Assembly (NCBI RefSeq): GCF_009828835.1
Contig: NZ_WTTB01000001.1
Location: 62,001 to 126,000 of the forward strand
Length of the DNA: 64,000 nucleotides
Reading direction: 5' to 3'
Source: Erysipelothrix urinaevulpis
GTDB taxonomy: Bacteria; Bacillota_I; Bacilli_A; Erysipelotrichales; Erysipelotrichaceae
The notes below the pieces were generated by a model. The model was not told where the DNA came from. It did not search any database and was given only the letters and a program-made list of their open reading frames with translations. Both the position numbers and the translations under genes were made by a program. Within the stretch, counting starts at the first letter, position 1. The number at the start of each line of letters is the position of its first letter. Of the stretch, positions 1 to 64,000 are shown one piece after another.

Positions 1-2
1 AG

Positions 3-641
3 TATATTACGATTGATGTTGCTCATGGCCACTCGGAATTTGTAATACGAATGATAAAATACATTAAGCAACATTTACCAGAATCTTTCGTGATTGCTGG
101 AAACGTTGGAACCCCTGAAGCCGTTCGAGACTTAGAACGAGCAGGAGCTGATGCAACAAAAGTTGGAATCGGACCAGGTAAAGTATGTACAACAAAACTA
201 AAAACAGGATTTGGAACAGGCGGTTGGCAACTAGCGGCACTGAATTGGTGTGCAAAAGCAGCCAGTAAACCCCTGATTGCAGATGGTGGAATTAGAGACC
301 ATGGTGATATTGCGAAATCAATTCGATTTGGTGCAAGTATGGTCATGATTGGTTCACTTTTTGCAGGCCATGAAGAATCCCCAGGAGAAACAATTGATAA
401 AGATGGTGTTACCTACAAAGAGTACTTTGGAAGTGCATCTGAATATCAAAAAGGTGAAAAGAAAAACGTTGAAGGTAAAAAAATCCTTATCGAACATAAA
501 GGAAATATTGCTGATACGATAAAAGCAATGCAACAAGATTTACAATCCTCCATTTCATATGCTGGAGGAAAAACACTTGAGTCTTTAACAAAAGTAGATT
601 ATATAATTGTTAAAAATTCAATTTTTAACGGTGATCGCTAA
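3..641 (+). CDS. guaC: GMP reductase (5' end outside window)
   Basis: NADPH-dependent GMP reductase, which deaminates GMP to IMP in purine salvage. The reading frame is open from the window edge, so the start lies upstream. About 212 residues are present, against roughly 325 for the family. The visible part has DVAHGHS, a [18 protein letters not shown] strand-helix, the GPGKVCTTK loop with the catalytic cysteine, and the [16 protein letters not shown] phosphate-binding region, all typical of the IMPDH/GMPR TIM barrel. There is no CBS insert, and the wording of the catalytic loop fits GuaC better than IMP dehydrogenase. It is followed 31 bases later by a Fur-family gene on the same strand. Confidence 0.93.
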
Positions 642-672
642 TTTTATGATACAATAACGGTGGGTGATGATA

Positions 673-1062
673 GTGAGTCTAAAATTAACAAAACAAAGAC
701 AAGAAATACTAGATTTAATACGAAATAGTTCTGGACATATGACCGCTGATCAAATCCACTCTGTTTTAAAGGAGCAAAACGTTAAAATAGGTATTGCTAC
801 CGTTTATCGTAATTTAAATGTTCTCTACGAAGAGCATTTGATTAACCGAGTTAGACATCCAGAATTGGGATACATCTATGATAAAAATATTCACGACCAT
901 TATCACTTTCGTTGTGTAGAATGTGATCGTATTCAAGACGTAAGTATTGAGTATCAAGATCGTTTACATAAAGTTGTGGAAGATGAGTTGAATGCGAAAG
1001 TATTCAGTCATGATATAAACTTCGAAGGTATTTGTAGTGAATGTTTGAAAAAAAATAAATAA
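673..1062 (+). CDS. Fur-family regulator, PerR-like
   Basis: Metal-dependent DNA-binding repressor of the Fur superfamily, 129 residues. The N-terminal winged helix (TKQRQEILDLIRNS, then TVYRNLNVLYE) is followed by a metal-binding dimer domain containing HDHYHFRCVECD and a second CSEC pair; the two CxxC pairs form the structural zinc site of this family. The overall pattern is closest to PerR, the peroxide sensor, but Fur or Zur cannot be excluded. GTG at 664, ATG at 667 and GTG at 673 are all in frame. GTG 673 is preferred because GGTGG at 659-663 then sits nine bases upstream. A possible extended -10 (TGATACAAT) lies at 647-655, and a strong terminator follows. Confidence 0.82.
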   Translation: MSLKLTKQRQEILDLIRNSSGHMTADQIHSVLKEQNVKIGIATVYRNLNVLYEEHLINRVRHPELGYIYDKNIHDHYHFRCVECDRIQDVSIEYQDRLHKVVEDELNAKVFSHDINFEGICSECLKKNK

Positions 1063-1078
1063 TATTTTATATTAAATC

Positions 1079-1118
1079 AACTACGTAATTCTAAAAAATG
1101 AGAGTTACGTAGTTTTTT
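1079..1118 (+). terminator. Rho-independent terminator after the PerR-like gene
   Basis: A 10-bp stem, AACTACGTAA with TTACGTAGTT, around a 16-base loop, followed by a T run. It closes the guaC/PerR transcription unit. Confidence 0.85.
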
Positions 1119-1192
1119 GTTCTTGAAATTATGGTGTTGGGTCCATAAACTTGACTATAACGATTGTTGAAAAAGAGAAATAGATTAAAAGA

Positions 1193-1221
1193 TTGAATTT
1201 GTTGGTACAAACCGTTAAAAT
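1193..1221 (+). promoter_or_regulatory. Sigma-A-type promoter for the small membrane protein gene
   Basis: TTGAAT at 1193-1198, a 17-base spacer, and TAAAAT at 1216-1221, about 30 bases before the start codon at 1251. Confidence 0.5.
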
Positions 1222-1250
1222 AAAAATATACAAATGGGGGGGATACATTT

Positions 1251-1487
1251 ATGAAAAAAACATTGTATGCAATTGGACTTGTCTTATCATTGGTTGTTTT
1301 TACGTTATTGAAGTCTGGATTTATTGAGAGTGCTTTTTTTGGAGGAGACGCAATAACCATTAGTTATTTTGCTTACTTAAAGCATACAGAGCAAATAATG
1401 ATATATATTGCGAATATTATACTATTCTCAGTATTCATTCTTAGTTTATTCAAAGAACTGTATACAGAATATAAACGTAAAAAATAA
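1251..1487 (+). CDS. Small two-helix membrane protein, unknown function
   Basis: A 78-residue protein I do not recognise. It has an N-terminal hydrophobic helix (roughly residues 4-20), a short polar linker containing FFGGDA, and a second hydrophobic helix (roughly 46-67), then a basic tail TEYKRKK. The tail suggests a cytoplasmic C-terminus. It is preceded by a G-rich Shine-Dalgarno (GGGGGGGA) and a plausible promoter, and followed by its own terminator, so it looks like a single-gene unit between the PerR-like gene and metG. Good flanking signals support translation; no function can be assigned. Confidence 0.65.
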   Translation: MKKTLYAIGLVLSLVVFTLLKSGFIESAFFGGDAITISYFAYLKHTEQIMIYIANIILFSVFILSLFKELYTEYKRKK

Positions 1488-1510
1488 CATTAACTTAATT
1501 ATTTAGCATC

Positions 1511-1549
1511 GGCATTGTTGAAGTGAAACACGTATAACAATGCCTTTTT
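1511..1549 (+). terminator. Rho-independent terminator
   Basis: GGCATTGTT pairs with AACAATGCC across a 16-base loop, followed by TTTTTA. It separates the small membrane protein gene from metG. Confidence 0.85.
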
Positions 1550-1567
1550 ACTATGGAAAGCTTTAGT

Positions 1568-1596
1568 TTGTAGGTGTTTAGAAAATGCGCTATAAT
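1568..1596 (+). promoter_or_regulatory. metG promoter
   Basis: TTGTAG at 1568-1573, a 17-base spacer, and a consensus TATAAT at 1591-1596. Transcription should start near 1603, giving a leader of about 22 bases. This rules out the in-frame upstream start at 1574. Confidence 0.75.
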
Positions 1597-1624
1597 AAGA
1601 GATAGAGTTTGCGGAGGAATAAGA

Positions 1625-3541
1625 ATGGAAAAAGAAAAATACTATATAACAACCGCTATTGCATATACATCAGCAAAGCCACACATTGGAAATATCTATG
1701 AGATCGTTTTAACCGATGCGATTGCTCGATTTAAACGTGCACAAGGTTATGATGTATACTTTCAAACAGGAACTGATGAACATGGTCAAAAAATAGAGGA
1801 TTATGCAAGTAAAAATAACACACAACCTAAAGAATACGTTGATAATATTGCAGGAATAATTCGTGGATTATTTGATTTAATGAATGTATCATATGATGGG
1901 TTTGTTCGAACAACGGATGTTAGTCATAAAGAAGAAGTTCAAAAAATATTTAAAAAACTATTTGAACAAGATGATTTGTACAAAGGGTTTTATGAAGGCT
2001 GGTATTGTAAGGCATGTGAATCTTTTTATTCAGATACACAGGTAACTGAGGAAGGGATTTGTCCAGAGTGTGGTGCAAAAATTACACGTCAAAAAGAAGA
2101 GACTTATTTCTTTAGAATGAGTAAATATCAGGAACGATTAGTTAAGCATATTGAAGAGAATCCTAATTTTATTCAGCCTGAATCAAGAAAAAATGAAATG
2201 GTCCAAAACTTTTTAAAGGAACCACTTTATGATTTAGCAGTGTCTCGAACAAGTTTTAAATGGGGAATTCCGGTTGACTTTGATCCTGAGCATGTTATTT
2301 ATGTTTGGATTGATGCATTAACCAATTATATTACAGGTTTGGGATATGATGTCGATGGCAATCATGCGGAAACATTTAATCATTATTGGCCTGCCGATGT
2401 CCATGTCATTGGGAAAGATATTTTAAGGTTCCACACGATTTATTGGCCTATATTACTAATGGCATTAGATGTGGAGTTACCAAAACAAATCTTTGGTCAT
2501 CCTTGGTTGCTTGTGGGTGATGGTAAAATGAGTAAGTCTAAAGGCAACGTTTTATATGTTGATGATTTAGCGGCTGTATTTGGTGTAGACCCAGTTCGTT
2601 ATCTCATGCTTCATGAAATGCCTTATGATCGAGATGGTACCTTATCGTATGAATTGATGATTGAACGCATTAACACTGATTTAGCTAATATCACAGGCAA
2701 TCTTGTGAACCGAACAATCTCGATGGTTAATAAATATTTTGATGGAACAATCACTCATAACTCAAGTGGTGCGGATATAGATACTGAACTTTTAACCATG
2801 ACTGAAACCCTTGTTTCGAAGGTTGAAAATAAAATGAAAACACTTCATGTCGCTCAAGCGCTTGATGAAGTCATTAAATTATTCAGACGTTGTAATAAAT
2901 ATATTGATGAAACAGAACCTTGGGCATTAGCAAAAAATGAGGACGATGCAGAAAGATTGCAAACAGTTCTTTATAACTTACTCGATGCAATTCGCGTAGG
3001 AGCCATTGTCCTTCAATCATTCATTCCTGAAACGGCAGAGAAAATTCTCAATCAAATAAACGTGGAAGATCGTCAATTGGATGATGCAAAGGGAGCAAGG
3101 TCATACCCATTAAATAACAAAGTTGTTGAAAAACCAGATATTATTTTTCATCGACTTGACGTGAAAGAAACACTTGAGAAATTTGAACCAGAAGAAGAAA
3201 TTGTTGGAATTGAGGAAGTAAATGAAGTAAATTTTGAAGAATTTAAGAAAATAGAGATGGTTGTTGCTCAAGTTAAGAAAGTTGAAGCACATCCAAATGC
3301 TGATAAGTTATATGTTCTTCAATTAGATGCTGGGAACCAAGATGTTCAAGTCGTTAGTGGTCTTGTTGCTCACTATAGTCCAGAAGAACTTTTGAATAAA
3401 AAGGTGGTTCTTGTTAAAAATCTAAAACCAGTTAAACTTCGTGGTGTTTTATCATCAGGAATGGTATTAGCTGCGAATGATAAAGAAAACTTTGAATTAT
3501 TATTTGTTGACAAGATTAAAAATGGAACATTAATTAGTTAA
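1625..3541 (+). CDS. metG: Methionyl-tRNA synthetase
   Basis: Class I aminoacyl-tRNA synthetase charging tRNA-Met, 638 residues. The HIGH-type motif reads HIGN (residues 20-23), a zinc knuckle follows (CKAC, then CPECG), and the KMSKS motif is KMSKSKGN near residue 300. The anticodon-binding alpha-helical domain follows, and the last ~110 residues are an EMAP/Trbp111-type tRNA-binding domain that usually mediates dimerisation. The start at 1625 is chosen because GGAGG lies just upstream and the promoter's -10 ends at 1596; a start at 1574 would lie upstream of transcription. A histidine phosphatase gene follows 24 bases downstream. In Bacillus metS sits upstream of tatD and the rnmV cluster; here that order has been broken. 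Confidence 0.96.
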   Translation: MEKEKYYITTAIAYTSAKPHIGNIYEIVLTDAIARFKRAQGYDVYFQTGTDEHGQKIEDYASKNNTQPKEYVDNIAGIIRGLFDLMNVSYDGFVRTTDVSHKEEVQKIFKKLFEQDDLYKGFYEGWYCKACESFYSDTQVTEEGICPECGAKITRQKEETYFFRMSKYQERLVKHIEENPNFIQPESRKNEMVQNFLKEPLYDLAVSRTSFKWGIPVDFDPEHVIYVWIDALTNYITGLGYDVDGNHAETFNHYWPADVHVIGKDILRFHTIYWPILLMALDVELPKQIFGHPWLLVGDGKMSKSKGNVLYVDDLAAVFGVDPVRYLMLHEMPYDRDGTLSYELMIERINTDLANITGNLVNRTISMVNKYFDGTITHNSSGADIDTELLTMTETLVSKVENKMKTLHVAQALDEVIKLFRRCNKYIDETEPWALAKNEDDAERLQTVLYNLLDAIRVGAIVLQSFIPETAEKILNQINVEDRQLDDAKGARSYPLNNKVVEKPDIIFHRLDVKETLEKFEPEEEIVGIEEVNEVNFEEFKKIEMVVAQVKKVEAHPNADKLYVLQLDAGNQDVQVVSGLVAHYSPEELLNKKVVLVKNLKPVKLRGVLSSGMVLAANDKENFELLFVDKIKNGTLIS

Positions 3542-3565
3542 GTAAATTTTAAGAAGGAGAAGTAA

Positions 3566-4171
3566 ATGAAAATAGTATTAGTAAGACATGGTTATTCTGT
3601 TGGTAATAAAAAAGGAACTTATACTGGTTGGAGTGATGTTGCTTTAACAGAAGAAGGTATTGAAGACTTAAAACGCTATAAAGAAGAATATGCTTATCCT
3701 AAAACTGATCGTTACTACTCGTCAGATTTAATTCGAGCAATTCATACCTTTGATATTCTTTTTGGTGATGAGCACGAATTATATGAAAAAAGTCCAGAAT
3801 TAAGAGAAATCTATTTTGGAAATTTAGAAGATCAATATGGTAAAGACGTTGAAATTAACTTTTCAGAATTATGGGGCTTGAATGAGCGTCATGAAAATTG
3901 GGAAACCATGACTGAGTTTAGTTACCGTATTATTTCTAAACTAGAACAAATATTAAAGGATTTACAAGAAAACAATGAAAAAAGTGCAACCATTGTTTGT
4001 CACTCTGGTGTCATCAAAACATACTTGATTTTCTTAGGTCATCGAGGCTTCTTAGATTTTAAAGAAATTCCAACTGAAAATGGTTTGGGATACATCTTAG
4101 ATATGGACTATGATGCAGATAGTGGTAAAGTATTGATGAATAAGTACCAAGAGATTGAAAAGAAAGACTAG
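3566..4171 (+). CDS. Histidine phosphatase family protein (phosphoglycerate mutase-like)
   Basis: A 201-residue member of the histidine phosphatase superfamily. The phosphorylated-histidine signature is at the N-terminus (VRHGYSVGN), with the conserved arginine in the following helices and the second catalytic histidine in VCHSGVIKT. Its length and divergence from true 2,3-bisphosphoglycerate-dependent mutases suggest a broad phosphatase rather than a glycolytic enzyme. A good Shine-Dalgarno (AAGGAG) precedes the start, and it probably shares the metG transcript, 24 bases away. It is distinct from the twin phosphatases at 51-53 kb. Substrate unknown. Confidence 0.85.
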   Translation: MKIVLVRHGYSVGNKKGTYTGWSDVALTEEGIEDLKRYKEEYAYPKTDRYYSSDLIRAIHTFDILFGDEHELYEKSPELREIYFGNLEDQYGKDVEINFSELWGLNERHENWETMTEFSYRIISKLEQILKDLQENNEKSATIVCHSGVIKTYLIFLGHRGFLDFKEIPTENGLGYILDMDYDADSGKVLMNKYQEIEKKD

Positions 4172-4206
4172 AGTCATAAGCTTGCACAACAATAAAGTCA
4201 TGAAAG

Positions 4207-4238
4207 ACTATCACTTATAAATTAGTGGTAGTTTTTTA
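4207..4238 (+). terminator. Rho-independent terminator of the metG unit
   Basis: ACTATCAC pairs with GTGGTAGT (one G-T wobble) around a 10-base loop, then a T run. Confidence 0.75.
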
Positions 4239-4255
4239 TAATAAATTTTAGATAC

Positions 4256-4289
4256 AAAAAAAGATTCTTATCGTTAAGAATCTTTTTTT
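4256..4289. terminator. Bidirectional terminator
   Basis: An 11-bp stem (AAAGATTCTTA/TAAGAATCTTT) with a TCGT loop, flanked by an A run and a T run. It serves the convergent metG unit and the minus-strand amidase. Confidence 0.85.
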
Positions 4290-4296
4290 AACGGCA

Positions 4297-5703
4297 CTAC
4301 TTAATGAAATGAGGTTTTAGTTGTTCAGAAATATCGAAGAGAAGTTCTTCAGATCCTTTAACTCCCATAAACTGAATCCCAAGGTGTAATCCGTCACTAT
4401 TTTTATATAATGGCAAACTAATGGCAGGTTGTCCTGTTACATTTGCTAGCATTGTATAGGGAGATTTTGCCAAGGAATCTTCAAACATATCCCATAATAA
4501 CTGATAACGATCCTTACGATTCACGATATCTCGCATTTTTTCTTGAAGTTCTTTACTTTGGTAAACTTCATCGTAAAGAGGTGCGGTATGTGCTGTGGTT
4601 GGTGTTAAGTATAAGTCATATGTTTCATGAAATTGGTTCATAGTACTGCTGGCTTGGTCCCAGTAGTTTAAGGCATCAACCATTTCATATCCTGGGATGG
4701 ATAATCCGTATTGGTACATAGTCCAAGTTGTTAATTGAACATCATCAATTGTAACATCTCGTTGGATAAATTTTTCGATATTCTTAAACATGGATGCAGT
4801 TTCAACACCGTTGACTAAGTAGTAACTTTCCATGACTTTCATTCCATCAATATCTGGTTTAGCTTCAACAACATCATGTCCTAATGCTTTTAGATGACGA
4901 ACAGTTTGTTCAATAGCTTGGATAGCGTCATTTGAAACAGGGAGGTTGACGGGTGATTCGGTGGAATAAGCGATTTTATATTTCTTTTTTAGTTGACTTA
5001 CTTTCTTATACGTGAAGGGTGATGATGGTTCGTAGACAAGCATATCATTGAAGAGTTCGACGGTGTCTTCAAGGGTCTTGGTTAAGAAAAAGTTGATGGA
5101 AGCACCTTGCCAACTACGGTAATTTAAGGGACCGACAGGCATACTTCCTCGTGTCGGTTTCAAGCCAACAAGTCCGTTATAACTTGCCGGAATTCGTACA
5201 GATCCTCCACCATCGCTTGCACTCACAATATCAACCATGTTACTTGCAAGTGCAGCTGCACTACCACCACTCGAACCACCGGGTGTATGTTTTGGATTAT
5301 GAGGTAATTTTGCATCACCATAAAGGGGTGAGTCGGTGATATTTTTAAAACCAAATTCTGGAACATTTGTTTGTCCTAAGATGATAAAACCAAGATCTTC
5401 GATACGTTGAACAAAGTTATCAGTCAGTTGAGCAATTGAATCTTTGAAAAGTGTTGATCCGTTTGTGTTGGGCTCGCCTTTGATATCTTGTCCTAAACTT
5501 TTTATGAGAATTGGTATACCCTTATACTTCGTGTTGGAAAAGTCTTTGTTCATCGCTTCATGACGCGCTTTTTCATAACGGGTATGAACAACTGCATTTA
5601 ACTCACCATTTTTCTTTTCGATATTTTGAATTGCCTTTTCAACAAGGTCTAAAGGAGTAAGTTCTTGATTTGTGATTTGTTGGGTAATATCTTTTAAAGT
5701 CAT
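4297..5703 (-). CDS. Amidase signature family protein
   Basis: A 468-residue amidase-signature hydrolase. The Lys-Ser-Ser catalytic core is visible: a lysine in PILIKSLGQDIKG, the glycine-serine run GGSSGGSAAALAS carrying the cis-serine, and the nucleophile region ASDGGGSVRIPASYNGLVGLKPT. It resembles GatA but has no gatB or gatC beside it, so it is more likely a free amidase acting on a small amide or peptide. It begins inside the stop codon of the upstream flavoprotein gene (TAATG), so the two are translationally coupled and probably act in one pathway. The substrate cannot be read from the sequence. Confidence 0.9.
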   Translation of the reverse strand: MTLKDITQQITNQELTPLDLVEKAIQNIEKKNGELNAVVHTRYEKARHEAMNKDFSNTKYKGIPILIKSLGQDIKGEPNTNGSTLFKDSIAQLTDNFVQRIEDLGFIILGQTNVPEFGFKNITDSPLYGDAKLPHNPKHTPGGSSGGSAAALASNMVDIVSASDGGGSVRIPASYNGLVGLKPTRGSMPVGPLNYRSWQGASINFFLTKTLEDTVELFNDMLVYEPSSPFTYKKVSQLKKKYKIAYSTESPVNLPVSNDAIQAIEQTVRHLKALGHDVVEAKPDIDGMKVMESYYLVNGVETASMFKNIEKFIQRDVTIDDVQLTTWTMYQYGLSIPGYEMVDALNYWDQASSTMNQFHETYDLYLTPTTAHTAPLYDEVYQSKELQEKMRDIVNRKDRYQLLWDMFEDSLAKSPYTMLANVTGQPAISLPLYKNSDGLHLGIQFMGVKGSEELLFDISEQLKPHFIK

Positions 5704-6839
5704 TAATCAATCCCTCCGATGAGAACTTGGGCCCAAGCATCATGTAAGGATTCTTGATCGGATGGTTGGAATAAACCAGCATAAACATCACGTAATAAAC
5801 GTGAAAGTTCTTGGTCATTGTAGTACGAACGTCCTCCACTGGCTCTAACCATTTGGTTGACTGTCTCTATCGATGCTTCAACAGATCTGTTTTTGATTGC
5901 AGATAATTTAGGCATCCATAAGGTTCCATGATCAACACCGTTTTCAAAATCATCGGATAATTGGTCAATTTGAGGTTGAATTGCATCAAGCATAATTGCG
6001 GAATCAGAGATTCTCCAACGAATATTTTTATCTTGATCATAGGTTGTGTTATTCGCCACACTCTTACGTTTTTTAATGGTTGTTATGCCTAATTCTAAAG
6101 CACGTTTACCGATTCCATGGTAGGTTGCGGCGAGTAAAATTTCAAAATATGCGAAAATACCGAAAACAACTGGATCGTTGCTTGGTACTGGCGCAGTTTT
6201 TGTTAAAATCCTTGATTCTGGAGCATAGGCGTTCGTGAGTGTCATGTTATGGGATTGAGTTCCTCTCATGCCTAATGTGTCCCAATTTTCATCAATAACA
6301 ATGCTCTCTCTATCATTGTCAAGATATGCAAATACAGAAAGACCTTGCTCACCTTCATCGGAATGAGCATAGGTTACAAGATTATCACACTCATGAATCA
6401 TTGAAATGAAGACTTTAGGACCATTAAATGTATAGCCATTGTTATCATCTTTTTCTGCTTTACAGATAGAACCAAATAATACACGATCATTAGCGGGTTC
6501 AGAAATACCAAAGGCAAGTAATTTTCCACTCGCAGCATCTTTGAGTATTTGTTCACCTTTCATGTTGCCATTTTTAACCATATGACTTGCAACACCAACA
6601 ATAATGTGATGCATATTAATGCCCAAGGCGGTTGCGGGTGCATACATAGCAAGACGGGTTTGTTCTTGTGCAATTTCTTTGAGTGAAAGGCCAAATCCTC
6701 CGTACTCTTTTGGAACAAATGCTTTAGTGTAACCGGCATCTTTTAAGTCCTGGTAATCCTTCTTAGGGAATTGGTTTGTTCGATCATAATAATCAGCACG
6801 CTCCCTAATCGTCAGTAGTAATTCTTCATTTAAAAACAT
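5703..6839 (-). CDS. Acyl-CoA dehydrogenase-like flavoprotein
   Basis: A 378-residue protein with the acyl-CoA dehydrogenase fold: N-terminal helical domain (FVPKEYGGFG), middle beta domain (FGISEPAND, TFNGPKVFIS, ENWDTLGMRGTQS) and C-terminal helical domain. In true acyl-CoA dehydrogenases a catalytic glutamate sits in a GTNEIQ-like segment. Here the equivalent region reads RDVYAGLFQPSDQ, more like the flavin-dependent oxygenase branch (DszC/HsaA/SfnB type). Function as a dehydrogenase is therefore uncertain; a flavin monooxygenase is an alternative. No other beta-oxidation gene is in the window. GGAGG precedes the start, and an extended -10 (TGTTATACT) lies just upstream. The amidase gene is coupled downstream. 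Confidence 0.83.
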   Translation of the reverse strand: MFLNEELLLTIRERADYYDRTNQFPKKDYQDLKDAGYTKAFVPKEYGGFGLSLKEIAQEQTRLAMYAPATALGINMHHIIVGVASHMVKNGNMKGEQILKDAASGKLLAFGISEPANDRVLFGSICKAEKDDNNGYTFNGPKVFISMIHECDNLVTYAHSDEGEQGLSVFAYLDNDRESIVIDENWDTLGMRGTQSHNMTLTNAYAPESRILTKTAPVPSNDPVVFGIFAYFEILLAATYHGIGKRALELGITTIKKRKSVANNTTYDQDKNIRWRISDSAIMLDAIQPQIDQLSDDFENGVDHGTLWMPKLSAIKNRSVEASIETVNQMVRASGGRSYYNDQELSRLLRDVYAGLFQPSDQESLHDAWAQVLIGGID

Positions 6840-6863
6840 TCAGTACCTCCTTCTTATAGATAA

Positions 6864-6872
6864 AGTATAACA
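6864..6872 (-). promoter_or_regulatory. Extended -10 promoter of the flavoprotein-amidase operon
   Basis: Reads TGTTATACT on the minus strand, 25 bases before the start codon. No good -35 is seen. Confidence 0.5.
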
Positions 6873-6922
6873 AGAACATGAAGGCATATCATGTGATGTA
6901 CTATGAAACTTTTTAATAGATA

Positions 6923-6953
6923 TAAAAAAAAGGCGAGATGATTAATCTCGACC
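6923..6953 (-). terminator. Terminator of the 5-oxoproline operon
   Basis: On the minus strand a GGTCGAGAT/ATCTCGCC stem, with one bulge and a 5-base loop, is followed by eight T. It overlaps the last codons of the gamma-glutamylcyclotransferase gene. Confidence 0.75.
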
Positions 6954-7364
6954 TAATTTCTTATTGAAAGCACGCCAGCTTCCTTCGGGAATATAGCACG
7001 CTTCTGTTTTAAATTGAGGATCAAAACTATAGGCATGATATTGATAAACATCAAGAATAATTTCTTCTCCGGATTCTAAGAAAACTGTTTTTGGGATACG
7101 TTTATACATATCGTCATCGTTCCCTTTATAGCCTTCCATTGCATCAATGTCTTTTTGAAGTTTTGAAAAATTATCGACGGTGATAACTTCACCATGAACT
7201 GTATCATTCCCTTCAAGAAGTGCTGGAAAATCTAAATAAGGCATGTCATAAAGTTTTCCTTTGACGGTTGCTTTTTCAATTTTTAGAACATGACCTTGAA
7301 GATATTTATCAAAATTACGATAACCTTCCATCAAGGTTCCATAAACGAAAATCTGATCTGACAT
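6942..7364 (-). CDS. Gamma-glutamylcyclotransferase-like (AIG2/GGCT fold) protein
   Basis: A 140-residue protein of the BtrG/GGCT superfamily. It shows the hallmark YGTLM turn (residues 8-12), a GKLYDMPYLDFPAL strand-turn, and an acidic residue in the DAMEGYKG segment where the family's catalytic glutamate lies. Members release 5-oxoproline from gamma-glutamyl amines or amino acids. Its neighbours support that role: the start codon overlaps the stop of pcp by one base, and the operon begins with two 5-oxoproline transporter-type membrane proteins. So one operon makes pyroglutamate by two routes and probably moves it across the membrane. The exact substrate is inferred, not shown. Confidence 0.85.
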   Translation of the reverse strand: MSDQIFVYGTLMEGYRNFDKYLQGHVLKIEKATVKGKLYDMPYLDFPALLEGNDTVHGEVITVDNFSKLQKDIDAMEGYKGNDDDMYKRIPKTVFLESGEEIILDVYQYHAYSFDPQFKTEACYIPEGSWRAFNKKLGRD

Positions 7365-8005
7365 TATGAAATAGCTCCACCTTGGACTTGGATGTCATCG
7401 TGTGTGGTAATGGTTGTAGCTACCGCAATTTCTAAACCTTTCGCAATTTGTTCTAAGGTTAATGATGGCGATGTTGGGCGATCAATGACTTGTTCTGTTG
7501 CGAATGGAACGTGGATGAATCCCCCACGAACCTGTGGATATTTTGTATCGATTAGATTTAATAAACCATACATTAAATGGTTACAAACAAAGGTTCCTGC
7601 AGTATTTGAAACTTGAGCAGGAATCCCTGCTTTTTTAATGTTTTCAACAATGGCTTTAATTGGCATTTTCGCAAAGTATGCGGGTTGTCCTTCTTCAACA
7701 ATCACTGTATCGATCGGTTGATTACCTTCGTTATCTGTGATGCGTGCATCATCTTGATTAATAGCAACTCGCTCGGGAGTAATACCAAAACGATTGCCTG
7801 CTTGACCAATGTTAATGACAATATCTGGTTGGTGTTTTGCCATTGCTTCATCTAAAACTTGGATTGATTTACCAAACACTGTTGGAACTTCTAACTTGAT
7901 GATATCAGCACCTTCAATAGTATCTGGCAATAATTTTACTGCTTCATAAGCTGGGTTCATTGCTTCCCCACCAAATGGATCAAAACCTGTAATTAAAACT
8001 TTCAT
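7364..8005 (-). CDS. pcp: Pyroglutamyl-peptidase I
   Basis: Cysteine peptidase removing N-terminal pyroglutamate from peptides, 213 residues, the usual length for family C15. Signature segments are visible: [17 protein letters not shown] at the N-terminus, [17 protein letters not shown] with the catalytic glutamate, [17 protein letters not shown] with the nucleophilic cysteine, and GGFIHVPF with the histidine. It lies 13 bases after the DUF979 gene and overlaps the cyclotransferase start (TAATG). The context suggests the released pyroglutamate is handled by the same operon. Cytoplasmic; no signal peptide. Confidence 0.96.
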
Positions 8006-8018
8006 AAAATAAAACCTC

Positions 8019-8996
8019 CTAAAAATTAAATGCTAAGAAATACATTAAGAATATATGGATAACAAGCAAGGTCATTGCTAAGGGTGCTTGGAATTTGATG
8101 ACTGCATATTCACTCTTGGTTTCAAGAAGTGTAGCAGGAAGAATATTAAAGTTGGCCCCCATTGGTGTCATTAAAGTACCGCAGAATCCAGCTGTCATTG
8201 CTAAGGCACTCGCAATAATCGGGTTTGCTCCTTGAGCAAAGACGAATGGAATTCCAATACCAACGGTGATAACTGTAAATGCTGCGAAAGCATTTCCCAT
8301 AATCATGGTAAAGATTGCCATACCAACACAATATGCAACAACACCTAAGAATGCATTTCCATCAGGTATGATGCCACCCAGTAATACAGAAATAAGCGAA
8401 CCAACACCGGCTGCTGTAAAGACTGCCCCAAGTGCACCAAGTAACTGTGGAAGAATTGCAAGCGAACCCATTGTTCTCATTAAACGAGTTCCTTCAGATG
8501 TAACTGCTTTGATCGGCGCTCTTGTTACGAGTAAAACAGTGATTAGACCAATGAGTGATGAGATACCAATTGCAATGAATCCTAGAAGTGATGCACTCAC
8601 CTCAGGATACAATTTAGGTAGAATTTGTGAAAAAACAAATGCTCCAATCGCAATTGAGACGGATGGTAAGAAAATTAAATTACCAATACGGTTGGATTGT
8701 TCATCCTTGAATGATTGTGATATTTGCGCAATAGGACCTAAGTTAACTTGTTTTGTAAAAGATAAAACACCCATAACTAAGACTAAAGCACCACTTATCT
8801 CATGAGGAATATAAGGTCCAACGATAAATAAGAATGCTAGAATGGCCCAAAAACCACTTGAAATATATTTTGCAGTATAATTTTTAGATTCTTCTTCATT
8901 TTCTTTATTGGATTTGAATGCGATAATCGCAGTTGCTAAAAGTAGAAAACCAATAAGGATATACCACATTTCTAAAAACATTGTCCAAAAGTCCAT
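8019..8996 (-). CDS. DUF979 membrane protein (5-oxoproline transporter subunit type)
   Basis: A 325-residue integral membrane protein with about nine or ten hydrophobic helices, among them an N-terminal anchor ([19 protein letters not shown]) and glycine-rich helices ending near [13 protein letters not shown]. It matches the DUF979 family, which in Firmicutes occurs with DUF969 and pcp and is commonly annotated as a subunit of a 5-oxoproline transporter. The start overlaps the DUF969 stop by one base, fitting a two-subunit permease made in equal amounts. The transport role is inferred from this conserved context; direction of transport is unknown. Confidence 0.85.
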
Positions 8997-9685
8997 TAGT
9001 TTTTACCTCGCTTTCTAATTTTACGATCTAGAAGTGTAAATTGAATGCCACTGAGGATTAAAACTGTAATAAAAACAGGTAAACTCCACATTGCAATTTC
9101 TGTAGGTTGTGCTTGTATATTGTTTTCAGAAAGAGTTGAAGCCATCAAAACAACACCTGAAGCTGCCGCAAACATATTTTGTCCAAAAAAGTTTCCATAG
9201 TTCTCAGAAGCTGCTGCCGCTGCCTTAATCTCTTCAATCGATTTTTCATCAAGTTTTTGACCTTCACCCAATTCAGATTGAGCTGCTGCTTCAGCCATAG
9301 GATGAACCAACGGGCGAATAAATTGAGGGTGTCCTCCTAAACGTAATGAGAACGCTGCTGCAAATTGACGAATAATATTGTAAACCCATAAAACACGTCC
9401 TGCTGTAAGATTCCCAATTCTTTGAATTAGCTTGACAGCCTGCTCACGCAAACCATACCGTTCACTGATTCCAATAATAGGAAGTGTGATAATAAAGATA
9501 CTTGCACCTCGTCCCCCAACGAAAGATTTTCCAATCAATGCAAGAATTTCATTGAATTTCATACCGCCAATTAGTGCGGTAACAACTGCTGCAATCAATA
9601 CAACTGCAATGGAGTCTAGTTTTAGAAAAAAACCGACAACAACGATTGCTATACCGACTAACAGCCATAAATTAACATCTGCCAT
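8996..9685 (-). CDS. DUF969 membrane protein (5-oxoproline transporter subunit type)
   Basis: A 229-residue membrane protein, first gene of the four-gene operon. Hydrophobic helices lie at about residues 7-25 and 28-45, near 60-75 and at the C-terminus (VFITVLILSGIQFTLL). The central stretch contains QFAAAFSLRLGGHPQFIRPLVHPMAEAAA, typical of DUF969. It pairs with DUF979 next door; together they probably form one permease. A sigma-A-like promoter lies just upstream and AAAGGAG precedes the start. Confidence 0.85.
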   Translation of the reverse strand: MADVNLWLLVGIAIVVVGFFLKLDSIAVVLIAAVVTALIGGMKFNEILALIGKSFVGGRGASIFIITLPIIGISERYGLREQAVKLIQRIGNLTAGRVLWVYNIIRQFAAAFSLRLGGHPQFIRPLVHPMAEAAAQSELGEGQKLDEKSIEEIKAAAAASENYGNFFGQNMFAAASGVVLMASTLSENNIQAQPTEIAMWSLPVFITVLILSGIQFTLLDRKIRKRGKN

Positions 9686-9713
9686 AAATTTCTTCTCCTT
9701 TTGTATTACGTTT

Positions 9714-9742
9714 ATTATACAGTGGTCATTTTTTGATTACAA
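9714..9742 (-). promoter_or_regulatory. Promoter of the 5-oxoproline operon
   Basis: Minus strand: TTGTAA (9737-9742), a 17-base spacer, TATAAT (9714-9719). The start codon is 29 bases downstream. Confidence 0.75.
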
Positions 9743-9771
9743 CCGATAGTATAAAATAGTGTATGTAAGAT

Positions 9772-9801
9772 AAAAGACTGCCCATAAGCATGAGACAGTC
9801 T
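9772..9801 (-). terminator. Weak terminator after the ABC permease
   Basis: On the minus strand AGACTG and CAGTCT pair around a 15-base loop, followed by TTTAT. The stem is short. Confidence 0.4.
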
Positions 9802-9816
9802 AATTAAAAGAATAAT

Positions 9817-11817
9817 TTATTTTGTAACAATTGGAAAGGCGATTTGACCATAATCAATTGAAATAAGAAGGACATCAAACGTTTCCTTACCATCATATTG
9901 TTTGTCGTAGAGTTGATCTTGATATTTTAAAGCATCATGAAGCGTTATGCCTTCTGAAATAGGGCTTGTAATATCCATTGAAAAGTTTTGATTAATATTA
10001 CGACTTATTCCATGTTTCAGTAAATTATCAGGATTTACAGTAGAAGGAACGATAGCATAATTAAGGTTTGAAGCGTCGTAGTCTTCGTTTAGAATTAAGG
10101 TTTCAGGCGTTAATAACTTGAGCGTGTTTTTAAAACGAGCATCAATGTTAATCTGCATTGGCAAACCATCGAAAGAATAGATCAAGACAAAATTTATTTT
10201 AGAATTTGCTTGGTAGAATTCTTCATGCTTCATTTCAATCATATCTTCATACAGAGCTTTTCGAATCGATGCATCGTCACTTTCTACAAAAGAGTATTCT
10301 TTTTGGAATAAAGAATCATAGAGTGTAAAACGATTTGAATCGAGTCGTGCACTTGGGTCAATGATTGGATTGTTTGTGACTTTAAACGATTCTAATTGAG
10401 CAAGTGGCAACAGGAGGTGATGGTATTCATTGGGGATTTTAAAGGTACGATTTAATTTACCATTGTTTTCCAATTTATACTTAATGGTTACATCAGAATA
10501 ATCACCAAACAGTTGGTAAGGAGTAAACATAGGTTCAACATAATCACTGCTTGAAATATCTCTAAATAAGTCTTTATCTTTCTTTATTTGATCGATAAGT
10601 TGATGATGAAGATTGTAAATATTTTTTACTTCATCTGGATTTATGATCGTTACTTTATTTCCAGCAACAAACGGAAGATTACTCCGTTGACTCGAAACTT
10701 CAACGCTAACAATTTCATCGTCTTTTGGAAGCCGATAAGTATAACCAAAACCTTGGGTGAAATAGAGACTTGTTGTTATGACCATAATAACGACAAATAA
10801 GATCAAGTAGTTCTTACTTGCTTTTTTAATGCTATCGATTGATCGATCTTTTAAGAAGAATAAGATCAAGAACATTGCATAGGTCACAATGATTGGAATA
10901 ATTAAGTTCTCAATCGATAAGAATGCCCACTTTGGATTAGGGTTAATGTTTAAGGCTAACAAGAGGACAAACACAATTCCAATAAATAAAGATGTTACAA
11001 AAGGAAAGAATGTTTTGTTAGAGAAAGGAACTTCACTCATCTCAGATTTCCAATTTTTGTATAGTTTTAATGAGAATAAATTGGTGATAATTCCAAGTAA
11101 TAACCAGTAAGAGGCGACTAAGTGACCATCAACAGGCATTTTAAAGGAATCAACAATTGTAAATAGACCAACCAAAGGACTTAAGTAAGTTAATGAATAG
11201 CCACTACTTACACCAAAGCCAATGATAAAGACTTGAGCAAATGCTTGGAAAGAAGCAAAAGCAACAAAAGGGGCAATCATCAGTATACCTGTATAAATAA
11301 GGGAGTCTGCCAGTGTTCCAGTGTTCATAATAACGAAGATACTAGGAGCGATGACAGCGATGGAAACCATAAGTAATCGACCATAATGGTATAAATGGAA
11401 CATTTCAAAGCTTACTTCTGTTAAATTGTAAGCTAAGAAGTAGCCTCCCCAATATGAGATGGTCAAGGGAACAAAGACAAAGAATAGAATAAGACTTAAG
11501 TAAGTTAAGTAAAGGTCATTTTTCTTAATTGCTAAAGAATGAAATACATCCACCGACTTCTTAGTATTTAGAAAATTGAAAAATAAGAAGGGGGTCAAAA
11601 CTAAAATAAGTATTAACATTAAGGTCAATAAAATTAGACTTGTTAAAACTTCATTGTTGCTTATATTTGAACCGTTTCCTGATAATGCAGCAACAATAAT
11701 AAATACTGGGAATGTCAGTGATAATAAAAGTGTATAGAAGAACAAGAGTCCTTTTTTATTTCGAACATTAAATTTGAATAAATTTAAATTAATCCGAGAG
11801 TGTAGGAAGTCTTTCAT
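9817..11817 (-). CDS. ABC transporter permease with large extracytoplasmic domain
   Basis: A 666-residue membrane subunit. The first half carries several hydrophobic helices, starting with LLFFYTLLLSLTFPVFIIVAA. After a helix near residue 340 (YLILFVVIMVITTSLYF) the remaining ~310 residues are soluble and probably outside the cell. The ATG overlaps the ATPase gene by four bases (ATGA). The arrangement GntR/YtrA regulator - ATPase - permease resembles Ytr-type operons, which respond to cell-wall antibiotics in Bacillus. Substrate and direction are not shown. No second permease is present, so it may act as a homodimer. Confidence 0.8.
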   Translation of the reverse strand: MKDFLHSRINLNLFKFNVRNKKGLLFFYTLLLSLTFPVFIIVAALSGNGSNISNNEVLTSLILLTLMLILILVLTPFLFFNFLNTKKSVDVFHSLAIKKNDLYLTYLSLILFFVFVPLTISYWGGYFLAYNLTEVSFEMFHLYHYGRLLMVSIAVIAPSIFVIMNTGTLADSLIYTGILMIAPFVAFASFQAFAQVFIIGFGVSSGYSLTYLSPLVGLFTIVDSFKMPVDGHLVASYWLLLGIITNLFSLKLYKNWKSEMSEVPFSNKTFFPFVTSLFIGIVFVLLLALNINPNPKWAFLSIENLIIPIIVTYAMFLILFFLKDRSIDSIKKASKNYLILFVVIMVITTSLYFTQGFGYTYRLPKDDEIVSVEVSSQRSNLPFVAGNKVTIINPDEVKNIYNLHHQLIDQIKKDKDLFRDISSSDYVEPMFTPYQLFGDYSDVTIKYKLENNGKLNRTFKIPNEYHHLLLPLAQLESFKVTNNPIIDPSARLDSNRFTLYDSLFQKEYSFVESDDASIRKALYEDMIEMKHEEFYQANSKINFVLIYSFDGLPMQINIDARFKNTLKLLTPETLILNEDYDASNLNYAIVPSTVNPDNLLKHGISRNINQNFSMDITSPISEGITLHDALKYQDQLYDKQYDGKETFDVLLISIDYGQIAFPIVTK

Positions 11818-12689
11818 TGTTTATCCTCCAGTTCGTAAACATATATTTCTTCTAAAGAAACATTGCTCCGTTCGTTAATGATTGGCTTGAGACCAGCGAT
11901 CTTTTCATCCAGTATTTCTTTGTCACCCTTTAAGATAAGGGTAAATAATTGTGATTTACCTGAAACGTGAATTGGGTTCAATTCTTGGAATACTTGAGGG
12001 TCAACTGGTTCTTGGAATGCAAGTTGATAACGATGATAAAGATCTAAATATTCTTGTGTCGAATGATTCATTTTTAATTGATGATTGTCAATGATTGCGA
12101 TGGTATCGCAAATATCTTCAAGTTCACGCAAGTTATGAGATGAAATGACGACAATTGAATTATTTTCATATGTTTTATCCGTAATATACTGTCTTAATTT
12201 GAAGCGCATTAAGGGATCCAAGCCATCAAATGCCTCATCTAAAAGTAAAATCTTTGCTTGGCATGATAAAGCGAGAATAACCGATACTTGTCGTTTCATT
12301 CCTTTTGAAAAGGAATTTATTTTAGCATTCACATCTAATTTAAAATCAGCTAGAAGCGTTTCAAACAAGTCATCACTAAAGTTCTTATAGAATATTTTAT
12401 AAAAACGTTTCATATCTAAAATAGTTGATTGGCTGAAGAAATAAGGATCATCGGCTAAGAAGAAAATTTCTTGTTTAATGAGATCGTTGTCGTAAACTTC
12501 TTGGTTATCAACACGAACAACACCCGCATCAGCTAACATAACTCCACTCAACAACCTTAAAATGGTTGATTTACCAGAACCGTTGGCTCCAACTAATCCA
12601 ACAATAGAGCCTTCTTGGATTGTTAGGTTCAAATCATGAAGAACCAGTTTTTCACCAAATTTCTTGTTGACATTAATAAATTCAATCAT
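11814..12689 (-). CDS. ABC transporter ATP-binding protein
   Basis: A 291-residue ATPase. Walker A is GANGSGKST, the signature is FSKGMKRQ (a degenerate LSGGQ, as in many CcmA/YtrB-type exporter ATPases), Walker B is ILLLDEAFDGLD, and the switch histidine is in ISSHNLRELE. It energises the permease encoded just downstream and overlaps the regulator gene upstream by eight bases, so all three proteins are co-translated. The C-terminal ~80 residues are an accessory domain of unknown role. Confidence 0.9.
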   Translation of the reverse strand: MIEFINVNKKFGEKLVLHDLNLTIQEGSIVGLVGANGSGKSTILRLLSGVMLADAGVVRVDNQEVYDNDLIKQEIFFLADDPYFFSQSTILDMKRFYKIFYKNFSDDLFETLLADFKLDVNAKINSFSKGMKRQVSVILALSCQAKILLLDEAFDGLDPLMRFKLRQYITDKTYENNSIVVISSHNLRELEDICDTIAIIDNHQLKMNHSTQEYLDLYHRYQLAFQEPVDPQVFQELNPIHVSGKSQLFTLILKGDKEILDEKIAGLKPIINERSNVSLEEIYVYELEDKQ

Positions 12690-13044
12690 GTTTGACCTCC
12701 TTTAAATAATTTAGTATTGATGTCTTATCTTCTCCCAAGCGAATTAAATTGTCATACGCTTCATGAAGCACTTGATAAGCATCTTCTTTGATCGAATCAA
12801 GACCGAAATTACCTGGACTGACATACGAACCTTTGCCTGGTACTGAATAAATAAGACCGAGCATTTCACATTCATGATATGCTTTGGATACCGTATTTGG
12901 ATTGATACCTAGAGTTCTGGCAAGGGAACGTACAGGCGGTAATTGTTCATTTTCTTTGAGGACACCAAGTGCTATATACTGTCCAACTTGGTCAATGATT
13001 TGCTCGAAAATGGGTTTTGAGTCTTTTAAGTTTATTGAAAACAT
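12682..13044 (-). CDS. GntR-family regulator, YtrA subfamily
   Basis: A 120-residue one-step regulator: a GntR winged helix (PIFEQIIDQVGQYIALGVLK, RSLARTLGINPNTVSKAY, GLIYSVPGKGSYV) plus only ~45 C-terminal residues, the short effector region that defines the YtrA subfamily. It is the first gene of the ABC operon, and members of this subfamily normally repress their own operon. A dyad overlapping the -10 (13058-13079) is a candidate operator. The operon diverges from mnmG. Confidence 0.9.
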   Translation of the reverse strand: MFSINLKDSKPIFEQIIDQVGQYIALGVLKENEQLPPVRSLARTLGINPNTVSKAYHECEMLGLIYSVPGKGSYVSPGNFGLDSIKEDAYQVLHEAYDNLIRLGEDKTSILNYLKEVKHD

Positions 13045-13057
13045 TGTTGACCTCCTG

Positions 13058-13102
13058 TACTATCTATAATAATACAGTAATACTACACTGAAAAAAAGTC
13101 AA
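13058..13102 (-). promoter_or_regulatory. Promoter and candidate YtrA operator
   Basis: Minus strand: TTGACT (13097-13102), a 17-base spacer, TACTGT (13074-13079). An imperfect 22-base dyad with TACT/AGTA ends covers 13058-13079, that is the -10 and the likely transcription start, a usual place for a repressor. The dyad is imperfect, so the operator call is tentative. Confidence 0.5.
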
Positions 13103-13131
13103 GCAAGTTTATCAAGAATAGCTTCGATTTG

Positions 13132-13140
13132 TGCTAGAAT
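13132..13140 (+). promoter_or_regulatory. Extended -10 promoter of the mnmG operon
   Basis: TGCTAGAAT, 22 bases before the mnmG start; no clear -35. It diverges from the YtrA promoter. Confidence 0.55.
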
Positions 13141-13162
13141 TATAAACACGGAGGCGAAGTTT

Positions 13163-15019
13163 ATGTATGATGTAATCGTTGTTGGTGGAGGGCATGCAGG
13201 AGTTGAAGCGGCTATAGCCTCAGCTCGTCTTAATCAAAAGACTGCTTTATTCACATTAAATATTAATCGAATTGCAACTATGCCATGTAATCCATCTATT
13301 GGTGGACCAGCAAAAGGGATTGTTGTTAGAGAAATCGAAGCATTGGGTGGTGTTATGGGCAAAATTGCTGATAAGACAGCACTCCAATTTAGAATTCTCA
13401 ATTCAAGTAAGGGACCCGGTGTTCAGTGTTTAAGAGTACAATCCGATAAAATAGAGTATTCTAAAGCGATGAGAGACGCTGTTTTAAGTGAACCTGGAAT
13501 TGAAGTTGTTGGTAAAATGGTCGAAGGTATTGTTGTTGAAGAAGGTAAAGTTAAAGGGATTTTATGTCAAGGTGGCGAAGTTGTTGAAGCAAAAAGTGTT
13601 ATCTTGACGTCTGGAACCTATATGTCCTCAAAGATTCTCCAATCAGATAAAGTGACTGAGAGTGGTCCTGAGGGTGATCCAACAACCAATAAACTATCGG
13701 AGTCATTGCGAGCACTGGGTTTACGAACATTCCGTCTTAAAACCGGAACACCAGCACGTGTTTATACAGATTCAATTGATTTTGGCCAAACGACGATTCA
13801 ACCTGGGGATGATCGTCCATATTATTTCTCAAATGAAACAAAAAAAGAAGATGTAATTCAAGAACAATATGCTTGTTATCTTACATATACAAATGCTGAA
13901 ACCCATAAAATTATTGAAGACAACTTAGAAAAATCAAGTATGTATTCAGGTGTTGTTGAGGGAGTTGGTGCTCGTTATTGCCCATCGATTGAAGATAAGA
14001 TTGTTCGTTTTGCCGATAAAGAACGTCATCAAATATTCCTAGAACCAGAAGCAGCATCACTTGATACCACCTATGTTCAAGGTCTTTCATCATCTCTACC
14101 CGATGATGTTCAAGATGCAATGATTCGTACAGTGCCAGGATTACAAAACTGTCGAGTTCAACAATACGGTTATGCGATTGAGTATGATGCAATCGATCCA
14201 ATTCAACTTAAACCGACCCTTGAAATAATGACTGTGGAAAATTTTTATACAGCAGGACAAATTAACGGAACTTCAGGATATGAAGAAGCTGCAGGTCAAG
14301 GTCTGATGGCAGGAATTAATGCAGCATTAAAAAATGAGGGTAAAGAACCCCTTATTCTAAAACGAGATGAAGCCTATATTGGTGTGATGTTGGACGATTT
14401 AGTCACAAAAGGAACTTTGGAGCCGTATCGTTTACTTACATCCCGTGCAGAATATCGTCTATTACTACGTCATGATAATGTTTATCGTCGTTTATCACAC
14501 TTTGGTCATGACATTGGTCTTGTAAAGGAAGATCACTATAAAATTATTGCGAATGATCTGAAAACAATTGACGAATTTATAGAAAAAAGTAAGACCCTTA
14601 AGATTCCACATGAACCCAAATACAAAGAATTTTTTGCAAAAAAAGAATCACCATTTGACTCTCATGACTTAAGCCTATATGATGCAGTTAAGAGACCTGG
14701 CATTTCTTTAGAAGAAATGCTTGACCTCATGAACATAGCGTTACGTTCAGATTTAGTATTTCAAATTGAAGTAGAAATTAAGTATGAAGGATATATCCGT
14801 AAGGCAAAGAAAGATGCCGAAAAACTGCGTTCAATGGAACACGTTAAATTAACGGAAACACTTGATTACGATGCTATCTTGAACTTATCAATTGAAGGTC
14901 GCCAAAAATTACAAGAAATCAAGCCTTTAACCCTTGGCCAAGCATCCAGAATCTCAGGTGTCAATCCAGCCGATATTGCAGTTTTAGCAATGCATCTAAA
15001 ACAGGAGGCCAAAAAATGA
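13163..15019 (+). CDS. mnmG: tRNA uridine 5-carboxymethylaminomethyl modification enzyme
   Basis: FAD enzyme that works with MnmE to modify the wobble uridine (U34) of certain tRNAs. 618 residues, normal for the family. The Rossmann FAD site GGGHAGVEAA begins at residue 8, followed by the family segments MPCNPSIGGPAKG, RILNSSKGPGVQ and TGTPARV, and the C-terminal helical domain with LTSRAEYRLLLRHDN. GGAGGCGAAG precedes the start. It heads a plus-strand run to 23.2 kb. Its partner mnmE is in the same run but separated from it by the Gfo/Idh, rsmG, noc, parAB and sirtuin genes. Confidence 0.97.
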   Translation: MYDVIVVGGGHAGVEAAIASARLNQKTALFTLNINRIATMPCNPSIGGPAKGIVVREIEALGGVMGKIADKTALQFRILNSSKGPGVQCLRVQSDKIEYSKAMRDAVLSEPGIEVVGKMVEGIVVEEGKVKGILCQGGEVVEAKSVILTSGTYMSSKILQSDKVTESGPEGDPTTNKLSESLRALGLRTFRLKTGTPARVYTDSIDFGQTTIQPGDDRPYYFSNETKKEDVIQEQYACYLTYTNAETHKIIEDNLEKSSMYSGVVEGVGARYCPSIEDKIVRFADKERHQIFLEPEAASLDTTYVQGLSSSLPDDVQDAMIRTVPGLQNCRVQQYGYAIEYDAIDPIQLKPTLEIMTVENFYTAGQINGTSGYEEAAGQGLMAGINAALKNEGKEPLILKRDEAYIGVMLDDLVTKGTLEPYRLLTSRAEYRLLLRHDNVYRRLSHFGHDIGLVKEDHYKIIANDLKTIDEFIEKSKTLKIPHEPKYKEFFAKKESPFDSHDLSLYDAVKRPGISLEEMLDLMNIALRSDLVFQIEVEIKYEGYIRKAKKDAEKLRSMEHVKLTETLDYDAILNLSIEGRQKLQEIKPLTLGQASRISGVNPADIAVLAMHLKQEAKK

Positions 15020-15984
15020 GAATCGGAACAATCGGTACAGGTGTAATTGTTAAAGCATTTATTGAAGCAGCACAACTCGTTGAGGGTGTTGCTTTTGTTG
15101 CGTCGTATTCACGCAATATAAGCAAGGCAGAAGAATTTGTTGCACTTTATCAGATGGAAACAGCGTATGACAATTACGAAGCAATGCTAGAAAGTGACAT
15201 CGATACCGTCTATATTGCATCACCGAATAGTTTACATACAACTCAAGCTCTTCAAGCGATTGACTATGGAAAAAATGTCATTGTGGAAAAACCGTTTGCA
15301 GGAACGTTAAAAGCAGCCCAAGAAGTTTATGATAAAGCCATCGAAAAAGGTGTTTATGTGTTTGAAGCAATTTGTAATATTCACATGCCACATATGCTCA
15401 CAATCGAAGATTTATTACCAGAACTTGGACCTTTAAAAATTGTCCAAGCTAATTATAGTCAATATTCAAGTCGTTATGATCAGCTTAAAGAAGGGGTTAT
15501 AACCAATGTATTTGATCCTAATTTTTCTGGAGGTGCACTCGCCGATATAAATATCTATAATCTACACTTTATTACGAAGTTATTTGGTCGTCCTAAAACG
15601 ATTGATTACAAGGCAAATCAACACGATAACGGAATCGACACATCAGGAATTCTAATCTTAGACTATGATGACTTTATTGTTGAATCAGTGGGGGCGAAAG
15701 ACAGTTTTTCTTATAACTTTGTGCAAATTCAAGGTGAAAATGGCACACTTCATATTCCAAATGGTAGCAACGGTCTAGAAAAAGTTATTCACATGGATAA
15801 AGATGGCGATACTGAGTACAATATTCAAGACAAACCAAGACTTTATTATCAAATGGAAACATTTCAAACCATTCTTAATCAAAAAAACTATGATATAATG
15901 GTAGAGAATTTAAAACATAGTTTAATGGTTGTTGAGTTAGCGGAAGAAGCTAGAAAGACAATCGGTCTAAACTTTATAAAGTAA
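15016..15984 (+). CDS. Gfo/Idh/MocA family oxidoreductase
   Basis: A 322-residue NAD(P)-dependent oxidoreductase. The N-terminal Rossmann motif is GTIGTGVIV, then YIASPNSLHTTQAL and the conserved VEKPFAGT carrying the EKP lysine. The C-terminal alpha-beta domain has the GGALADINIYNL segment with conserved Asp. The substrate is probably a sugar, polyol or trans-dihydrodiol; it cannot be fixed from sequence. Unusually it sits between mnmG and rsmG, overlapping mnmG by four bases (ATGA), and is therefore locked into a housekeeping operon. Confidence 0.88.
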   Translation: MRIGTIGTGVIVKAFIEAAQLVEGVAFVASYSRNISKAEEFVALYQMETAYDNYEAMLESDIDTVYIASPNSLHTTQALQAIDYGKNVIVEKPFAGTLKAAQEVYDKAIEKGVYVFEAICNIHMPHMLTIEDLLPELGPLKIVQANYSQYSSRYDQLKEGVITNVFDPNFSGGALADINIYNLHFITKLFGRPKTIDYKANQHDNGIDTSGILILDYDDFIVESVGAKDSFSYNFVQIQGENGTLHIPNGSNGLEKVIHMDKDGDTEYNIQDKPRLYYQMETFQTILNQKNYDIMVENLKHSLMVVELAEEARKTIGLNFIK

Positions 15985-15995
15985 GGTGGAGTGGA

Positions 15996-16706
15996 ATGGA
16001 TTTTGAAGCGTTTATAAAATCACTAGAATCAATGGAAATTGTTGTTTCAGAATTAATGAGACAACAATTTTTAGACTATAAAAACCTAATCCAAGAGGTT
16101 AACAAGGTCTTGAATTTAACAGGTATTGACGATGATGAGGGAATATATCTTAAACATTTTTGGGATTCTCTTCTCATCAGCCCAATGATTCCAAAGAATG
16201 CTCGTGTGTGTGATGTGGGTAGTGGTGCAGGTTTTCCAGGGATTGTTTTAGCAATCGCTCGTCCAGATATCACAATTGTCTGTGTTGAACCGACTAAAAA
16301 AAGAACAGATTTTTTAGAACGAGTTGTGTCTGAATGCAACTTAACAAATGTGAAAATAATCAATGATCGAGCAGAACATGTTGTTGATGACTATCGAGAA
16401 CACTTTGATGTCGTCACTGCCCGAGCCGTTGCACATTTAGATATACTAAGTGAGTTATGTGTCCCTTTGTTAAAAATAAATGGAACATTTATTGCCATGA
16501 AGGGAATGCGTGGGCTTGAAGAGGTGGATGAAGCGAAAAAGGCATTGACTCTTCTTGCTTTAGAATTAGAAAATGAAAATTATTTAGACGATGAAGGAAT
16601 GGGTGTTCGTTATAATTTAGAATTTACGAAGAAACGAAAAACACCTAAGAAATATCCACGGACATATGCTAAAATAAAGAAGACACCATTATCAGGGAGG
16701 CTATAA
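15996..16706 (+). CDS. rsmG: 16S rRNA (guanine527-N7)-methyltransferase
   Basis: SAM-dependent methyltransferase for G527 of 16S rRNA, 236 residues, the usual length. The SAM-binding motif I is DVGSGAGFPGIVLAI, followed by the acidic strand VCVEPTKKR and TARAVAHLDIL. The gene is in its classical place between mnmG and noc/parAB. GGTGGAG precedes the start by six bases. Confidence 0.95.
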   Translation: MDFEAFIKSLESMEIVVSELMRQQFLDYKNLIQEVNKVLNLTGIDDDEGIYLKHFWDSLLISPMIPKNARVCDVGSGAGFPGIVLAIARPDITIVCVEPTKKRTDFLERVVSECNLTNVKIINDRAEHVVDDYREHFDVVTARAVAHLDILSELCVPLLKINGTFIAMKGMRGLEEVDEAKKALTLLALELENENYLDDEGMGVRYNLEFTKKRKTPKKYPRTYAKIKKTPLSGRL

Positions 16707-16711
16707 TTTTT

Positions 16712-17470
16712 ATGAATAAACATCGTAATATAGAAATCGAGAAGATTCATCCAAATCAACATCAGCCTCGTACTTATTTTGATGATGATAGCTTATTTGA
16801 ATTAGCGCAGTCAATTCGTGAAAATGGATTGATCCAGCCCATTGTTGTTCGTGAACATGATGAAAACACCTATGAAATAATTGCTGGAGAACGACGATAT
16901 CGTGCTATGATGATGATCGGTTATACTGTTGTTCCGTGCATTATTACGGATGCGGATGAAGAAAAAAGTGCCACGTTAGCCTTGATTGAGAACATACAAA
17001 GAGAGAATTTGTCGGCTGTTGAAGAAGCTAAAGCTTATCGTGAAATATTAAGGATTCAACAATTAACTCAAAAGGATCTAGCGAAACAAATAGGAAAATC
17101 ACAATCAGCCATAGCGAATAAGATTCGTTTGCTTGATTTACCTCAAAATGTGTTGTCTGCACTTGACGAGAAAAAAATAACAGAACGTCATGCAAGAGCG
17201 ATGGTTGGCATTGAACACCAAAAAGCAGAGACAATTTTGGATGAAGTTTTAAATAAAAAATTAAATGTCCGTGAGACAGAAAAATTAGTTAATAAACCAA
17301 AAAGAAAAGTTAAGCCTGTAACAAAGGGGTTCTCAGGCCATATTAAAATTGGTATTAATACCATAAAAAAATCAGTTGATATGATTGAACAAACAGGAAT
17401 AAAAGTAAAACAAGAAGTGAAAGAGACGGAAGATGAAGTCATAGTATTGGTCCGTTTCCCTAAAGAATGA
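16712..17470 (+). CDS. noc: ParB-like nucleoid occlusion protein
   Basis: A 252-residue ParB-family DNA-binding protein. The CTP-binding ParB N-domain shows HPNQHQPRTYFDD, IAGERRYRAM and LIENIQRENLSAVEEAKAY, then a helix-turn-helix (LTQKDLAKQIGKSQSAIANKIRLL) and a dimerisation tail. In Firmicutes the copy directly after rsmG and before parA is Noc, which blocks septum formation over the nucleoid. The true ParB follows separately, so assignment as Noc is by position plus sequence. The membrane-targeting amphipathic N-terminus of Bacillus Noc is not obvious here. No clear Noc-binding site was found in the window. Confidence 0.85.
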   Translation: MNKHRNIEIEKIHPNQHQPRTYFDDDSLFELAQSIRENGLIQPIVVREHDENTYEIIAGERRYRAMMMIGYTVVPCIITDADEEKSATLALIENIQRENLSAVEEAKAYREILRIQQLTQKDLAKQIGKSQSAIANKIRLLDLPQNVLSALDEKKITERHARAMVGIEHQKAETILDEVLNKKLNVRETEKLVNKPKRKVKPVTKGFSGHIKIGINTIKKSVDMIEQTGIKVKQEVKETEDEVIVLVRFPKE

Positions 17471-17483
17471 AGGATGTGACGGT

Positions 17484-18275
17484 ATGGGGAAAATAATTGC
17501 AGTAGCGAATCAAAAAGGCGGGGTTGGTAAAACAACCACGAGTATTAATTTAGCTGCAGGCTTAGCCTACTTAGGGCAAAAAGTTCTTTTAGTCGACTTA
17601 GATCCCCAAGGGAATGCGTCGCAAGGTGTCGGTGCTAATCGAGTTGAAATTGAGTACAGTACCTATGATTTATTGTTAACAGAAAAAGATGTGCCAGAGG
17701 TCGCAATGACTTTAAATACACCACCAATGGATTTAATTCCAGCAACGATTGATTTAGCTGGAGCTGATTTGGAAATGGTTGAATTTAAAATTGGCCGTGA
17801 ACGATTATTGAAGAATAAACTCATGAAAGTAAAAGATGATTATGATTTTGTCATTATTGATTGTCCGCCATCATTGGGACTCTTAAACACCAATGCTTTA
17901 ACGGCTGCGGATTCTGTTATCATTCCAGTTCAGTGCGAATATTATGCATTGGAAGGATTAACACAACTTCTTTCTACAATTCGCTTGGTTCAAAAATTAT
18001 TTAATCCTGATTTAAAAATAGAGGGTGTCTTACTGACAATGTTTGATGTCCGTACAAAATTAAGTATTGAGGTTCAACAAGAAGTTCGTCGATACTTTAA
18101 AGAAAGAGTCTATAAAACAAATATACCTAGAAACGTAAAATTATCAGAAGCACCGTCTCGTGGAAATTCAATTTTTGAATATGATCTGCGTTCTGAAGGT
18201 GCGAAAGCATATGCAGCATTATCCAAAGAAGTTCTAAACAATAATAAGAAGAAAGGTGATAAGGATGGCAGATGA
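17484..18275 (+). CDS. parA: Chromosome partitioning ATPase
   Basis: ParA/Soj ATPase, 263 residues. It has the deviant Walker A KGGVGKTT with signature lysine, LLVDLDPQGNASQG, and the Walker B region FVIIDCPPSLGLLN. It binds DNA non-specifically when ATP-bound, is controlled by ParB, and acts in origin segregation and regulation of DnaA. It overlaps parB by 11 bases. Confidence 0.95.
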   Translation: MGKIIAVANQKGGVGKTTTSINLAAGLAYLGQKVLLVDLDPQGNASQGVGANRVEIEYSTYDLLLTEKDVPEVAMTLNTPPMDLIPATIDLAGADLEMVEFKIGRERLLKNKLMKVKDDYDFVIIDCPPSLGLLNTNALTAADSVIIPVQCEYYALEGLTQLLSTIRLVQKLFNPDLKIEGVLLTMFDVRTKLSIEVQQEVRRYFKERVYKTNIPRNVKLSEAPSRGNSIFEYDLRSEGAKAYAALSKEVLNNNKKKGDKDGR

Positions 18276-19137
18276 TAAAAGACTTGGTAGAGGGTTAGGT
18301 GCCATATTTGGCGATGATGTCAGTAATGTTTTAGAAGATATTCAGCAAGGCAGTGATGATCGTTTTGGTGGAGTTAAAACTAATCTAAAGATTAAAGATA
18401 TTCGAGTTAACCCATATCAACCACGTCGCCATTTTGATGATGACAAGATTGCTGAATTAGCAAATTCAATTCGCATTCATGGGTTATTTACACCAATCTT
18501 GGTGCGAGAAACTAGCAAGGGTTACGAACTGGTTGCAGGGGAACGTCGTTTAAGAGCAAGTAAAACGCTTGAACTTGAAGAGATTGCAGCAATTGTTGTG
18601 AACTTTGATGATGAACAAATGATGGAAATTGCATTAATTGAAAACGTTCAGCGTGAAGATTTAAGTGTCATTGAAGAAGCAATGGCGTATCAAACACTTA
18701 TCGAAAAATTAGACTTAACACAAGACCAAGTTGCAAAACGTGTCAGTAAGTCAAGAAGTCATATCACCAATTTATTAAGACTTTTACGCCTACCTGACAG
18801 TGTTAAAAAAATGGTCGCTGAAGACAAGTTAAGTATGGGACATGCTCGTCCTCTTATCATGCTTGAAGATGACAAGTTGATTGAGGAAGTCGCTGATGAA
18901 ATCATTAGCAAAAAGTTATCTGCACGTGAAGCCGAACGAATTGTTAAAGATATTATGAATCCAAGTGAAGCGACTGATCATAAAGAAAACAAAGAAACTG
19001 ATTATAGTTATGCTGTTTCATTGTTTGAAGATAAACTGCAAACACGGATTGAAATTAAGAATAAAAAATTGAGTATTCACTTTAATGATGATGATGATTT
19101 AAATCGTATAATGGAAATCTTAAACATGATAGAATAA
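18265..19137 (+). CDS. parB: Chromosome partitioning protein ParB
   Basis: Spo0J/ParB, 290 residues. The start at 18265 (ATG) is chosen over an upstream in-frame GTG (18256) because AAAGGTG lies eight bases before it. Features: N-terminal LGRGLGAIFG, which contacts ParA; the CTP-binding core with NPYQPRR, GERRLRA and ENVQREDLSVIEEA; the helix-turn-helix LTQDQVAKRVSKSRSHITNLLRLL; and a C-terminal dimer domain. No exact parS (TGTTTCACGTGAAACA) was found in the window, so its sites are elsewhere or degenerate. Confidence 0.95.
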   Translation: MADDKRLGRGLGAIFGDDVSNVLEDIQQGSDDRFGGVKTNLKIKDIRVNPYQPRRHFDDDKIAELANSIRIHGLFTPILVRETSKGYELVAGERRLRASKTLELEEIAAIVVNFDDEQMMEIALIENVQREDLSVIEEAMAYQTLIEKLDLTQDQVAKRVSKSRSHITNLLRLLRLPDSVKKMVAEDKLSMGHARPLIMLEDDKLIEEVADEIISKKLSAREAERIVKDIMNPSEATDHKENKETDYSYAVSLFEDKLQTRIEIKNKKLSIHFNDDDDLNRIMEILNMIE

Positions 19138-19160
19138 CCCTAAAGGGTTATTTTATTTTA
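19133..19160 (+). terminator. Terminator overlapping the parB stop codon
   Basis: AATAACCC/GGGTTATT stem with a TAAA loop, then TTATTTT. The stem contains the parB stop codon. The next gene begins only 27 bases on, so termination may be partial. Confidence 0.65.
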
Positions 19161-19186
19161 TATTAGAAGATAAAGGAGAGAGTAAG

Positions 19187-19741
19187 ATGATTTTAGCGTT
19201 TACCGGTGCAGGGATTAGTAAAGAATCAGGAATTAGTACATTTATGGAAAGACCAGATGTAAGGGATCGACTCCATCGTCAATTCGCCCTAGAGTATCCT
19301 GAGGTGTATCGTGAAACCATTAAAACTTTGAGTGAAGATATAAGAGTCAAAGAGCCAAATGATGCTCATTATGCACTCTCCGATTATAATATTCCAATCA
19401 TTACGATGAATATAGACAGACTTCATGAAAAGGCGGGCAGTTCACCCATTTTATTGCATGGAGAATTACCAAGCGTTGACGAGTATGAATATGCTGAATT
19501 GTTGTATAATAAACCTGTCCTTTATGGCGATCCAGCCCCTAATTATCATAAGGCCTATGAGAAAGTCATGGAATTGAAAGAGAATGATACCTTTTTAATT
19601 GTAGGTGCTTCTCATTTTACAGGGATTGCTGTTGATTTACGTGAAATAGCACGAAGCCAAGGAGCAACAATTATAGAAATTCAAGAGAATGCAAGTCAAA
19701 ACGTTCGACGTATATTAGAAAAATTAAATGAGGTAAAATAA
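19187..19741 (+). CDS. Compact zinc-less Sir2-family (sirtuin) protein
   Basis: A 184-residue protein with core sirtuin motifs in order: GAGISKESGIS (7-17, NAD-binding loop), PNDAHYAL (57-64), TMNIDRLH (73-80), AG (83-84), LLHGE with the expected catalytic histidine at 91, and GASHFTGIAVDL near the C-terminus. Typical sirtuins are ~230-250 residues, have GIPDFR after the first motif, TQN rather than TMN, and a four-cysteine zinc ribbon. Here GISTFM and TMN replace these, and there is no cysteine at all. It may be an NAD-dependent deacylase or ADP-ribosyltransferase with a reduced small domain, or an NAD hydrolase/sensor; activity is uncertain. It lies between parB and mnmE, and mnmE starts directly after its stop codon. 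Confidence 0.82.
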   Translation: MILAFTGAGISKESGISTFMERPDVRDRLHRQFALEYPEVYRETIKTLSEDIRVKEPNDAHYALSDYNIPIITMNIDRLHEKAGSSPILLHGELPSVDEYEYAELLYNKPVLYGDPAPNYHKAYEKVMELKENDTFLIVGASHFTGIAVDLREIARSQGATIIEIQENASQNVRRILEKLNEVK

Positions 19742-21079
19742 ATGATTACAGATACAATTGTAGCAATAATTACGGCACTGCAAGAAAGTGCCATATCAGT
19801 GATACGACTAAGTGGGCGTGATTCAATCGAAATCGCTAATTCACTTTTCAGTCGTGATTTAAACAAAGTCGACTCTCATGTCGTAAATTATGGACATATA
19901 ATCGATCCAATTAATAACAAACCGGTAGATGAGGTTTTATTGACTGTTTTTAAAGCACCGAAAACGTATACTCGAGAAGATGTTGTAGAAATTAGTGGAC
20001 ATGGTGGTATTTTAGTGACGAAGAAAATTCTTGAGTTATGTTTAGCGCAAGGAGCCCGCATGGCAAATCCGGGTGAGTTCACCCAACGTGCCTTCCTTAA
20101 TGGAAGAATTGATTTATCACAAGCAGAGGCAGTCATGGATTTAATTGAAGCGCCCAATGAGTTTGCGAGTGAGCTGGCTATTTCAGGTGTTCAAGGGCAT
20201 GTCAAAGCATTAATTGACCCATTTTTAGATCGTTTAATGCAAATTATTGCTAATATTGAAGTTAATATTGATTACCCAGAGTATGATGATGTTCAAGTGT
20301 TAACAGAAGATATTACACTTCCCTTGGTGAATGACTTTTTACTTGATTTAGGAAAAATTCTTGAAGAATCAAAAAGTGGTACGATTATGCGTGAAGGAGT
20401 TAAAACAGTTATTCTAGGTAAACCTAATGTTGGGAAATCAAGCATCTTGAATGTTCTACTGAATGAAGATAAAGCTATTGTTACAGACATCGCAGGAACA
20501 ACACGAGATCTCGTTGAAGGTTGGATTCGTTTAGAAAATGTAGCGTTGCACTTAGTTGATACAGCTGGTCTTCGTGAGACGGGAGATATTATTGAGCAAA
20601 TAGGGATTGAAAAAAGTCGCCAAGCACTAGAAAGTGCAGATTTACTCATTATTGTTCTTGATGCATCGCGAGAATTAGATGAAGAAGATCAAGAATTACT
20701 TGAACTAACAAGCGATAAACAGCGAATAATTGTTTACAACAAAGAAGATTTAGTCACAACAAAAAAAGAAGATGGGGTTTATGTTAGTGCAATCAAAGGT
20801 GATGTTTCTGGACTGACGGATGAGATTAACCAACGGTTTAAAGAGCACAAGATTGCCTTAGACAGACCAACACTCTCCAACCAACGTCATATCGCATCTG
20901 TTCGTAAGAGTTACTTAGCAATGCAACGAGCACAAGAGGCGTTAAATATGGGGATTGAATTAGATCTTGTAACGATTGATTTAAATGAAGCGTATATCGA
21001 ATTGGCATCAGTCATTATGCCACGAGAAGATATCAATGTATTAGATGAAATATTTAGTCGTTTTTGTTTAGGAAAGTAG
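19742..21079 (+). CDS. mnmE: tRNA modification GTPase MnmE
   Basis: GTPase partner of MnmG for wobble-uridine modification, 445 residues. The N-terminal folate-binding domain has SGHGGILVTKKIL and NPGEFTQRAFLNGRIDLSQAEAV. The central G domain has GKPNVGKSS, DIAGTTRD, DTAGLRE and NKED. The C-terminal motif is FCLGK (usually FCIGK), whose cysteine is essential for modification. The gene begins at the base after the sirtuin stop codon, so it depends on translation of that gene; GAGG lies inside the sirtuin's last codons. Confidence 0.97.
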   Translation: MITDTIVAIITALQESAISVIRLSGRDSIEIANSLFSRDLNKVDSHVVNYGHIIDPINNKPVDEVLLTVFKAPKTYTREDVVEISGHGGILVTKKILELCLAQGARMANPGEFTQRAFLNGRIDLSQAEAVMDLIEAPNEFASELAISGVQGHVKALIDPFLDRLMQIIANIEVNIDYPEYDDVQVLTEDITLPLVNDFLLDLGKILEESKSGTIMREGVKTVILGKPNVGKSSILNVLLNEDKAIVTDIAGTTRDLVEGWIRLENVALHLVDTAGLRETGDIIEQIGIEKSRQALESADLLIIVLDASRELDEEDQELLELTSDKQRIIVYNKEDLVTTKKEDGVYVSAIKGDVSGLTDEINQRFKEHKIALDRPTLSNQRHIASVRKSYLAMQRAQEALNMGIELDLVTIDLNEAYIELASVIMPREDINVLDEIFSRFCLGK

Positions 21080-21088
21080 GGGTTATTT

Positions 21089-21859
21089 ATGTGGATAGAC
21101 TCGCATGCACATTTAGTAAGTGATGGTTTATATGAAGATTTTGATGAATTAGTCGATAATGCACAACGCAATAATATAGAAAAAATACTGATTATTTGTG
21201 GTAATCTTATGGAAATCAAACGAGCCCTTAAAAAAACTGAAGGAAACACCATGTTTGATTTGGCTATTGGGGTTCATCCAGGTTCAGTATCAGACATAAG
21301 TAACCATGAATTTAAAGAAATGATGACTTATTTAAATCATCCTCAAGTTGTTGCTGTTGGAGAAATAGGTCTTGATTATTATTGGACAGAAGAGTCAAAA
21401 CCGCTTCAACTGCAACGATTCAAAGAACAAATAGAACTTGCGAACACTCATGATTTACCAATTATTGTTCATGTTCGTTCATCAATTGAGGATACTTTGA
21501 AGATGCTTCAAGCTAATCCAGTTGATAAAAAAGGGGTTATTCATTGCTACAGTGAAACAGATGAAATCCTTAAAACGCTGGTCAATAAGGGCTATTATAT
21601 TGGTTTTGGTGGTATTGTTACGTTTAAAAATGGTGGAAATGTTCGAGAAGCATTGGATGTTTGTCCACATGATCGAATGTTAAGTGAAACAGATTCTCCG
21701 TATTTAGCCCCCGTTCCTAAGCGTGGGAAGAGAAATGAACCTTCATTTGTGATGCATACGGCTCAATATATGGCGAGTTATTTGAATCTAAAAGAAGATG
21801 AACTTTCGACTATCTTTAAATCAAACTATTATCGTCTCTTTAAAAGGAGTCAGCGATGA
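21089..21859 (+). CDS. tatD: TatD-family metal-dependent hydrolase
   Basis: A 256-residue TIM-barrel hydrolase of the TatD DNase family. Metal ligands are visible in DSHAHL (residues 4-9), the glutamate of GEIGLDYYW, the histidine in IVHVRSS, VIHCYSE, and the aspartate in SETDSPYLAP. Family members show 3'-5' exonuclease or deoxyribonuclease activity with a quality-control role. It follows mnmE by nine bases and overlaps the aldehyde dehydrogenase start by four (ATGA). Confidence 0.92.
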   Translation: MWIDSHAHLVSDGLYEDFDELVDNAQRNNIEKILIICGNLMEIKRALKKTEGNTMFDLAIGVHPGSVSDISNHEFKEMMTYLNHPQVVAVGEIGLDYYWTEESKPLQLQRFKEQIELANTHDLPIIVHVRSSIEDTLKMLQANPVDKKGVIHCYSETDEILKTLVNKGYYIGFGGIVTFKNGGNVREALDVCPHDRMLSETDSPYLAPVPKRGKRNEPSFVMHTAQYMASYLNLKEDELSTIFKSNYYRLFKRSQR

Positions 21860-23199
21860 TCAAAAAGCAAAAGTCTTTCTATAAGACAACAGAAACTCAT
21901 GTCATTTCATGGCGACTTAAACAGTTAAAGGCTCTTCAAAAGAGTCTTTTTGACTATGAAGATCGCTTGATCGAAGCATTAGCTCAAGATATGGGAAGAA
22001 GCGACTTTGAAGTTTATGTAAGTGAATTGTTAATTGTGAAAAGAAGCCTGACACAGGCTATTAACAAAACAAGAAAATGGTCTAAAACAAAAAGAAAACG
22101 TCAGTCAGTACTATTATTGGGAAAAAAATCCTATGTTACACCTCGACCAAGAGGTGTTGTCTTGATAATTTCTCCCTTTAACTATCCCATCCAACTAAGT
22201 TTAGTCCCACTGATTACATCCTTAAGTTCAGGTAATCTAGCAACCTTGAAATTGTCATCCAAAACACCGAAAACGGCAAAATTACTCAAAGAAATGCTTG
22301 ATAATACATTTGAAGATAAAGTAGTCCAAACGTTTATCGGTGAAAAAGAAATTACGAGCCAATTATTGGACGAAGATTTTGATTTAATATTTTTTACTGG
22401 TAGTCCACAGGTAGGAAAAATCGTAATGAGCCATGCCGCAAAACATTTAACACCTGTTATTTTAGAATTAGGTGGAAAAAGTCCAGCAATTGTCCTCAAA
22501 GATGCAGATTTGAAACAAACAGCAGACCGGATTGTTTGGGGGAAATTCATGAATTCAGGGCAAACATGTGTAGCTCCTGATTATATATTAGTGGATGAGA
22601 AAATTAAACAGTCATTAGTCCACCATGTAATACAATCTATTCGAAGTTTTTATGGAGAATTTCCGCTTGATTCTAAAGATTATGGTCATATGATCGATCA
22701 AAAATCGCTCGATAGACAAATTGCACTTCTTCAAGGACAAGAAATTATTCATGGCGGGCTTGTTGAAGGCCTCAGACTTGAACCGACCTTGATTTTAGAT
22801 CCTTCTATGGAATCAGACATAATGAATGAAGAGATATTTGGACCCATCCTTCCCATTATTGGTTTTACGACAATGAATGATGTTTATAAGATTGTTGATG
22901 TTAATCCCAATCCCCTTGCATTGTATGTGTTTTCAAAGGATCGTCGTCAAGTCAAAAATATCATGACGAAAATACCTTTTGGCGGTGGCATGATGAATGA
23001 CACAGTGCTTCATTTAGCCAATGAATGGATTCCTTTTGGAGGAATCAAACAGTCAGGTATGTCAATGTATCATGGGAAAGAAGGGTTTAATAATTTTTCC
23101 CATCAACAAAGTTATGTTGAATCAAGTCGGCTTGTGATTCCCTTTCTTTATCCACCTTATGCCGATCGTCTACGTTGGTTTAAAAAGTATTTTAAATAG
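21856..23199 (+). CDS. Aldehyde dehydrogenase, class 3-like
   Basis: A 447-residue NAD(P)-dependent aldehyde dehydrogenase of the short class (AldH3/YwdH-like). Features: ISPFNYPIQLSLVPL, the nucleotide loop FTGSPQVGK, the glutamate motif ELGGKSPAIV, the catalytic cysteine in NSGQTCVAPDY, and EEIFGPILP. The C-terminus continues past the catalytic domain with a hydrophobic-aromatic tail (FLYPPYADRLRWFKKYFK), as in membrane-associated fatty-aldehyde dehydrogenases. It closes the mnmG-to-23 kb gene run. Likely role: detoxification of lipid-derived or general aldehydes. Confidence 0.9.
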   Translation: MIKKQKSFYKTTETHVISWRLKQLKALQKSLFDYEDRLIEALAQDMGRSDFEVYVSELLIVKRSLTQAINKTRKWSKTKRKRQSVLLLGKKSYVTPRPRGVVLIISPFNYPIQLSLVPLITSLSSGNLATLKLSSKTPKTAKLLKEMLDNTFEDKVVQTFIGEKEITSQLLDEDFDLIFFTGSPQVGKIVMSHAAKHLTPVILELGGKSPAIVLKDADLKQTADRIVWGKFMNSGQTCVAPDYILVDEKIKQSLVHHVIQSIRSFYGEFPLDSKDYGHMIDQKSLDRQIALLQGQEIIHGGLVEGLRLEPTLILDPSMESDIMNEEIFGPILPIIGFTTMNDVYKIVDVNPNPLALYVFSKDRRQVKNIMTKIPFGGGMMNDTVLHLANEWIPFGGIKQSGMSMYHGKEGFNNFSHQQSYVESSRLVIPFLYPPYADRLRWFKKYFK

Positions 23200-23221
23200 C
23201 GATTGTATTTATAATAAGATT

Positions 23222-23265
23222 AAAAAAGGTGATTTAAGCATGTGTGCTTAGATCACTTTTTTTTT
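23222..23265. terminator. Strong bidirectional terminator
   Basis: A 12-bp stem (23229-23240 with 23245-23256, one G-T pair), 4-base loop, A run on one side and nine T on the other. It lies between the aldehyde dehydrogenase and the minus-strand metI. Confidence 0.9.
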
Positions 23266-23935
23266 AGGAATGACGTAAAAGTTTGACTGATAATTTCGCA
23301 AGACCTTGGATAAATGAAACGAAAAGGATGATGACAATTAATGATGCAATGGTTATGTCACCCATTCGCTGAGCATGACCATAGCGTTGGACAAATGCAC
23401 CTAGACCCCCCGCTCCCAGTGTTCCAGAGATAGTCGTTAAACCAAAGAGGCTAATGATTGTAATAGCAAACCCTTGAATAATCGAAGCAAGACCTTCGCG
23501 AAGATAGACTTTAAAGATAATATCTTTCGTTGAATCTCCCATTGATAGCGCAGCCTCAATCAAACCCTCATCAATTTCACTGAGGGATAAATCAACTTGT
23601 CTAGCAAAGAATGGGGAACTTGCAAGGACTAAAGGAATAATCGCTCCTTTTACACCTAAGGGAGTCCCAACAACTGCTCGTGTAAGGGGGATTAAAGCAG
23701 AACTAAAGATAACAAAGGGAATGGATCGGAAGATATTGATTAATTTGTCCAATACTTCATAGATCGAACGATTCTCTTTCAATCCACCTTTACGTGTTAT
23801 GGTAAGAATAACACCAAATAAAAGACCTAAGGCTAAAACAAAAATACCAGAGAAAGCCATCATGCTTAATGTTTCAAGGATACTGGTCCAAAACTCATCC
23901 CAGTAAAGAATTAAATTTGGAAATGATTTACTCAT
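23264..23935 (-). CDS. metI: Methionine ABC transporter permease
   Basis: A 223-residue inner-membrane permease with about five helices. It has the MetI-type EAA loop region (DLSLSEIDEGLIEAALSMGDSTKDII) that contacts MetN. Start 23935 is chosen over 23959 because GGAGGT then sits eight bases upstream, and the ATG overlaps the metN stop by eight bases (ATGAGTAA). The T-box ahead of the operon and the MetN partner indicate methionine or a close derivative as substrate. Confidence 0.88.
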   Translation of the reverse strand: MSKSFPNLILYWDEFWTSILETLSMMAFSGIFVLALGLLFGVILTITRKGGLKENRSIYEVLDKLINIFRSIPFVIFSSALIPLTRAVVGTPLGVKGAIIPLVLASSPFFARQVDLSLSEIDEGLIEAALSMGDSTKDIIFKVYLREGLASIIQGFAITIISLFGLTTISGTLGAGGLGAFVQRYGHAQRMGDITIASLIVIILFVSFIQGLAKLSVKLLRHS

Positions 23936-24902
23936 AAGATAAGACCTCCACATCGACATTTTTCTTTAGATAATCTAAAGCCTCTTCAACCTCAGACCCG
24001 TATAAATTAATAATAAGACGCCCAAATTGACTTTTACCGATCGTTTCAATATTTCCGTGTAAAATATTAGCTTCGACACTGTAAAGGCGACTGAGCTTAG
24101 AAATTAAAGGAACTTGGGCTTCTTCGTGTTTAAAACTTAACTGAAGAAGATAACCTTCTCGATTCAATTTAAGTGATTCTAAATCAAAATTATTAGAATC
24201 AAGTAAATCAGATGAACTTGAGAAGACGTCCTCTAATGAGCCATTGTTCAAAATACGCCCATCCTTCATCAAGGCAACTTTATTACAAATTGCTTTAACA
24301 ACACTCATCTCATGGGTGATTAGGACAATCGTTACCCCAAGCTCACGATTGATTTTAGCCAGTAATTCTAATACAGATTCGGTTGTTTTAGGGTCAAGGG
24401 CACTGGTTGCTTCATCACAAAGTAAGATATCAGGATCATTGACTAAAGCCCGAGCAATTGCAACACGCTGTTTTTGACCACCACTGAGTTGGTCAGGATA
24501 AGCATGTTGACGATTTTCTAATCCTACAAGCTTTAGAAGGTTATTAATTTTTTCTTCTGCACCTTTTTTTTCACGTCGATTCAAAGGATATTCAATATTT
24601 TCATATACTGTTCGAGTTGAAAAGAGATTAAAGTTTTGAAAAATCATCCCAATTCGTTTCCGTTTATTTCTCAATGCAGGCAAACTCAAGTTTTTAAGAT
24701 CGTCATTTTGAATAACAATATCTCCTGAGTCTGGTTCTTCTAAAAAGTTAATTGTACGAATTAACGTACTTTTTCCAGCACCAGATTGGCCAATAATTCC
24801 ATAAATATCCCCTTTTTTGATATTTAAAGAGACATCAACCAAGGCATGAATCGATCGGTCTTTTGTAATAAATGTTTTTGATACATTGTTAATCGTTATC
24901 AT
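23928..24902 (-). CDS. metN: Methionine ABC transporter ATP-binding protein
   Basis: A 324-residue ATPase. Walker A is GQSGAGKST, the Q-loop region IGMIFQNFNL, the signature LSGGQKQR, Walker B ILLCDEATSALDP, and the switch histidine is in ITHEMSVVKAI. The C-terminal ~80 residues form an ACT-like NIL domain, which in MetN senses intracellular methionine and inhibits transport. It is the first gene after the T-box, with GGAGG before the start. No metQ substrate-binding lipoprotein gene is in the operon. Confidence 0.92.
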   Translation of the reverse strand: MITINNVSKTFITKDRSIHALVDVSLNIKKGDIYGIIGQSGAGKSTLIRTINFLEEPDSGDIVIQNDDLKNLSLPALRNKRKRIGMIFQNFNLFSTRTVYENIEYPLNRREKKGAEEKINNLLKLVGLENRQHAYPDQLSGGQKQRVAIARALVNDPDILLCDEATSALDPKTTESVLELLAKINRELGVTIVLITHEMSVVKAICNKVALMKDGRILNNGSLEDVFSSSSDLLDSNNFDLESLKLNREGYLLQLSFKHEEAQVPLISKLSRLYSVEANILHGNIETIGKSQFGRLIINLYGSEVEEALDYLKKNVDVEVLSYE

Positions 24903-24914
24903 AATACTTCCTCC

Positions 24915-25200
24915 TTAAAAATAAAAAATCCCTTGCATAAACAATGCAAGGGACGAAATAGTCGTGTTACCACCCTAATTTATCAAATAATCACTTATTT
25001 GACCTCTACAAGTACTATCATACTTTGATGCGTTAACGGGCATAACCGAAAGCCTCTACTTAATTTCAAGACCCTAACTCCAAGACCATTTTCATCAATA
25101 CGTTCTATACCTGTTTCAGCATTTCAGGATTCTCTGTAATAGTTCAGTATTAATTACTTTTCTTTTCATCGCTTTTTCTTTATTAATAGTATTATCAATT
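24915..25200 (-). ncRNA. T-box riboswitch leader (methionine)
   Basis: The minus-strand leader of metNI has the conserved T-box sequence AGGGTGGTAACACG (24963-24976), which pairs with uncharged tRNA to form the antiterminator. Just after it comes a terminator hairpin, CCCTTGCA/TGCAAGGG (about 24930-24952), with T-rich sequence. A stem-I-like long arm lies upstream. The best specifier codon candidate is ATG (25087-25089, in GAAAATGG), which fits methionine. The T-box and terminator are seen directly; the specifier is inferred without folding. Confidence 0.9.
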
Positions 25201-25212
25201 AAACACGATTAA

Positions 25213-25242
25213 TTGTCAAGTCGAGTCAATATTGTGTATAAT
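25213..25242 (+). promoter_or_regulatory. queT promoter
   Basis: TTGTCA (25213-25218), 18-base spacer, TATAAT (25237-25242). The leader is only about 10 bases, too short for a preQ1 riboswitch. Confidence 0.75.
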
Positions 25243-25257
25243 AAACAGGGTGATTTA

Positions 25258-25710
25258 ATGAAAACAAAAGATTTAACAATCAATGCCTTAATAGCGGCAA
25301 TTTATGTGGCATTAACACTTGCATTTGAACCATTATCCTTTGGTCCTTTACAAGTTCGAATATCAGAAATTTTAATGCTACTCATCTTAGTTGATAAAAA
25401 GTTTGCGTTTGGAGTTGTGATTGGTTGCTTTATTGCTAATTTATACAGTCCTTTTATCTATGATGCGATTATTGGGACATCAGCAACAGCACTTGCAGCT
25501 TTTTTAATGACAAAGACAGAAAATAAATATCTTGGGTTGCTTTTGCCAGCAATTGTGAATGGTCCTATTATTGGTGCACAGTTATATTTCTTTGCAGATT
25601 TACCATTTTTCTTGTCAAGTATTCAAGTGTTCTTGGGAGAAATTATTGCAGTGTTTGTTCCCGGTATTCTGTTCCTTGATCGATTACGTCATGTTCTAAG
25701 GAATCTATAA
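25258..25710 (+). CDS. queT: QueT-family transporter
   Basis: A 150-residue membrane protein with about five helices. It matches the QueT family of ECF-type substrate-binding (S) components for queuosine precursors: N-terminal TINALIAAIYVALTLAF, LQVRISEILML, and a region with NLYSPFIYD. Such S components need a shared energising module, which is not in this window. The ATG at 25258 is chosen because the promoter covers 25213-25242, which excludes the upstream in-frame start; AGGGTGAT precedes it. Confidence 0.85.
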   Translation: MKTKDLTINALIAAIYVALTLAFEPLSFGPLQVRISEILMLLILVDKKFAFGVVIGCFIANLYSPFIYDAIIGTSATALAAFLMTKTENKYLGLLLPAIVNGPIIGAQLYFFADLPFFLSSIQVFLGEIIAVFVPGILFLDRLRHVLRNL

Positions 25711-25808
25711 AAATACGATAATCACATATTATCACATAATGTACACAATTATAAAATTAGACCGTATATAAAAGGTATTTGAGCATTTTATGAATCGTGT
25801 CAAGTAAT

Positions 25809-25838
25809 AAATGGTCATTTATTTGACCATTTTTTTTG
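25809..25838 (+). terminator. queT terminator with nested downstream -35
   Basis: AAATGGTCA/TGACCATTT stem and a T run. Its 3' arm contains the TTGACC of the next promoter. Confidence 0.85.
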
Positions 25839-25851
25839 ATTATGCTATATT
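25823..25851 (+). promoter_or_regulatory. Promoter of the 3D-domain lipoprotein gene
   Basis: TTGACC (25823-25828), 17-base spacer ending in TGC, TATATT (25846-25851), so also an extended -10. The -35 lies inside the upstream terminator stem. Confidence 0.75.
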
Positions 25852-25882
25852 TTCAAAGTCTTTTTTGAAAGGAGACTTATGT

Positions 25883-26719
25883 ATGAAAAAAGTGGCAATG
25901 ATTGTCTATATGATGGTCATGGCAGCTCTCATCAGTGCATGTACAGTTAATGCTGATGCAAATGCTGATGTAACATATCCAATATTAAATGAAGTAAGTA
26001 ATGAAGATGAAGAGCCCTATCGGTTTGAGATCGAAGAAGTAGTTGAACAATTAGATGAGCCGAAAGTAGAGACTCGCGAAGCGAGTTCTGTAGTTTCTGG
26101 TGGTGCAAGTTGGATTTTTGCCAAGACCCAAGAAGGAAGTCGTGGAACAGTAACAAAACGATTTGAGAAATTATATAATCGTAACGGAGATTTACTATCC
26201 CGTATAGAAATACCGGATGCTAAAACTGTGGACGCAACAAAGCCGACCTTATATGAAGGCGGACAAAGAGCCCAAGCAGGAGCATTCTATGACGCGAGTC
26301 GTATTACTCGTTATGGTGTAGACTGTGTCGGATGTAATATGTCAAGTGATGGTAAAGGTGGTACCTCAGCTGGTATTGCTTTAGGATTAGATTCAGTTCG
26401 TCAACGGAATGGCGAATGGAAAAAAGGAATTACATATGAAGGATATTATATTATCGCAACGTCTGCTACTATCCCATTATGTACAACTGTAGAAATTAGT
26501 AATCATACTGTGAGCGGTATGGGAATTACTCCTGGAGTTCCATTTAAAGCGATTGTCCTTGATCGCGGAGGCGCAATACAAGGATCAAAGATTGACTTAT
26601 TCGTAGGTCGTGAGACCAATATGCCTGTAACTCAAGGTCGTCGTCAAGACGCTAAAGTGAAAATATTAGGCCTAAACTCAAGAACCAAAACAAACGGTAA
26701 ATGGGCATGTGGCGTATAA
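25883..26719 (+). CDS. YabE-like lipoprotein with C-terminal 3D domain
   Basis: A 278-residue exported lipoprotein. The signal peptide (residues 1-20) ends in the lipobox LISAC. An acidic stretch follows, then a G5-like beta region (GSRGTVTKRFEKLYNRNG), and the C-terminal ~110 residues are a 3D domain with IATSATIPLCTTVEI and VLDRGGAIQGSKIDLF, containing the acidic residues of the lytic transglycosylase-like double-psi barrel. Related proteins (YabE/RpfB, YocH, YuiC) cleave peptidoglycan or support resuscitation. As in Bacillus (yabE-rnmV-rsmA) it directly precedes rnmV. Start 25883 (AAAGGAG upstream) is required by the promoter position. Confidence 0.86.
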   Translation: MKKVAMIVYMMVMAALISACTVNADANADVTYPILNEVSNEDEEPYRFEIEEVVEQLDEPKVETREASSVVSGGASWIFAKTQEGSRGTVTKRFEKLYNRNGDLLSRIEIPDAKTVDATKPTLYEGGQRAQAGAFYDASRITRYGVDCVGCNMSSDGKGGTSAGIALGLDSVRQRNGEWKKGITYEGYYIIATSATIPLCTTVEISNHTVSGMGITPGVPFKAIVLDRGGAIQGSKIDLFVGRETNMPVTQGRRQDAKVKILGLNSRTKTNGKWACGV

Positions 26720-26744
26720 CACTGGGGAAACTCAGTGTTTTATT
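26718..26744 (+). terminator. Terminator after the 3D-domain gene
   Basis: AACACTG/CAGTGTT stem with an 8-base loop, then TTATT. Confidence 0.7.
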
Positions 26745-26769
26745 ATGCTTTCTAATTAGCACAACTTAG

Positions 26770-26778
26770 TGATATAAT
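26770..26778 (+). promoter_or_regulatory. rnmV promoter, probably giving a leaderless mRNA
   Basis: Extended -10 TGATATAAT; the last base is seven bases from the rnmV ATG, so transcription should start on or next to the start codon. Confidence 0.65.
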
Positions 26779-26784
26779 GAAGGC

Positions 26785-27333
26785 ATGAAGATAAGAGAAG
26801 TTATAATTGTTGAAGGAAAACATGATGTGAGTCGAATTAAAGCATGTGTGGATGCTGATGTCTTGGTAACAAATGGTACTCATGTATCACAGTCTTTCTT
26901 AGAACAATGCAAAAAAATAAATGAAACACGTGGGATTATACTATTTACAGATCCAGATGGTCCTGGCGAATGGATACGTCGTAGAATAATGGATTATGTT
27001 GGAGATTGTGAACATGCAAGTTTAGATGTAAAACAAGCCAAAAGTAAAAAAAAAGTTGGTATTGAACATGCATCGTGCGAAATGATTAAAAATGCTCTAT
27101 TAAAAAGAAGTAAATTTGTGCTATCTCATGATACAATAAGCAAAGAAGATTTTAACCGCTTAGGATTAAGTGGAAAAACAATGAGTCAAGCACGACGAGA
27201 TTTACTATCAGAAGCTTATTCAATTCCAAAAGCGAACGCGAAAACCATGTTTAAGTATCTAAATATGGTGGGTGCTACGTATGAGGAATGTAAAGAACAT
27301 ATAGAGGTGTTGAATGAAAACAATCGCAAATAA
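26785..27333 (+). CDS. rnmV: Ribonuclease M5
   Basis: Maturase for 5S rRNA, 182 residues, usual length. The N-terminal Toprim domain has the catalytic glutamate in VIIVEGKHDVSRI and the metal-binding aspartates in FTDPDGPGEWIRRRI. It is the first gene of the rnmV-rsmA-ispE-glmU-prs run and overlaps rsmA by 20 bases. No Shine-Dalgarno is possible if transcription starts at the ATG, as the promoter suggests. Confidence 0.94.
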   Translation: MKIREVIIVEGKHDVSRIKACVDADVLVTNGTHVSQSFLEQCKKINETRGIILFTDPDGPGEWIRRRIMDYVGDCEHASLDVKQAKSKKKVGIEHASCEMIKNALLKRSKFVLSHDTISKEDFNRLGLSGKTMSQARRDLLSEAYSIPKANAKTMFKYLNMVGATYEECKEHIEVLNENNRK

Positions 27334-28129
27334 GAATGTAAGTATGGACTTACTTGAAAAATATGAACGGAAAGCAAAGAAACGATTTGGGCAAAATTTC
27401 ATTATCGATCCGTCCGTTGTTGAAAGAATAGCAGAGCACTCTGGTCAAGGTGGTCTGTGTTTAGAAATTGGACCAGGACTGGGTTCACTAACCCAACAAT
27501 TAGCCAAGCGCTATGACGAAGTGATTGCTTATGAAATCGATGAGCATATGGTTGAGATATTATCAGAAAGTTTAGAAGGCTATGATAATGTTCAAGTACT
27601 TCTTGAAGATTTTCTACAAGCTGATTTATCGTATCTTGAAGATAAACCATTATCTGTATGTGCTAATTTACCCTATTACATCACAACACCAATTCTATTT
27701 AAATTAATGGAACTTAAAGCCAAACGGATCACAGTCATGGTACAAAAAGAAATATCAGACCGCCTGACTGCTCAACCTAAGACAAAAGACTACAGTTCAT
27801 TGAGCATTATGATGCAATATTATTTCTCAATTAAAACTGTCATGAAAGTATCACGAGAATCGTTTCACCCAAGACCCAATGTTGATTCAATTATTATTCA
27901 ATTGACACCCTTAGAATCAACAATGCCTTTTAATGAGAAAGAATTTTTCGAATTTGTTCGAAAATGCTTTCAGTTTAGACGAAAAACATTAGTGAATAAT
28001 TTAAAAACAATCGATAAAGATATTGATTATGCAAAAACTTTGAATAAAATTGGATTAGATGAGCGAGTACGAGCAGACTATTTAACGCTTAATGATTACT
28101 TAAACTTGTATGGTGAGCTTTATGCGTAG
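27314..28129 (+). CDS. rsmA: 16S rRNA dimethyladenosine transferase (KsgA)
   Basis: Dimethylates the two adjacent adenosines in helix 45 of 16S rRNA; 271 residues. N-terminal KKRFGQNFIIDPSVVERI, SAM motif EIGPGLGSLTQ, acidic strand YEIDEHMV, and the catalytic motif NLPYYITTPIL are all intact. Shine-Dalgarno AGAGGTG lies within rnmV. It overlaps ispE by eight bases. Confidence 0.96.
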   Translation: MKTIANKNVSMDLLEKYERKAKKRFGQNFIIDPSVVERIAEHSGQGGLCLEIGPGLGSLTQQLAKRYDEVIAYEIDEHMVEILSESLEGYDNVQVLLEDFLQADLSYLEDKPLSVCANLPYYITTPILFKLMELKAKRITVMVQKEISDRLTAQPKTKDYSSLSIMMQYYFSIKTVMKVSRESFHPRPNVDSIIIQLTPLESTMPFNEKEFFEFVRKCFQFRRKTLVNNLKTIDKDIDYAKTLNKIGLDERVRADYLTLNDYLNLYGELYA

Positions 28130-28952
28130 GAAAGCTTACGCAAAAATCAGTCTGTTTTTACAAGTAGTTGGTCGTGAAGACGGTAAACTGCATTTTCGTA
28201 ATATTTTATATCCAATTGATTTATTTGATATGGTCTATTTAGATGTTAGTGATGAATTAAGAATAGAGAGTAATAAGACATATTTACCTAATGACAAACG
28301 TAACACTGTTTTTAAAGCAGTGAAATTGATGAAGAAACGATATAAAATAAAAGAAAATTTTCATATAAGGATTGTAAAGAACATTCCTGCACAATCAGGA
28401 TTAGGCGGTGGCAGTGCAGATGCTGCGGCAGTGATTCAGATGTTGAATGAGAAGTATGATCTTCAGTTATCACATGAAGAACTTATTTCGATTGGGCGGG
28501 AAATTGATGAAGACACTCCTTTTTGTTTGTTCAATCGTCCGGCGATTGTTGAAAAAGAAGGTTCTGAGTTAACCTTCATTGATACAGAGATATCAATGTA
28601 CTATCTACTCATTAAACCAAAGTATGGAATCAGCACAAAACGTTTTATGAAAGGATTTCATATTTTTAGTGACGACGATGAAAAATTTGAACAATGTTAT
28701 GATGCGTTGTTAACGAATGACTACAATCGTTTTGTTAACACAACCCATAATGACTTCCAAAAAAGTGTAGGAAAACGTAATCGCAACATTAATCGTCTCG
28801 TCAAAAAGATGAATGACTATGGATTGGAAGGGGTGTGTATGACTGGGAGTGGGACTGCTGTTTATGGTTTTTCACAAGATTTAGATTTGGTGTTAAAGAT
28901 TCATAAAGATTTAGCACTAAAGTATCCATTTGTAAAATACGGAAAGATTTAG
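28122..28952 (+). CDS. ispE: 4-diphosphocytidyl-2-C-methyl-D-erythritol kinase
   Basis: GHMP kinase of the MEP isoprenoid pathway, 276 residues. KAYAKISLFLQV at the N-terminus, the ATP-binding GHMP motif PAQSGLGGGSADAAAV and a C-terminal MTGSGTAVYG glycine loop are present. In most IspE proteins the first motif reads AKINL; here it is AKISL, which is odd but probably neutral. The start at 28122 is preferred to 28110 because GGTGAG lies just before it. The downstream gene is glmU, as in Bacillus minus purR and spoVG. Confidence 0.92.
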   Translation: MRRKAYAKISLFLQVVGREDGKLHFRNILYPIDLFDMVYLDVSDELRIESNKTYLPNDKRNTVFKAVKLMKKRYKIKENFHIRIVKNIPAQSGLGGGSADAAAVIQMLNEKYDLQLSHEELISIGREIDEDTPFCLFNRPAIVEKEGSELTFIDTEISMYYLLIKPKYGISTKRFMKGFHIFSDDDEKFEQCYDALLTNDYNRFVNTTHNDFQKSVGKRNRNINRLVKKMNDYGLEGVCMTGSGTAVYGFSQDLDLVLKIHKDLALKYPFVKYGKI

Positions 28953-28989
28953 TCTTTGTTATGTTAAAATAAAAAAGGAGGCGGTAGTC

Positions 28990-30354
28990 ATGAAATATGC
29001 AATTGTACTTGCAGCGGGTCGTGGTACTCGTATGCGAACAGGAAAAAATAAAGTGATGCATGAGTTACTTCATAAGCCAACCATTGGACATTTGGTCTCT
29101 AATTTAGAAAAAATAAAGATTGATCAAACTGTGGTTGTGACGGGTTATGATAGTGAAAGTGTGGAAGCATACCTGAAAGATCGAGTTTCTTATGCTTATC
29201 AGGATGAACAAATTGGTACAGGTGATGCAGTTTCAAAGGTTACACAACTTGCCGATAAAAAAGGATCGACATTGTTAGTCTTTGGAGATACAGGTTTATT
29301 ACAACCAGAAATGATTCAAACAATTTTTGATAAGCATGAAGGTCATGATTTAACAATCACTACGGCTATTTCAAAGGAACCAGGAAGTGAGAGCCGAGTC
29401 ATTCGCGATAATCAAGGAATGGTTTCGAAGGTTGTGAATCATCGTGATTTAAGTGATGTTGAATTAAAGTCAGTCAATGAAGTAAATTTAGGTGTATATT
29501 GCTTTGATAATGAACTATTGTTTGAGTATTTACCAAAAATAGAAGCAACAGGTCCACGAATGGATTTAAATATCATTGACTTAGTCCGGATTATGAGAGA
29601 AGACGGACGTCAAGTTCAAGCTTTGCGAGTCAGTGATTCAAAACAATTTACGGCGATTGCAGATCGTCATCGCATGGCGAGTGCTCAAAGATGGCTTCAA
29701 GATAAAATTAATGAAGGACATATGGATAAGGGTGTAACAATCTTAGATCCAAACACAACTTTTATTGGACCAGACGTAAAAATTCAAGAAGATACAACAA
29801 TTTATCCGAATAATCACATTTACGGTGTTACAAGCATCAAAAATAATGTTACAATATATCCTGGATGTTGGATAGAAGATGGAGTCATAGGTGAGAATAC
29901 AGAAATTCACAGTTCGAAGATAAGCCAATCTCGGGTTGGAAAAAATAGTACTGTGGGTCCAAATGCTCATTTACGCCTTAACTCAAAAGTAGGTCAAAAT
30001 GTCCGTATTGGGAACTATGTGGAATTAAAAAATAGTTCCGTTGCTTCTGGAAGTTCATGTGCACACTTAACATATTTAGGTGATGCAGAAATAGGTAAGA
30101 ACGTTAATATTGGCTGTGGAGTGGTCACAGCAAATTATGATGGTTCAAAGAAACATAAAACAATTATTGGAGATAATGTATTTGTAGGGAGTAATTCAAG
30201 TTTAATTGCACCTCTGAAGATTGGAGCAAATGCAAAAATTGCTGCCGGTTCAACAATTGTTGATGATGTGGGGTCTTATGACTTAGCTATTGCACGAACA
30301 CGACAAGAAGTAAAGAAAGAATATGTGAAGAAAAAGAAGGAAAAGGAAGTATAA
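28990..30354 (+). CDS. glmU: Bifunctional GlmU: UDP-GlcNAc pyrophosphorylase / GlcN-1-P acetyltransferase
   Basis: Makes UDP-N-acetylglucosamine for peptidoglycan and wall polymers; 454 residues. N-terminal uridyltransferase domain: LAAGRGTRM, GTGDAV, VFGDTGLL, with LAAGRGTRMRTGKNKVMH as nucleotide loop. C-terminal left-handed beta helix of hexapeptide repeats from about residue 250 (PDVKIQEDTTIYPN onward), with acetyltransferase residues in GNYVELKNS and NYDGSKKHKT. GGAGGCGG precedes the start. Overlaps prs by one base. Confidence 0.96.
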   Translation: MKYAIVLAAGRGTRMRTGKNKVMHELLHKPTIGHLVSNLEKIKIDQTVVVTGYDSESVEAYLKDRVSYAYQDEQIGTGDAVSKVTQLADKKGSTLLVFGDTGLLQPEMIQTIFDKHEGHDLTITTAISKEPGSESRVIRDNQGMVSKVVNHRDLSDVELKSVNEVNLGVYCFDNELLFEYLPKIEATGPRMDLNIIDLVRIMREDGRQVQALRVSDSKQFTAIADRHRMASAQRWLQDKINEGHMDKGVTILDPNTTFIGPDVKIQEDTTIYPNNHIYGVTSIKNNVTIYPGCWIEDGVIGENTEIHSSKISQSRVGKNSTVGPNAHLRLNSKVGQNVRIGNYVELKNSSVASGSSCAHLTYLGDAEIGKNVNIGCGVVTANYDGSKKHKTIIGDNVFVGSNSSLIAPLKIGANAKIAAGSTIVDDVGSYDLAIARTRQEVKKEYVKKKKEKEV

Positions 30355-31313
30355 TGAGAGAAAATATAGTAGTTTTTGGATTGTCATCAAACGTGGAGTT
30401 GACAGCGGAGATTTGCGAACATTTAGATCTTAAACCAGGTAAAATTGATGTTAAACATTTTGCGGATGGCGAAATTTTAATTGAACCTTTAGAATCAGTT
30501 CGTGGAAAACATGTTTATATTGTACAATCAACAAGTACACCAGTTAGTGAAACATATATGGAAGTATTAATTGCAATTGATGCCTGTAAACGTGCATCAG
30601 CAAAAGAGATTACAGTGGTCATGCCATACTTTGGTTATGCAAGACAAGATCGTAAAGCACGTGCTCGTCAACCAATTTCAGCGAAACTTATGGCGAACTT
30701 GCTTGAAACAGCTGGGGCAGATCGTGTTGTTACTATTGATCTGCATGCACCACAAATTCAAGGATTCTTTGATATTCCTACGGATGACTTAACAGCAGTT
30801 GCAATGATTGGACAATATTATCGCAAAAAAGGCTTTGATCAAGACATTGTTGTCGTATCACCAGATCATGGTGGTGCAACACGTGCTCGTAAATTAGCGG
30901 ATACCATCCCTAATTCAAGCATTGCAATTATTGATAAGCGTCGTACCAAGCCAAACGTTGCTGAAGCAATGAACTTAATTGGTGAAGTTGATGGAAAAAT
31001 CGCGATTGTTATTGATGATATGGTTGATACAGCTGGATCATTAATGGGCGGAATCAATGTGCTCTATGAAAAAGGAGCTAAGGAAGTATACTGTGCATGT
31101 ACACACGGTATTTTATCAGGACCAGCAGTTGAAAGAATTGCTAACTCTGATATAAAAGAACTACTAATTACAAACACAATCTCATTATCTGAAGAAGCAA
31201 AAAGTGTTTCAAAGATTAAACAAATCTCAGTTGCATACATGCTGGCCAAATGTATTGAAGCAATTCAAGACCATACACCAGTCAGTACCCTCTTTGATTT
31301 ATTTAACGATTAA
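30354..31313 (+). CDS. prs: Ribose-phosphate pyrophosphokinase
   Basis: Makes PRPP from ribose-5-phosphate and ATP; 319 residues. Conserved segments: SVRGKHVYIVQST, PYFGYARQDRKARARQPISAK (flexible ATP loop), DLHAPQIQGFFD, VVSPDHGGATRAR, and the PRPP-binding loop IVIDDMVDTAGS. The start codon overlaps the glmU stop (TAATG), so production is coupled. A NUDIX gene follows after a single base. Confidence 0.97.
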   Translation: MRENIVVFGLSSNVELTAEICEHLDLKPGKIDVKHFADGEILIEPLESVRGKHVYIVQSTSTPVSETYMEVLIAIDACKRASAKEITVVMPYFGYARQDRKARARQPISAKLMANLLETAGADRVVTIDLHAPQIQGFFDIPTDDLTAVAMIGQYYRKKGFDQDIVVVSPDHGGATRARKLADTIPNSSIAIIDKRRTKPNVAEAMNLIGEVDGKIAIVIDDMVDTAGSLMGGINVLYEKGAKEVYCACTHGILSGPAVERIANSDIKELLITNTISLSEEAKSVSKIKQISVAYMLAKCIEAIQDHTPVSTLFDLFND

Positions 31314-31314
31314 T

Positions 31315-31731
31315 ATGAAGCGCGTTAATATAATTATTGTTTTTGATCCAACAGAAACAAACATATTAATGTGCCATAGACAAAAAGAGCCCTATAAAGG
31401 GCTCTATAATTTTGTAGGTGGCAAACAGATTGACGGTGAAACTGACAAAGAGGGTGCTTACCGTGAATTATTTGAAGAAACAGGAATCAAACGCAGCGAT
31501 ATAAACTTAGAGTACTTGTATAAAACTCAGTATTATATCGATCAAATTGAACTTCAAGTATTTTTTGGAACACTAAAGCATGAGGTTGAACTCATTGAAG
31601 AGGCTCACCCATTATTATGGATGAACCTCGAAAAAAACTTTGCGGATGAAAGTAAATTTGCCGGTGAAGGTAATATTAAACATATGCTTTTATTAATCAA
31701 AGCGATACATGAACGTAGTCGCCAAGATTAA
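31315..31731 (+). CDS. NUDIX hydrolase (MutT-like)
   Basis: A 138-residue NUDIX protein with a full box: GKQIDGE, a seven-residue gap, then RELFEETGI, matching Gx5Ex7REUxEExGU. Likely substrate is an oxidised nucleoside triphosphate or other nucleoside-diphosphate derivative. The start at 31315 lies one base after the prs stop codon, with no Shine-Dalgarno of its own, so it probably depends on translation re-initiation. Its last 35 bases overlap the 3' end of addA on the other strand. Confidence 0.88.
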   Translation: MKRVNIIIVFDPTETNILMCHRQKEPYKGLYNFVGGKQIDGETDKEGAYRELFEETGIKRSDINLEYLYKTQYYIDQIELQVFFGTLKHEVELIEEAHPLLWMNLEKNFADESKFAGEGNIKHMLLLIKAIHERSRQD

Positions 31732-34700
31732 AACTATAGATATAACACTTAATTGAGCGCTTTGGATAAACTTTATCTAAAGCGTTTTTATATCGCTTGA
31801 TTTGATCTTTGTATCGCTCAATCAAAACATCAGCTGTTACATTGTCACTTTTAAAGTCGACAATAATGATTTCATCAGGATTAATGGCGGTAAAGTCAAT
31901 AATTCCATTCACAATTTCGTTGTCTTCTCGTATTAGGAACGGTAATTCATGTTCAATTGTTATAAATGAATATAATTTTTGGGTGAAAGGATGGTTATTA
32001 TAAGCTAAGAGCCTTTGTTGAATGCTACGATCAAATGAAAAGAGCTGATGTTTGTGCCACAGTGTGTGTGGCAAGGATTCAATGGCTTCATGAAGGGTAG
32101 TTCCATAGTTCATCGCCCATTTTGATTCGGGGTTTAAGTCTAATCCACCAAACGGATCACTTGAAAACATTGTTGGAACAGTTAATTCAAGGTTGTCGAA
32201 GAATAATTGACGTTTTTCTAATTTTACGTCATCCAGTGACTCAAAATTAATTTCAGAAGCATCTCTGACAATGATTTGGCTATACTGTGGACTTGCTGCT
32301 GCAAGTAATAATTGAATTTGACGTTGATAATTTAGAAGTAAGTGACGGTTTAATGGTTGTGATTGGACTTCTTTCACAACATCTAAAACAATGAGCTTAT
32401 TTTGAGGTCTGGTTAAAGCAACATAAAGCAAGCGAAGCATTTCTTCTAGTTCTTCATGTGTTTGTTTATATTCAATGAGTTCTCGTATGAGTGTTTTCTT
32501 ACGAATACGTAAAGGCATATCTAAGTGATTAATCCCTAAACCAAATAAATCATCAAAAACGATGGGGCTCATGTGATCCATAACGGTTAAACGTCCGCCA
32601 GACCAAAAGAATACGATTGGAAATTGTAAACCTTTCGATTGATGGACCGTCATCACTCTTACAACATCATCATCGTTACTTAAATGACTTGCTTCACTGC
32701 TTTGGTCATCTTCTAATGCTTCAACAAACATCAAGAATCCTTGGATATTAGGCACTGAGTTTTTTTGAAACTGAATGGCTTTGTCGAGTAAAAAATCTAG
32801 ATTTGTTTTATCTTGAATTGAGAGTACTTGAATGTAAGCATTGTTAAGCTGATAAATTTCTTGAAGGATCGATATGATGTCTTTGAATTTCCATGTTTGA
32901 ACCATATCATGGATTTCTTGATAAAGTTTGGGATGTGTTAACCTTAAATTCTCATTAAACGACTGATTGCTTGTAAGTTTTATGATTGCAAGGTCGTTTT
33001 CGGATAAGTTAAAGAATGGTGATCGTAATGCTTTCGCAAGGTAATAATCGTTGTAAGAAACACTGTATCTTAATAAATTGAGAACAGCATCAACAATTTC
33101 CGAATTAAAAAAACCGATTCTTTCACTAATATAATGAGGAATGTTTGCTTCTTCAAAGGCACGTTTTAAGTATGTTTTTTGGGCGTGGCCTCGAATGAGA
33201 ACAGTCATATCGTTAAAAGAATACCCGTCATTATAATGACGAATAATTTCATTGGCAATATGACGAGCCCGTTGATCATTTTTATTCAGTTCATATTCCT
33301 CATCACCCAATTCGAATAGGTGAAGTTCCACTGGAAAGCCACCTTCTTTTTGTGAATCTAAACCACAAATAACGTGATCATGTTCAGAATATTTACTGTT
33401 ATTGCTCAAATTCATGAGTCGATCAAAAACATCATTGTTAAACATAACAATGTCTTCTTTGGAGCGATAATTATAACTCAAATATAAATTTTGATGATCG
33501 TCATCTTCCATGAGATTTTTCATAATTTGAGGTTTAGCACCTCTAAAACGGTAAATTGATTGTTTGATATCGCCAACTCTAAACAGATTGTAACCATTAG
33601 AAATTAAGCGAATAATTTCATCTTGAATTTCGTTGGTATCTTGAAATTCGTCAACCATAATTTCTTGATAATGGTTTTGTAATTGACGTGCGACGGCATA
33701 GTTATTTGCCTTTAAAATATCAAGTGCAAAGTGTTCAAAGTCATCAAAATCAAGACTGTTATCAGCTTCCTTTAACCGTTGGTATTCGTCAAGATATTCA
33801 ACTGTAAATTGAATAAAACTGTTAACGAGTGGAGCACTGTCGTTCATTAATTCGAAATGTTTTTCTAAACTTATATAATTTGAGAGTGATTGTTTAATCA
33901 AAGATTCTAAGGGTGTTTTTGCTTCCTTAAAATCTTCGGATCCTCTTACTGCCGGAAGTTTGAAGTCAAAAATCAAGGGTAAATCTTTATAGAAGCTGAT
34001 ATCTTTCTGTTTGCATTTCATTAATGCTTGGGTCATTAAATCACTTTTGACTCTTAAGATAGGATTGTTTTTAGCAGCAACAGTTGTTTCTTTAGCTTCT
34101 CGATCCACGACTTCAATAATGTTGTTGAGGTGAAAAAGAGATTGTGAGAGCAATTCTTCATAACGAATAAAGAACATTGTCTGGAAATGGGGTGGCCATT
34201 GCTCAAATGATTGTGCTGTGTAGACACTATTTAGATCTTGAATTGCGTGTTTAGGATCTTTTTTTGAACGTAACCACAATCCAGATTCGTTAATTGACTT
34301 TTTAAAACTGTTAACATCGAGTGGATTACTTGAAAAATACTCTACGAGATTATAGGTTAGGTCATATTGATGTTTTAACCATTGGTTTAAAATGTTTTTA
34401 AAGGCTTCGTCTTTGAGTAAATTGACTTGTGCTTCATCAAGAATGTTTTCCGTCCGGCTTGGGTTAATACCTAAAGTGTAGCCGTAGTTTTTAATCAGTG
34501 ATAAGCAATAAGAATGAATTGTTGTAATTTCAGCTGTTTCAACCAAAGCAATTTGTTCTTCTAAAAACTCACTGGGTTGAGTCTTGAAGGTATCGTGTAA
34601 CTCTTTCAATAAGCGTGTTTTCATTTCTTGAGCAGCTGCCTCAGTAAAGGTCATTGCACAAATTTGTTGAATATGTACATGATCATTCAAGATTCGTTTC

Positions 34701-34813
34701 ATCAACCGAGCGATTAAAACCGTTGTTTTACCTGCCCCGGCCGAGGCTGATACAATAATGTTTTTTCCAAGTTCATTAATTGCTTGTTGTTGTTGTGGAT
34801 TAAAGGTTGCCAT
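31697..34813 (-). CDS. addA: ATP-dependent helicase/nuclease subunit A
   Basis: UvrD-like helicase and nuclease subunit of the AddAB/RexAB double-strand-break repair complex, 1038 residues, rather shorter than the ~1200 of many homologues. Walker A is SAGAGKTT near residue 23; further helicase motifs are DEFQDTNE, VGDIKQSIYRFRGA, MTVHQSKGLQFP and RLLYVALTRPQ. The C-terminal RecB-type nuclease motif GIIDFTA ... IIVDFKSD is intact. It overlaps addB by one base, and its stop lies inside the convergent NUDIX gene. Confidence 0.95.
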   Translation of the reverse strand: MATFNPQQQQAINELGKNIIVSASAGAGKTTVLIARLMKRILNDHVHIQQICAMTFTEAAAQEMKTRLLKELHDTFKTQPSEFLEEQIALVETAEITTIHSYCLSLIKNYGYTLGINPSRTENILDEAQVNLLKDEAFKNILNQWLKHQYDLTYNLVEYFSSNPLDVNSFKKSINESGLWLRSKKDPKHAIQDLNSVYTAQSFEQWPPHFQTMFFIRYEELLSQSLFHLNNIIEVVDREAKETTVAAKNNPILRVKSDLMTQALMKCKQKDISFYKDLPLIFDFKLPAVRGSEDFKEAKTPLESLIKQSLSNYISLEKHFELMNDSAPLVNSFIQFTVEYLDEYQRLKEADNSLDFDDFEHFALDILKANNYAVARQLQNHYQEIMVDEFQDTNEIQDEIIRLISNGYNLFRVGDIKQSIYRFRGAKPQIMKNLMEDDDHQNLYLSYNYRSKEDIVMFNNDVFDRLMNLSNNSKYSEHDHVICGLDSQKEGGFPVELHLFELGDEEYELNKNDQRARHIANEIIRHYNDGYSFNDMTVLIRGHAQKTYLKRAFEEANIPHYISERIGFFNSEIVDAVLNLLRYSVSYNDYYLAKALRSPFFNLSENDLAIIKLTSNQSFNENLRLTHPKLYQEIHDMVQTWKFKDIISILQEIYQLNNAYIQVLSIQDKTNLDFLLDKAIQFQKNSVPNIQGFLMFVEALEDDQSSEASHLSNDDDVVRVMTVHQSKGLQFPIVFFWSGGRLTVMDHMSPIVFDDLFGLGINHLDMPLRIRKKTLIRELIEYKQTHEELEEMLRLLYVALTRPQNKLIVLDVVKEVQSQPLNRHLLLNYQRQIQLLLAAASPQYSQIIVRDASEINFESLDDVKLEKRQLFFDNLELTVPTMFSSDPFGGLDLNPESKWAMNYGTTLHEAIESLPHTLWHKHQLFSFDRSIQQRLLAYNNHPFTQKLYSFITIEHELPFLIREDNEIVNGIIDFTAINPDEIIIVDFKSDNVTADVLIERYKDQIKRYKNALDKVYPKRSIKCYIYSFNLGDYVHVSL

Positions 34814-37209
34814 TAACGAATCTCCTTTCTTAGATCAATATCTTCAAGCTCGATGTGAAGCTCATCGGGATCTAAAATACCCTTGATTATAGATTCATAA
34901 AGGGTGTTATAACGATCTTTAAGAACCTCTTTTAATTTTTCAAAATCATAGACATATTTTGTTCTATGAATAATTTCACCATCTTTATTCGACAACCCAT
35001 TCCAGTACACTTCAGAAAGAAAGTATGTCATAGGGTCTTCAAAAAACCACCCTGTGTAGCGTTTTTCCTTTAACCATTCGTCTTGATTGTTTATGGTGTC
35101 AACAGGTTCTAAACCCTTGGTTGTCGTATAGTGATAGGTTTTATGGTTAATCGCTAACGGATTTCTAAAGCTATAATAGAAGACAGCTAATGGTTTACGA
35201 CCTGTCTCTTCTTGAATAATTGATGCATAGGTTAAAAGTTGTAATTGTCGCCCAGCCAAGACTTCTGCTTCTTGCATTTTTGTCATACTGCTTTTGTAAT
35301 CAACGATAATAAAATAGTCATCCAAGACATCAATTCGATCCACATAGCCTTTTAAGCGGACATTTGCAAACATATCAGTTGTGATAACTTCTTTTTCAAA
35401 TGAGTCTGCTTTAAAACGAGTATTTTCAGCAGCCTCTTTAAGGTGCTCTAAGTTGCTAGCCATCATTTTATTATTACGATCTTCAATCAACTTTAAAAAG
35501 AGCGAGTCATGTGGGAAACGATTCCAAACATGATGTTTCCATGCAGAATGATCATCACCCGTTTCAACAATCTCATGATTTAAATTACCCAAAACAAGAG
35601 GATTAAACGATAGGTCTTGTTCTTCCCTTAATTTAAGACCATTCTCATAAAAATAAAGCAAAGGGTCCTGCGCATATTTTTGTAACGATGAAACAGACCC
35701 AAAGATTACGTCATCACGGGTGAATAATTGTTTTGCGAGATGGGGGTCAAGGGATGGCTTCTCTTTATAACGATACTGAATTTCATCAAGTGGCCACATT
35801 TTAGCCTCAAGATTATTTTTATCACAGAAATCTTTAATCTCGAATGCTGGTTCTTGTCCTTTCCCCTCATAGTTTGCGACATGATAACTCAAGGTAAGAT
35901 TATCAGACAAGGTATAAAGACGTCGTTTTTGTAATAGTTCGTAATATGTTCGATCTTGAAGACTTGGGTAATGATCGATTCTTGAGACATAATTCTCATC
36001 AATAATCCCTTTTAATGAAGAAACATTTGGAAAGTTTGCTGCCGTTAAACCAAGAACATAAAGAGGTCCTTCTACACTTAAAGGTAAATTATTGTAATCA
36101 AAAATGTTCCAGTGTTCTGGTACAACAGATTGTCCTTTAAACGACGTAAGATGAGAAATAATCAACTGATGATTTTCTTTAATTAAAAATTGAGTATAAT
36201 TTTCATAATATAATTTAAACACGTTGATGTCTTGAGGGTACGATTCTTTCATTAAAGTATAAATGAATGAGAAAGACTCATTATAAGTCAATGGTTGAAT
36301 CGATTCGATGATAGTATGTAGTGTTTGGATGTCCTCCGCAACTTTTTCTTGAAGTTTATAAATACTTGATTCACAATCTGTTGTGTAATGAGAATGGAGA
36401 TTGTCTAATATTGAGCGATCGTAACGAAGTTCAAAATGTTGGAGGTATGTTAAAACATCACCAGATCGCTTCAACTGAAAAGCGTTGTCTTTTAATGCAT
36501 TATAAAAATTCCGAGTATTTGGGTTATCAATAAACTCTAAGAAACTAACAAATTGTTTCTTCAAGATATTAATCTTACGTTGTTCTAAGGGAGCATTCAT
36601 TCCATAACGAAGTAAGATTGATTCGAGTAATGGTAAGTAATCATTGAGGCTTGGTAATGCAATATTGACATGTGTTTCTTTTGTAAGTAAAATTTCTTGA
36701 ATGACACTTTCGATTTCTTGTCGTTTATTTTGTGCGAAAAAGTATCGTATGGTTGACGGGTTCTTCTCTTCACTAAAAAAGAGATGGTTATCTTTAGTGT
36801 AATGAAAATTTGCATTGTTTAAATTTGTCGGAATGACAAAATCATTGTCTTTTAACGATATAGGATTTTCAATTAAAGGAAAGATTAAGTCAACACATTG
36901 ATGAATTTCTTTATCAAGTTCAGTATCGTCTGGAAGTGAATCTGGCGTTATCGAGTAAAGTTTTAGACTTTGAACAAACTGAATTAACGTTTCTGTTGTT
37001 TTGGGGTACATGATAGTATCGTTAAGAATCGTCAAATCAAGTGTTTGCAATGCTTTAAAAACATTGAAAGAAAGTTCAATGTGATCTTGATAATTAAAAA
37101 GATAAGAAATAGGATGAACCGCAGTTCCTAATTCATACTCTTTTGAAGATAATAATGATTGTTTAACTTGATTTTGTAATGCCCCAGCACAGATGTAATT
37201 TTTCCTCAT
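34813..37209 (-). CDS. addB: ATP-dependent nuclease subunit B
   Basis: AddB/RexB subunit, 798 residues, much shorter than Bacillus AddB (~1160) or lactococcal RexB (~1100). The C-terminal nuclease motif is clear (GYVDRIDVLDDYFIIVDYKSS). The N-terminal Walker A seen in Bacillus AddB is missing, as in RexB proteins. The start at 37209 (ATG) follows AAGGAG by seven bases; a GTG six bases further upstream is less likely. The reduced length is in the helicase-like part; whether recognition of a Chi-like site is kept is unknown. Confidence 0.88.
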   Translation of the reverse strand: MRKNYICAGALQNQVKQSLLSSKEYELGTAVHPISYLFNYQDHIELSFNVFKALQTLDLTILNDTIMYPKTTETLIQFVQSLKLYSITPDSLPDDTELDKEIHQCVDLIFPLIENPISLKDNDFVIPTNLNNANFHYTKDNHLFFSEEKNPSTIRYFFAQNKRQEIESVIQEILLTKETHVNIALPSLNDYLPLLESILLRYGMNAPLEQRKINILKKQFVSFLEFIDNPNTRNFYNALKDNAFQLKRSGDVLTYLQHFELRYDRSILDNLHSHYTTDCESSIYKLQEKVAEDIQTLHTIIESIQPLTYNESFSFIYTLMKESYPQDINVFKLYYENYTQFLIKENHQLIISHLTSFKGQSVVPEHWNIFDYNNLPLSVEGPLYVLGLTAANFPNVSSLKGIIDENYVSRIDHYPSLQDRTYYELLQKRRLYTLSDNLTLSYHVANYEGKGQEPAFEIKDFCDKNNLEAKMWPLDEIQYRYKEKPSLDPHLAKQLFTRDDVIFGSVSSLQKYAQDPLLYFYENGLKLREEQDLSFNPLVLGNLNHEIVETGDDHSAWKHHVWNRFPHDSLFLKLIEDRNNKMMASNLEHLKEAAENTRFKADSFEKEVITTDMFANVRLKGYVDRIDVLDDYFIIVDYKSSMTKMQEAEVLAGRQLQLLTYASIIQEETGRKPLAVFYYSFRNPLAINHKTYHYTTTKGLEPVDTINNQDEWLKEKRYTGWFFEDPMTYFLSEVYWNGLSNKDGEIIHRTKYVYDFEKLKEVLKDRYNTLYESIIKGILDPDELHIELEDIDLRKEIR

Positions 37210-37318
37210 AAACACACTCCTTATCTATATTATAGGTCATATTCATTTGATATGTTTATTTATCTTGATAAAGTTAATATTAAAGATTATAGTTTTGATA
37301 GAGACGAGGTATAAAAAT

Positions 37319-38074
37319 ATGAAATTAATATCATGGAATGTTAACGGACTACGTGCAATTATGAAAAAAGAGTTTCCAGAACAGTTTATAGAACTTGATG
37401 CGGATATCTTATGTTTACAAGAAACAAAGATGCAAGAAGGACAACTTGACTTTTTTCCAGAAGGATATCACACGTATTATAATTATGCAGTGAAAAAAGG
37501 ATACTCAGGAACTGCGGTGTTTTCAAAGATTGAACCTTTATCGGTTCGTTATGGCATCGAGATTGAAGAACATGATCAAGAAGGACGTGTTATTACTTTG
37601 GAATTTGAAGACTTCTTTCTCGTGAATGTTTACACACCCAATTCACAAACGAAGTTAAAAAGACTAGAGTATAGAATGCAATGGGAAGACGATTTCCGTG
37701 AGTATTTAACTGAATTAGATGCAGAAAAACCTGTTGTGCTATGCGGCGATTTAAACGTTGCTCACCAGGAAATCGATTTAGCCAATCCAGACAGCAATCG
37801 TAAAAACCCTGGTTTCTCAGACGAAGAGCGTTCACAGATAGGGAATCTCCTTGAAGAAGGATTCATTGATTCGTTCCGTTATTTCCACCCAACAGAAGAA
37901 AATAGATATTCATGGTGGAGCTATCGAACAGCTGCCAGAACCCGCAATGTTGGCTGGAGAATTGATTACTTTGTTGTTTCCCAACAATTAGAAGATGCAA
38001 TGCTTAATGCAGATATCCTCGATCAAATGATGGGAAGCGATCATTGTCCTGTCTTACTTGAATTGAGTATCTAA
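37319..38074 (+). CDS. exoA: Exodeoxyribonuclease III / AP endonuclease
   Basis: Base-excision-repair AP endonuclease, 251 residues, the length of Bacillus ExoA. Motifs: SWNVNGLRA, LQETKMQ with the metal-binding glutamate, GYSGTAVFSK, GDLNVAH, and GSDHCPV with the catalytic Asp-His. GAGGTATAAAAAT precedes the start at 37319; the frame is open further upstream without a ribosome-binding site. Confidence 0.95.
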   Translation: MKLISWNVNGLRAIMKKEFPEQFIELDADILCLQETKMQEGQLDFFPEGYHTYYNYAVKKGYSGTAVFSKIEPLSVRYGIEIEEHDQEGRVITLEFEDFFLVNVYTPNSQTKLKRLEYRMQWEDDFREYLTELDAEKPVVLCGDLNVAHQEIDLANPDSNRKNPGFSDEERSQIGNLLEEGFIDSFRYFHPTEENRYSWWSYRTAARTRNVGWRIDYFVVSQQLEDAMLNADILDQMMGSDHCPVLLELSI

Positions 38075-38092
38075 TCGATAGGAGGAGAAAAC

Positions 38093-38443
38093 ATGTCACT
38101 TAAAGAGATTGTGGAAGGCTTAGTTTTATTTATTAATGCCATTTCCATCTTAATTCTAATTTATGGTGTTGTGAAGGCAACCTTATCATTTGTGTACAAC
38201 GAATTTACTAAAAATTCCAAACATGCAACAGAACTCGATAAGCGGATGTCGATTAATCGAATTAAATATCAATTAGGAACATATATTTTGTTAAGTTTAG
38301 AGGTGTTGATTGCTGCGGATATCATCGAATCAATCATTAATCCTACGTATCAAGATTTAATCATTCTTGCAGGGGTCGTTATAATTAGAACGGCAATATC
38401 ATTTTTCCTAGCAAAAGAGATTGAAAACAGTGATGAAGACTAA
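38093..38443 (+). CDS. DUF1622 family membrane protein
   Basis: A 116-residue membrane protein with helices at about residues 8-30 (LVLFINAISILILIYGVV), 60-78 and 88-106. It matches DUF1622, a family with no assigned function. It lies 18 bases after exoA with a strong Shine-Dalgarno (AGGAGG) and is followed by a terminator, so it is likely the last gene of the exoA unit. Confidence 0.8.
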   Translation: MSLKEIVEGLVLFINAISILILIYGVVKATLSFVYNEFTKNSKHATELDKRMSINRIKYQLGTYILLSLEVLIAADIIESIINPTYQDLIILAGVVIIRTAISFFLAKEIENSDED

Positions 38444-38472
38444 AAGTACGACGATAGCGCGTACTTTTTTAT
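38442..38472 (+). terminator. Terminator after the DUF1622 gene
   Basis: AAAAGTACG/CGTACTTTT stem with a 9-base loop, followed by T. Confidence 0.8.
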
Positions 38473-38557
38473 TGAGTTAACCATTAGTTCAAAAGAATAG
38501 ATTGGATAGGAGATGAGTTAGAAGGTCATTGTTTTTGTTATCTTAAAAGAATAATAC

Positions 38558-38586
38558 ATGACATCCATAGGTGAATATGTTATACT
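38558..38586 (+). promoter_or_regulatory. Promoter of the DEAD-box gene
   Basis: ATGACA (38558-38563), 17-base spacer ending TGT, TATACT (38581-38586), an extended -10. The transcript leader is about 27 bases, so no long cold-shock leader is evident. Confidence 0.7.
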
Positions 38587-38619
38587 TGACCGGTGTGTTT
38601 AGGAAGAAGTAGGTAAAGA

Positions 38620-40170
38620 ATGAAATTTGAAGAATTAGGCTTAAGTCAACCGTTACTAGCGTCTATTAAAGACAAGGGTTATGAAGAGCCAAGTGAAGTA
38701 CAAGTAAAAAGTATTCCTTTATTACTTGAAGGTAAAGATGTTTTGGCTCAATCACAAACAGGAACGGGAAAGACGGCGGCATTTGGTCTTCCTTTACTAA
38801 ATAAGCTAGAAACTGATTTTGGAAAAGGCGTGAAGGGATTAATTTTATGTCCAACACGTGAATTAGCAATCCAAGTTGCGCAAGAATTAACAGAATTTGG
38901 AAAGTATATGCCAAATGTTAACATCGCAACAATTTTTGGTGGACAACCCATTCATTTGCAAATCCGAGATTTAAAACGCGGTGCAAATATTGTTGTTGCA
39001 ACACCAGGTCGATTATTAGACCATATCAATCGTAAAACGATTAATTTAAAAACATGTAAATACTTAGTATTAGACGAAGCAGATGAGATGCTTAACATGG
39101 GATTCATTGATGATATTAAAGAAGTCTTAACACATATTGACAAAAAAAGTCAAATGACTTTCTTCTCAGCAACCATGCCCAAAGCAATTTTAGATTTAAG
39201 TTCATCGTTCCTTGATAATCCTAAGATTGTGAAATTATCACAAAAATCTTTGGCGTCAGGTCGTATTGAACAAGTTTACTATGAAGTTACACCAAAAAAT
39301 AAAAAGGATCTTTTAATTCAATTGTTGAAGTTGAATGATGGGAAACAAATTATGGTGTTCTGTAATACCAAACGTATGGTAGATGAATTAGCAGAAGTTT
39401 TACAAAAAGAGAAAATATCCGTTTTAAGCTTACATGGTGACATTAAGCAAGATCAAAGAACAGTTGTTATGAGACAGTTTAAACGTCAAGCAGCAAATGT
39501 TATGGTAGCAACTGATGTTGCTGCACGTGGTATCGATGTCGATAGTATGGACTTAGTTGTTAACTATGACTTGCCACAAGAATTAGAGTATTATGTACAC
39601 CGTATTGGTCGTACAGGACGTGCTGGAAGAGAAGGTAAAGCAATTTCATTAATTAAACCAAATGAGAAAAACTCTCTACGTCAAATTGAACGTAAAGTTC
39701 AAACTAAAATTGAACAATTACCATTACCAACTCAAGATGATTTGGATAATGCAGTGTTCTCAACGTTAACAGAATTTGTGGATCGTCCTCGTAAAGAGAA
39801 TAATCAATCTGTTCAAGCATTTATCGATCGTGTTAAGAATAGTGATATGGATCAAGAAGCAATTCTTGAAGTCTTTATTAAAGATTTCTATTTCCGTCAT
39901 GGTTCTAAACCAATTCGTGAAGAAAAACGTGGTAAAGCAAAAGGTGGAGCATATCAAACGCTTATTTTACCAATCGGTCGTAACCAAAAAGTTCATAAAG
40001 CTGAATTACTAAAATTCTTACATGAAAAGACTGGTTTAAACAGTCGTTCATTTGGAAATATTAAGATCAGAAACAGGGAATCTCATGTTGAAGTTCCTAA
40101 AAAAGATCTAAAACAAGTAAAGCAAGCCTTGAACAATCAATCTTATAAAAATAGAAAAATAAAATTATAA
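38620..40170 (+). CDS. DEAD-box RNA helicase with DbpA-type RNA-binding domain
   Basis: A 516-residue RNA helicase. Helicase core: Q motif region, AQSQTGTGKTAAF, PTRELA, DEADEM, FSAT, then VMVATDVAARGIDV and HRIGRTGRAG. A linker and a C-terminal RRM-like DbpA domain (about residues 440-516, starting GAYQTLILPIGR) follow. Proteins of this architecture (CshA/DeaD/DbpA types) act in ribosome assembly, RNA decay and cold adaptation. The start at 38620 is supported by AGGTAAAG upstream. Single-gene unit with own promoter and terminator. Confidence 0.94.
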   Translation: MKFEELGLSQPLLASIKDKGYEEPSEVQVKSIPLLLEGKDVLAQSQTGTGKTAAFGLPLLNKLETDFGKGVKGLILCPTRELAIQVAQELTEFGKYMPNVNIATIFGGQPIHLQIRDLKRGANIVVATPGRLLDHINRKTINLKTCKYLVLDEADEMLNMGFIDDIKEVLTHIDKKSQMTFFSATMPKAILDLSSSFLDNPKIVKLSQKSLASGRIEQVYYEVTPKNKKDLLIQLLKLNDGKQIMVFCNTKRMVDELAEVLQKEKISVLSLHGDIKQDQRTVVMRQFKRQAANVMVATDVAARGIDVDSMDLVVNYDLPQELEYYVHRIGRTGRAGREGKAISLIKPNEKNSLRQIERKVQTKIEQLPLPTQDDLDNAVFSTLTEFVDRPRKENNQSVQAFIDRVKNSDMDQEAILEVFIKDFYFRHGSKPIREEKRGKAKGGAYQTLILPIGRNQKVHKAELLKFLHEKTGLNSRSFGNIKIRNRESHVEVPKKDLKQVKQALNNQSYKNRKIKL

Positions 40171-40172
40171 GT

Positions 40173-40204
40173 AAAGCACAGATGAAAGTCTGTGCTTTTT
40201 TTTA
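40173..40204 (+). terminator. Terminator of the DEAD-box gene
   Basis: A 10-bp stem AAAGCACAGA/TCTGTGCTTT with a 6-base loop and a T run. Confidence 0.9.
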
Positions 40205-40210
40205 TGGATA

Positions 40211-40241
40211 ATAAAACACCGCATCATTTCGATACGGTGTT
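40211..40241 (-). terminator. Terminator of the downstream DegV gene
   Basis: On the minus strand AACACCG and CGGTGTT pair, followed by TTATT. Confidence 0.65.
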
Positions 40242-40244
40242 CAT

Positions 40245-41093
40245 TTATATTTTTTTGAAATACTGTAAGGCAATCGTACCAATACCAACATGTGCTGAAA
40301 CAGTAGAAATTAAAGGGATTCTAACGACTTCTGTTTTAGGGAAAGTTTCCTTTAGGAGCTTTTCCATTTGAACAGCATCTTTCTCGTTATCCACGTCCGC
40401 AAGTGTTATTTGGTAATTCTCATCGACTCCTTCTTCTTCAAAGGCAGTTACAACACGTTCTAATGCCCGAGACATGGTTCGTACTTTATCAAAAGGATCG
40501 ATAATCCCCTTTGTCGAGCGATCAAGGTGTAAAATAGGTTTAATTCTTAATAGCCCACCTAATTTTGCTGCAAGTGGCGAAAGTCTCCCTCCTGCAGATA
40601 AGTGTTTTAAATCATCTGGGATAATAAACGTGTTGCTGTGATCAACGATATCATTAAGTATCACTTTCACTTCATCGACTGTATGGCCATCATTTAAAAG
40701 ACGACGAGCAGTTAAACCACAATACAATTCAATGTGCATGGTTGTAAAACAATCAAAATAATCAAAGGCAATGTCAGCAAACGATGCTGCACTAATCATG
40801 GCTTGAATTGTTCCGGATAATCCTGTTGTGATGGGAATTGCTAGGATTTGATCATACCCATCATCCTTAATTTTTTTAAATAAGCTTTCGATTTCTCCTA
40901 AGATAGGCAAAGAAGTCTGAACACGAATTCCCCGTCTCATTTTATCGTTGACCTCATCGACACTAATTTCAATGCTTTCCAAATATGATGTTTCCCCTTC
41001 AATAATTTGGAGTGGTATCGCATAGAGACCAGCCTGATTAATTCCTTCATTAAAATAATTACTACCACTATCAACTACAATTGCTGTTTTCAT
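40245..41093 (-). CDS. DegV-family fatty-acid-binding protein
   Basis: A 282-residue DegV/FakB protein. The family binds a fatty acid in a two-domain fold and presents it to the kinase FakA for incorporation into phospholipid. Visible marks: VDSGSNYF at the N-terminus, TSLPILGEIESLF where the TSxPS-type fatty-acid-contacting serine lies, ITTGLSGTIQ, and DDLKHLSAGGRLS. It is the second of two adjacent DegV genes; no FakA gene is in the window. A perfect inverted repeat lies just before its -10. Confidence 0.88.
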   Translation of the reverse strand: MKTAIVVDSGSNYFNEGINQAGLYAIPLQIIEGETSYLESIEISVDEVNDKMRRGIRVQTSLPILGEIESLFKKIKDDGYDQILAIPITTGLSGTIQAMISAASFADIAFDYFDCFTTMHIELYCGLTARRLLNDGHTVDEVKVILNDIVDHSNTFIIPDDLKHLSAGGRLSPLAAKLGGLLRIKPILHLDRSTKGIIDPFDKVRTMSRALERVVTAFEEEGVDENYQITLADVDNEKDAVQMEKLLKETFPKTEVVRIPLISTVSAHVGIGTIALQYFKKI

Positions 41094-41113
41094 CGCTTTT
41101 ACCTCCTACATGT

Positions 41114-41141
41114 ATTATACATTAGTTTCTATAAACTAATG
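41114..41141 (-). promoter_or_regulatory. -10 box with perfect inverted repeat upstream
   Basis: Minus-strand TATAAT (41114-41119) directly follows a perfect 9-bp inverted repeat CATTAGTTT/AAACTAATG (41120-41141, 4-base loop), which also covers the stop codon of the upstream degV gene. The repeat has no T run, so it is not a terminator; it may be an operator or an RNA hairpin. Confidence 0.55.
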
Positions 41142-42001
41142 TTATCAACATCTAGCGCCCATTGCAATGCTACTGTATGCAATCCTGCATGACTTGATAA
41201 CGCTGCAGGTAGAACTGTAACAGTGAATTTAAAATCACCGATTTTTTCACGAATCTGTTTGATTAACTCTTCCACAACACGATCGGCCTCCAAATGAGGT
41301 AAGTATAAAACATGTTCTTGTGGATTAATATTGTTCTTTTTTAAATCATTGATAATTTCATCAATAAGTTTTTGTTCAGTTCTAGTTGTCTTGAACTTAT
41401 CAATCGTATCACCATGATTACTTAACTTTAATAAGACTTTAATTTTCAGCATAGATGCTAACGTCGCAGCAGGCTTTGATATACGCCCCCCTTGCTTTAG
41501 CTGTTCCAAATTTTCAGGATAAACATAAGATTCAGTATTTTTAAAGAAAACATTGTCTAAGTAATCAGTAATCGCTTGAGGTTCCCAGTGGTTCTCATTT
41601 AAAAATCTGATATGTTTAATTGCTTCTTGGACTGGTCCAGCAAGAGATTGAGTATCAATTAAACTTAAATTATCGAGTTGAACTTCATTTAAAGCGTATT
41701 GAAATGAAGCGTAGGTTCCAGACAAACTCGAAGTTAAACTTAATACGAAAATATGATCGTAGTCTTTTTCTTTAACGTTGTTTAAAATATTAATCATCGT
41801 TCCTAAGTTTGGTTGAGATGTTTTTAAACTTACTTTGTTCCGAATTAATTCACTGACTTCTTCATGGCTAATATCAATTTGATCGGAAAATTCTTTGTCA
41901 CTGTGAATAATGGTGAGTGGAGCAATGTAGATCCCCATTTCATTTGCTTGTTTTTGTGTTAATGCGACTGATGAGTCACAAATGATTGCTATATTTTTCA
42001 T
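41129..42001 (-). CDS. DegV-family fatty-acid-binding protein
   Basis: A 290-residue FakB-type protein, paralogous to its downstream neighbour. Marks: ICDSSVALT, TSQPNLGTM with the fatty-acid-contacting serine region, LTSSLSGTYAS, ENLEQLKQGGRIS. The start at 42001 is chosen over 42052 because GGAGG then lies seven bases upstream and the promoter's -35 covers 42047-42052. Two FakB proteins in one organism often differ in fatty-acid preference; which one binds what is unknown. Confidence 0.9.
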   Translation of the reverse strand: MKNIAIICDSSVALTQKQANEMGIYIAPLTIIHSDKEFSDQIDISHEEVSELIRNKVSLKTSQPNLGTMINILNNVKEKDYDHIFVLSLTSSLSGTYASFQYALNEVQLDNLSLIDTQSLAGPVQEAIKHIRFLNENHWEPQAITDYLDNVFFKNTESYVYPENLEQLKQGGRISKPAATLASMLKIKVLLKLSNHGDTIDKFKTTRTEQKLIDEIINDLKKNNINPQEHVLYLPHLEADRVVEELIKQIREKIGDFKFTVTVLPAALSSHAGLHTVALQWALDVDNISL

Positions 42002-42023
42002 AAAATATCCTCCAACAAAAATG

Positions 42024-42052
42024 ATTATACAGCTAATTACTTTGACTGTCAA
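42024..42052 (-). promoter_or_regulatory. Consensus sigma-A promoter of the degV pair
   Basis: Minus strand: exact TTGACA (42047-42052), 17-base spacer, exact TATAAT (42024-42029). It should be a strong constitutive promoter. Confidence 0.9.
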
Positions 42053-42087
42053 AGGAATAACTTAATGCTTTACATCTAAACAATATC

Positions 42088-42132
42088 AATTCATAATGAA
42101 TTCATACGAAATTCATAGCAAGTCTATATACT
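42088..42132 (+). promoter_or_regulatory. Three direct repeats and promoter of the two-component operon
   Basis: AATTCATA occurs three times at 42088, 42099 and 42110, an exact 11-base period, the spacing used by tandem OmpR-type response-regulator sites. A -10 (TATACT, 42127-42132) follows with no good -35; the repeats occupy that region, as in an activated promoter. Transcription would start near 42139. Confidence 0.7.
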
Positions 42133-42149
42133 TTTTTTAGGAGGTTAAG

Positions 42150-42818
42150 ATGATTAATATACTCTATTTAGAAGATCAGAAACATATACGAGAAGTTACC
42201 CATGAGTATTTAAAAACACAAGAGTACAAAGTTTCTTTAGCATGCACTGCTACAGAAGCGATCGAACTTTTAAACCTTAAATCTTTTGATTTAGCGATTT
42301 TAGATATCATGGTTCCAGAAGGGTCTGGGATTGATGTCTTGAAAATAATCAGTGAATCTTATCCTTCAACAAAGGTTATTATGCTCACTGCACTTGGGGA
42401 TGAAAACCAGCAAATTGAAGCCTTTAATTATTTTGCAGACGACTATATTATTAAACCCTTTTCTCCCATTATTTTACTAAAAAGAATTGAGGCGATTTTA
42501 CGACGAGGCAACGCTGAACTTATTACTGAAGGTTTGTACAAGTCAAATGATGCTTATCAAGTTTTTTATAATAAAGTATCCTGTGATTTAACGATGACTG
42601 AGTTCATTATTTTCGATACACTGTCAAATTATCCTCAAAAAGTGTTTACACGACCAGAGTTATTGGATGCTATTGATCCTGATAGCTTAATGGTAAGTGA
42701 TCGTGTCATCGATGCTCATATAAAAAATTTGCGAAGGAAATTACCCCTTAAACTTATCAAGACGGTAATTGGCTTAGGATATCAATATCAGGAGGATGGC
42801 GATGAAATTATCACGTAA
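42150..42818 (+). CDS. OmpR-family response regulator
   Basis: A 222-residue regulator. The receiver domain has the acidic pocket (YLEDQ), phospho-acceptor aspartate in LAILDIMVPEGSG, the conserved threonine in VIMLTALGD and the lysine in YIIKPFSP. The C-terminal winged helix has TMTEFIIFDTL, RPELLDAI, RVIDAHIKNLRRKL and GLGYQY. GGAGG precedes the start. It overlaps the sensor kinase gene and probably autoregulates through the repeats upstream. Confidence 0.94.
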   Translation: MINILYLEDQKHIREVTHEYLKTQEYKVSLACTATEAIELLNLKSFDLAILDIMVPEGSGIDVLKIISESYPSTKVIMLTALGDENQQIEAFNYFADDYIIKPFSPIILLKRIEAILRRGNAELITEGLYKSNDAYQVFYNKVSCDLTMTEFIIFDTLSNYPQKVFTRPELLDAIDPDSLMVSDRVIDAHIKNLRRKLPLKLIKTVIGLGYQYQEDGDEIIT

Positions 42819-44364
42819 AGTTTTAATCTATACCACCATAACAACATTTATTGCTGGAAGTATGATTATTGTGTATTTTGTCTTTCTATTACCTGGACTT
42901 TATATTGACTACAAAACACAACGTTATCTTGATAATATTCTTAATCTGCATACTGCGATTCAAACTGAGGAAGCATGCCAAGCTAATGTAGACGATATGT
43001 TTATGCTAACAAGTTTTAAACTGTACAAAGAAGGCTACGCAATTGATGTTTGTAATCAATATTTCTCAACCACCCTTACGATTGAGGATCCTGTTTTAAG
43101 ACAAACCTTTGATGAGATACGTATGGTATTTGACGGTAATGAATTTGAAGACAGTCAAGAAATTTTCAATGCAATTGATTTTAGTCAAGCGAAGAAAAGG
43201 CTAGAGAGTTTTGCGGAAACATCCCTAATTAGAAGTGAAAACATGAAATTTAATCACAGTTTTATTCAAGAAAATACTGTTAGTGAAAACTTTCGAATCA
43301 ATAATCAAGGTTATGCAATTATAAGTAGTAAAGTTCATGATGCAACCAATCAATACATTAATTACAGTGTGTTTAATCAGAAGGATGATGTATTTTATAT
43401 CACTGTAGCCTCCGCGATGACACCAAAATTACAAGAATTGATGCCGATAATCTTAATGAGTACACCCATGATTATGGTATTGCTTTTGTTGTTTGCGATG
43501 GTAACAGCAAAAGTATTTAGTAAAATGTTAGCAACCCCAATTGAAACGTTAGCCAGTCAAGCACGACATCGTGATGATTCAAAAGACTTTGTTTTTAAAC
43601 AAAAGAGTAACGATAAGGAATTTGTAATTTTAGAAGATGCTTTGAATACGATGCATCATGATTTACTGATGCTGATAAACTCTTATCAAGAGCAAAACAA
43701 ACAATTAAGCATGGAAAAAGAGAAACAGGATATCTTTATTATGAACGCATCTCATCAACTAAAAACACCGATTGCGAGTGCTAACTTGTTATTGGAAGGA
43801 ATGATGGGCAAGGTGGGCCCTTATAAGGATGTGGAAGCTTATCTTCCGATAGTTCAAACAGAAATAATCCGTATGAACACACTCGTCGAAGCGATGTTAA
43901 TGACGTATCAAGATCAAAGCAATGAAAATCAAAAAGAAGAAGTGATTGTGAATCAAGTGATTGAAGTATTGTTAGAAAAACTAAACCAGCAAATCATTCA
44001 TAAAAAACTTGAGATTGCTATAGAAGAAGAGCAATCAAAAATCATGACCGACCCTCAATTCTTTTCAACAATCGTTGAAAACATCATATTAAATGCAATA
44101 AAATACACAGAAATCGGTGGAAAAATTGAGATAAAAATAAATAAAAACAATCTAATAATTACAAATCTAAAATCATCAATTAATGAAAAAATCATAGACT
44201 ATATAACCTTACCATTTGTAAAAGATAACCATCAACAAGATAGTACAGGAATTGGTTTATATTTGGTGGATACATTTGTGAATATGTTAGAGATGAACTG
44301 GAGTATTAAAAATACTGATGAAGGTGTTACTGTGACACTGAACTATAAGGAGAATAATGTATGA
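42802..44364 (+). CDS. Sensor histidine kinase
   Basis: A 520-residue membrane kinase. First helix at residues 7-30 (IYTTITTFIAGSMIIVYFVF), then a ~185-residue extracytoplasmic sensor domain containing two cysteines (EEACQ, DVCNQ) that could form a disulfide, a second helix near 215-240, a HAMP-like linker, the phospho-acceptor NASHQLKTP, and an ATPase domain (NIILNAIKY, GIGLYLVDTF). Start at 42802 is preferred because GGAGG is then six bases away; an ATG at 42796 is too close. It feeds the ABC exporter genes downstream. Confidence 0.92.
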   Translation: MKLSRKVLIYTTITTFIAGSMIIVYFVFLLPGLYIDYKTQRYLDNILNLHTAIQTEEACQANVDDMFMLTSFKLYKEGYAIDVCNQYFSTTLTIEDPVLRQTFDEIRMVFDGNEFEDSQEIFNAIDFSQAKKRLESFAETSLIRSENMKFNHSFIQENTVSENFRINNQGYAIISSKVHDATNQYINYSVFNQKDDVFYITVASAMTPKLQELMPIILMSTPMIMVLLLLFAMVTAKVFSKMLATPIETLASQARHRDDSKDFVFKQKSNDKEFVILEDALNTMHHDLLMLINSYQEQNKQLSMEKEKQDIFIMNASHQLKTPIASANLLLEGMMGKVGPYKDVEAYLPIVQTEIIRMNTLVEAMLMTYQDQSNENQKEEVIVNQVIEVLLEKLNQQIIHKKLEIAIEEEQSKIMTDPQFFSTIVENIILNAIKYTEIGGKIEIKINKNNLIITNLKSSINEKIIDYITLPFVKDNHQQDSTGIGLYLVDTFVNMLEMNWSIKNTDEGVTVTLNYKENNV

Positions 44365-45230
44365 TAACAATAGAAGAATTAAATGTGTATTACAAAGACT
44401 TTCAAGCCCTTAATATTTGTGAAAAAATTGAAATAAAAGAAAATGATCGGATTGGTTTAATTGGTTCGAACGGTGCAGGAAAGACGACGTTTGTGAAAGC
44501 GTGTTTGGGATTAATACCCTACAATGGGCTCATCACAACCAACGTAAAACCCGAAGAAATGTCAGTTCACATGCAGCAAAACAATTATGTCGATACGATG
44601 GCCACTCGTCATATTTTAGAAACAATTTTAAAAACAAAAATTAAAGAGAATGTAAAATTACAAGAACTCATTTCATTCTTTGAATTTGAAAAGCAATTAA
44701 GTCAAAAATATAAGACTTTATCAGGTGGACAAAAGCAAAGATTCACGTTAATTATGGTCTTAATGCAAGACGCACCCATTACTTTTTTTGATGAAGTTAC
44801 GACAGGTCTAGACTTTGAAACCCGTCAAGCTTTAATAGAAAAAATATTAGCCTGGTACCAAGGAAAGAATACCTCGATTATTTTTATTAGTCATTATTAT
44901 GAAGAATTAGAAAAACTAACCAATAAATTATTGATCCTTGATAAGGGGGAAGTGATCGCTTTTGGAGAACGTCGTCAACTGTTTGAGAAATATTGTGGTC
45001 AATCAGTCATATCCTTTGATCAAGACGCTTTAACGAAGATTGATACTAAGTCATTTAACCACTTAAAAGCCCAACAAGGACTATGTGCAATATCCTGTAA
45101 AAATTTAGAAGAAGAATTAAGTTTAATTAAGATGCTATCCAATGCGAATATTAATTATAAACGAAGTAACAATGACATTGAGTTATTAACAATCAATGCG
45201 CTAGGAGTCTATCATGAAACAACTCATTAA
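44361..45230 (+). CDS. ABC transporter ATP-binding protein
   Basis: A 289-residue ATPase. Walker A is GSNGAGKTT, the signature is LSGGQKQR, Walker B is PITFFDEVTTGLD, and the switch histidine is in FISHYYEELEK. It overlaps the kinase gene by four bases and the permease by 17, so the sensor system and transporter form one unit. Two-component plus ABC operons of this kind commonly handle antimicrobial peptides or lantibiotics; the substrate here is unknown. Confidence 0.92.
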   Translation: MITIEELNVYYKDFQALNICEKIEIKENDRIGLIGSNGAGKTTFVKACLGLIPYNGLITTNVKPEEMSVHMQQNNYVDTMATRHILETILKTKIKENVKLQELISFFEFEKQLSQKYKTLSGGQKQRFTLIMVLMQDAPITFFDEVTTGLDFETRQALIEKILAWYQGKNTSIIFISHYYEELEKLTNKLLILDKGEVIAFGERRQLFEKYCGQSVISFDQDALTKIDTKSFNHLKAQQGLCAISCKNLEEELSLIKMLSNANINYKRSNNDIELLTINALGVYHETTH

Positions 45231-45972
45231 ATATGAATTTAGAAATCTACTCGGCAATTTCTTTGGTATTTTCTTTGGGATTGCATTTCCAATTCTGATG
45301 ACAAACATTCTTCATCCTGTCATCATGTCAAAAGTACCAGAAGCTGCACAAGGTAGTGCAAGTGTTCAAATATATATTACAAATTTACTCATGGTTCCAT
45401 TAGCAATGATGTTTGTCGGGTTTTCAGCATTATTCTCCCAAGAACTGGAAAACGATGTAACCATTCGGATGCAATTATTTGGCATTAATGAGTCACAGCA
45501 AATGAAAGCCAAGATGGTTGCTCAAGGTCTTTCTGTTGTAGTAGGAATAAGTATCTACTCCTTGTTTACATTACCCATACTAAACTTACCCAAACCAACA
45601 ATTTTTGCGGTTATTTCGTTAGTTATTGCCATTATCATATTATCAATCATCTTGTTTATTTTATCGTTCTCAATTGCCTTGTTAGCAAAAAAATTCAGTG
45701 TGACTTATGGCATTACCATGACTCTTTATTTTGGTATGATGGTTTTTTCAGGGATGATGGGGATCGAGACACAAGATTTACCCAAAGTTTTTCAGTATAT
45801 ATCCAAAGGATTTCCAACCTCGTTTATTGTGAGTGATTTCAAAGAAGTGTGGACGTTAACAAGTTATAATTTCGCTCCTTTAATTCAATCCTTACTGTTT
45901 TTTGGCGCTGTTAGCGGATTAGTTTGTTATGGAGCTCTAGCACAAAGAAAAAGAAAATTAGAAAATTTTTAA
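45214..45972 (+). CDS. ABC-2 type transporter permease
   Basis: A 252-residue membrane protein with six helices, typical of ABC-2 export permeases; the first is LLGNFFGIFFGIAFPILMTNIL. It is encoded in the same four-gene operon as the two-component system and the ATPase, and is its last gene, followed by a terminator. Confidence 0.88.
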   Translation: MKQLIKYEFRNLLGNFFGIFFGIAFPILMTNILHPVIMSKVPEAAQGSASVQIYITNLLMVPLAMMFVGFSALFSQELENDVTIRMQLFGINESQQMKAKMVAQGLSVVVGISIYSLFTLPILNLPKPTIFAVISLVIAIIILSIILFILSFSIALLAKKFSVTYGITMTLYFGMMVFSGMMGIETQDLPKVFQYISKGFPTSFIVSDFKEVWTLTSYNFAPLIQSLLFFGAVSGLVCYGALAQRKRKLENF

Positions 45973-45999
45973 GGGGAAGCAAATGAATGCTTCCTTTTT
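45971..45999 (+). terminator. Terminator of the two-component/ABC operon
   Basis: AAGGGGAAGCA/TGCTTCCTTTT stem with a 6-base loop and a T run. Confidence 0.85.
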
Positions 46000-46014
46000 A
46001 TTAAATCGTCACGT

Positions 46015-46043
46015 TTTACTCAAACTCTAAAATGGATTATAAT
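46015..46043 (+). promoter_or_regulatory. Promoter of yigZ, probably leaderless
   Basis: TTTACT (46015-46020), 17-base spacer, TATAAT (46038-46043). The ATG at 46050 is seven bases from the -10, where transcription itself should begin. Confidence 0.7.
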
Positions 46044-46049
46044 AGAGCT

Positions 46050-46673
46050 ATGATAAAAACAAATTATAAGACAATTGAAAAAGAGTTGATGACTGAGCAA
46101 ATCATTAAAAAGTCAAAATTCATTGCCTATCTTGCACCGGTTCAAAATGAAGACCAGGCCAAAGAATATTTGCAAGCGATAAAAAAAGAACATTATAAAG
46201 CGACACACCATTGTTCTGCATATATATGTGATGAAATTGAGAGATCTAATGACGATGGAGAACCTGCCTCAAGTGCAGGATTGCCAATGCTCGAAGTTTT
46301 AAGAGGGAATAATTTAAACTATGTTATCGCGGTTGTGGTTCGATATTATGGTGGAATTCAGTTGGGTGTTGGTGGATTGATTCGAGCCTATGGTTCAAGT
46401 GTAAGTCTTGCGATTGAAGAAGCAGAACTTCTAATTCCACAACAAGTCTTTAAAATCAAAATACAATTTCCTTATGAATATACGAATGATGTTGAAAACA
46501 ATCTAGCAGATTATGCGATCGTTACTGAACGTGATTATGAAGAACAAGCAATTTATACCATTCTTACAAGTCAAAAAGATCAACTAGAGCCACTTAGTGA
46601 TATGACTAGAGGAACAATAAGTATTGAAGAATTAGGCGTGAGTGTTGAATACATGAAGGAGGAAAAGTCATGA
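46050..46673 (+). CDS. YigZ/IMPACT family protein
   Basis: A 207-residue protein of the UPF0029 family. N-terminal IMPACT domain: IKKSKFIAYLAPV, ATHHCSAYI, SNDDGEPASSAGLPML and VVVRYYGGIQLGVGGLIRAYG, all strongly conserved. The C-terminal ferredoxin-like domain follows. The family is linked to translation regulation and stress, with no settled biochemical role. An ATG at 46032 is also in frame, but it lies inside the promoter, so 46050 is chosen. The Fur-family gene follows with a four-base overlap. Confidence 0.9.
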   Translation: MIKTNYKTIEKELMTEQIIKKSKFIAYLAPVQNEDQAKEYLQAIKKEHYKATHHCSAYICDEIERSNDDGEPASSAGLPMLEVLRGNNLNYVIAVVVRYYGGIQLGVGGLIRAYGSSVSLAIEEAELLIPQQVFKIKIQFPYEYTNDVENNLADYAIVTERDYEEQAIYTILTSQKDQLEPLSDMTRGTISIEELGVSVEYMKEEKS

Positions 46674-47080
46674 AAGTAAAAGAGGAACTAAAATCGAACG
46701 GATTAAAGTACACAAAACAACGAGCTGATGTTCTTCATGTATTGAAAAGTAGCGAGATTCCTTTAACGATAAATCAAATTCGGGATGAATTACAGATTGA
46801 AATGGACTTATCCACAATTTATCGAATTCTTGATGCATTTGAAGCCAAACACTTAGTTAATAAAACGGTTCCTATCGAGCCTTCAATGTCACTTTATGAT
46901 TATAATCGTGATATTCATAAACACCACCTAACCTGTACTGAATGTGGTATAATCATTGTTATTGAATCATGTCCATTAGGAAACTATGAAAAACAAGTTC
47001 AAGAAAAAACGGGCTATATTATTGAAAGACATCAATTGGAACTTTATGGTTTATGTCCAAGATGTCAAAGGAGCAATTAA
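46670..47080 (+). CDS. Fur-family regulator, Zur-like
   Basis: A 136-residue Fur-superfamily repressor. Winged helix: TKQRADVLHVL, DLSTIYRILDAFE; then the metal region KHHLTCTECG and the second cysteine pair CPRC. It differs from the PerR-like protein at the window start. A cation-diffusion-facilitator gene begins four bases downstream, which suggests control of zinc (or manganese) efflux, so the Zur-type assignment is by context. It overlaps yigZ by four bases. Confidence 0.86.
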   Translation: MKVKEELKSNGLKYTKQRADVLHVLKSSEIPLTINQIRDELQIEMDLSTIYRILDAFEAKHLVNKTVPIEPSMSLYDYNRDIHKHHLTCTECGIIIVIESCPLGNYEKQVQEKTGYIIERHQLELYGLCPRCQRSN

Positions 47081-47083
47081 TCT

Positions 47084-48187
47084 ATGAATGAAAATAGATC
47101 AAACATCGGGATTAAAGTTGGAGCAGTTGGGATACTGAGTAACCTTCTGCTTTTTATTATGAAAATTGTGATTGGATTAAGTTCAGGTAGTACAGCGATT
47201 GTTGGTGATGCTATTAATAACCTCTCAGATTTTCTTTCATCGATTATCACGGCCATTGGTTTTAAATTATCAAGTTTACCAGCCGATCGAGAACATCCTT
47301 TTGGTCATGCACGATTCGAATTAATTAGTGGGTTTGTTATCTCAATTATTATGTTATATCTTGGAATTGATGTGCTTAGAGAATCGGTAACAGAAATAAT
47401 TCAACCCAGTCAACTTCAAGTGTCTTCTGTCTTAATATGGATATTGATCATTTCAATTGTTGTGAAAATACTCCAAATGATTTTTTATCGAAGGATGTTT
47501 CAACAGTCAAAGTCAGAAGTGATTGAGGCTAATATCAAAGACAGCCGAAATGATGTTCTTATTACAAGTTCGATTCTTTTAGGAATTTGGATTCAAACAC
47601 TTACAGGTTATAAGATTGATGGTTTTTTAGGAGTTTTGATTTCTTTTTTAATCATTGGATCATCAATTGAAATGTTAAGAGATTTTGTTCATGACTTATT
47701 AGGTGCTCGACCAGATGATGCATTGATCAAAGGCGTTCAAGATATTCTCGATGCATCAAAAGAAATCATTGGTTATCATGATTTAATCATTCACACGTAT
47801 GGATCAGGGCGTCATTATGCCAGTGTTCATGTTGAAGTGGATGTCCAAATGAGTTTGCAAGAAGCACATGATATTATTGATCACTTAGAATATAAAATAA
47901 ATAAACTTTTTAAAATGGATATGGTTGTTCATTTAGATCCGTTAGATTTAAAGAGTCCCTTACTTAATGGATTGAATGAAGATGTTAAAAAGGCATTGAA
48001 TACCATTGATGAAGACTTACGATATCATGATTTAAGGTTAGTTCATAATATTCTAATTTTTGATGTCGTTGTTCCCAATTCTGTGAAATTAGATGATGAG
48101 GAAATTATTCAAGACTTGAATCAAGCGTTAAAAGCTCATCCATATAAGATAAAAATAACAATCGATCGAAACTATTTACTCGATTAA
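47084..48187 (+). CDS. Cation diffusion facilitator transporter
   Basis: A 367-residue metal/proton antiporter. It has six hydrophobic helices, the metal-site motif GDAINNLSD in helix II, EHPFGHARFEL after helix II, and DSRNDV in helix V; the C-terminal cytoplasmic domain is the ferredoxin-like CDF dimer domain, with an extra ~80 residues beyond it. Likely exports zinc, iron or manganese. It follows the Zur-like gene with only three bases between, suggesting metal-dependent expression. Confidence 0.92.
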   Translation: MNENRSNIGIKVGAVGILSNLLLFIMKIVIGLSSGSTAIVGDAINNLSDFLSSIITAIGFKLSSLPADREHPFGHARFELISGFVISIIMLYLGIDVLRESVTEIIQPSQLQVSSVLIWILIISIVVKILQMIFYRRMFQQSKSEVIEANIKDSRNDVLITSSILLGIWIQTLTGYKIDGFLGVLISFLIIGSSIEMLRDFVHDLLGARPDDALIKGVQDILDASKEIIGYHDLIIHTYGSGRHYASVHVEVDVQMSLQEAHDIIDHLEYKINKLFKMDMVVHLDPLDLKSPLLNGLNEDVKKALNTIDEDLRYHDLRLVHNILIFDVVVPNSVKLDDEEIIQDLNQALKAHPYKIKITIDRNYLLD

Positions 48188-48215
48188 AAAAACCAATTCT
48201 AAACAGAATTGGTTT
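48184..48215 (-). terminator. Terminator of the MBL-fold gene, probably bidirectional
   Basis: An 11-bp stem AAACCAATTCT/AGAATTGGTTT with an AAAC loop. The T run is good on the minus strand and short on the plus. Confidence 0.8.
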
Positions 48216-48885
48216 AATACTCTATTTTATCACCCGCATTGACTAGAAGTCCTTGACCAGGATCAAGACGGTCAATAAATGTTTGAGGGTTTTGCTGAAT
48301 TACTGGAAAAGTATTGTAGTGAATCGGTACGACATTCTTTGCTTGAATCGTTTGGCTGGCTTTGACTGCATCGTCAATTCCCATAGTGAAATTATCTCCA
48401 ATGGGGACAAATGCTAAATCAATCGGTGCCAGTTCTTTCATGTCTGAGTAGAATGCTGTATCACCAGCATGATAGATTCGTTTGCCCTCAATCTCAAAGA
48501 CAAGCCCAGCTGCAAGCCCCATTGCTAGGGTTTGATTATTGATTGTTAAGGACGAAGAATGAAGTGCAGGAACAAACTTTAAATTACCGAAAGAAAATTT
48601 ATAACTACCACCGATATTCATTCCATGAGTTCGAAGGTCATGAAGCTCAATAAAGTCAGCAAGCTCGACCATTGCAATCACCAAAGCATTTGACTTTTTA
48701 GCAATCTCAAGTGTATCTCCAAAATGATCGTTATGAGCATGTGTAAGCACAATATAATCTGGATTCAACTCATTAAGATTTAAATCAGAATCTGGGTTAT
48801 CGGTTATAAAAGGATCAATGAGTATTGATTCCCCATTCGCACAATGTATTTGTACACATGAATGCCCATGCCAAGATAGTATCAT
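48214..48885 (-). CDS. UPF0173 metallo-beta-lactamase-fold hydrolase
   Basis: A 223-residue metal-dependent hydrolase (YtkL-like). N-terminal SWHGHSCVQI, zinc ligands in THAHNDHFGD, HAGDTAFYSD and the last histidine in VPIHYNT are all present. The family's substrate is not established. GGAGG precedes the start. It converges with the cation efflux gene and diverges from the DtxR-type regulator. Confidence 0.9.
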   Translation of the reverse strand: MILSWHGHSCVQIHCANGESILIDPFITDNPDSDLNLNELNPDYIVLTHAHNDHFGDTLEIAKKSNALVIAMVELADFIELHDLRTHGMNIGGSYKFSFGNLKFVPALHSSSLTINNQTLAMGLAAGLVFEIEGKRIYHAGDTAFYSDMKELAPIDLAFVPIGDNFTMGIDDAVKASQTIQAKNVVPIHYNTFPVIQQNPQTFIDRLDPGQGLLVNAGDKIEY

Positions 48886-48921
48886 ATATAAAACCTCCTA
48901 CTTCTAATAATACCAAATTAA

Positions 48922-48972
48922 TTGAATTACCCAAACTTTACATGTATAATGAATATAGTTAGGCGCACCTAA
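48922..48972 (+). promoter_or_regulatory. Promoter and DtxR/MntR-type operator
   Basis: TTGAAT (48922-48927), 17-base spacer, TATAAT (48945-48950). At the expected transcription start is TTAGGCGCACCTAA (48959-48972), a near-perfect palindrome with TTAGG/CCTAA arms, the form of DtxR, IdeR and MntR boxes. It should autoregulate the gene in response to iron or manganese. Confidence 0.8.
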
Positions 48973-48991
48973 TTTTGAAAGGATGATGAAG

Positions 48992-49642
48992 ATGATGACT
49001 CCCAGTCGTGAAGATTATATAAAAGCAATCTTCAAACACAATGAAAAAGGAACAAAGCTAAACAACAAAGATTTATCTGAAAATCTTTCAGTCTCTGCTG
49101 CTTCCACAAGTGAAATGATTCGTAAACTCATTGATACAGGTCATGTTGATCGTGATAAAACAATGGGGTTAATGTTAACTGAAGAAGGAAAAAATGAAGC
49201 CAAAGATCTTGTGAAGAAACATCGACTGTGGGAAGTGTTTCTAGTCAATCACTTGGGTTATTCCTGGACAGAAGTTCATGATGATGCCGAGGTTTTAGAA
49301 CACGTTACATCGTCAAAGTTAGCCGATCGCTTAAATGAATTTTTAGACGAACCCAAACATTGTCCTCATGGAGAAATAATCTTTGGAAATAGTGAAGAAG
49401 TCGATGATTCAACAGTATCGCTTGCTTCTTTAACAATTGATGATCATGGCACCTTTCAAAAAGTCAGTGATACAGGAGAACTCCTAGAATATTTAGAAGT
49501 TATAAAGTTTAAGTTAAATGACGATTTCAAAGTTGTTAAAAAGTTACCTTATGAAGGGCCTATTGTTGTTGAAGTCAACGGCCTTGAAGTCTCAATATCA
49601 TACCATGCAGCTCAAGAAATTTTTGTCTTAAAACATCACTAA
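48992..49642 (+). CDS. DtxR/MntR-family metal-dependent regulator
   Basis: A 216-residue regulator with all three domains: winged helix (TPSREDYIKAIFKHN, SAASTSEMIRKL), metal-binding dimer domain with the KHCPHGEIIFG motif, and a C-terminal SH3/FeoA-like domain, so longer than Bacillus MntR (142). The longer form is typical of IdeR, DtxR or TroR types that sense iron or manganese. Several ATG codons are in frame from 48983; 48992 has GGA eight bases upstream. A clear DtxR box sits in its promoter. Confidence 0.9.
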   Translation: MMTPSREDYIKAIFKHNEKGTKLNNKDLSENLSVSAASTSEMIRKLIDTGHVDRDKTMGLMLTEEGKNEAKDLVKKHRLWEVFLVNHLGYSWTEVHDDAEVLEHVTSSKLADRLNEFLDEPKHCPHGEIIFGNSEEVDDSTVSLASLTIDDHGTFQKVSDTGELLEYLEVIKFKLNDDFKVVKKLPYEGPIVVEVNGLEVSISYHAAQEIFVLKHH

Positions 49643-49649
49643 AAACTTG

Positions 49650-49658
49650 TGGTATAAT
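49650..49658 (+). promoter_or_regulatory. Extended -10 promoter of the PAP2 gene
   Basis: TGGTATAAT, 25 bases before the start codon. No clear -35. Confidence 0.5.
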
Positions 49659-49683
49659 ATTAGAAAATGGAAATGGTGATAGC

Positions 49684-50235
49684 ATGGAATTGCAAATTTT
49701 AGATTTGATACAAACATGGAGAAATCCACTCTTAGATATATTTTTTACCGTTTTAACACGCATGGGAGATCATGCAGAAATATGGCTATTACTGATTTTT
49801 ATTATGTGGATGAAAAAAGAAAGACGACAAACAGCTTCTTTAGCAGTTGTATCGATTATTATTGAATTAATTGTCGTAAGTTTAATTCTAAAACCGATTT
49901 TTATGCGCCCAAGACCGTTTTTAGTTTCTGACATAGCGTTATTAATTCCCGAACCATTTGGAGCTTCATTTCCCTCGGGACATGCAGCAAGCTCATTTGC
50001 TGTTGCATATTTCTTATACAGAGAAAATGCCAGTTATAAACATTGGATTATGACGATCGCAATTCTGATGTCCTTTTCAAGATTATATGTTTATGTCCAC
50101 TACCCAAGTGATGTGATCGTTGGTGCATTAATTGGCATAGGGATTGGGGAATTTGTTCATCGTAAAAGAGATACTTTTATACATCTAATTAATGCAGTAT
50201 TAAAAAAGATTAATTTAGAAAAATTTGAAATTTAA
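49684..50235 (+). CDS. PAP2-family membrane phosphatase
   Basis: A 183-residue membrane protein with about five helices and the three PAP2 motifs: LILKPIFMRPRPF, FPSGHAASS and SRLYVYVHYPSDV. It probably dephosphorylates undecaprenyl diphosphate or phosphatidic acid-type lipids at the outer face of the membrane. GGTGAT lies before the start. It converges with the serine hydrolase gene on a shared terminator. Confidence 0.88.
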   Translation: MELQILDLIQTWRNPLLDIFFTVLTRMGDHAEIWLLLIFIMWMKKERRQTASLAVVSIIIELIVVSLILKPIFMRPRPFLVSDIALLIPEPFGASFPSGHAASSFAVAYFLYRENASYKHWIMTIAILMSFSRLYVYVHYPSDVIVGALIGIGIGEFVHRKRDTFIHLINAVLKKINLEKFEI

Positions 50236-50259
50236 AAAAGGAGCTAAGCTCCTTTTTTT
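50234..50259. terminator. Bidirectional terminator
   Basis: GGAGC/GCTCC stem with a TAA loop, flanked by six A and seven T that extend the pairing. It lies between PAP2 and the serine hydrolase. Confidence 0.75.
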
Positions 50260-51197
50260 GTATCTAAATAGAGTGTGAATAAGTTTTCACGTTGACGTAA
50301 GAAAAGAGGGTTTTCCCGATCTGGATACGTCCGATTTGTCAATAAAATAAATGCTTGATTATGCTTAAAATCAATATGAAATAAAGGACCTGTTGATCCA
50401 GTGTGAAATAATACATCATCATTAAAACGATTCCATCCATACGACCGCTGACCAATATTTGTTTCCATGATTAATTTTTTTGTTTCAAAACTCATGATGC
50501 GATCATCACTCAACAAGCCTTTAGCAAAACGGCTCATGTCTTCCAAGGTACTAAATAGACCGGCATTACCAGCAATGCCTCCTAAAGCAAAAGCTGTTTG
50601 ATCGTGAACTCGTCCTTGTATCGTTGAACCATTATTCAAAATTTCAGTTGGAGCTGCATTATGTCCATTAAATGATGTGGAAGACATATTCAATGGATCG
50701 AGAATGTTTTCCTTTATACTTTGGTCTAAAGACTGATCAAGACGTTCAATAATTTTTCCTAGAATTATAAAATTTAAGCACGAATAAACGGTTTGACCTC
50801 GCTGTTGGTCAACATAATCATTCATTGAAAAAATATAATCAATTAAGGCTTGATTGCTTAATTCATACCGTGTTCTAGCACTAGGTAAAAGACCACTGGT
50901 ATGTAAAAGCAATTCAGAAATTGTCATTGAATGATGCTTAAATTCCGGAATAATCGTTTGTACAACTGTATCTAAACTTAAACGATTCTCATCCATCAAT
51001 TGGAAAATTCGAGTTGTAACAAATAACTTTGTGATTGAAGCAAGATCATAACGAGTTTCAATGTTTGTTGCGATTTCTCCATTTGTTGTTCCTTTAGAAT
51101 ACGTATGAATTTTATCGTCATTCATTGTACATGCCACTAATCCCAATACACTTTTTGAATGAATAATCTCACTCAATTCATTTTCAAAACTTGTCAT
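50244..51197 (-). CDS. Beta-lactamase-like serine hydrolase (class C/PBP4* fold)
   Basis: A 317-residue penicillin-binding-type serine hydrolase. The active-site serine motif is SITK (in DLASITKLFVT), the tyrosine motif YSCLNF and the third motif HTGSTG. There is no obvious signal peptide or lipobox, so it may be cytoplasmic and act as an esterase or peptidase rather than a penicillin target. Start 51197 is preferred to 51203 because AAGGTGG is then six bases upstream. Confidence 0.85.
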   Translation of the reverse strand: MTSFENELSEIIHSKSVLGLVACTMNDDKIHTYSKGTTNGEIATNIETRYDLASITKLFVTTRIFQLMDENRLSLDTVVQTIIPEFKHHSMTISELLLHTSGLLPSARTRYELSNQALIDYIFSMNDYVDQQRGQTVYSCLNFIILGKIIERLDQSLDQSIKENILDPLNMSSTSFNGHNAAPTEILNNGSTIQGRVHDQTAFALGGIAGNAGLFSTLEDMSRFAKGLLSDDRIMSFETKKLIMETNIGQRSYGWNRFNDDVLFHTGSTGPLFHIDFKHNQAFILLTNRTYPDRENPLFLRQRENLFTLYLDTKKGA

Positions 51198-51226
51198 AAT
51201 CATCCACCTTTTTGATAATTATACCA

Positions 51227-51802
51227 CTACAAGTTACTAAAATCATGTTCAATTATGTCCTCAAGGATATAAACATTATCTTCATATTTATATTTGAAAA
51301 TTGAACAATTTTGAATTCGATTGGATCGAAAGACACAATTATGTTTTTCCCATTTTCTATAAAATTGAGCAATCGCAGCACCGTGAGCTACAATTAATAT
51401 ATTTTTCTTAGATGAATGAGACACAATGGAGTCAACAGCGCTTGTAAACCGTTGTTGAAATGCATGCTCATCCTCACCCCCAAATTGAACAAAAAAATCT
51501 TTGTAGGGAAGGGGTGGATTTAAATGCTCCGATTCACCTTCTAAACTTCCAAAGTTCCATTCACGAAGGTCCTTGACACGTTTATATGGTAAGTCAGTGA
51601 TGATCTCTAAGGTATCACTTGCTCTTTCAGATGTGGAGCAGTATGCTTCATCGAAATTAAAATCTAATTGATCAATATGTTCTCTTGCAACGAGTGCTTG
51701 TTTTATTCCAAGCTCGGTTAACGGAGAATCACAAAAACCTTGGATCTTCTGTTGTTGATTAAAGAGAGTTTGACCATGTCTAATTAAATAAATTCTTTTC
51801 AT
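51227..51802 (-). CDS. Histidine phosphatase family protein (twin 1)
   Basis: A 191-residue histidine phosphatase with the RHGQT motif at the N-terminus and the second histidine in IVAHGAAIAQFY. It is a close paralogue of the gene at 52317-52886: both share ITD-PY, EWNFGSLEGES, DFFVQFGGE and NCSIF. The two flank a MerR-family gene. Its promoter has the 19-base spacer expected for MerR activation. Function may be a sugar-phosphate or nucleotide phosphatase; unknown. Confidence 0.88.
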   Translation of the reverse strand: MKRIYLIRHGQTLFNQQQKIQGFCDSPLTELGIKQALVAREHIDQLDFNFDEAYCSTSERASDTLEIITDLPYKRVKDLREWNFGSLEGESEHLNPPLPYKDFFVQFGGEDEHAFQQRFTSAVDSIVSHSSKKNILIVAHGAAIAQFYRKWEKHNCVFRSNRIQNCSIFKYKYEDNVYILEDIIEHDFSNL

Positions 51803-51824
51803 ATCTTATTCCTCCTCTAGATTA

Positions 51825-51855
51825 ATGATACAATACGGGTGTCACTACCGGTCAA
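51825..51855 (-). promoter_or_regulatory. MerR-type promoter of twin 1
   Basis: Minus strand TTGACC (51850-51855), 19-base spacer, TATCAT (51825-51830). A dyad CGGGTGTCACTACCG (51836-51850) lies in the long spacer. Such a spacer needs a MerR-family protein to realign the boxes. The MerR gene begins 18 bases beyond the -35 in the opposite direction. Confidence 0.75.
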
Positions 51856-51873
51856 GAAGAAAAGGAGAAACTT

Positions 51874-52260
51874 ATGAAATCAATGAAAGAAGTCTGTTTA
51901 GAAACAGGATTAAGTTATGAGACATTAAAATACTATTGTAATGAAGGACTTGTTCCTAACCATCAACGAGATAGCAACAATCATCGGAAGTTCGATGAGA
52001 AGGATATTGCATGGATTAAAGGACTAGTGTGTTTAAGACAGTGTGAAATGAGTCTCATAGACATTAAAAGATATATGGGACTGTGTATAGCGGGTATTGA
52101 TTCGATTCCCCAACGTAAAATCATGCTTGAAGAAACACGAAATGAATTGTTGCTGAAGTTGGAAAAAATCCAAGAATCTCTAGCGTATATTGATCAAAAA
52201 CAATCCTTGTATGATAAAATCATTGCTGGCGAAATTAAATACGTCAGTAATTTCGAATAA
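51874..52260 (+). CDS. MerR-family regulator
   Basis: A 128-residue regulator: N-terminal MerR helix-turn-helix (KEVCLETGLSYETLKYY, NHRKFDEKDIAWI) and a C-terminal coiled coil (KIMLEETRNELLLKLEKIQESLAYIDQK). It resembles AdhR-type members, which respond to aldehydes or electrophiles; an aldehyde dehydrogenase gene lies 0.8 kb away. It is divergent from twin 1, and the operator between them probably controls both. AAAGGAG precedes the start. Confidence 0.88.
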   Translation: MKSMKEVCLETGLSYETLKYYCNEGLVPNHQRDSNNHRKFDEKDIAWIKGLVCLRQCEMSLIDIKRYMGLCIAGIDSIPQRKIMLEETRNELLLKLEKIQESLAYIDQKQSLYDKIIAGEIKYVSNFE

Positions 52261-52310
52261 AAAACTTAGACAATGGAAGTTGGTCGATACCGTTCCAATG
52301 TCTAAGTTTT
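52261..52310. terminator. Long bidirectional terminator
   Basis: An 18-bp stem with one mismatch (AAAACTTAGACA...TGGAA with TTCCA...TGTCTAAGTTTT) and T runs. It lies between the convergent MerR and twin 2 genes. Confidence 0.9.
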
Positions 52311-52316
52311 TTTTGA

Positions 52317-52886
52317 TTAATCCAAGTCGTGTTCAATAATATTTTCTAATGTATAGACGTTATCCGAGTATGTGTAGTCAAAGATAGAACAGTTTTTCAC
52401 ATTGTCTTTTAAACGAATTTCACTATGGTTAAGCCATTCTTGGTAAAACTCAAAGATTACACCACCATGGACAACAATTAATATAGATGATGCTGAAGAT
52501 GTTTCTACAATATCATGAATCGTATCCAAAACTCTTTTAGAAAAGTCTTCACGGTGTTCACCACCAAATTGAACAAAGAAGTCTTTTTCAAAAGGCGTTG
52601 GTAAAATTAAGACACTTTCTCCTTCCAAACTCCCAAAGTTCCACTCTTTAATGCCCTTTAAACGGGTGTATGGTTGATCTGTTATTATTTCTAAGGTTTG
52701 ATGGGTACGTTCAGAGGTTGAAGCGTAAACTGCATCAAAGAGGATATTTTGTTCCTCAAAATATTGTTTTGCTAAACCAGCTTGTTGAATACCATCCTTG
52801 GTAAGCGGCGAATCAGAAAATCCTTGCATTTTCTTATAATAATTAAATAAAGTCTCCCCATGTCTTACTAAATAAACTTTTTTCAC
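52317..52886 (-). CDS. Histidine phosphatase family protein (twin 2)
   Basis: A 189-residue paralogue of the gene at 51227, with RHGET and VVHGGVIFEFY motifs. It starts with GTG, supported by GGAGG upstream. Its promoter has the same TTGACC/TATCAT boxes as twin 1, but with a standard 17-base spacer, so it need not depend on MerR. Probably the product of a local duplication followed by changed control. Confidence 0.88.
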   Translation of the reverse strand: MKKVYLVRHGETLFNYYKKMQGFSDSPLTKDGIQQAGLAKQYFEEQNILFDAVYASTSERTHQTLEIITDQPYTRLKGIKEWNFGSLEGESVLILPTPFEKDFFVQFGGEHREDFSKRVLDTIHDIVETSSASSILIVVHGGVIFEFYQEWLNHSEIRLKDNVKNCSIFDYTYSDNVYTLENIIEHDLD

Positions 52887-52910
52887 TGTATTTCCTCCAT
52901 CTCTATACCT

Positions 52911-52939
52911 ATGATATAGAACGTCGATAGAAGGGTCAA
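52911..52939 (-). promoter_or_regulatory. Promoter of twin 2
   Basis: Minus strand TTGACC (52934-52939), 17-base spacer, TATCAT (52911-52916). Confidence 0.7.
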
Positions 52940-52982
52940 ATGAAAAGACATAATATTGTATTTTTGACTAAGGTCACAACCG

Positions 52983-53011
52983 TTGATAGCGCTTTCAGTA
53001 GGTGATAGAGT
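52983..53011 (+). promoter_or_regulatory. Promoter of the aldehyde dehydrogenase gene
   Basis: TTGATA (52983-52988), 17-base spacer, TAGAGT (53006-53011). TCACAACCG (52974-52982), which resembles TCACTACCG of the twin 1 operator, ends directly before the -35. Confidence 0.4.
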
Positions 53012-53032
53012 AAACTGTGAAGGAGGAATAAT

Positions 53033-54523
53033 ATGAATAAACCAAAATTGAATATAGCTAAACAATATGAATTATACATTAATGGTGAGTGGCAACAGCC
53101 CAGTGATGGTGAATACTTTAAATCCTTTTCACCTTCTGATGGAGAAGAGTTAGCAAAGATTGCGCAAGCAAGTCAAGCGGATGTGGATGATGCAGTACAA
53201 TCTGCTAAAGCAGCATTCCCAAAATGGAAGGCTGTAAGTCCATCAGAACGAGCAAAGATATTGCATAAAATTGCGGATGTAATGGAAGAAAATACTGACC
53301 ACCTCGCCTTGGTCGAGACAATGGATAATGGAAAACCTATTCGGGAAACATCAGCAATGGATGTTCCATTAGCAATAGAGCACTTCAGATATTTTGCGGG
53401 TGTCATTCGAGCCGAAGAAGGTTCAGCAGTCATGTTGAATGAAGACACCCTTAGCCTTATTCTTCACGAACCACTTGGGGTGGTTGGACAAATTATTCCG
53501 TGGAATTTCCCCCTATTGATGGCAGCTTGGAAACTTGCTCCTGCATTAGCCACAGGAAATACGATTGTGTTAAAACCATCAAGCGCAACATCACTAAGTG
53601 CACTAGAACTTGTGCGTCTTATTGATGAAGCTGATATCTTACCAAAAGGCGTCTTGAATCTAATTACCGGTTCAGGGTCTAAGTCGGGTCAATATATTTT
53701 AGAACATGAAGGAATTCAAAAATTAAGTTTTACTGGATCAACAGAGGTAGGGTATCAGGTTGCAAAAGCGGCAGCTGATAAGCTTATTCCCGCAACATTA
53801 GAGTTGGGTGGGAAGTCAGCAAACATTATCTTTCCAGATGCTAATATGGATCTTGCAATTGAAGGCGTACTGATTGGTATTCTGTTTAATCAAGGTCAAG
53901 TCTGTTGTGCAGGTTCAAGAGTATTTGTTCATGAAGATATTTATGAAGAATTCTTACAGAAAGCAGCCCAAGAATTTGAGACAGTAAAAGTAGGGATGCC
54001 GTGGGATCCAGAAACACAAATGGGTGCACAAGTTAGTGAAAATCAAATGAATAAAGTTCTTCGTTACATCGAACTTGGAATTGAAGAAGGAGCAGTTGTA
54101 ACAACGGGAGGAAATCGTTTAGAAGGTGGTGTTATGGACCAAGGATTTTTTACAGCCCCAACCATGTTATCAAATGTTACTAACGAGATGACCGTCGCCC
54201 AAGAAGAAATTTTCGGACCTGTCGTAGTTGTTATTAAATTTAGTGATGAAGATGAAGTCATCAAGATGGCGAATGACAGTGACTACGGACTGGGTGGTGG
54301 TGTATGGACACAAGACATCAACCGAGCCATCCGTGTTTCACGAGCAATCGAAACAGGAAGAATGTGGGTCAATACTTACAATACAGTTCCAGAAGGAGCA
54401 CCATTTGGTGGGTATAAAAAATCAGGTATAGGACGTGAGACACATAAATCAATGATTGCACATTACACACAACAAAAAAATATCATTATAAACTTGAAAG
54501 AAACTAAAACTGGACTTTATTAA
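53033..54523 (+). CDS. Aldehyde dehydrogenase (NAD-dependent)
   Basis: A 496-residue full-length aldehyde dehydrogenase. PWNFPLLMAAWKLAPALATGN, the coenzyme loop FTGSTEVGY, the glutamate motif LELGGKSANI, catalytic cysteine in NQGQVCCAGSR and EEIFGPVVV are all intact. It resembles the acetaldehyde/AldA group. GGAGG precedes the start. It may belong to a MerR-linked aldehyde response with the nearby regulator; this link is inferred from proximity and a similar short site. Confidence 0.94.
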   Translation: MNKPKLNIAKQYELYINGEWQQPSDGEYFKSFSPSDGEELAKIAQASQADVDDAVQSAKAAFPKWKAVSPSERAKILHKIADVMEENTDHLALVETMDNGKPIRETSAMDVPLAIEHFRYFAGVIRAEEGSAVMLNEDTLSLILHEPLGVVGQIIPWNFPLLMAAWKLAPALATGNTIVLKPSSATSLSALELVRLIDEADILPKGVLNLITGSGSKSGQYILEHEGIQKLSFTGSTEVGYQVAKAAADKLIPATLELGGKSANIIFPDANMDLAIEGVLIGILFNQGQVCCAGSRVFVHEDIYEEFLQKAAQEFETVKVGMPWDPETQMGAQVSENQMNKVLRYIELGIEEGAVVTTGGNRLEGGVMDQGFFTAPTMLSNVTNEMTVAQEEIFGPVVVVIKFSDEDEVIKMANDSDYGLGGGVWTQDINRAIRVSRAIETGRMWVNTYNTVPEGAPFGGYKKSGIGRETHKSMIAHYTQQKNIIINLKETKTGLY

Positions 54524-54538
54524 AAACTTGAACAGCAT

Positions 54539-54569
54539 AATAAAACACCAAAATTATTGGTGTTTTATT
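54539..54569 (+). terminator. Terminator of the aldehyde dehydrogenase gene
   Basis: A 13-bp stem AATAAAACACCAA/TTGGTGTTTTATT with a 5-base loop. Confidence 0.8.
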
Positions 54570-54710
54570 GTCATTTGCTTATCAAGTGTGCTATAGTTCT
54601 TTGGTTGAAAGGAACTGTTATTAATGATATATTCAGAGATAATCAAAAAAATAGCTCCCCTACCCGATTTTGATGTTTTTTTTCATATCTAATTCGATAG
54701 GAGGAATATT

Positions 54711-55904
54711 TTGAAGAAAAACATCGAAAATAAAAAACCAAATTTTGTTTTACTTATATTACTATTGGGGTTTCCACAATTACATGAAGCAATGCTATCC
54801 CCATCAATTCAAAACATTGCACAACGATTCAAAATCCATATTAATCAAGCACAACTTGTTCTAAGTCTATATTTCGTCGCTTTTGCTCTAGGAGTGCTCT
54901 TTTGGGGTTATTTTTCAGATATAAAAGGTAGACGGACTGCAATGATTTCAGGTTTTATAACCTATATTATTGGAACTATTTTTTCTATACAATCATCCTC
55001 GTTCAATTTGTTTATGCTGGGAAGGTTTGTTGGAGCATTTGGTTTAGCAACAGGATCAGTGACAACCCAAACAATTTTAAGAGAAGCTTTTTCAGAAGAT
55101 GTTAAAAACAAACTCTTTTCCCAGGTTTCAATTGCTCTAGCATTGGTTCCGGGCATAGGACCTATTTTAGGCGGTGCTTTAGTAGATAAAGGCGGAGTAC
55201 AAATACTTCTTACTTTCCTTGTGTTAGCAAGTTTATTAATTGTTGGAATAGCATACTACAAGCTTCCTGAAACAATGATAAAAACTGATAGAAAACATGT
55301 CAATATTCTAGCAGTTATGAAACGAATGGCATTGTCAAAAAATGTATTAATCTATGGATTCTTTATTGCATCTTACAATGCAATTATGTCTATTTACTAT
55401 ATGGAGATACCTCTACTATTTACAAGTCATTTTAATATGTCTCTCGCTAAAATTGGAACATTTGGAGTTTATCTTGCTGTGGCGACAATTTTAGGAGCTC
55501 TAATTACCCAAAGGCTTCTAAAACAATACAGTCCACAGCGCATTATTTCAATCGGTAATGGAATAGTTTTAACAGGAGCAGTCCTGATGTTATTCATTGG
55601 TAGTTTGAATTATCCATTACCTATCAAACCTTTGTTATATATTATAGGTATGTTTGTCATTAGGTTTGGAACAGCAATGGCACTCTCGAATGCCATCAGT
55701 TTATCACTCAATGGCTTTGAAGATGTTTATGGAACAGCCGGTTCACTTCTTAGTTTAGGCTACTACCTAGCAATAAGTGGATTAATGAGAGTTATGTCTT
55801 TTATTCGGACCGATTCGTTAACAACAATGCCTATATATTTTATTGTTTTAGGAATGATTTTATGTGTAATGAGTTATCGTCTAGACAAAAATAATGGTAT
55901 TTAA
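54711..55904 (+). CDS. MFS transporter, Bcr/CflA-type drug exporter
   Basis: A 397-residue major-facilitator protein with 12 predicted helices. The GYFSDIKGRR loop (motif A) lies between helices 2 and 3, and LALVPGIGPILGGALVD is typical of the Bcr/CflA drug exporters. It starts with TTG, supported by GGAGG six bases upstream. Substrate unknown; export of a toxic compound is likely. Confidence 0.87.
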   Translation: MKKNIENKKPNFVLLILLLGFPQLHEAMLSPSIQNIAQRFKIHINQAQLVLSLYFVAFALGVLFWGYFSDIKGRRTAMISGFITYIIGTIFSIQSSSFNLFMLGRFVGAFGLATGSVTTQTILREAFSEDVKNKLFSQVSIALALVPGIGPILGGALVDKGGVQILLTFLVLASLLIVGIAYYKLPETMIKTDRKHVNILAVMKRMALSKNVLIYGFFIASYNAIMSIYYMEIPLLFTSHFNMSLAKIGTFGVYLAVATILGALITQRLLKQYSPQRIISIGNGIVLTGAVLMLFIGSLNYPLPIKPLLYIIGMFVIRFGTAMALSNAISLSLNGFEDVYGTAGSLLSLGYYLAISGLMRVMSFIRTDSLTTMPIYFIVLGMILCVMSYRLDKNNGI

Positions 55905-55908
55905 ATAC

Positions 55909-55947
55909 AAAAAAAGGAACTGATTATAAAAAATCAGTTCCTTTTAA
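55909..55947. terminator. Bidirectional terminator
   Basis: A 14-bp stem AAAAGGAACTGATT/AATCAGTTCCTTTT, lying between the MFS gene and the cold-shock gene. Confidence 0.9.
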
Positions 55948-55955
55948 TTTAGTGA

Positions 55956-56159
55956 TTATAAACCACGTACGTTATCTGCTTGTGGTCCACGTTCGCCATC
56001 AACGATGTCGAATGAAACAGCTTGTCCGTCTTCTAATGTTTTGTAACCATCTGAAACGATTGCTGAGAAATGAACGAATACTTCTTGTTCTGATCCGTCA
56101 ACTACGATAAAGCCGAAGCCTTTTTCAGCGTTGAAGAATTTTACTTTTCCTGATTCCAT
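55956..56159 (-). CDS. csp: Cold-shock protein
   Basis: A 67-residue single-domain cold-shock protein: RNA-binding motifs KGFGFI (RNP1) and VFVHFSAI (RNP2), full family length. It binds single-stranded RNA or DNA and acts as an RNA chaperone. The start at 56159 follows AGGAGG; a longer open frame to 56192 lacks a ribosome-binding site. The mRNA leader is about 75 bases. Confidence 0.96.
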
Positions 56160-56241
56160 TAAAAAATACCTCCTTCTTACAAAATGAAACATAGAATAAC
56201 AGTTTTGGTATTATTTAATGTTGCTTTCATTATGTAGTTTA

Positions 56242-56270
56242 AATATATCATGATTTGAAAAGTTATTCAA
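56242..56270 (-). promoter_or_regulatory. csp promoter
   Basis: Minus strand TTGAAT (56265-56270), 17-base spacer, TATATT (56242-56247). Otherwise 56193-56473 shows only AT-rich sequence. Confidence 0.7.
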
Positions 56271-56476
56271 ACTAAACTTGCCTAGAAGGCTAATATTGTC
56301 CAAAAAAACCGAAAACACCCCTGAAAAACCTAGAATTTGTGATTTTTACGTTTGATAATTTATAGTTTATTGCCTAAACAATGAGTGAAAACGATTTGAA
56401 TGTCTAATAATTCAAGAAGAAGTGCAATATAACAGAACTGCTTATTGTATAATTACGTTATGGAAGGTGATCATTG

Positions 56477-57256
56477 ATGTACAAGGTTGTTCAAATCCCA
56501 CAAACACTTGATAAAGAATTTAATACAGAAGTAATGTATAAAGAAGTCGTCCGTACTGGAATCAATCCCGAAATTTGTCTTTGGTATATGACCAAGGAAT
56601 CAACAAAAGATATTTATAATTCAATCTTAACTGACGCATGCATTGATATTATATTTGATTTGAAAGAGCGAACTATTTTTATCGGTGCAACCAAAACATC
56701 GACTGTTAAATTAAAGAGTAGTGATCCATTTGACTTTATGGGTATTCGACTCCGACCCGGTGTTGCTTACCATATATTTCCAAAGATTAAGATGAGTGAT
56801 TGTTTCACAAATCGTCAATTTACCAATGAAAATACGCCAGAATTAAAATCACTGATGAAGATCTTTGATTTGAAAGATAGGAATGCTAAACAAGAACTGA
56901 TTTACGAGTTTTTAGACCATTATACTCCTGTTATTGATAATGATTGGGTTAATATAATCGATTAATCCTATTTGAGTGAAAACATTGAATTAGAATTAAA
57001 ACAATTTCAAGAACAGAAAGAATTAAAGAACAAAACATTCTACAGAGAAGTGATAAAGCATTATGGCCTGTCACCCAAAGAACTTGTCAACACAATCCGC
57101 CTTCAAAAAACATTGCAATCATTGCTCAGTGGTGATTTTGAGTCAATTACAGAGTTATCACATCGATTAAATTATTTTGATTCATCACATTTAAATAAGG
57201 AAATAAAAAAATATTGTGGTACAAATCCGACGGAATTAATTGATAAATATCGTTAA
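56477..57256 (+). pseudogene. AraC-family regulator interrupted by an in-frame stop
   Basis: A ligand-binding N-domain (163 codons, to 56965) and a C-terminal AraC DNA-binding part (56972-57256) lie in the same frame, separated by one TAA at 56963-56965. After the stop the frame continues directly with SYLSENIELELKQF. The C-terminal part has both helix-turn-helix units (YREVIKHYGLSPKEL; FDSSHLNKEIKKYCGTNP). Together they make one ~259-residue regulator. It is either a recent pseudogene or two separately translated halves; an in-frame TTG at 56972 (LSEN) has no good ribosome-binding site, so a pseudogene is more likely. The VOC gene downstream may be its former target. Confidence 0.8.
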
Positions 57257-57332
57257 CTTTGAAATTTGTCCATTTTATACAAGAGAATATACAATTATTT
57301 AGATAAGATAGTAATTAGGAGGCTATAATGAT

Positions 57333-57719
57333 ATGAAACTAGATATGATTGGAATAATTGTTGAAAATATGGAAGCGTCACTTCAGTTCTATAAAACACT
57401 AGGATTTGAAGTATCAGATGTTGCAATGGAAAACTATGTTGAGTTAGTGAGTGAGAACATCAGAATTTCTTTAAACACCAAAGAAATGATATCAGGTGTA
57501 TACGGATTTGAACCTCAGTTGACCGGAGAAAGAATAGAACTTGCTTTTTTATGCGATTCAACTGATGAACTAGAACTTAAAGTCAAAGCAATAAAAGATA
57601 GTGGATATAAGGTGTTCAAAGAACCATGGAATGCAGTGTGGGGACAATACTATGCGATTGTGTTGGATGCGGATGGAAACTATATTAGTTTATTTTGTAA
57701 TGGTTTAAAAGAGAATTAA
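57333..57719 (+). CDS. VOC-family (glyoxalase-like) protein
   Basis: A 128-residue vicinal-oxygen-chelate protein with two beta-alpha-beta-beta-beta units: MIGIIVENMEASLQFYKTLGFEV and the second half ending in DADGNYISLF. It may be a dioxygenase, isomerase or antibiotic-binding protein; metal ligands are not certain. AGGAGG precedes the start. It follows the broken AraC gene and is followed by a terminator. Confidence 0.85.
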   Translation: MKLDMIGIIVENMEASLQFYKTLGFEVSDVAMENYVELVSENIRISLNTKEMISGVYGFEPQLTGERIELAFLCDSTDELELKVKAIKDSGYKVFKEPWNAVWGQYYAIVLDADGNYISLFCNGLKEN

Positions 57720-57732
57720 GTATAAAACATTG

Positions 57733-57759
57733 AAAGCCCACTATTTGGTGGGCTTTTTG
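57733..57759 (+). terminator. Terminator of the VOC gene
   Basis: AAAGCCCAC/GTGGGCTTT stem with a 6-base loop and a T run. Confidence 0.85.
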
Positions 57760-57861
57760 ATGTTGACTTGTTTGTTGTGGAAGTCATGGCAACGTTGATT
57801 GTTTAATCCATGAATACTCTTAAAGAAAAACAATATAAGTGAATATAAATTAGGGATTAAT

Positions 57862-58041
57862 CTAAACTAATTGTGTGGCAATTGTTTTTTTGAATTCGAG
57901 AGCGTAATAAATTTTATCAAACTTAGCTATGACATCTGCTAGAGTAATACTATATTCGGAATATTGAACAGTTATATAGTTTTTGAAGTTGTTATTAAAG
58001 ATAATGGAATCTGATAAAGATTTTACGATTTGATGATTGTC
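57862..58041 (-). pseudogene. Coding-like fragment without a start
   Basis: In the minus frame from 58041 to the TAG at 57862 there is an open stretch of 59 codons without a usable start, preceded by a stop codon. Its composition is protein-like (for example DSIIFNNNFKNY, LADVIAKFDKIYYALEF). It begins just where the truncated AbiEii gene ends but in another frame. It may be the tail of AbiEii after a frameshift or the end of a different lost gene; I do not recognise the family. Confidence 0.4.
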
Positions 58042-58313
58042 TCAACTTCTTCTTTCGAGTACACAATACTCTTGTAAGTTACATCTATATCGCGTGTCAT
58101 TCTTGTGTCAAAACCTAACAAGGTTGATACTACAAATCCGCCTTTAAAAACAAATTGTTCTTTATGTTTTGAAAAAGAAATTTTTCTTGCAAATTCCTCG
58201 AGGATAAATCGCTGATAAACTTCTTGAATATCTAAATTTTTAGTTTCGGAAATTTTTTCATTCGGTGTTTCCATGAATCGATGTTTACCATATATTTTAA
58301 ATCTCCTTATCAT
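58023..58313 (-). pseudogene. AbiEii-type nucleotidyltransferase toxin, truncated
   Basis: About 96 residues of an AbiEii (DUF1814) nucleotidyltransferase: EEFARKISFSKHKEQFVFKGGFVVSTLLG and the TRDIDVTY segment containing the first catalytic acidic pair. Family members are ~250-300 residues; everything after DVTYKSIVYSKEEVE is missing, including the third catalytic acid and the fold's C-terminal half. It starts inside the end of the antitoxin gene (17-base overlap). The toxin is almost certainly inactive. Confidence 0.75.
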
Positions 58314-58887
58314 CTTGAAATAAAAGAGCAATTTCATACACTTCATTTAGGATATTTAGTTCTTTAGCATATTGAGAAAGTCTATTAAGATTAGTTTTGT
58401 TTCGAAAATAGTTTCGTATACTATCTTGATAAACTTGTAATTCAACTCTGTTTTTACTTCTAATCAGATCAAAAATAGTTCGTTCTTTGTCATAAACGAC
58501 TACGTCATTTCCCAGATTATTCTTCATAGTAATAATGCCCATCTCATGCACGCTAGCGTTTACGTAAAAAACATTAAAAGAATTAATCTCCCTTATTCTG
58601 CTACCATGTATCATTGTCATAGATAATTTTCTTGGAAACCTATCTGTTAAATTATGAAGATATGCTGCAGTTTCATGACTATAAACGATTGAATTATTTT
58701 GATTTTGTAAAAGAAACATGTTGTCTGTTGTGAAGTCTTTATGATAGTAGTATCCGCGAGCAACTCTTCGAATAGTATTATTTTCTACAAGTTTTCCGAC
58801 TTCTCTTTTACTATAATTGTTCTCTAATAAGTCTGAATATTTTAATAAACCGTTGTTTTCTTTTGCCAGTTGTTTAAGTTTATCCAT
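58297..58887 (-). CDS. AbiEi-type antitoxin/transcriptional repressor
   Basis: A 196-residue AbiEi protein of the type IV toxin-antitoxin family. The N-terminal winged helix is visible (LLKYSDLLENNYSKREVGKLVENN, RVARGYYYH), followed by the C-terminal antitoxin domain (YSHETAAYLHNLTDRFP, VVYDKERTIFDLIR). It is full length, unlike its toxin partner. Family members repress their own promoter by binding inverted repeats; a perfect one is present. It probably persists as an orphan regulator. Confidence 0.87.
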   Translation of the reverse strand: MDKLKQLAKENNGLLKYSDLLENNYSKREVGKLVENNTIRRVARGYYYHKDFTTDNMFLLQNQNNSIVYSHETAAYLHNLTDRFPRKLSMTMIHGSRIREINSFNVFYVNASVHEMGIITMKNNLGNDVVVYDKERTIFDLIRSKNRVELQVYQDSIRNYFRNKTNLNRLSQYAKELNILNEVYEIALLFQDDKEI

Positions 58888-58894
58888 TTGACAC

Positions 58895-58940
58895 GTCCCT
58901 TCCGTACAGTAATTATAGCACGATACTGTACGGAAGGGAC
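58895..58940 (-). promoter_or_regulatory. AbiE promoter inside a perfect 17-bp inverted repeat
   Basis: GTCCCTTCCGTACAGTA (58895-58911) and its exact complement (58924-58940) flank a 12-base spacer. The spacer holds the minus-strand -10 TATAAT (58912-58917) with an upstream TGC, an extended -10. The ribosome-binding GGAAGG lies in the inner arm. AbiEi binding here would block polymerase. Confidence 0.85.
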
Positions 58941-58976
58941 AGGTACATTAATGTGTTATCTCTCAGGGTGAAGTTT

Positions 58977-59581
58977 CTAGAAGCGATTAAAGTCCCTAAT
59001 AATTTCGATACTACTCTGATCAATAATAATTATTTCTTAATCACTAAGAGTAATGACATCGTAGTTATAGTTATTTAATACCTTATGAATGTTAGGGGAT
59101 CGATCTTCTAACTTATTCCAATGAGGTAGAATTTCAACCACAACTAAATTTAATGTGTTTATATTTGTTAAATTTAAAAAGTTCATCTCTGGTGTGAGTT
59201 GATTAATAAGAGTTAAAACTTTTTGAAGAATAAGACTACTTGCACTCATTCCGATAAGAATATTTGTATTTGAAAAGTTTTTAAGAAATTTTACTGTGTT
59301 TGATGCGCGAATAAATTCAATGACATCTGCTTTCATCAAAATTGCAGGGGCATCTGTATCATAGTCGAATATTGTTACTGTTAAATTCAATTGCTCTAAT
59401 TCTTGAGTAAGTCTTTCGATGTGGTAATTCTTTTCCTTATATATACTATCTGCGGGGTAACTAAAACAGCAGTCTTGTAATTTTTATTGGAACAAACTGT
59501 TTTCAAACGTTGTATTAAAGATGATGTTGACTTAGTTGGTTGTGAAATCCAACATAAAATTTTGATGTTCCTAGAAATCAA
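58977..59581 (-). pseudogene. Peptidase E-like (S51) protein, frameshifted and interrupted
   Basis: Reading through one frameshift near 59450 and one TAA at 59037-59039 gives a continuous peptidase E-like sequence: NKNYKTAVLV, then SYPADSIYKEKNYHIERL, NTVKFLKNF (equivalent to GGNTFYLL), IGMSASSLIL (equivalent to the active-site GISAGS), ILPHWNK, VITLSD, stop, then IIIIDQSSIEIIRDF. The last segment fits the usual C-terminus. Two disabling changes make it a pseudogene. Its outer N-terminus is unclear. Confidence 0.7.
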
Positions 59582-59697
59582 GCTTGAGTTAGTAAGGTTG
59601 ATTGGAAGATGCAGTGATGGGATTTAAAGAGAAACAGTTGTTATGTTCGATTGTAGCCATCATGTTATTCATAATGAAATAGAAAACGAAGATCTTT

Positions 59698-59919
59698 TTA
59701 GGGCTCCGTTTTTTCATGACCAGAAGATAAAGTTAAAAACAGTTCCTCCATCGACAGTCCAAATTCTTTTGAAATTAAGAATGCATGCTCAAAAGGCATT
59801 CTTAAAGGATCACGTTTGTTATTGACCCAATTGCCGATCACTGATTCGTGAATTCCGGTATTTTTGTGTAGTCGATAGTTAGTCATATTATTCTTTTTAA
59901 GTAATTCTTGGAAAGTCAT
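59698..59919 (-). CDS. XRE-family helix-turn-helix regulator
   Basis: A 73-residue Cro/CI-type protein: TFQELLKKNNMTNYRLHKNTGIHESVIGNWVNNKR contains the helix-turn-helix, followed by SKEFGLSMEELF. No effector domain. AAAGGAG precedes the start, and a promoter lies upstream. Such small XRE proteins are common at the edges of integrated elements; this one sits between the broken peptidase gene and ssrA. Confidence 0.82.
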   Translation of the reverse strand: MTFQELLKKNNMTNYRLHKNTGIHESVIGNWVNNKRDPLRMPFEHAFLISKEFGLSMEELFLTLSSGHEKTEP

Positions 59920-59948
59920 TATATCACTCCTTTTCTTTCTTTACTTAC

Positions 59949-59977
59949 ATTACATTACACATTGAGTAGTAAAGCAA
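59949..59977 (-). promoter_or_regulatory. Promoter of the XRE gene
   Basis: Minus strand TTGCTT (59972-59977), 17-base spacer, TGTAAT (59949-59954). A short direct repeat of TAATG overlaps the -10. Confidence 0.45.
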
Positions 59978-60103
59978 GTATTTTGGAAACGAATTAAGTA
60001 AGAATAAAAAATGTGACAATATAACAAAAACTCATTCAGCGCTCTAAATTTATTATAGGAAAGTTTCTTGATAGTATCAGTTGTCGAATTTTTAAATTTT
60101 AAT

Positions 60104-60130
60104 TTTGTAGTCCTTTTGTAGTCCTTTTCG
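60104..60130. repeat. Short tandem repeat
   Basis: TTTTGTAGTCC occurs twice in tandem, followed by TTTTCG, between the XRE gene and the ssrA terminator. Apart from this, the XRE promoter and the terminator, 59920-60197 shows no gene. Confidence 0.4.
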
Positions 60131-60149
60131 TATAAAAACAAACTTTAAA

Positions 60150-60181
60150 AACAAGAAAACCCACTGTTAAGTGGGTTTTTA
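60150..60181 (-). terminator. ssrA terminator
   Basis: A 10-bp stem AAAACCCACT/AGTGGGTTTT with a GTTA loop, 17 bases beyond the tmRNA 3' end; A/T runs on both sides. Confidence 0.85.
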
Positions 60182-60197
60182 TGATGTCTAATAAATA

Positions 60198-60542
60198 TGG
60201 TGGAGATGGCGAGAGTCGAACTCGCGTCCAAGAAATGTTCCACATTCAGATGTCTACAGTTTATTCTGTTTCTAGATAATCAAAGCTTGAGCCACAGACA
60301 AACCTTACTTTGATGTGCTCTAAGTTTTTCGAGGTGGTATGACGAGCTCATACACCCTTATTCTTTGTGAGTTTGTTGATTCTATTTACCCAAAGACAAA
60401 GTGCCTAGAATCATGCTGCAGCGTAATCGCTAATTAAGCAGCAAATTGTAAACTGTTGTTTCCAGTTATAGTTTTTTGGTTTTAGGTGACCAGCCACTGC
60501 TATCTGAATCAAACGAGATCCTGTCGAAACCATGACATCCCC
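60198..60542 (-). ncRNA. ssrA: Transfer-messenger RNA
   Basis: A one-piece tmRNA of about 345 bases. The 5' end GGGGATG pairs with CATCTCC before the 3' ACCA (one G-T pair), and the T arm GCGAGTTCGACTCTCGCC is intact. The tag frame ends GCT GCT TAA at 60434-60442; reading back gives a likely tag GNNSLQFAA (60434-60463 with stop), preceded by the alanine carried by tmRNA. The resume codon is inferred. It rescues stalled ribosomes with SmpB, whose gene is not in the window. Confidence 0.96.
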
Positions 60543-60550
60543 GTAGATTG

Positions 60551-60559
60551 ATTATACCA
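60551..60559 (-). promoter_or_regulatory. ssrA promoter
   Basis: Minus-strand extended -10 TGGTATAAT; the expected transcription start matches the tmRNA 5' end at 60542. Confidence 0.75.
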
Positions 60560-60580
60560 AACCCATCGAAATGGCGCAAC

Positions 60581-60604
60581 AAAAAAGAGCCTTGCGGCTC
60601 TTTC
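60581..60604 (-). terminator. Terminator between the S9 peptidase gene and ssrA
   Basis: Minus strand AAAGAGCC/GGCTCTTT stem with a GCAA loop, then TTT. It lies about 145 bases beyond the peptidase stop codon. Confidence 0.75.
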
Positions 60605-60747
60605 TCTACTTAATAAAATATGTGAGTTAGAAGATGAAGATTATATTATTATTAAGTATGCAACCATTGGCTGCATATACATAATATCTAAATCATCATC
60701 GATTCGGCTTCGAATTGTATAAATTGGTGAATAGATGTCATGAATGA

Positions 60748-62658
60748 CTATTTTATGTGTTTATTCATCCAATTTTGTATTTCTTCAAGGCGAGTAAGTC
60801 TATTTTTTGGACTACCAGTTCGTGATAAATCATGGTTTTCATTTTTGAACCAAATGAAGCGAGTTTCGACACCTTTTTCCTTAACAATCGTATAGAGTTG
60901 CATTGCTTGTTCTACTGGGCAACGGTAGTCTTGTTCAGCATGAATGAACAATAAAGGTGTTTCTATGTTTTGGGCGTGCTTTAGCGGTGATTGTTCCCAC
61001 ATCTGTTCATGCTTTTCATAAGGATTAGCATCTGTTTGGTCGCTTGCGAAGTAGTAGCCAATGTCTGAAGTACCATAAAATGAAATCCAGTTAGAGATAC
61101 TTCGTTGAGTAGCGGCAGCGGCAAAGCGATTTGTATGAGAAACAATCCAATTTGTCATGAATCCTCCATACGATCCTCCTGTAACACCAACACGACTTGG
61201 ATCGATAGGGTATTTGCTTAGAACAAGGTCTGTAAAGGCCATGAGATCATCATAGTCAATGGTTCCATATTTCCCTCTAATATCAGCAAAATCATTGCCA
61301 TAGACATCACCACCACGCGGATTTGCAAAGAAGACAAAATAACCATCATTTGCCCAAACTTGCATTTCGTGATAGAAAACATCAGAGTAAATTGTTTTTG
61401 GACCTCCATGAATATCTAAAATTGCTGGATAAGTGTTTCCTTCTTCATAATCTTTTGGAAAGAGGATCCAACCATCTAATTTTTGACCATCATTCTCAAA
61501 CTCAATATACTCAGGTTTCGCAACATAGTAGTTTTCTAGATTTGAATGATTAAAGTTTGAAATGAGTTCAATCTGGTTAGCTTCATTTATAAATGCAAGT
61601 TCTTGTAGTCGAGTTGAATCAAGATGAACGGCTAAAATAGTATCTTTATAGAATTCCCAATGATCGATACTTCCTTCAGGCTCAATCACAATCTCAACCG
61701 TTTCTCCATCAAAAACATATAAACGGTTTGTTTTATGATACGTCCCTACAAAATAGAATTTATTATGATGGATTCTTCGGCTTGTTCCACCACCCAAACG
61801 AACATCACTACCAATAGAATTCCATGCACTGAGTGAAAACTCAGCAACTTGTTTTAGATCCCCATCTTCAAGCAAGTAAAAATCATTGTTTTGATTGATA
61901 CCATGTTCTTTAAGAGTTGATGCGAAAACATAAAGTTTGTTATTCAAGGGAATAAGATCTGCAATAGAATACTCTTTTTCAGTATAAACATCTTTTCTTT
62001 GACCAGTATTTAAATCATAGATATAAACTGAATCATAGAACGTTGTGATTCCAGTGTTTGGAATTGATGTAAAATAAATAATGTTTTCCTTTTTTACAAA
62101 GCGATAATTAGAAACAATTTCATCAAATGAGCTGATTTGCTCAAAGTCTCCAGTTTCTAAATCATAGATAAAAATTTGATTTGTTTTTCCTCTTGTGAAA
62201 GTTCCACCATTACTGTAAAAAGGAATGGTCTCAATGACTTCGTGTAAATCATAATCATGTTCAGAAAAGTCATCATCAAAAAAATCAGGCTGTAATGAAG
62301 CACTTACGATAAATTGAGAGTCACTAATTTTTTTTAAACTTGAAACAGGAAAAGGGATTTCTGTTGTTTTAAGCACTTCTTTTGTATTAATATCGATAAT
62401 CTCAACCTTGGTTTTGTTATCGTTAACATTGGATCTCAGAATTGATGTGTCGTTGTACCAAATGTGGTAAGGTGATTCTTTCAAATTCATGACGAGACGG
62501 TGAGATAAACCATCACTGACGTATAACTGATGATCATATTTATTGTCATCATAGTTTGCTTTTGCTTTAACAAATGTAAAGAGTTGGCCATTTGGACTGG
62601 TATTTACATTTGAGAGGTAATTGTAGTTTAGAAAATCTTTATTTATTAATTTCTTCAT
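60748..62658 (-). CDS. S9-family prolyl oligopeptidase / acylaminoacyl-peptidase-like
   Basis: A 636-residue serine peptidase. An N-terminal beta-propeller (TSPNGQLFTFVKAK repeats) of ~370 residues is followed by an alpha/beta hydrolase domain: FFANPRGGDVYGNDF, nucleophile serine in GVTGGSYGGFMTNW, aspartate in HAEQDYRCPVEQA and histidine in NENHDLSRTG. It likely trims short oligopeptides in the cytoplasm; no signal peptide. Start 62658 is preferred over 62664 because GGAG is then nine bases away. It follows the DUF1576 gene by 30 bases. Confidence 0.92.
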   Translation of the reverse strand: MKKLINKDFLNYNYLSNVNTSPNGQLFTFVKAKANYDDNKYDHQLYVSDGLSHRLVMNLKESPYHIWYNDTSILRSNVNDNKTKVEIIDINTKEVLKTTEIPFPVSSLKKISDSQFIVSASLQPDFFDDDFSEHDYDLHEVIETIPFYSNGGTFTRGKTNQIFIYDLETGDFEQISSFDEIVSNYRFVKKENIIYFTSIPNTGITTFYDSVYIYDLNTGQRKDVYTEKEYSIADLIPLNNKLYVFASTLKEHGINQNNDFYLLEDGDLKQVAEFSLSAWNSIGSDVRLGGGTSRRIHHNKFYFVGTYHKTNRLYVFDGETVEIVIEPEGSIDHWEFYKDTILAVHLDSTRLQELAFINEANQIELISNFNHSNLENYYVAKPEYIEFENDGQKLDGWILFPKDYEEGNTYPAILDIHGGPKTIYSDVFYHEMQVWANDGYFVFFANPRGGDVYGNDFADIRGKYGTIDYDDLMAFTDLVLSKYPIDPSRVGVTGGSYGGFMTNWIVSHTNRFAAAATQRSISNWISFYGTSDIGYYFASDQTDANPYEKHEQMWEQSPLKHAQNIETPLLFIHAEQDYRCPVEQAMQLYTIVKEKGVETRFIWFKNENHDLSRTGSPKNRLTRLEEIQNWMNKHIK

Positions 62659-62688
62659 GTACATAGTCTCCTTTTGTTAAGTATTATA

Positions 62689-63900
62689 TCATAATTTACG
62701 ATGAGAAAATGACTCAGCAACCGCAGCGAATAAGACTGCAATAATTCCTGCTGCAAATCCTGTGTTATATAAATCGAGTCCACCATGAAATGCACCAGTC
62801 TGAGTTGAGATTGTTGCGTTTAAGAAAGAAGCAAGCATTCCAGGTCCAATTCCAAAATGATGGACAATTGGAGCCAGTGATGTTCCGAATAATGCAGCAA
62901 AAATCATAGCTGGACTGGTAGGATCCCAAATATTTAGGATTCCTCCAAGATAAATAGAAATTAAGATTGGGATGATAGAATAAGGTGTTTTTCCATAAAC
63001 ACCAAACCCGACAACGACCAATAAGGCTCCAAGAGTAGGGGCGTTTAAAGGTGCTTGAATTAGCTGCAAGTAGGCTAGGACAACCAGTCCATTAAGTGCC
63101 ATGTTCATGACGCTTGTTTCTACAGAGTAATGGTTTAAATAATCCATTTTCTCGATGTTGTGATCTTGAAGAAGTTCTTTGTATTCTCCCCAAGAACCAC
63201 CCTTTAACCAAACACCTAATAGAATCACAATAAAAATGAGAGCAAGATGTATTTTGAGTACTGTCTCATGGGACCAAAAATCAACAGATTGAAATTGATA
63301 TGAAAATAAGATCATGATTGACACATAGACTAAACTAATGAAACCAAGAGAAAATCCTGTGCCATAGAGTGTGAGTCCTTTATGTGCTTTTCTGAGGTAG
63401 ATTGTGATAGAAGGTGTAATAAATCCAACACTAATGCCAACAACAATTGCAAGGGGTACGGTAATAAAAAACGAATATGGAAGATGGAACATAATTTCAC
63501 TGACTAAGGGCGAAAGCCCTGTCGCGGCTAGGATATAGGGAATCGTTCTTTGAATATCATCGTGGTGAACATAGTTTGCAATGAGTCCACCAATTACAAT
63601 CGGAGTTGCATTTAAGATGTTTTTTCCAAAAAAGGAAAACCCAATAATTAAAAACAATGAAGAGACGACAATTCCATTAAATTTAACATCAAGAAAGCAT
63701 AATAAAAACGTCGAACTTAATAGCATAACTCCGACGTTTAAATAAGTGCTACCTTCTCCAGCAATTTGAAAATAATCAGCGACTAAAACATCCGCAGTAA
63801 CAACGAGATGTCTGAATGACTCTAATGAGGCTCCTTGAAAGATACCTAAAATGATAAAGAATAGTGCGAGGAGCACTAAGGGTCGACTGTTTTTTTCCAT
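62689..63900 (-). CDS. DUF1576 multi-helix membrane protein
   Basis: A 403-residue membrane protein with roughly 11-12 hydrophobic helices, among them LVLLALFFIILGIFQGA at the start and GFAAGIIAVLFAAVAE at the end. Matches DUF1576. The two halves share similar glycine-rich patterns (FFGKNILNATPIVIGG and VYGKTPYSIIPILIS), suggesting an internal duplication as in many transporters. Function is unknown; its pairing with a cytoplasmic oligopeptidase suggests uptake of peptides or derivatives, which is inference. Confidence 0.82.
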   Translation of the reverse strand: MEKNSRPLVLLALFFIILGIFQGASLESFRHLVVTADVLVADYFQIAGEGSTYLNVGVMLLSSTFLLCFLDVKFNGIVVSSLFLIIGFSFFGKNILNATPIVIGGLIANYVHHDDIQRTIPYILAATGLSPLVSEIMFHLPYSFFITVPLAIVVGISVGFITPSITIYLRKAHKGLTLYGTGFSLGFISLVYVSIMILFSYQFQSVDFWSHETVLKIHLALIFIVILLGVWLKGGSWGEYKELLQDHNIEKMDYLNHYSVETSVMNMALNGLVVLAYLQLIQAPLNAPTLGALLVVVGFGVYGKTPYSIIPILISIYLGGILNIWDPTSPAMIFAALFGTSLAPIVHHFGIGPGMLASFLNATISTQTGAFHGGLDLYNTGFAAGIIAVLFAAVAESFSHRKL

Positions 63901-63903
63901 AAA

Positions 63904-64000
63904 TCACCTGTTGATTAACTCATAGTGAGGTTCTTTTATAGATTCGTTAAATGTAATTGCTAGGTCTGAATTGTCAAAAAACCATGCATCATTTTTTTCG
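63904..64000 (-). CDS. C-terminal end of an unknown gene (rest outside window)
   Basis: The minus frame is open from the window edge to TGA at 63904-63906, giving 31 residues (DAWFFDNSDLAITF, NESIKEPHYELINR). It ends three bases before the DUF1576 start codon and therefore probably shares its operon. No family can be named from so little. Confidence 0.6.
   Translation of the reverse strand, partial: EKNDAWFFDNSDLAITFNESIKEPHYELINR

Follow-up and report, generated by a model that had tools for sequence, protein, structure and literature searches.

Tandem 11-bp repeats as a putative operator of a two-component and ABC transporter operon in Erysipelothrix urinaevulpis

A four-gene operon for a response regulator, a histidine kinase and an ABC transporter, found in a 64,000-nucleotide stretch of Erysipelothrix urinaevulpis DNA (the window), is preceded by three exact direct repeats of AATTCATA with a period of 11 bp (42088–42095, 42099–42106 and 42110–42117). 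We regard these repeats as a putative operator (42088–42117, + strand) of the operon's own OmpR/PhoB-type regulator, and class II activation leading to positive autoregulation is the probable mode of control. The repeats are kept in related bacteria and are therefore very probably the regulator's own control sites, and their fixed distance to a conserved −10 hexamer is consistent with the regulator activating the operon that encodes it. We infer the binding protein, the dependence on phosphorylation and the positive sign from the anatomy and geometry of the promoter. The feedback circuit would be of an ordinary type and the operator of an established sort. A sequence-only reading of the window had proposed tandem OmpR-type sites before a regulator–kinase–ABC operon, with positive autoregulation and a motif by which a regulon could be searched. 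The tandem sites at this operon stand, as they are kept at all eight orthologous loci at a fixed distance from the −10, and the reading was probably right on autoregulation; the regulon motif did not hold up.

The repeat array and the promoter

The three copies at 42088, 42099 and 42110 are exact and evenly spaced by 11 bp, as had been claimed. Lone copies of AATTCATA occur in the window at chance frequency (10 found against 10.2 expected), and the unusual feature of the array is its regular spacing and not the abundance of the single word. It is the sole non-simple 8-mer in the window to appear in three copies at a single spacing in the range 9–25, and no such spaced triple was found in 60 dinucleotide-shuffled windows or in 3000 shuffled intergenic regions. 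The array ends at 42117 and the spacer and −10 occupy 42118–42132. The −10 hexamer TATACT (42127–42132, + strand), 9 nt downstream of the TTCATA in the last repeat, matches the consensus at five of six positions; it is followed by a ribosome binding site, AGGAGG (42139–42144, + strand, read directly), and by the ATG start codon of the regulator at 42150. A −35 set by a 17-nt spacer would lie at 42104–42109 and read ATACGA, a match of only 2/6 to TTGACA, and therefore the earlier description of the repeats as replacing the −35 region is a fair one. The layout is thus of the class II (pho-box-like) kind, with repeats over the −35 position, a weak or absent −35 (checked in the window alone) and a fixed distance to the −10. 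A weaker alternative, TTCATA (42101–42106) and TATATA (42125–42130) at 18 nt with 4/6 matches each, is absent from the list given by the promoter-pair scan. A further promoter-like pair, TTTACA-17-CATAAT (42069–42097, + strand, 10/12), which the sequence-only reading does not mention, overlaps the first repeat and is a possible alternative start of the operon judged by its sequence, although promoter-like pairs in the scanned region are at chance level (20 found against 21.3 expected).

The operon and its orthologues

The operon encodes, in order and with gene ends overlapping the next starts, an OmpR/PhoB-type response regulator of 222 aa (42150–42818; Response_reg, PF00072, and Trans_reg_C, PF00486), a histidine kinase of 520 aa (42802–44364; HisKA and HATPase_c), an ABC transporter ATP-binding protein of 289 aa (44361–45230) and an ABC-2 type permease of 252 aa (45214–45972; PF12698, barely above the cut-off), all on the + strand. 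The kinase ORF as listed has 522 aa and begins at 42796; we place its start at 42802, probably the correct one, because the residues that it gives as M1 and K2 do not vary in an alignment of the eight orthologues. A hairpin (core stem 45975–45981/45988–45994) followed by TTTTTATT at 45975–46002 (+ strand; −13.2 kcal/mol, z −3.72) is likely to be the intrinsic terminator of the four genes on the strength of its predicted fold; the predicted stem also includes part of the T run, and a consensus terminator scan did not list this hairpin. The gene adjoining the array thus supplies a regulator with receiver and winged-helix domains, as the tandem-operator class requires. Among NCBIfam models the regulator scores highest against PhoB (TIGR02154), but its 151.8 bits are about half the cut-off of 296.2 bits, and by this measure it is no PhoB equivalog of the phosphate regulon. 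An AlphaFold2 model of the kinase from eight sequences was weak (mean pLDDT 69.9, pTM 0.38), and its best 50 Foldseek rows were histidine kinases, fragments of them or kinase-like proteins. A search by title of the literature on two-component and ABC transporter systems of Erysipelothrix and the Erysipelotrichaceae found no description of the operon.

Full-length relatives of the kinase (E <= 1e-40) were sought in 272 genomes of the family, and orthologous operons were found in eight of them, the window's included, in three genera; five of the eight lie in the window's own genus, for which 13 congeneric genomes were searched. Gene labels outside the window were assigned by similarity to the window genes, and kinases by Pfam. 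At all eight loci the kinase is flanked by the regulator on its 5′ side and by ATPase and permease ORFs on its 3′ side, and identity to the window proteins is 26–40% for the kinase and 46–60% for the regulator. A D-R..DAH.KN.R.K stretch in the DNA-binding domain, which we take to be the recognition helix, is invariant among the eight regulators. The DNA farther upstream differs among most of the loci (it is alike in G249 and G250), the neighbour being a divergent DegV gene in the window, an XRE-like ORF (labelled from its sequence) in G003 and other sequence elsewhere.

TTCATA-N5-TTCATA lies before the regulator gene at all eight loci, with 12/12 letters at five and 11/12 at three (G012, G249 and G250), and at least two direct repeats of about 11-bp period are therefore present at each. 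Counted from the start codon, the pair lies at −48 to −50 at seven loci and at −63 at one, and its shuffle p per locus is 0.0002–0.0074. As G004 and G007, and G249 and G250, are close pairs, the eight loci amount to about six independent cases; in a scan of every 6-mer at spacings of 7–25, no pair other than TTCATA at period 11 occurred in all six lineage groups. G000, G003 and G007 have a clear third copy upstream, and G004 has one with a single change; all four are congeneric. A TATAAT-like T....T hexamer begins exactly 9 nt downstream of the last copy at 8/8 loci (TATACT, TTTAAT, TATACT, TTAAAT, TTAAAT, TACACT, TACACT and TACTCT), whereas at the other offsets from 0 to 19 such a hexamer occurs in at most four; the summed match to TATAAT at +9 is 34/48, the highest of the 20 offsets, with 26 for the runner-up. 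In the mechanism that we propose, the kinase would sense a signal and phosphorylate the regulator, whose monomers would line up head to tail along a single face of the DNA, each on its own 11-bp repeat, with the two downstream repeats as the conserved core and the upstream copy adding occupancy. In place of the missing −35, the bound regulator would then recruit sigma-70 RNA polymerase to the −10 located 9 nt beyond the last TTCATA, and the operon would thereby raise its own expression. The predicted operator, with its half-site ATTCATA, its period of 11 and its 9 nt to the −10, can serve to mark the same system elsewhere.

Regulators of the OmpR/PhoB family are described as binding direct repeats of 11-bp period head to tail (PMC4415409). 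The array resembles the E. coli pho box of phoA and phoB in being made of such repeats. In E. coli K-12, 11 nt separate the TCA of the second half-site from the hexamers that we take to be the −10 of phoA and phoB, as many as in the window, and E. coli phoB is positively autoregulated. The half-sites differ, being mostly CTGTCAT in the pho box and ATTCATA in the window, and unlike the pho system the window operon encodes an ABC-2 transporter for which no phosphate link was found. The PhoB site at E. coli phoB is given as TTTCATAAATCTGTCATA, one half of which contains TTCATA (PMC10294691). A search of the literature for HssR together with GTTCATATT found nothing. The HssR repeat is GTTCATATT-N2-GTTCATATT, which contains TTCATA at 11-bp spacing. 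For Bacillus anthracis, a direct repeat for HitR at hitPQRS is reported that is related to that of HssR at hrtAB, and hitPQRS is a two-component system and ABC transporter operon whose expression follows its own regulator (PMC3968170; PMC7790381). By analogy in operon makeup and direct repeat, hitPQRS would be the nearest functional parallel among the systems compared; the gene order differs, the window operon being regulator-first. Arrays of ArcA boxes in E. coli are also comparable: of 158 sites, 92 are reported to have three to five direct repeats and 66 to have two, with a centre-to-centre spacing that is mostly 11 bp (PMC3798270). ArcA, however, is a global regulator whose sites keep no conserved position, whereas the window array has a fixed position relative to the −10 and an exact pair that is unique in its genome.

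Other readings of the repeats

The second promoter-like pair leaves room for repression, as its CATAAT lies inside the first repeat and the pair scores 10/12; the same regulator on the same operator would then act mainly as a repressor (or with both signs) by blocking this upstream promoter. We consider this unlikely, given that such pairs occur in the scanned region no more often than chance predicts and that, by eye, an overlapping CATAAT is found in only two of the eight orthologues (G000 and G003) against a downstream −10 at +9 in every one. That a different transcription factor, another OmpR-type protein or an unrelated one, binds the repeats and controls the operon is improbable. The genome does contain seven matches to the OmpR-type DNA-binding domain, counting that of this regulator, and sites can be shared between related regulators, as in the cross-regulation reported for HssR and HitR (PMC3968170), but the site accompanies the operon at 8/8 orthologous loci (three with one mismatch) and the window's genome has no other exact pair. 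Promoters of other OmpR-type regulators served as controls: four of the operon-bearing genomes contain 51 OmpR-type DNA-binding domains, and of 30 of these loci examined, 28 remained as controls once the orthologues L139 (the window operon) and L136 (G070) had been excluded. TTCATA-N5-TTCATA was matched at 12/12 in none of the 28, at 11/12 in one, at 10/12 in four and at 7–9 in the remainder; the single 11/12 match (L130) adjoins the ribosome site and has no −10-like hexamer at +9. The remaining reading, that the array is a functionless product of chance or of neutral AT-rich tandem duplication, is very hard to credit: the chance frequency of lone copies of the word would allow it, yet no such triple arose in the shuffles, and the conservation of the pair in 8/8 promoters with fixed phasing to the −10 strongly disfavours it. 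The preferred reading therefore remains a tandem operator of the operon's own regulator. The promoter of another OmpR-type regulator in G003 (L140, about 990–1010) carries TTCATATGAAGTTTCATA, the same word at a 12-bp spacing.

Further sites and the neighbouring genes

The regulon motif offered by the sequence-only reading has led to no regulon so far: a scan of the window's own genome (1.91 Mb searched, 92.8% complete) gave the exact pair only at this promoter. With up to two mismatches allowed, TTCATA-N5-TTCATA matched that genome 714 times and its reversed control 616 times, numbers too large for the matches to be read; for AATTCATA-N3-AATTCATA at the same tolerance both counts were 17. In the 13 congeneric genomes, ATTCATA-N4-ATTCATA with up to one mismatch gave 52 matches. 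Eight coincide with these operators, which leaves 44 elsewhere against 39 found with the reversed control. Of 26 of these 44 that were inspected, 23 overlap an ORF of at least 70 aa, and the three that do not (L045, L062 and L069) are in G002, G005 and G010, genomes that lack the operon. Exact matches number seven, six at operators and one within an ORF (L065). A looser pattern that includes the −10, TTCAYA-N5-TTCAYA-N9-T....T with up to one mismatch, gave 198 matches in the 13 genomes against 118 in the reversed control, an excess that counts against a simple background reading; spaced words of this class are therefore not rare. A similar excess appears in the five genomes that bear the operon (85 against 52) and in the eight that do not (113 against 66), and it is therefore not ascribed to this regulator; in the window's own genome the same pattern gave 14 matches against 14, no excess. 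L144, L149 and L151, matches that recur between genomes, were rejected as operators as they lie within similar long ORFs, and L157, near the operon of G004, was rejected as it overlaps the start of an ORF. No convincing further target was found in the window's own genome or the 13 congeneric genomes, and a wide regulon built on the TTCATA word is made unlikely; further targets with weaker sites, or in the portion of the own genome that the sequence lacks, may exist. A regulon of one is a tentative thought: the operon's own promoter might be the sole high-affinity chromosomal site, and sensor, regulator and transporter might make up a closed and portable feedback module, passed on by inheritance or exchange in one block together with its operator, as its presence in 8/272 family genomes with mostly different neighbours would allow. 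The genus-wide excess of the looser pattern makes this reading slightly less likely. One further site, L148 (about 1501–1532; G002:C1:1572843–1572874), reads TTCATA-N5-TTCATA with T....T at +9 in a genome without an orthologous operon, and is flanked by a 457-aa ORF and the gene for a distantly related kinase (27% identical in a partial alignment); from its sequence context it could be a related system with its site at the next gene, or chance.

A pair of adjacent DegV-family genes (40245–41093 and 41129–42001, − strand) lies before the operon. The one that diverges from it (a DegV-family gene by Pfam) has a perfect sigma-70 promoter, TTGACA-17-TATAAT (12/12; 42024–42054, − strand), with its −35 within a palindrome, CTTTGAC-T-GTCAAAG, that resembles the FabT site ANTTTGATTATCAAATT. 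A FabT-type site has been predicted before degV/fakB4 of Streptococcus pyogenes (PMC10138225). A search with the palindrome pattern allowing up to two mismatches gave 106 matches against 64 in the control, and six places had at most one mismatch, of which the DegV promoter and AGTTTGACATTCAAACT are the suggestive two. This second palindrome (L104, 1501–1513, and L175, about 2100; G000:C11:232599–232611) lies just 5′ of an acyl-carrier-protein-like ORF and 3′ of a FabH-like ORF, in an apparent cluster for fatty-acid synthesis (names taken from the sequence), and the two palindromes together suggest that a FabT-like regulon exists here.
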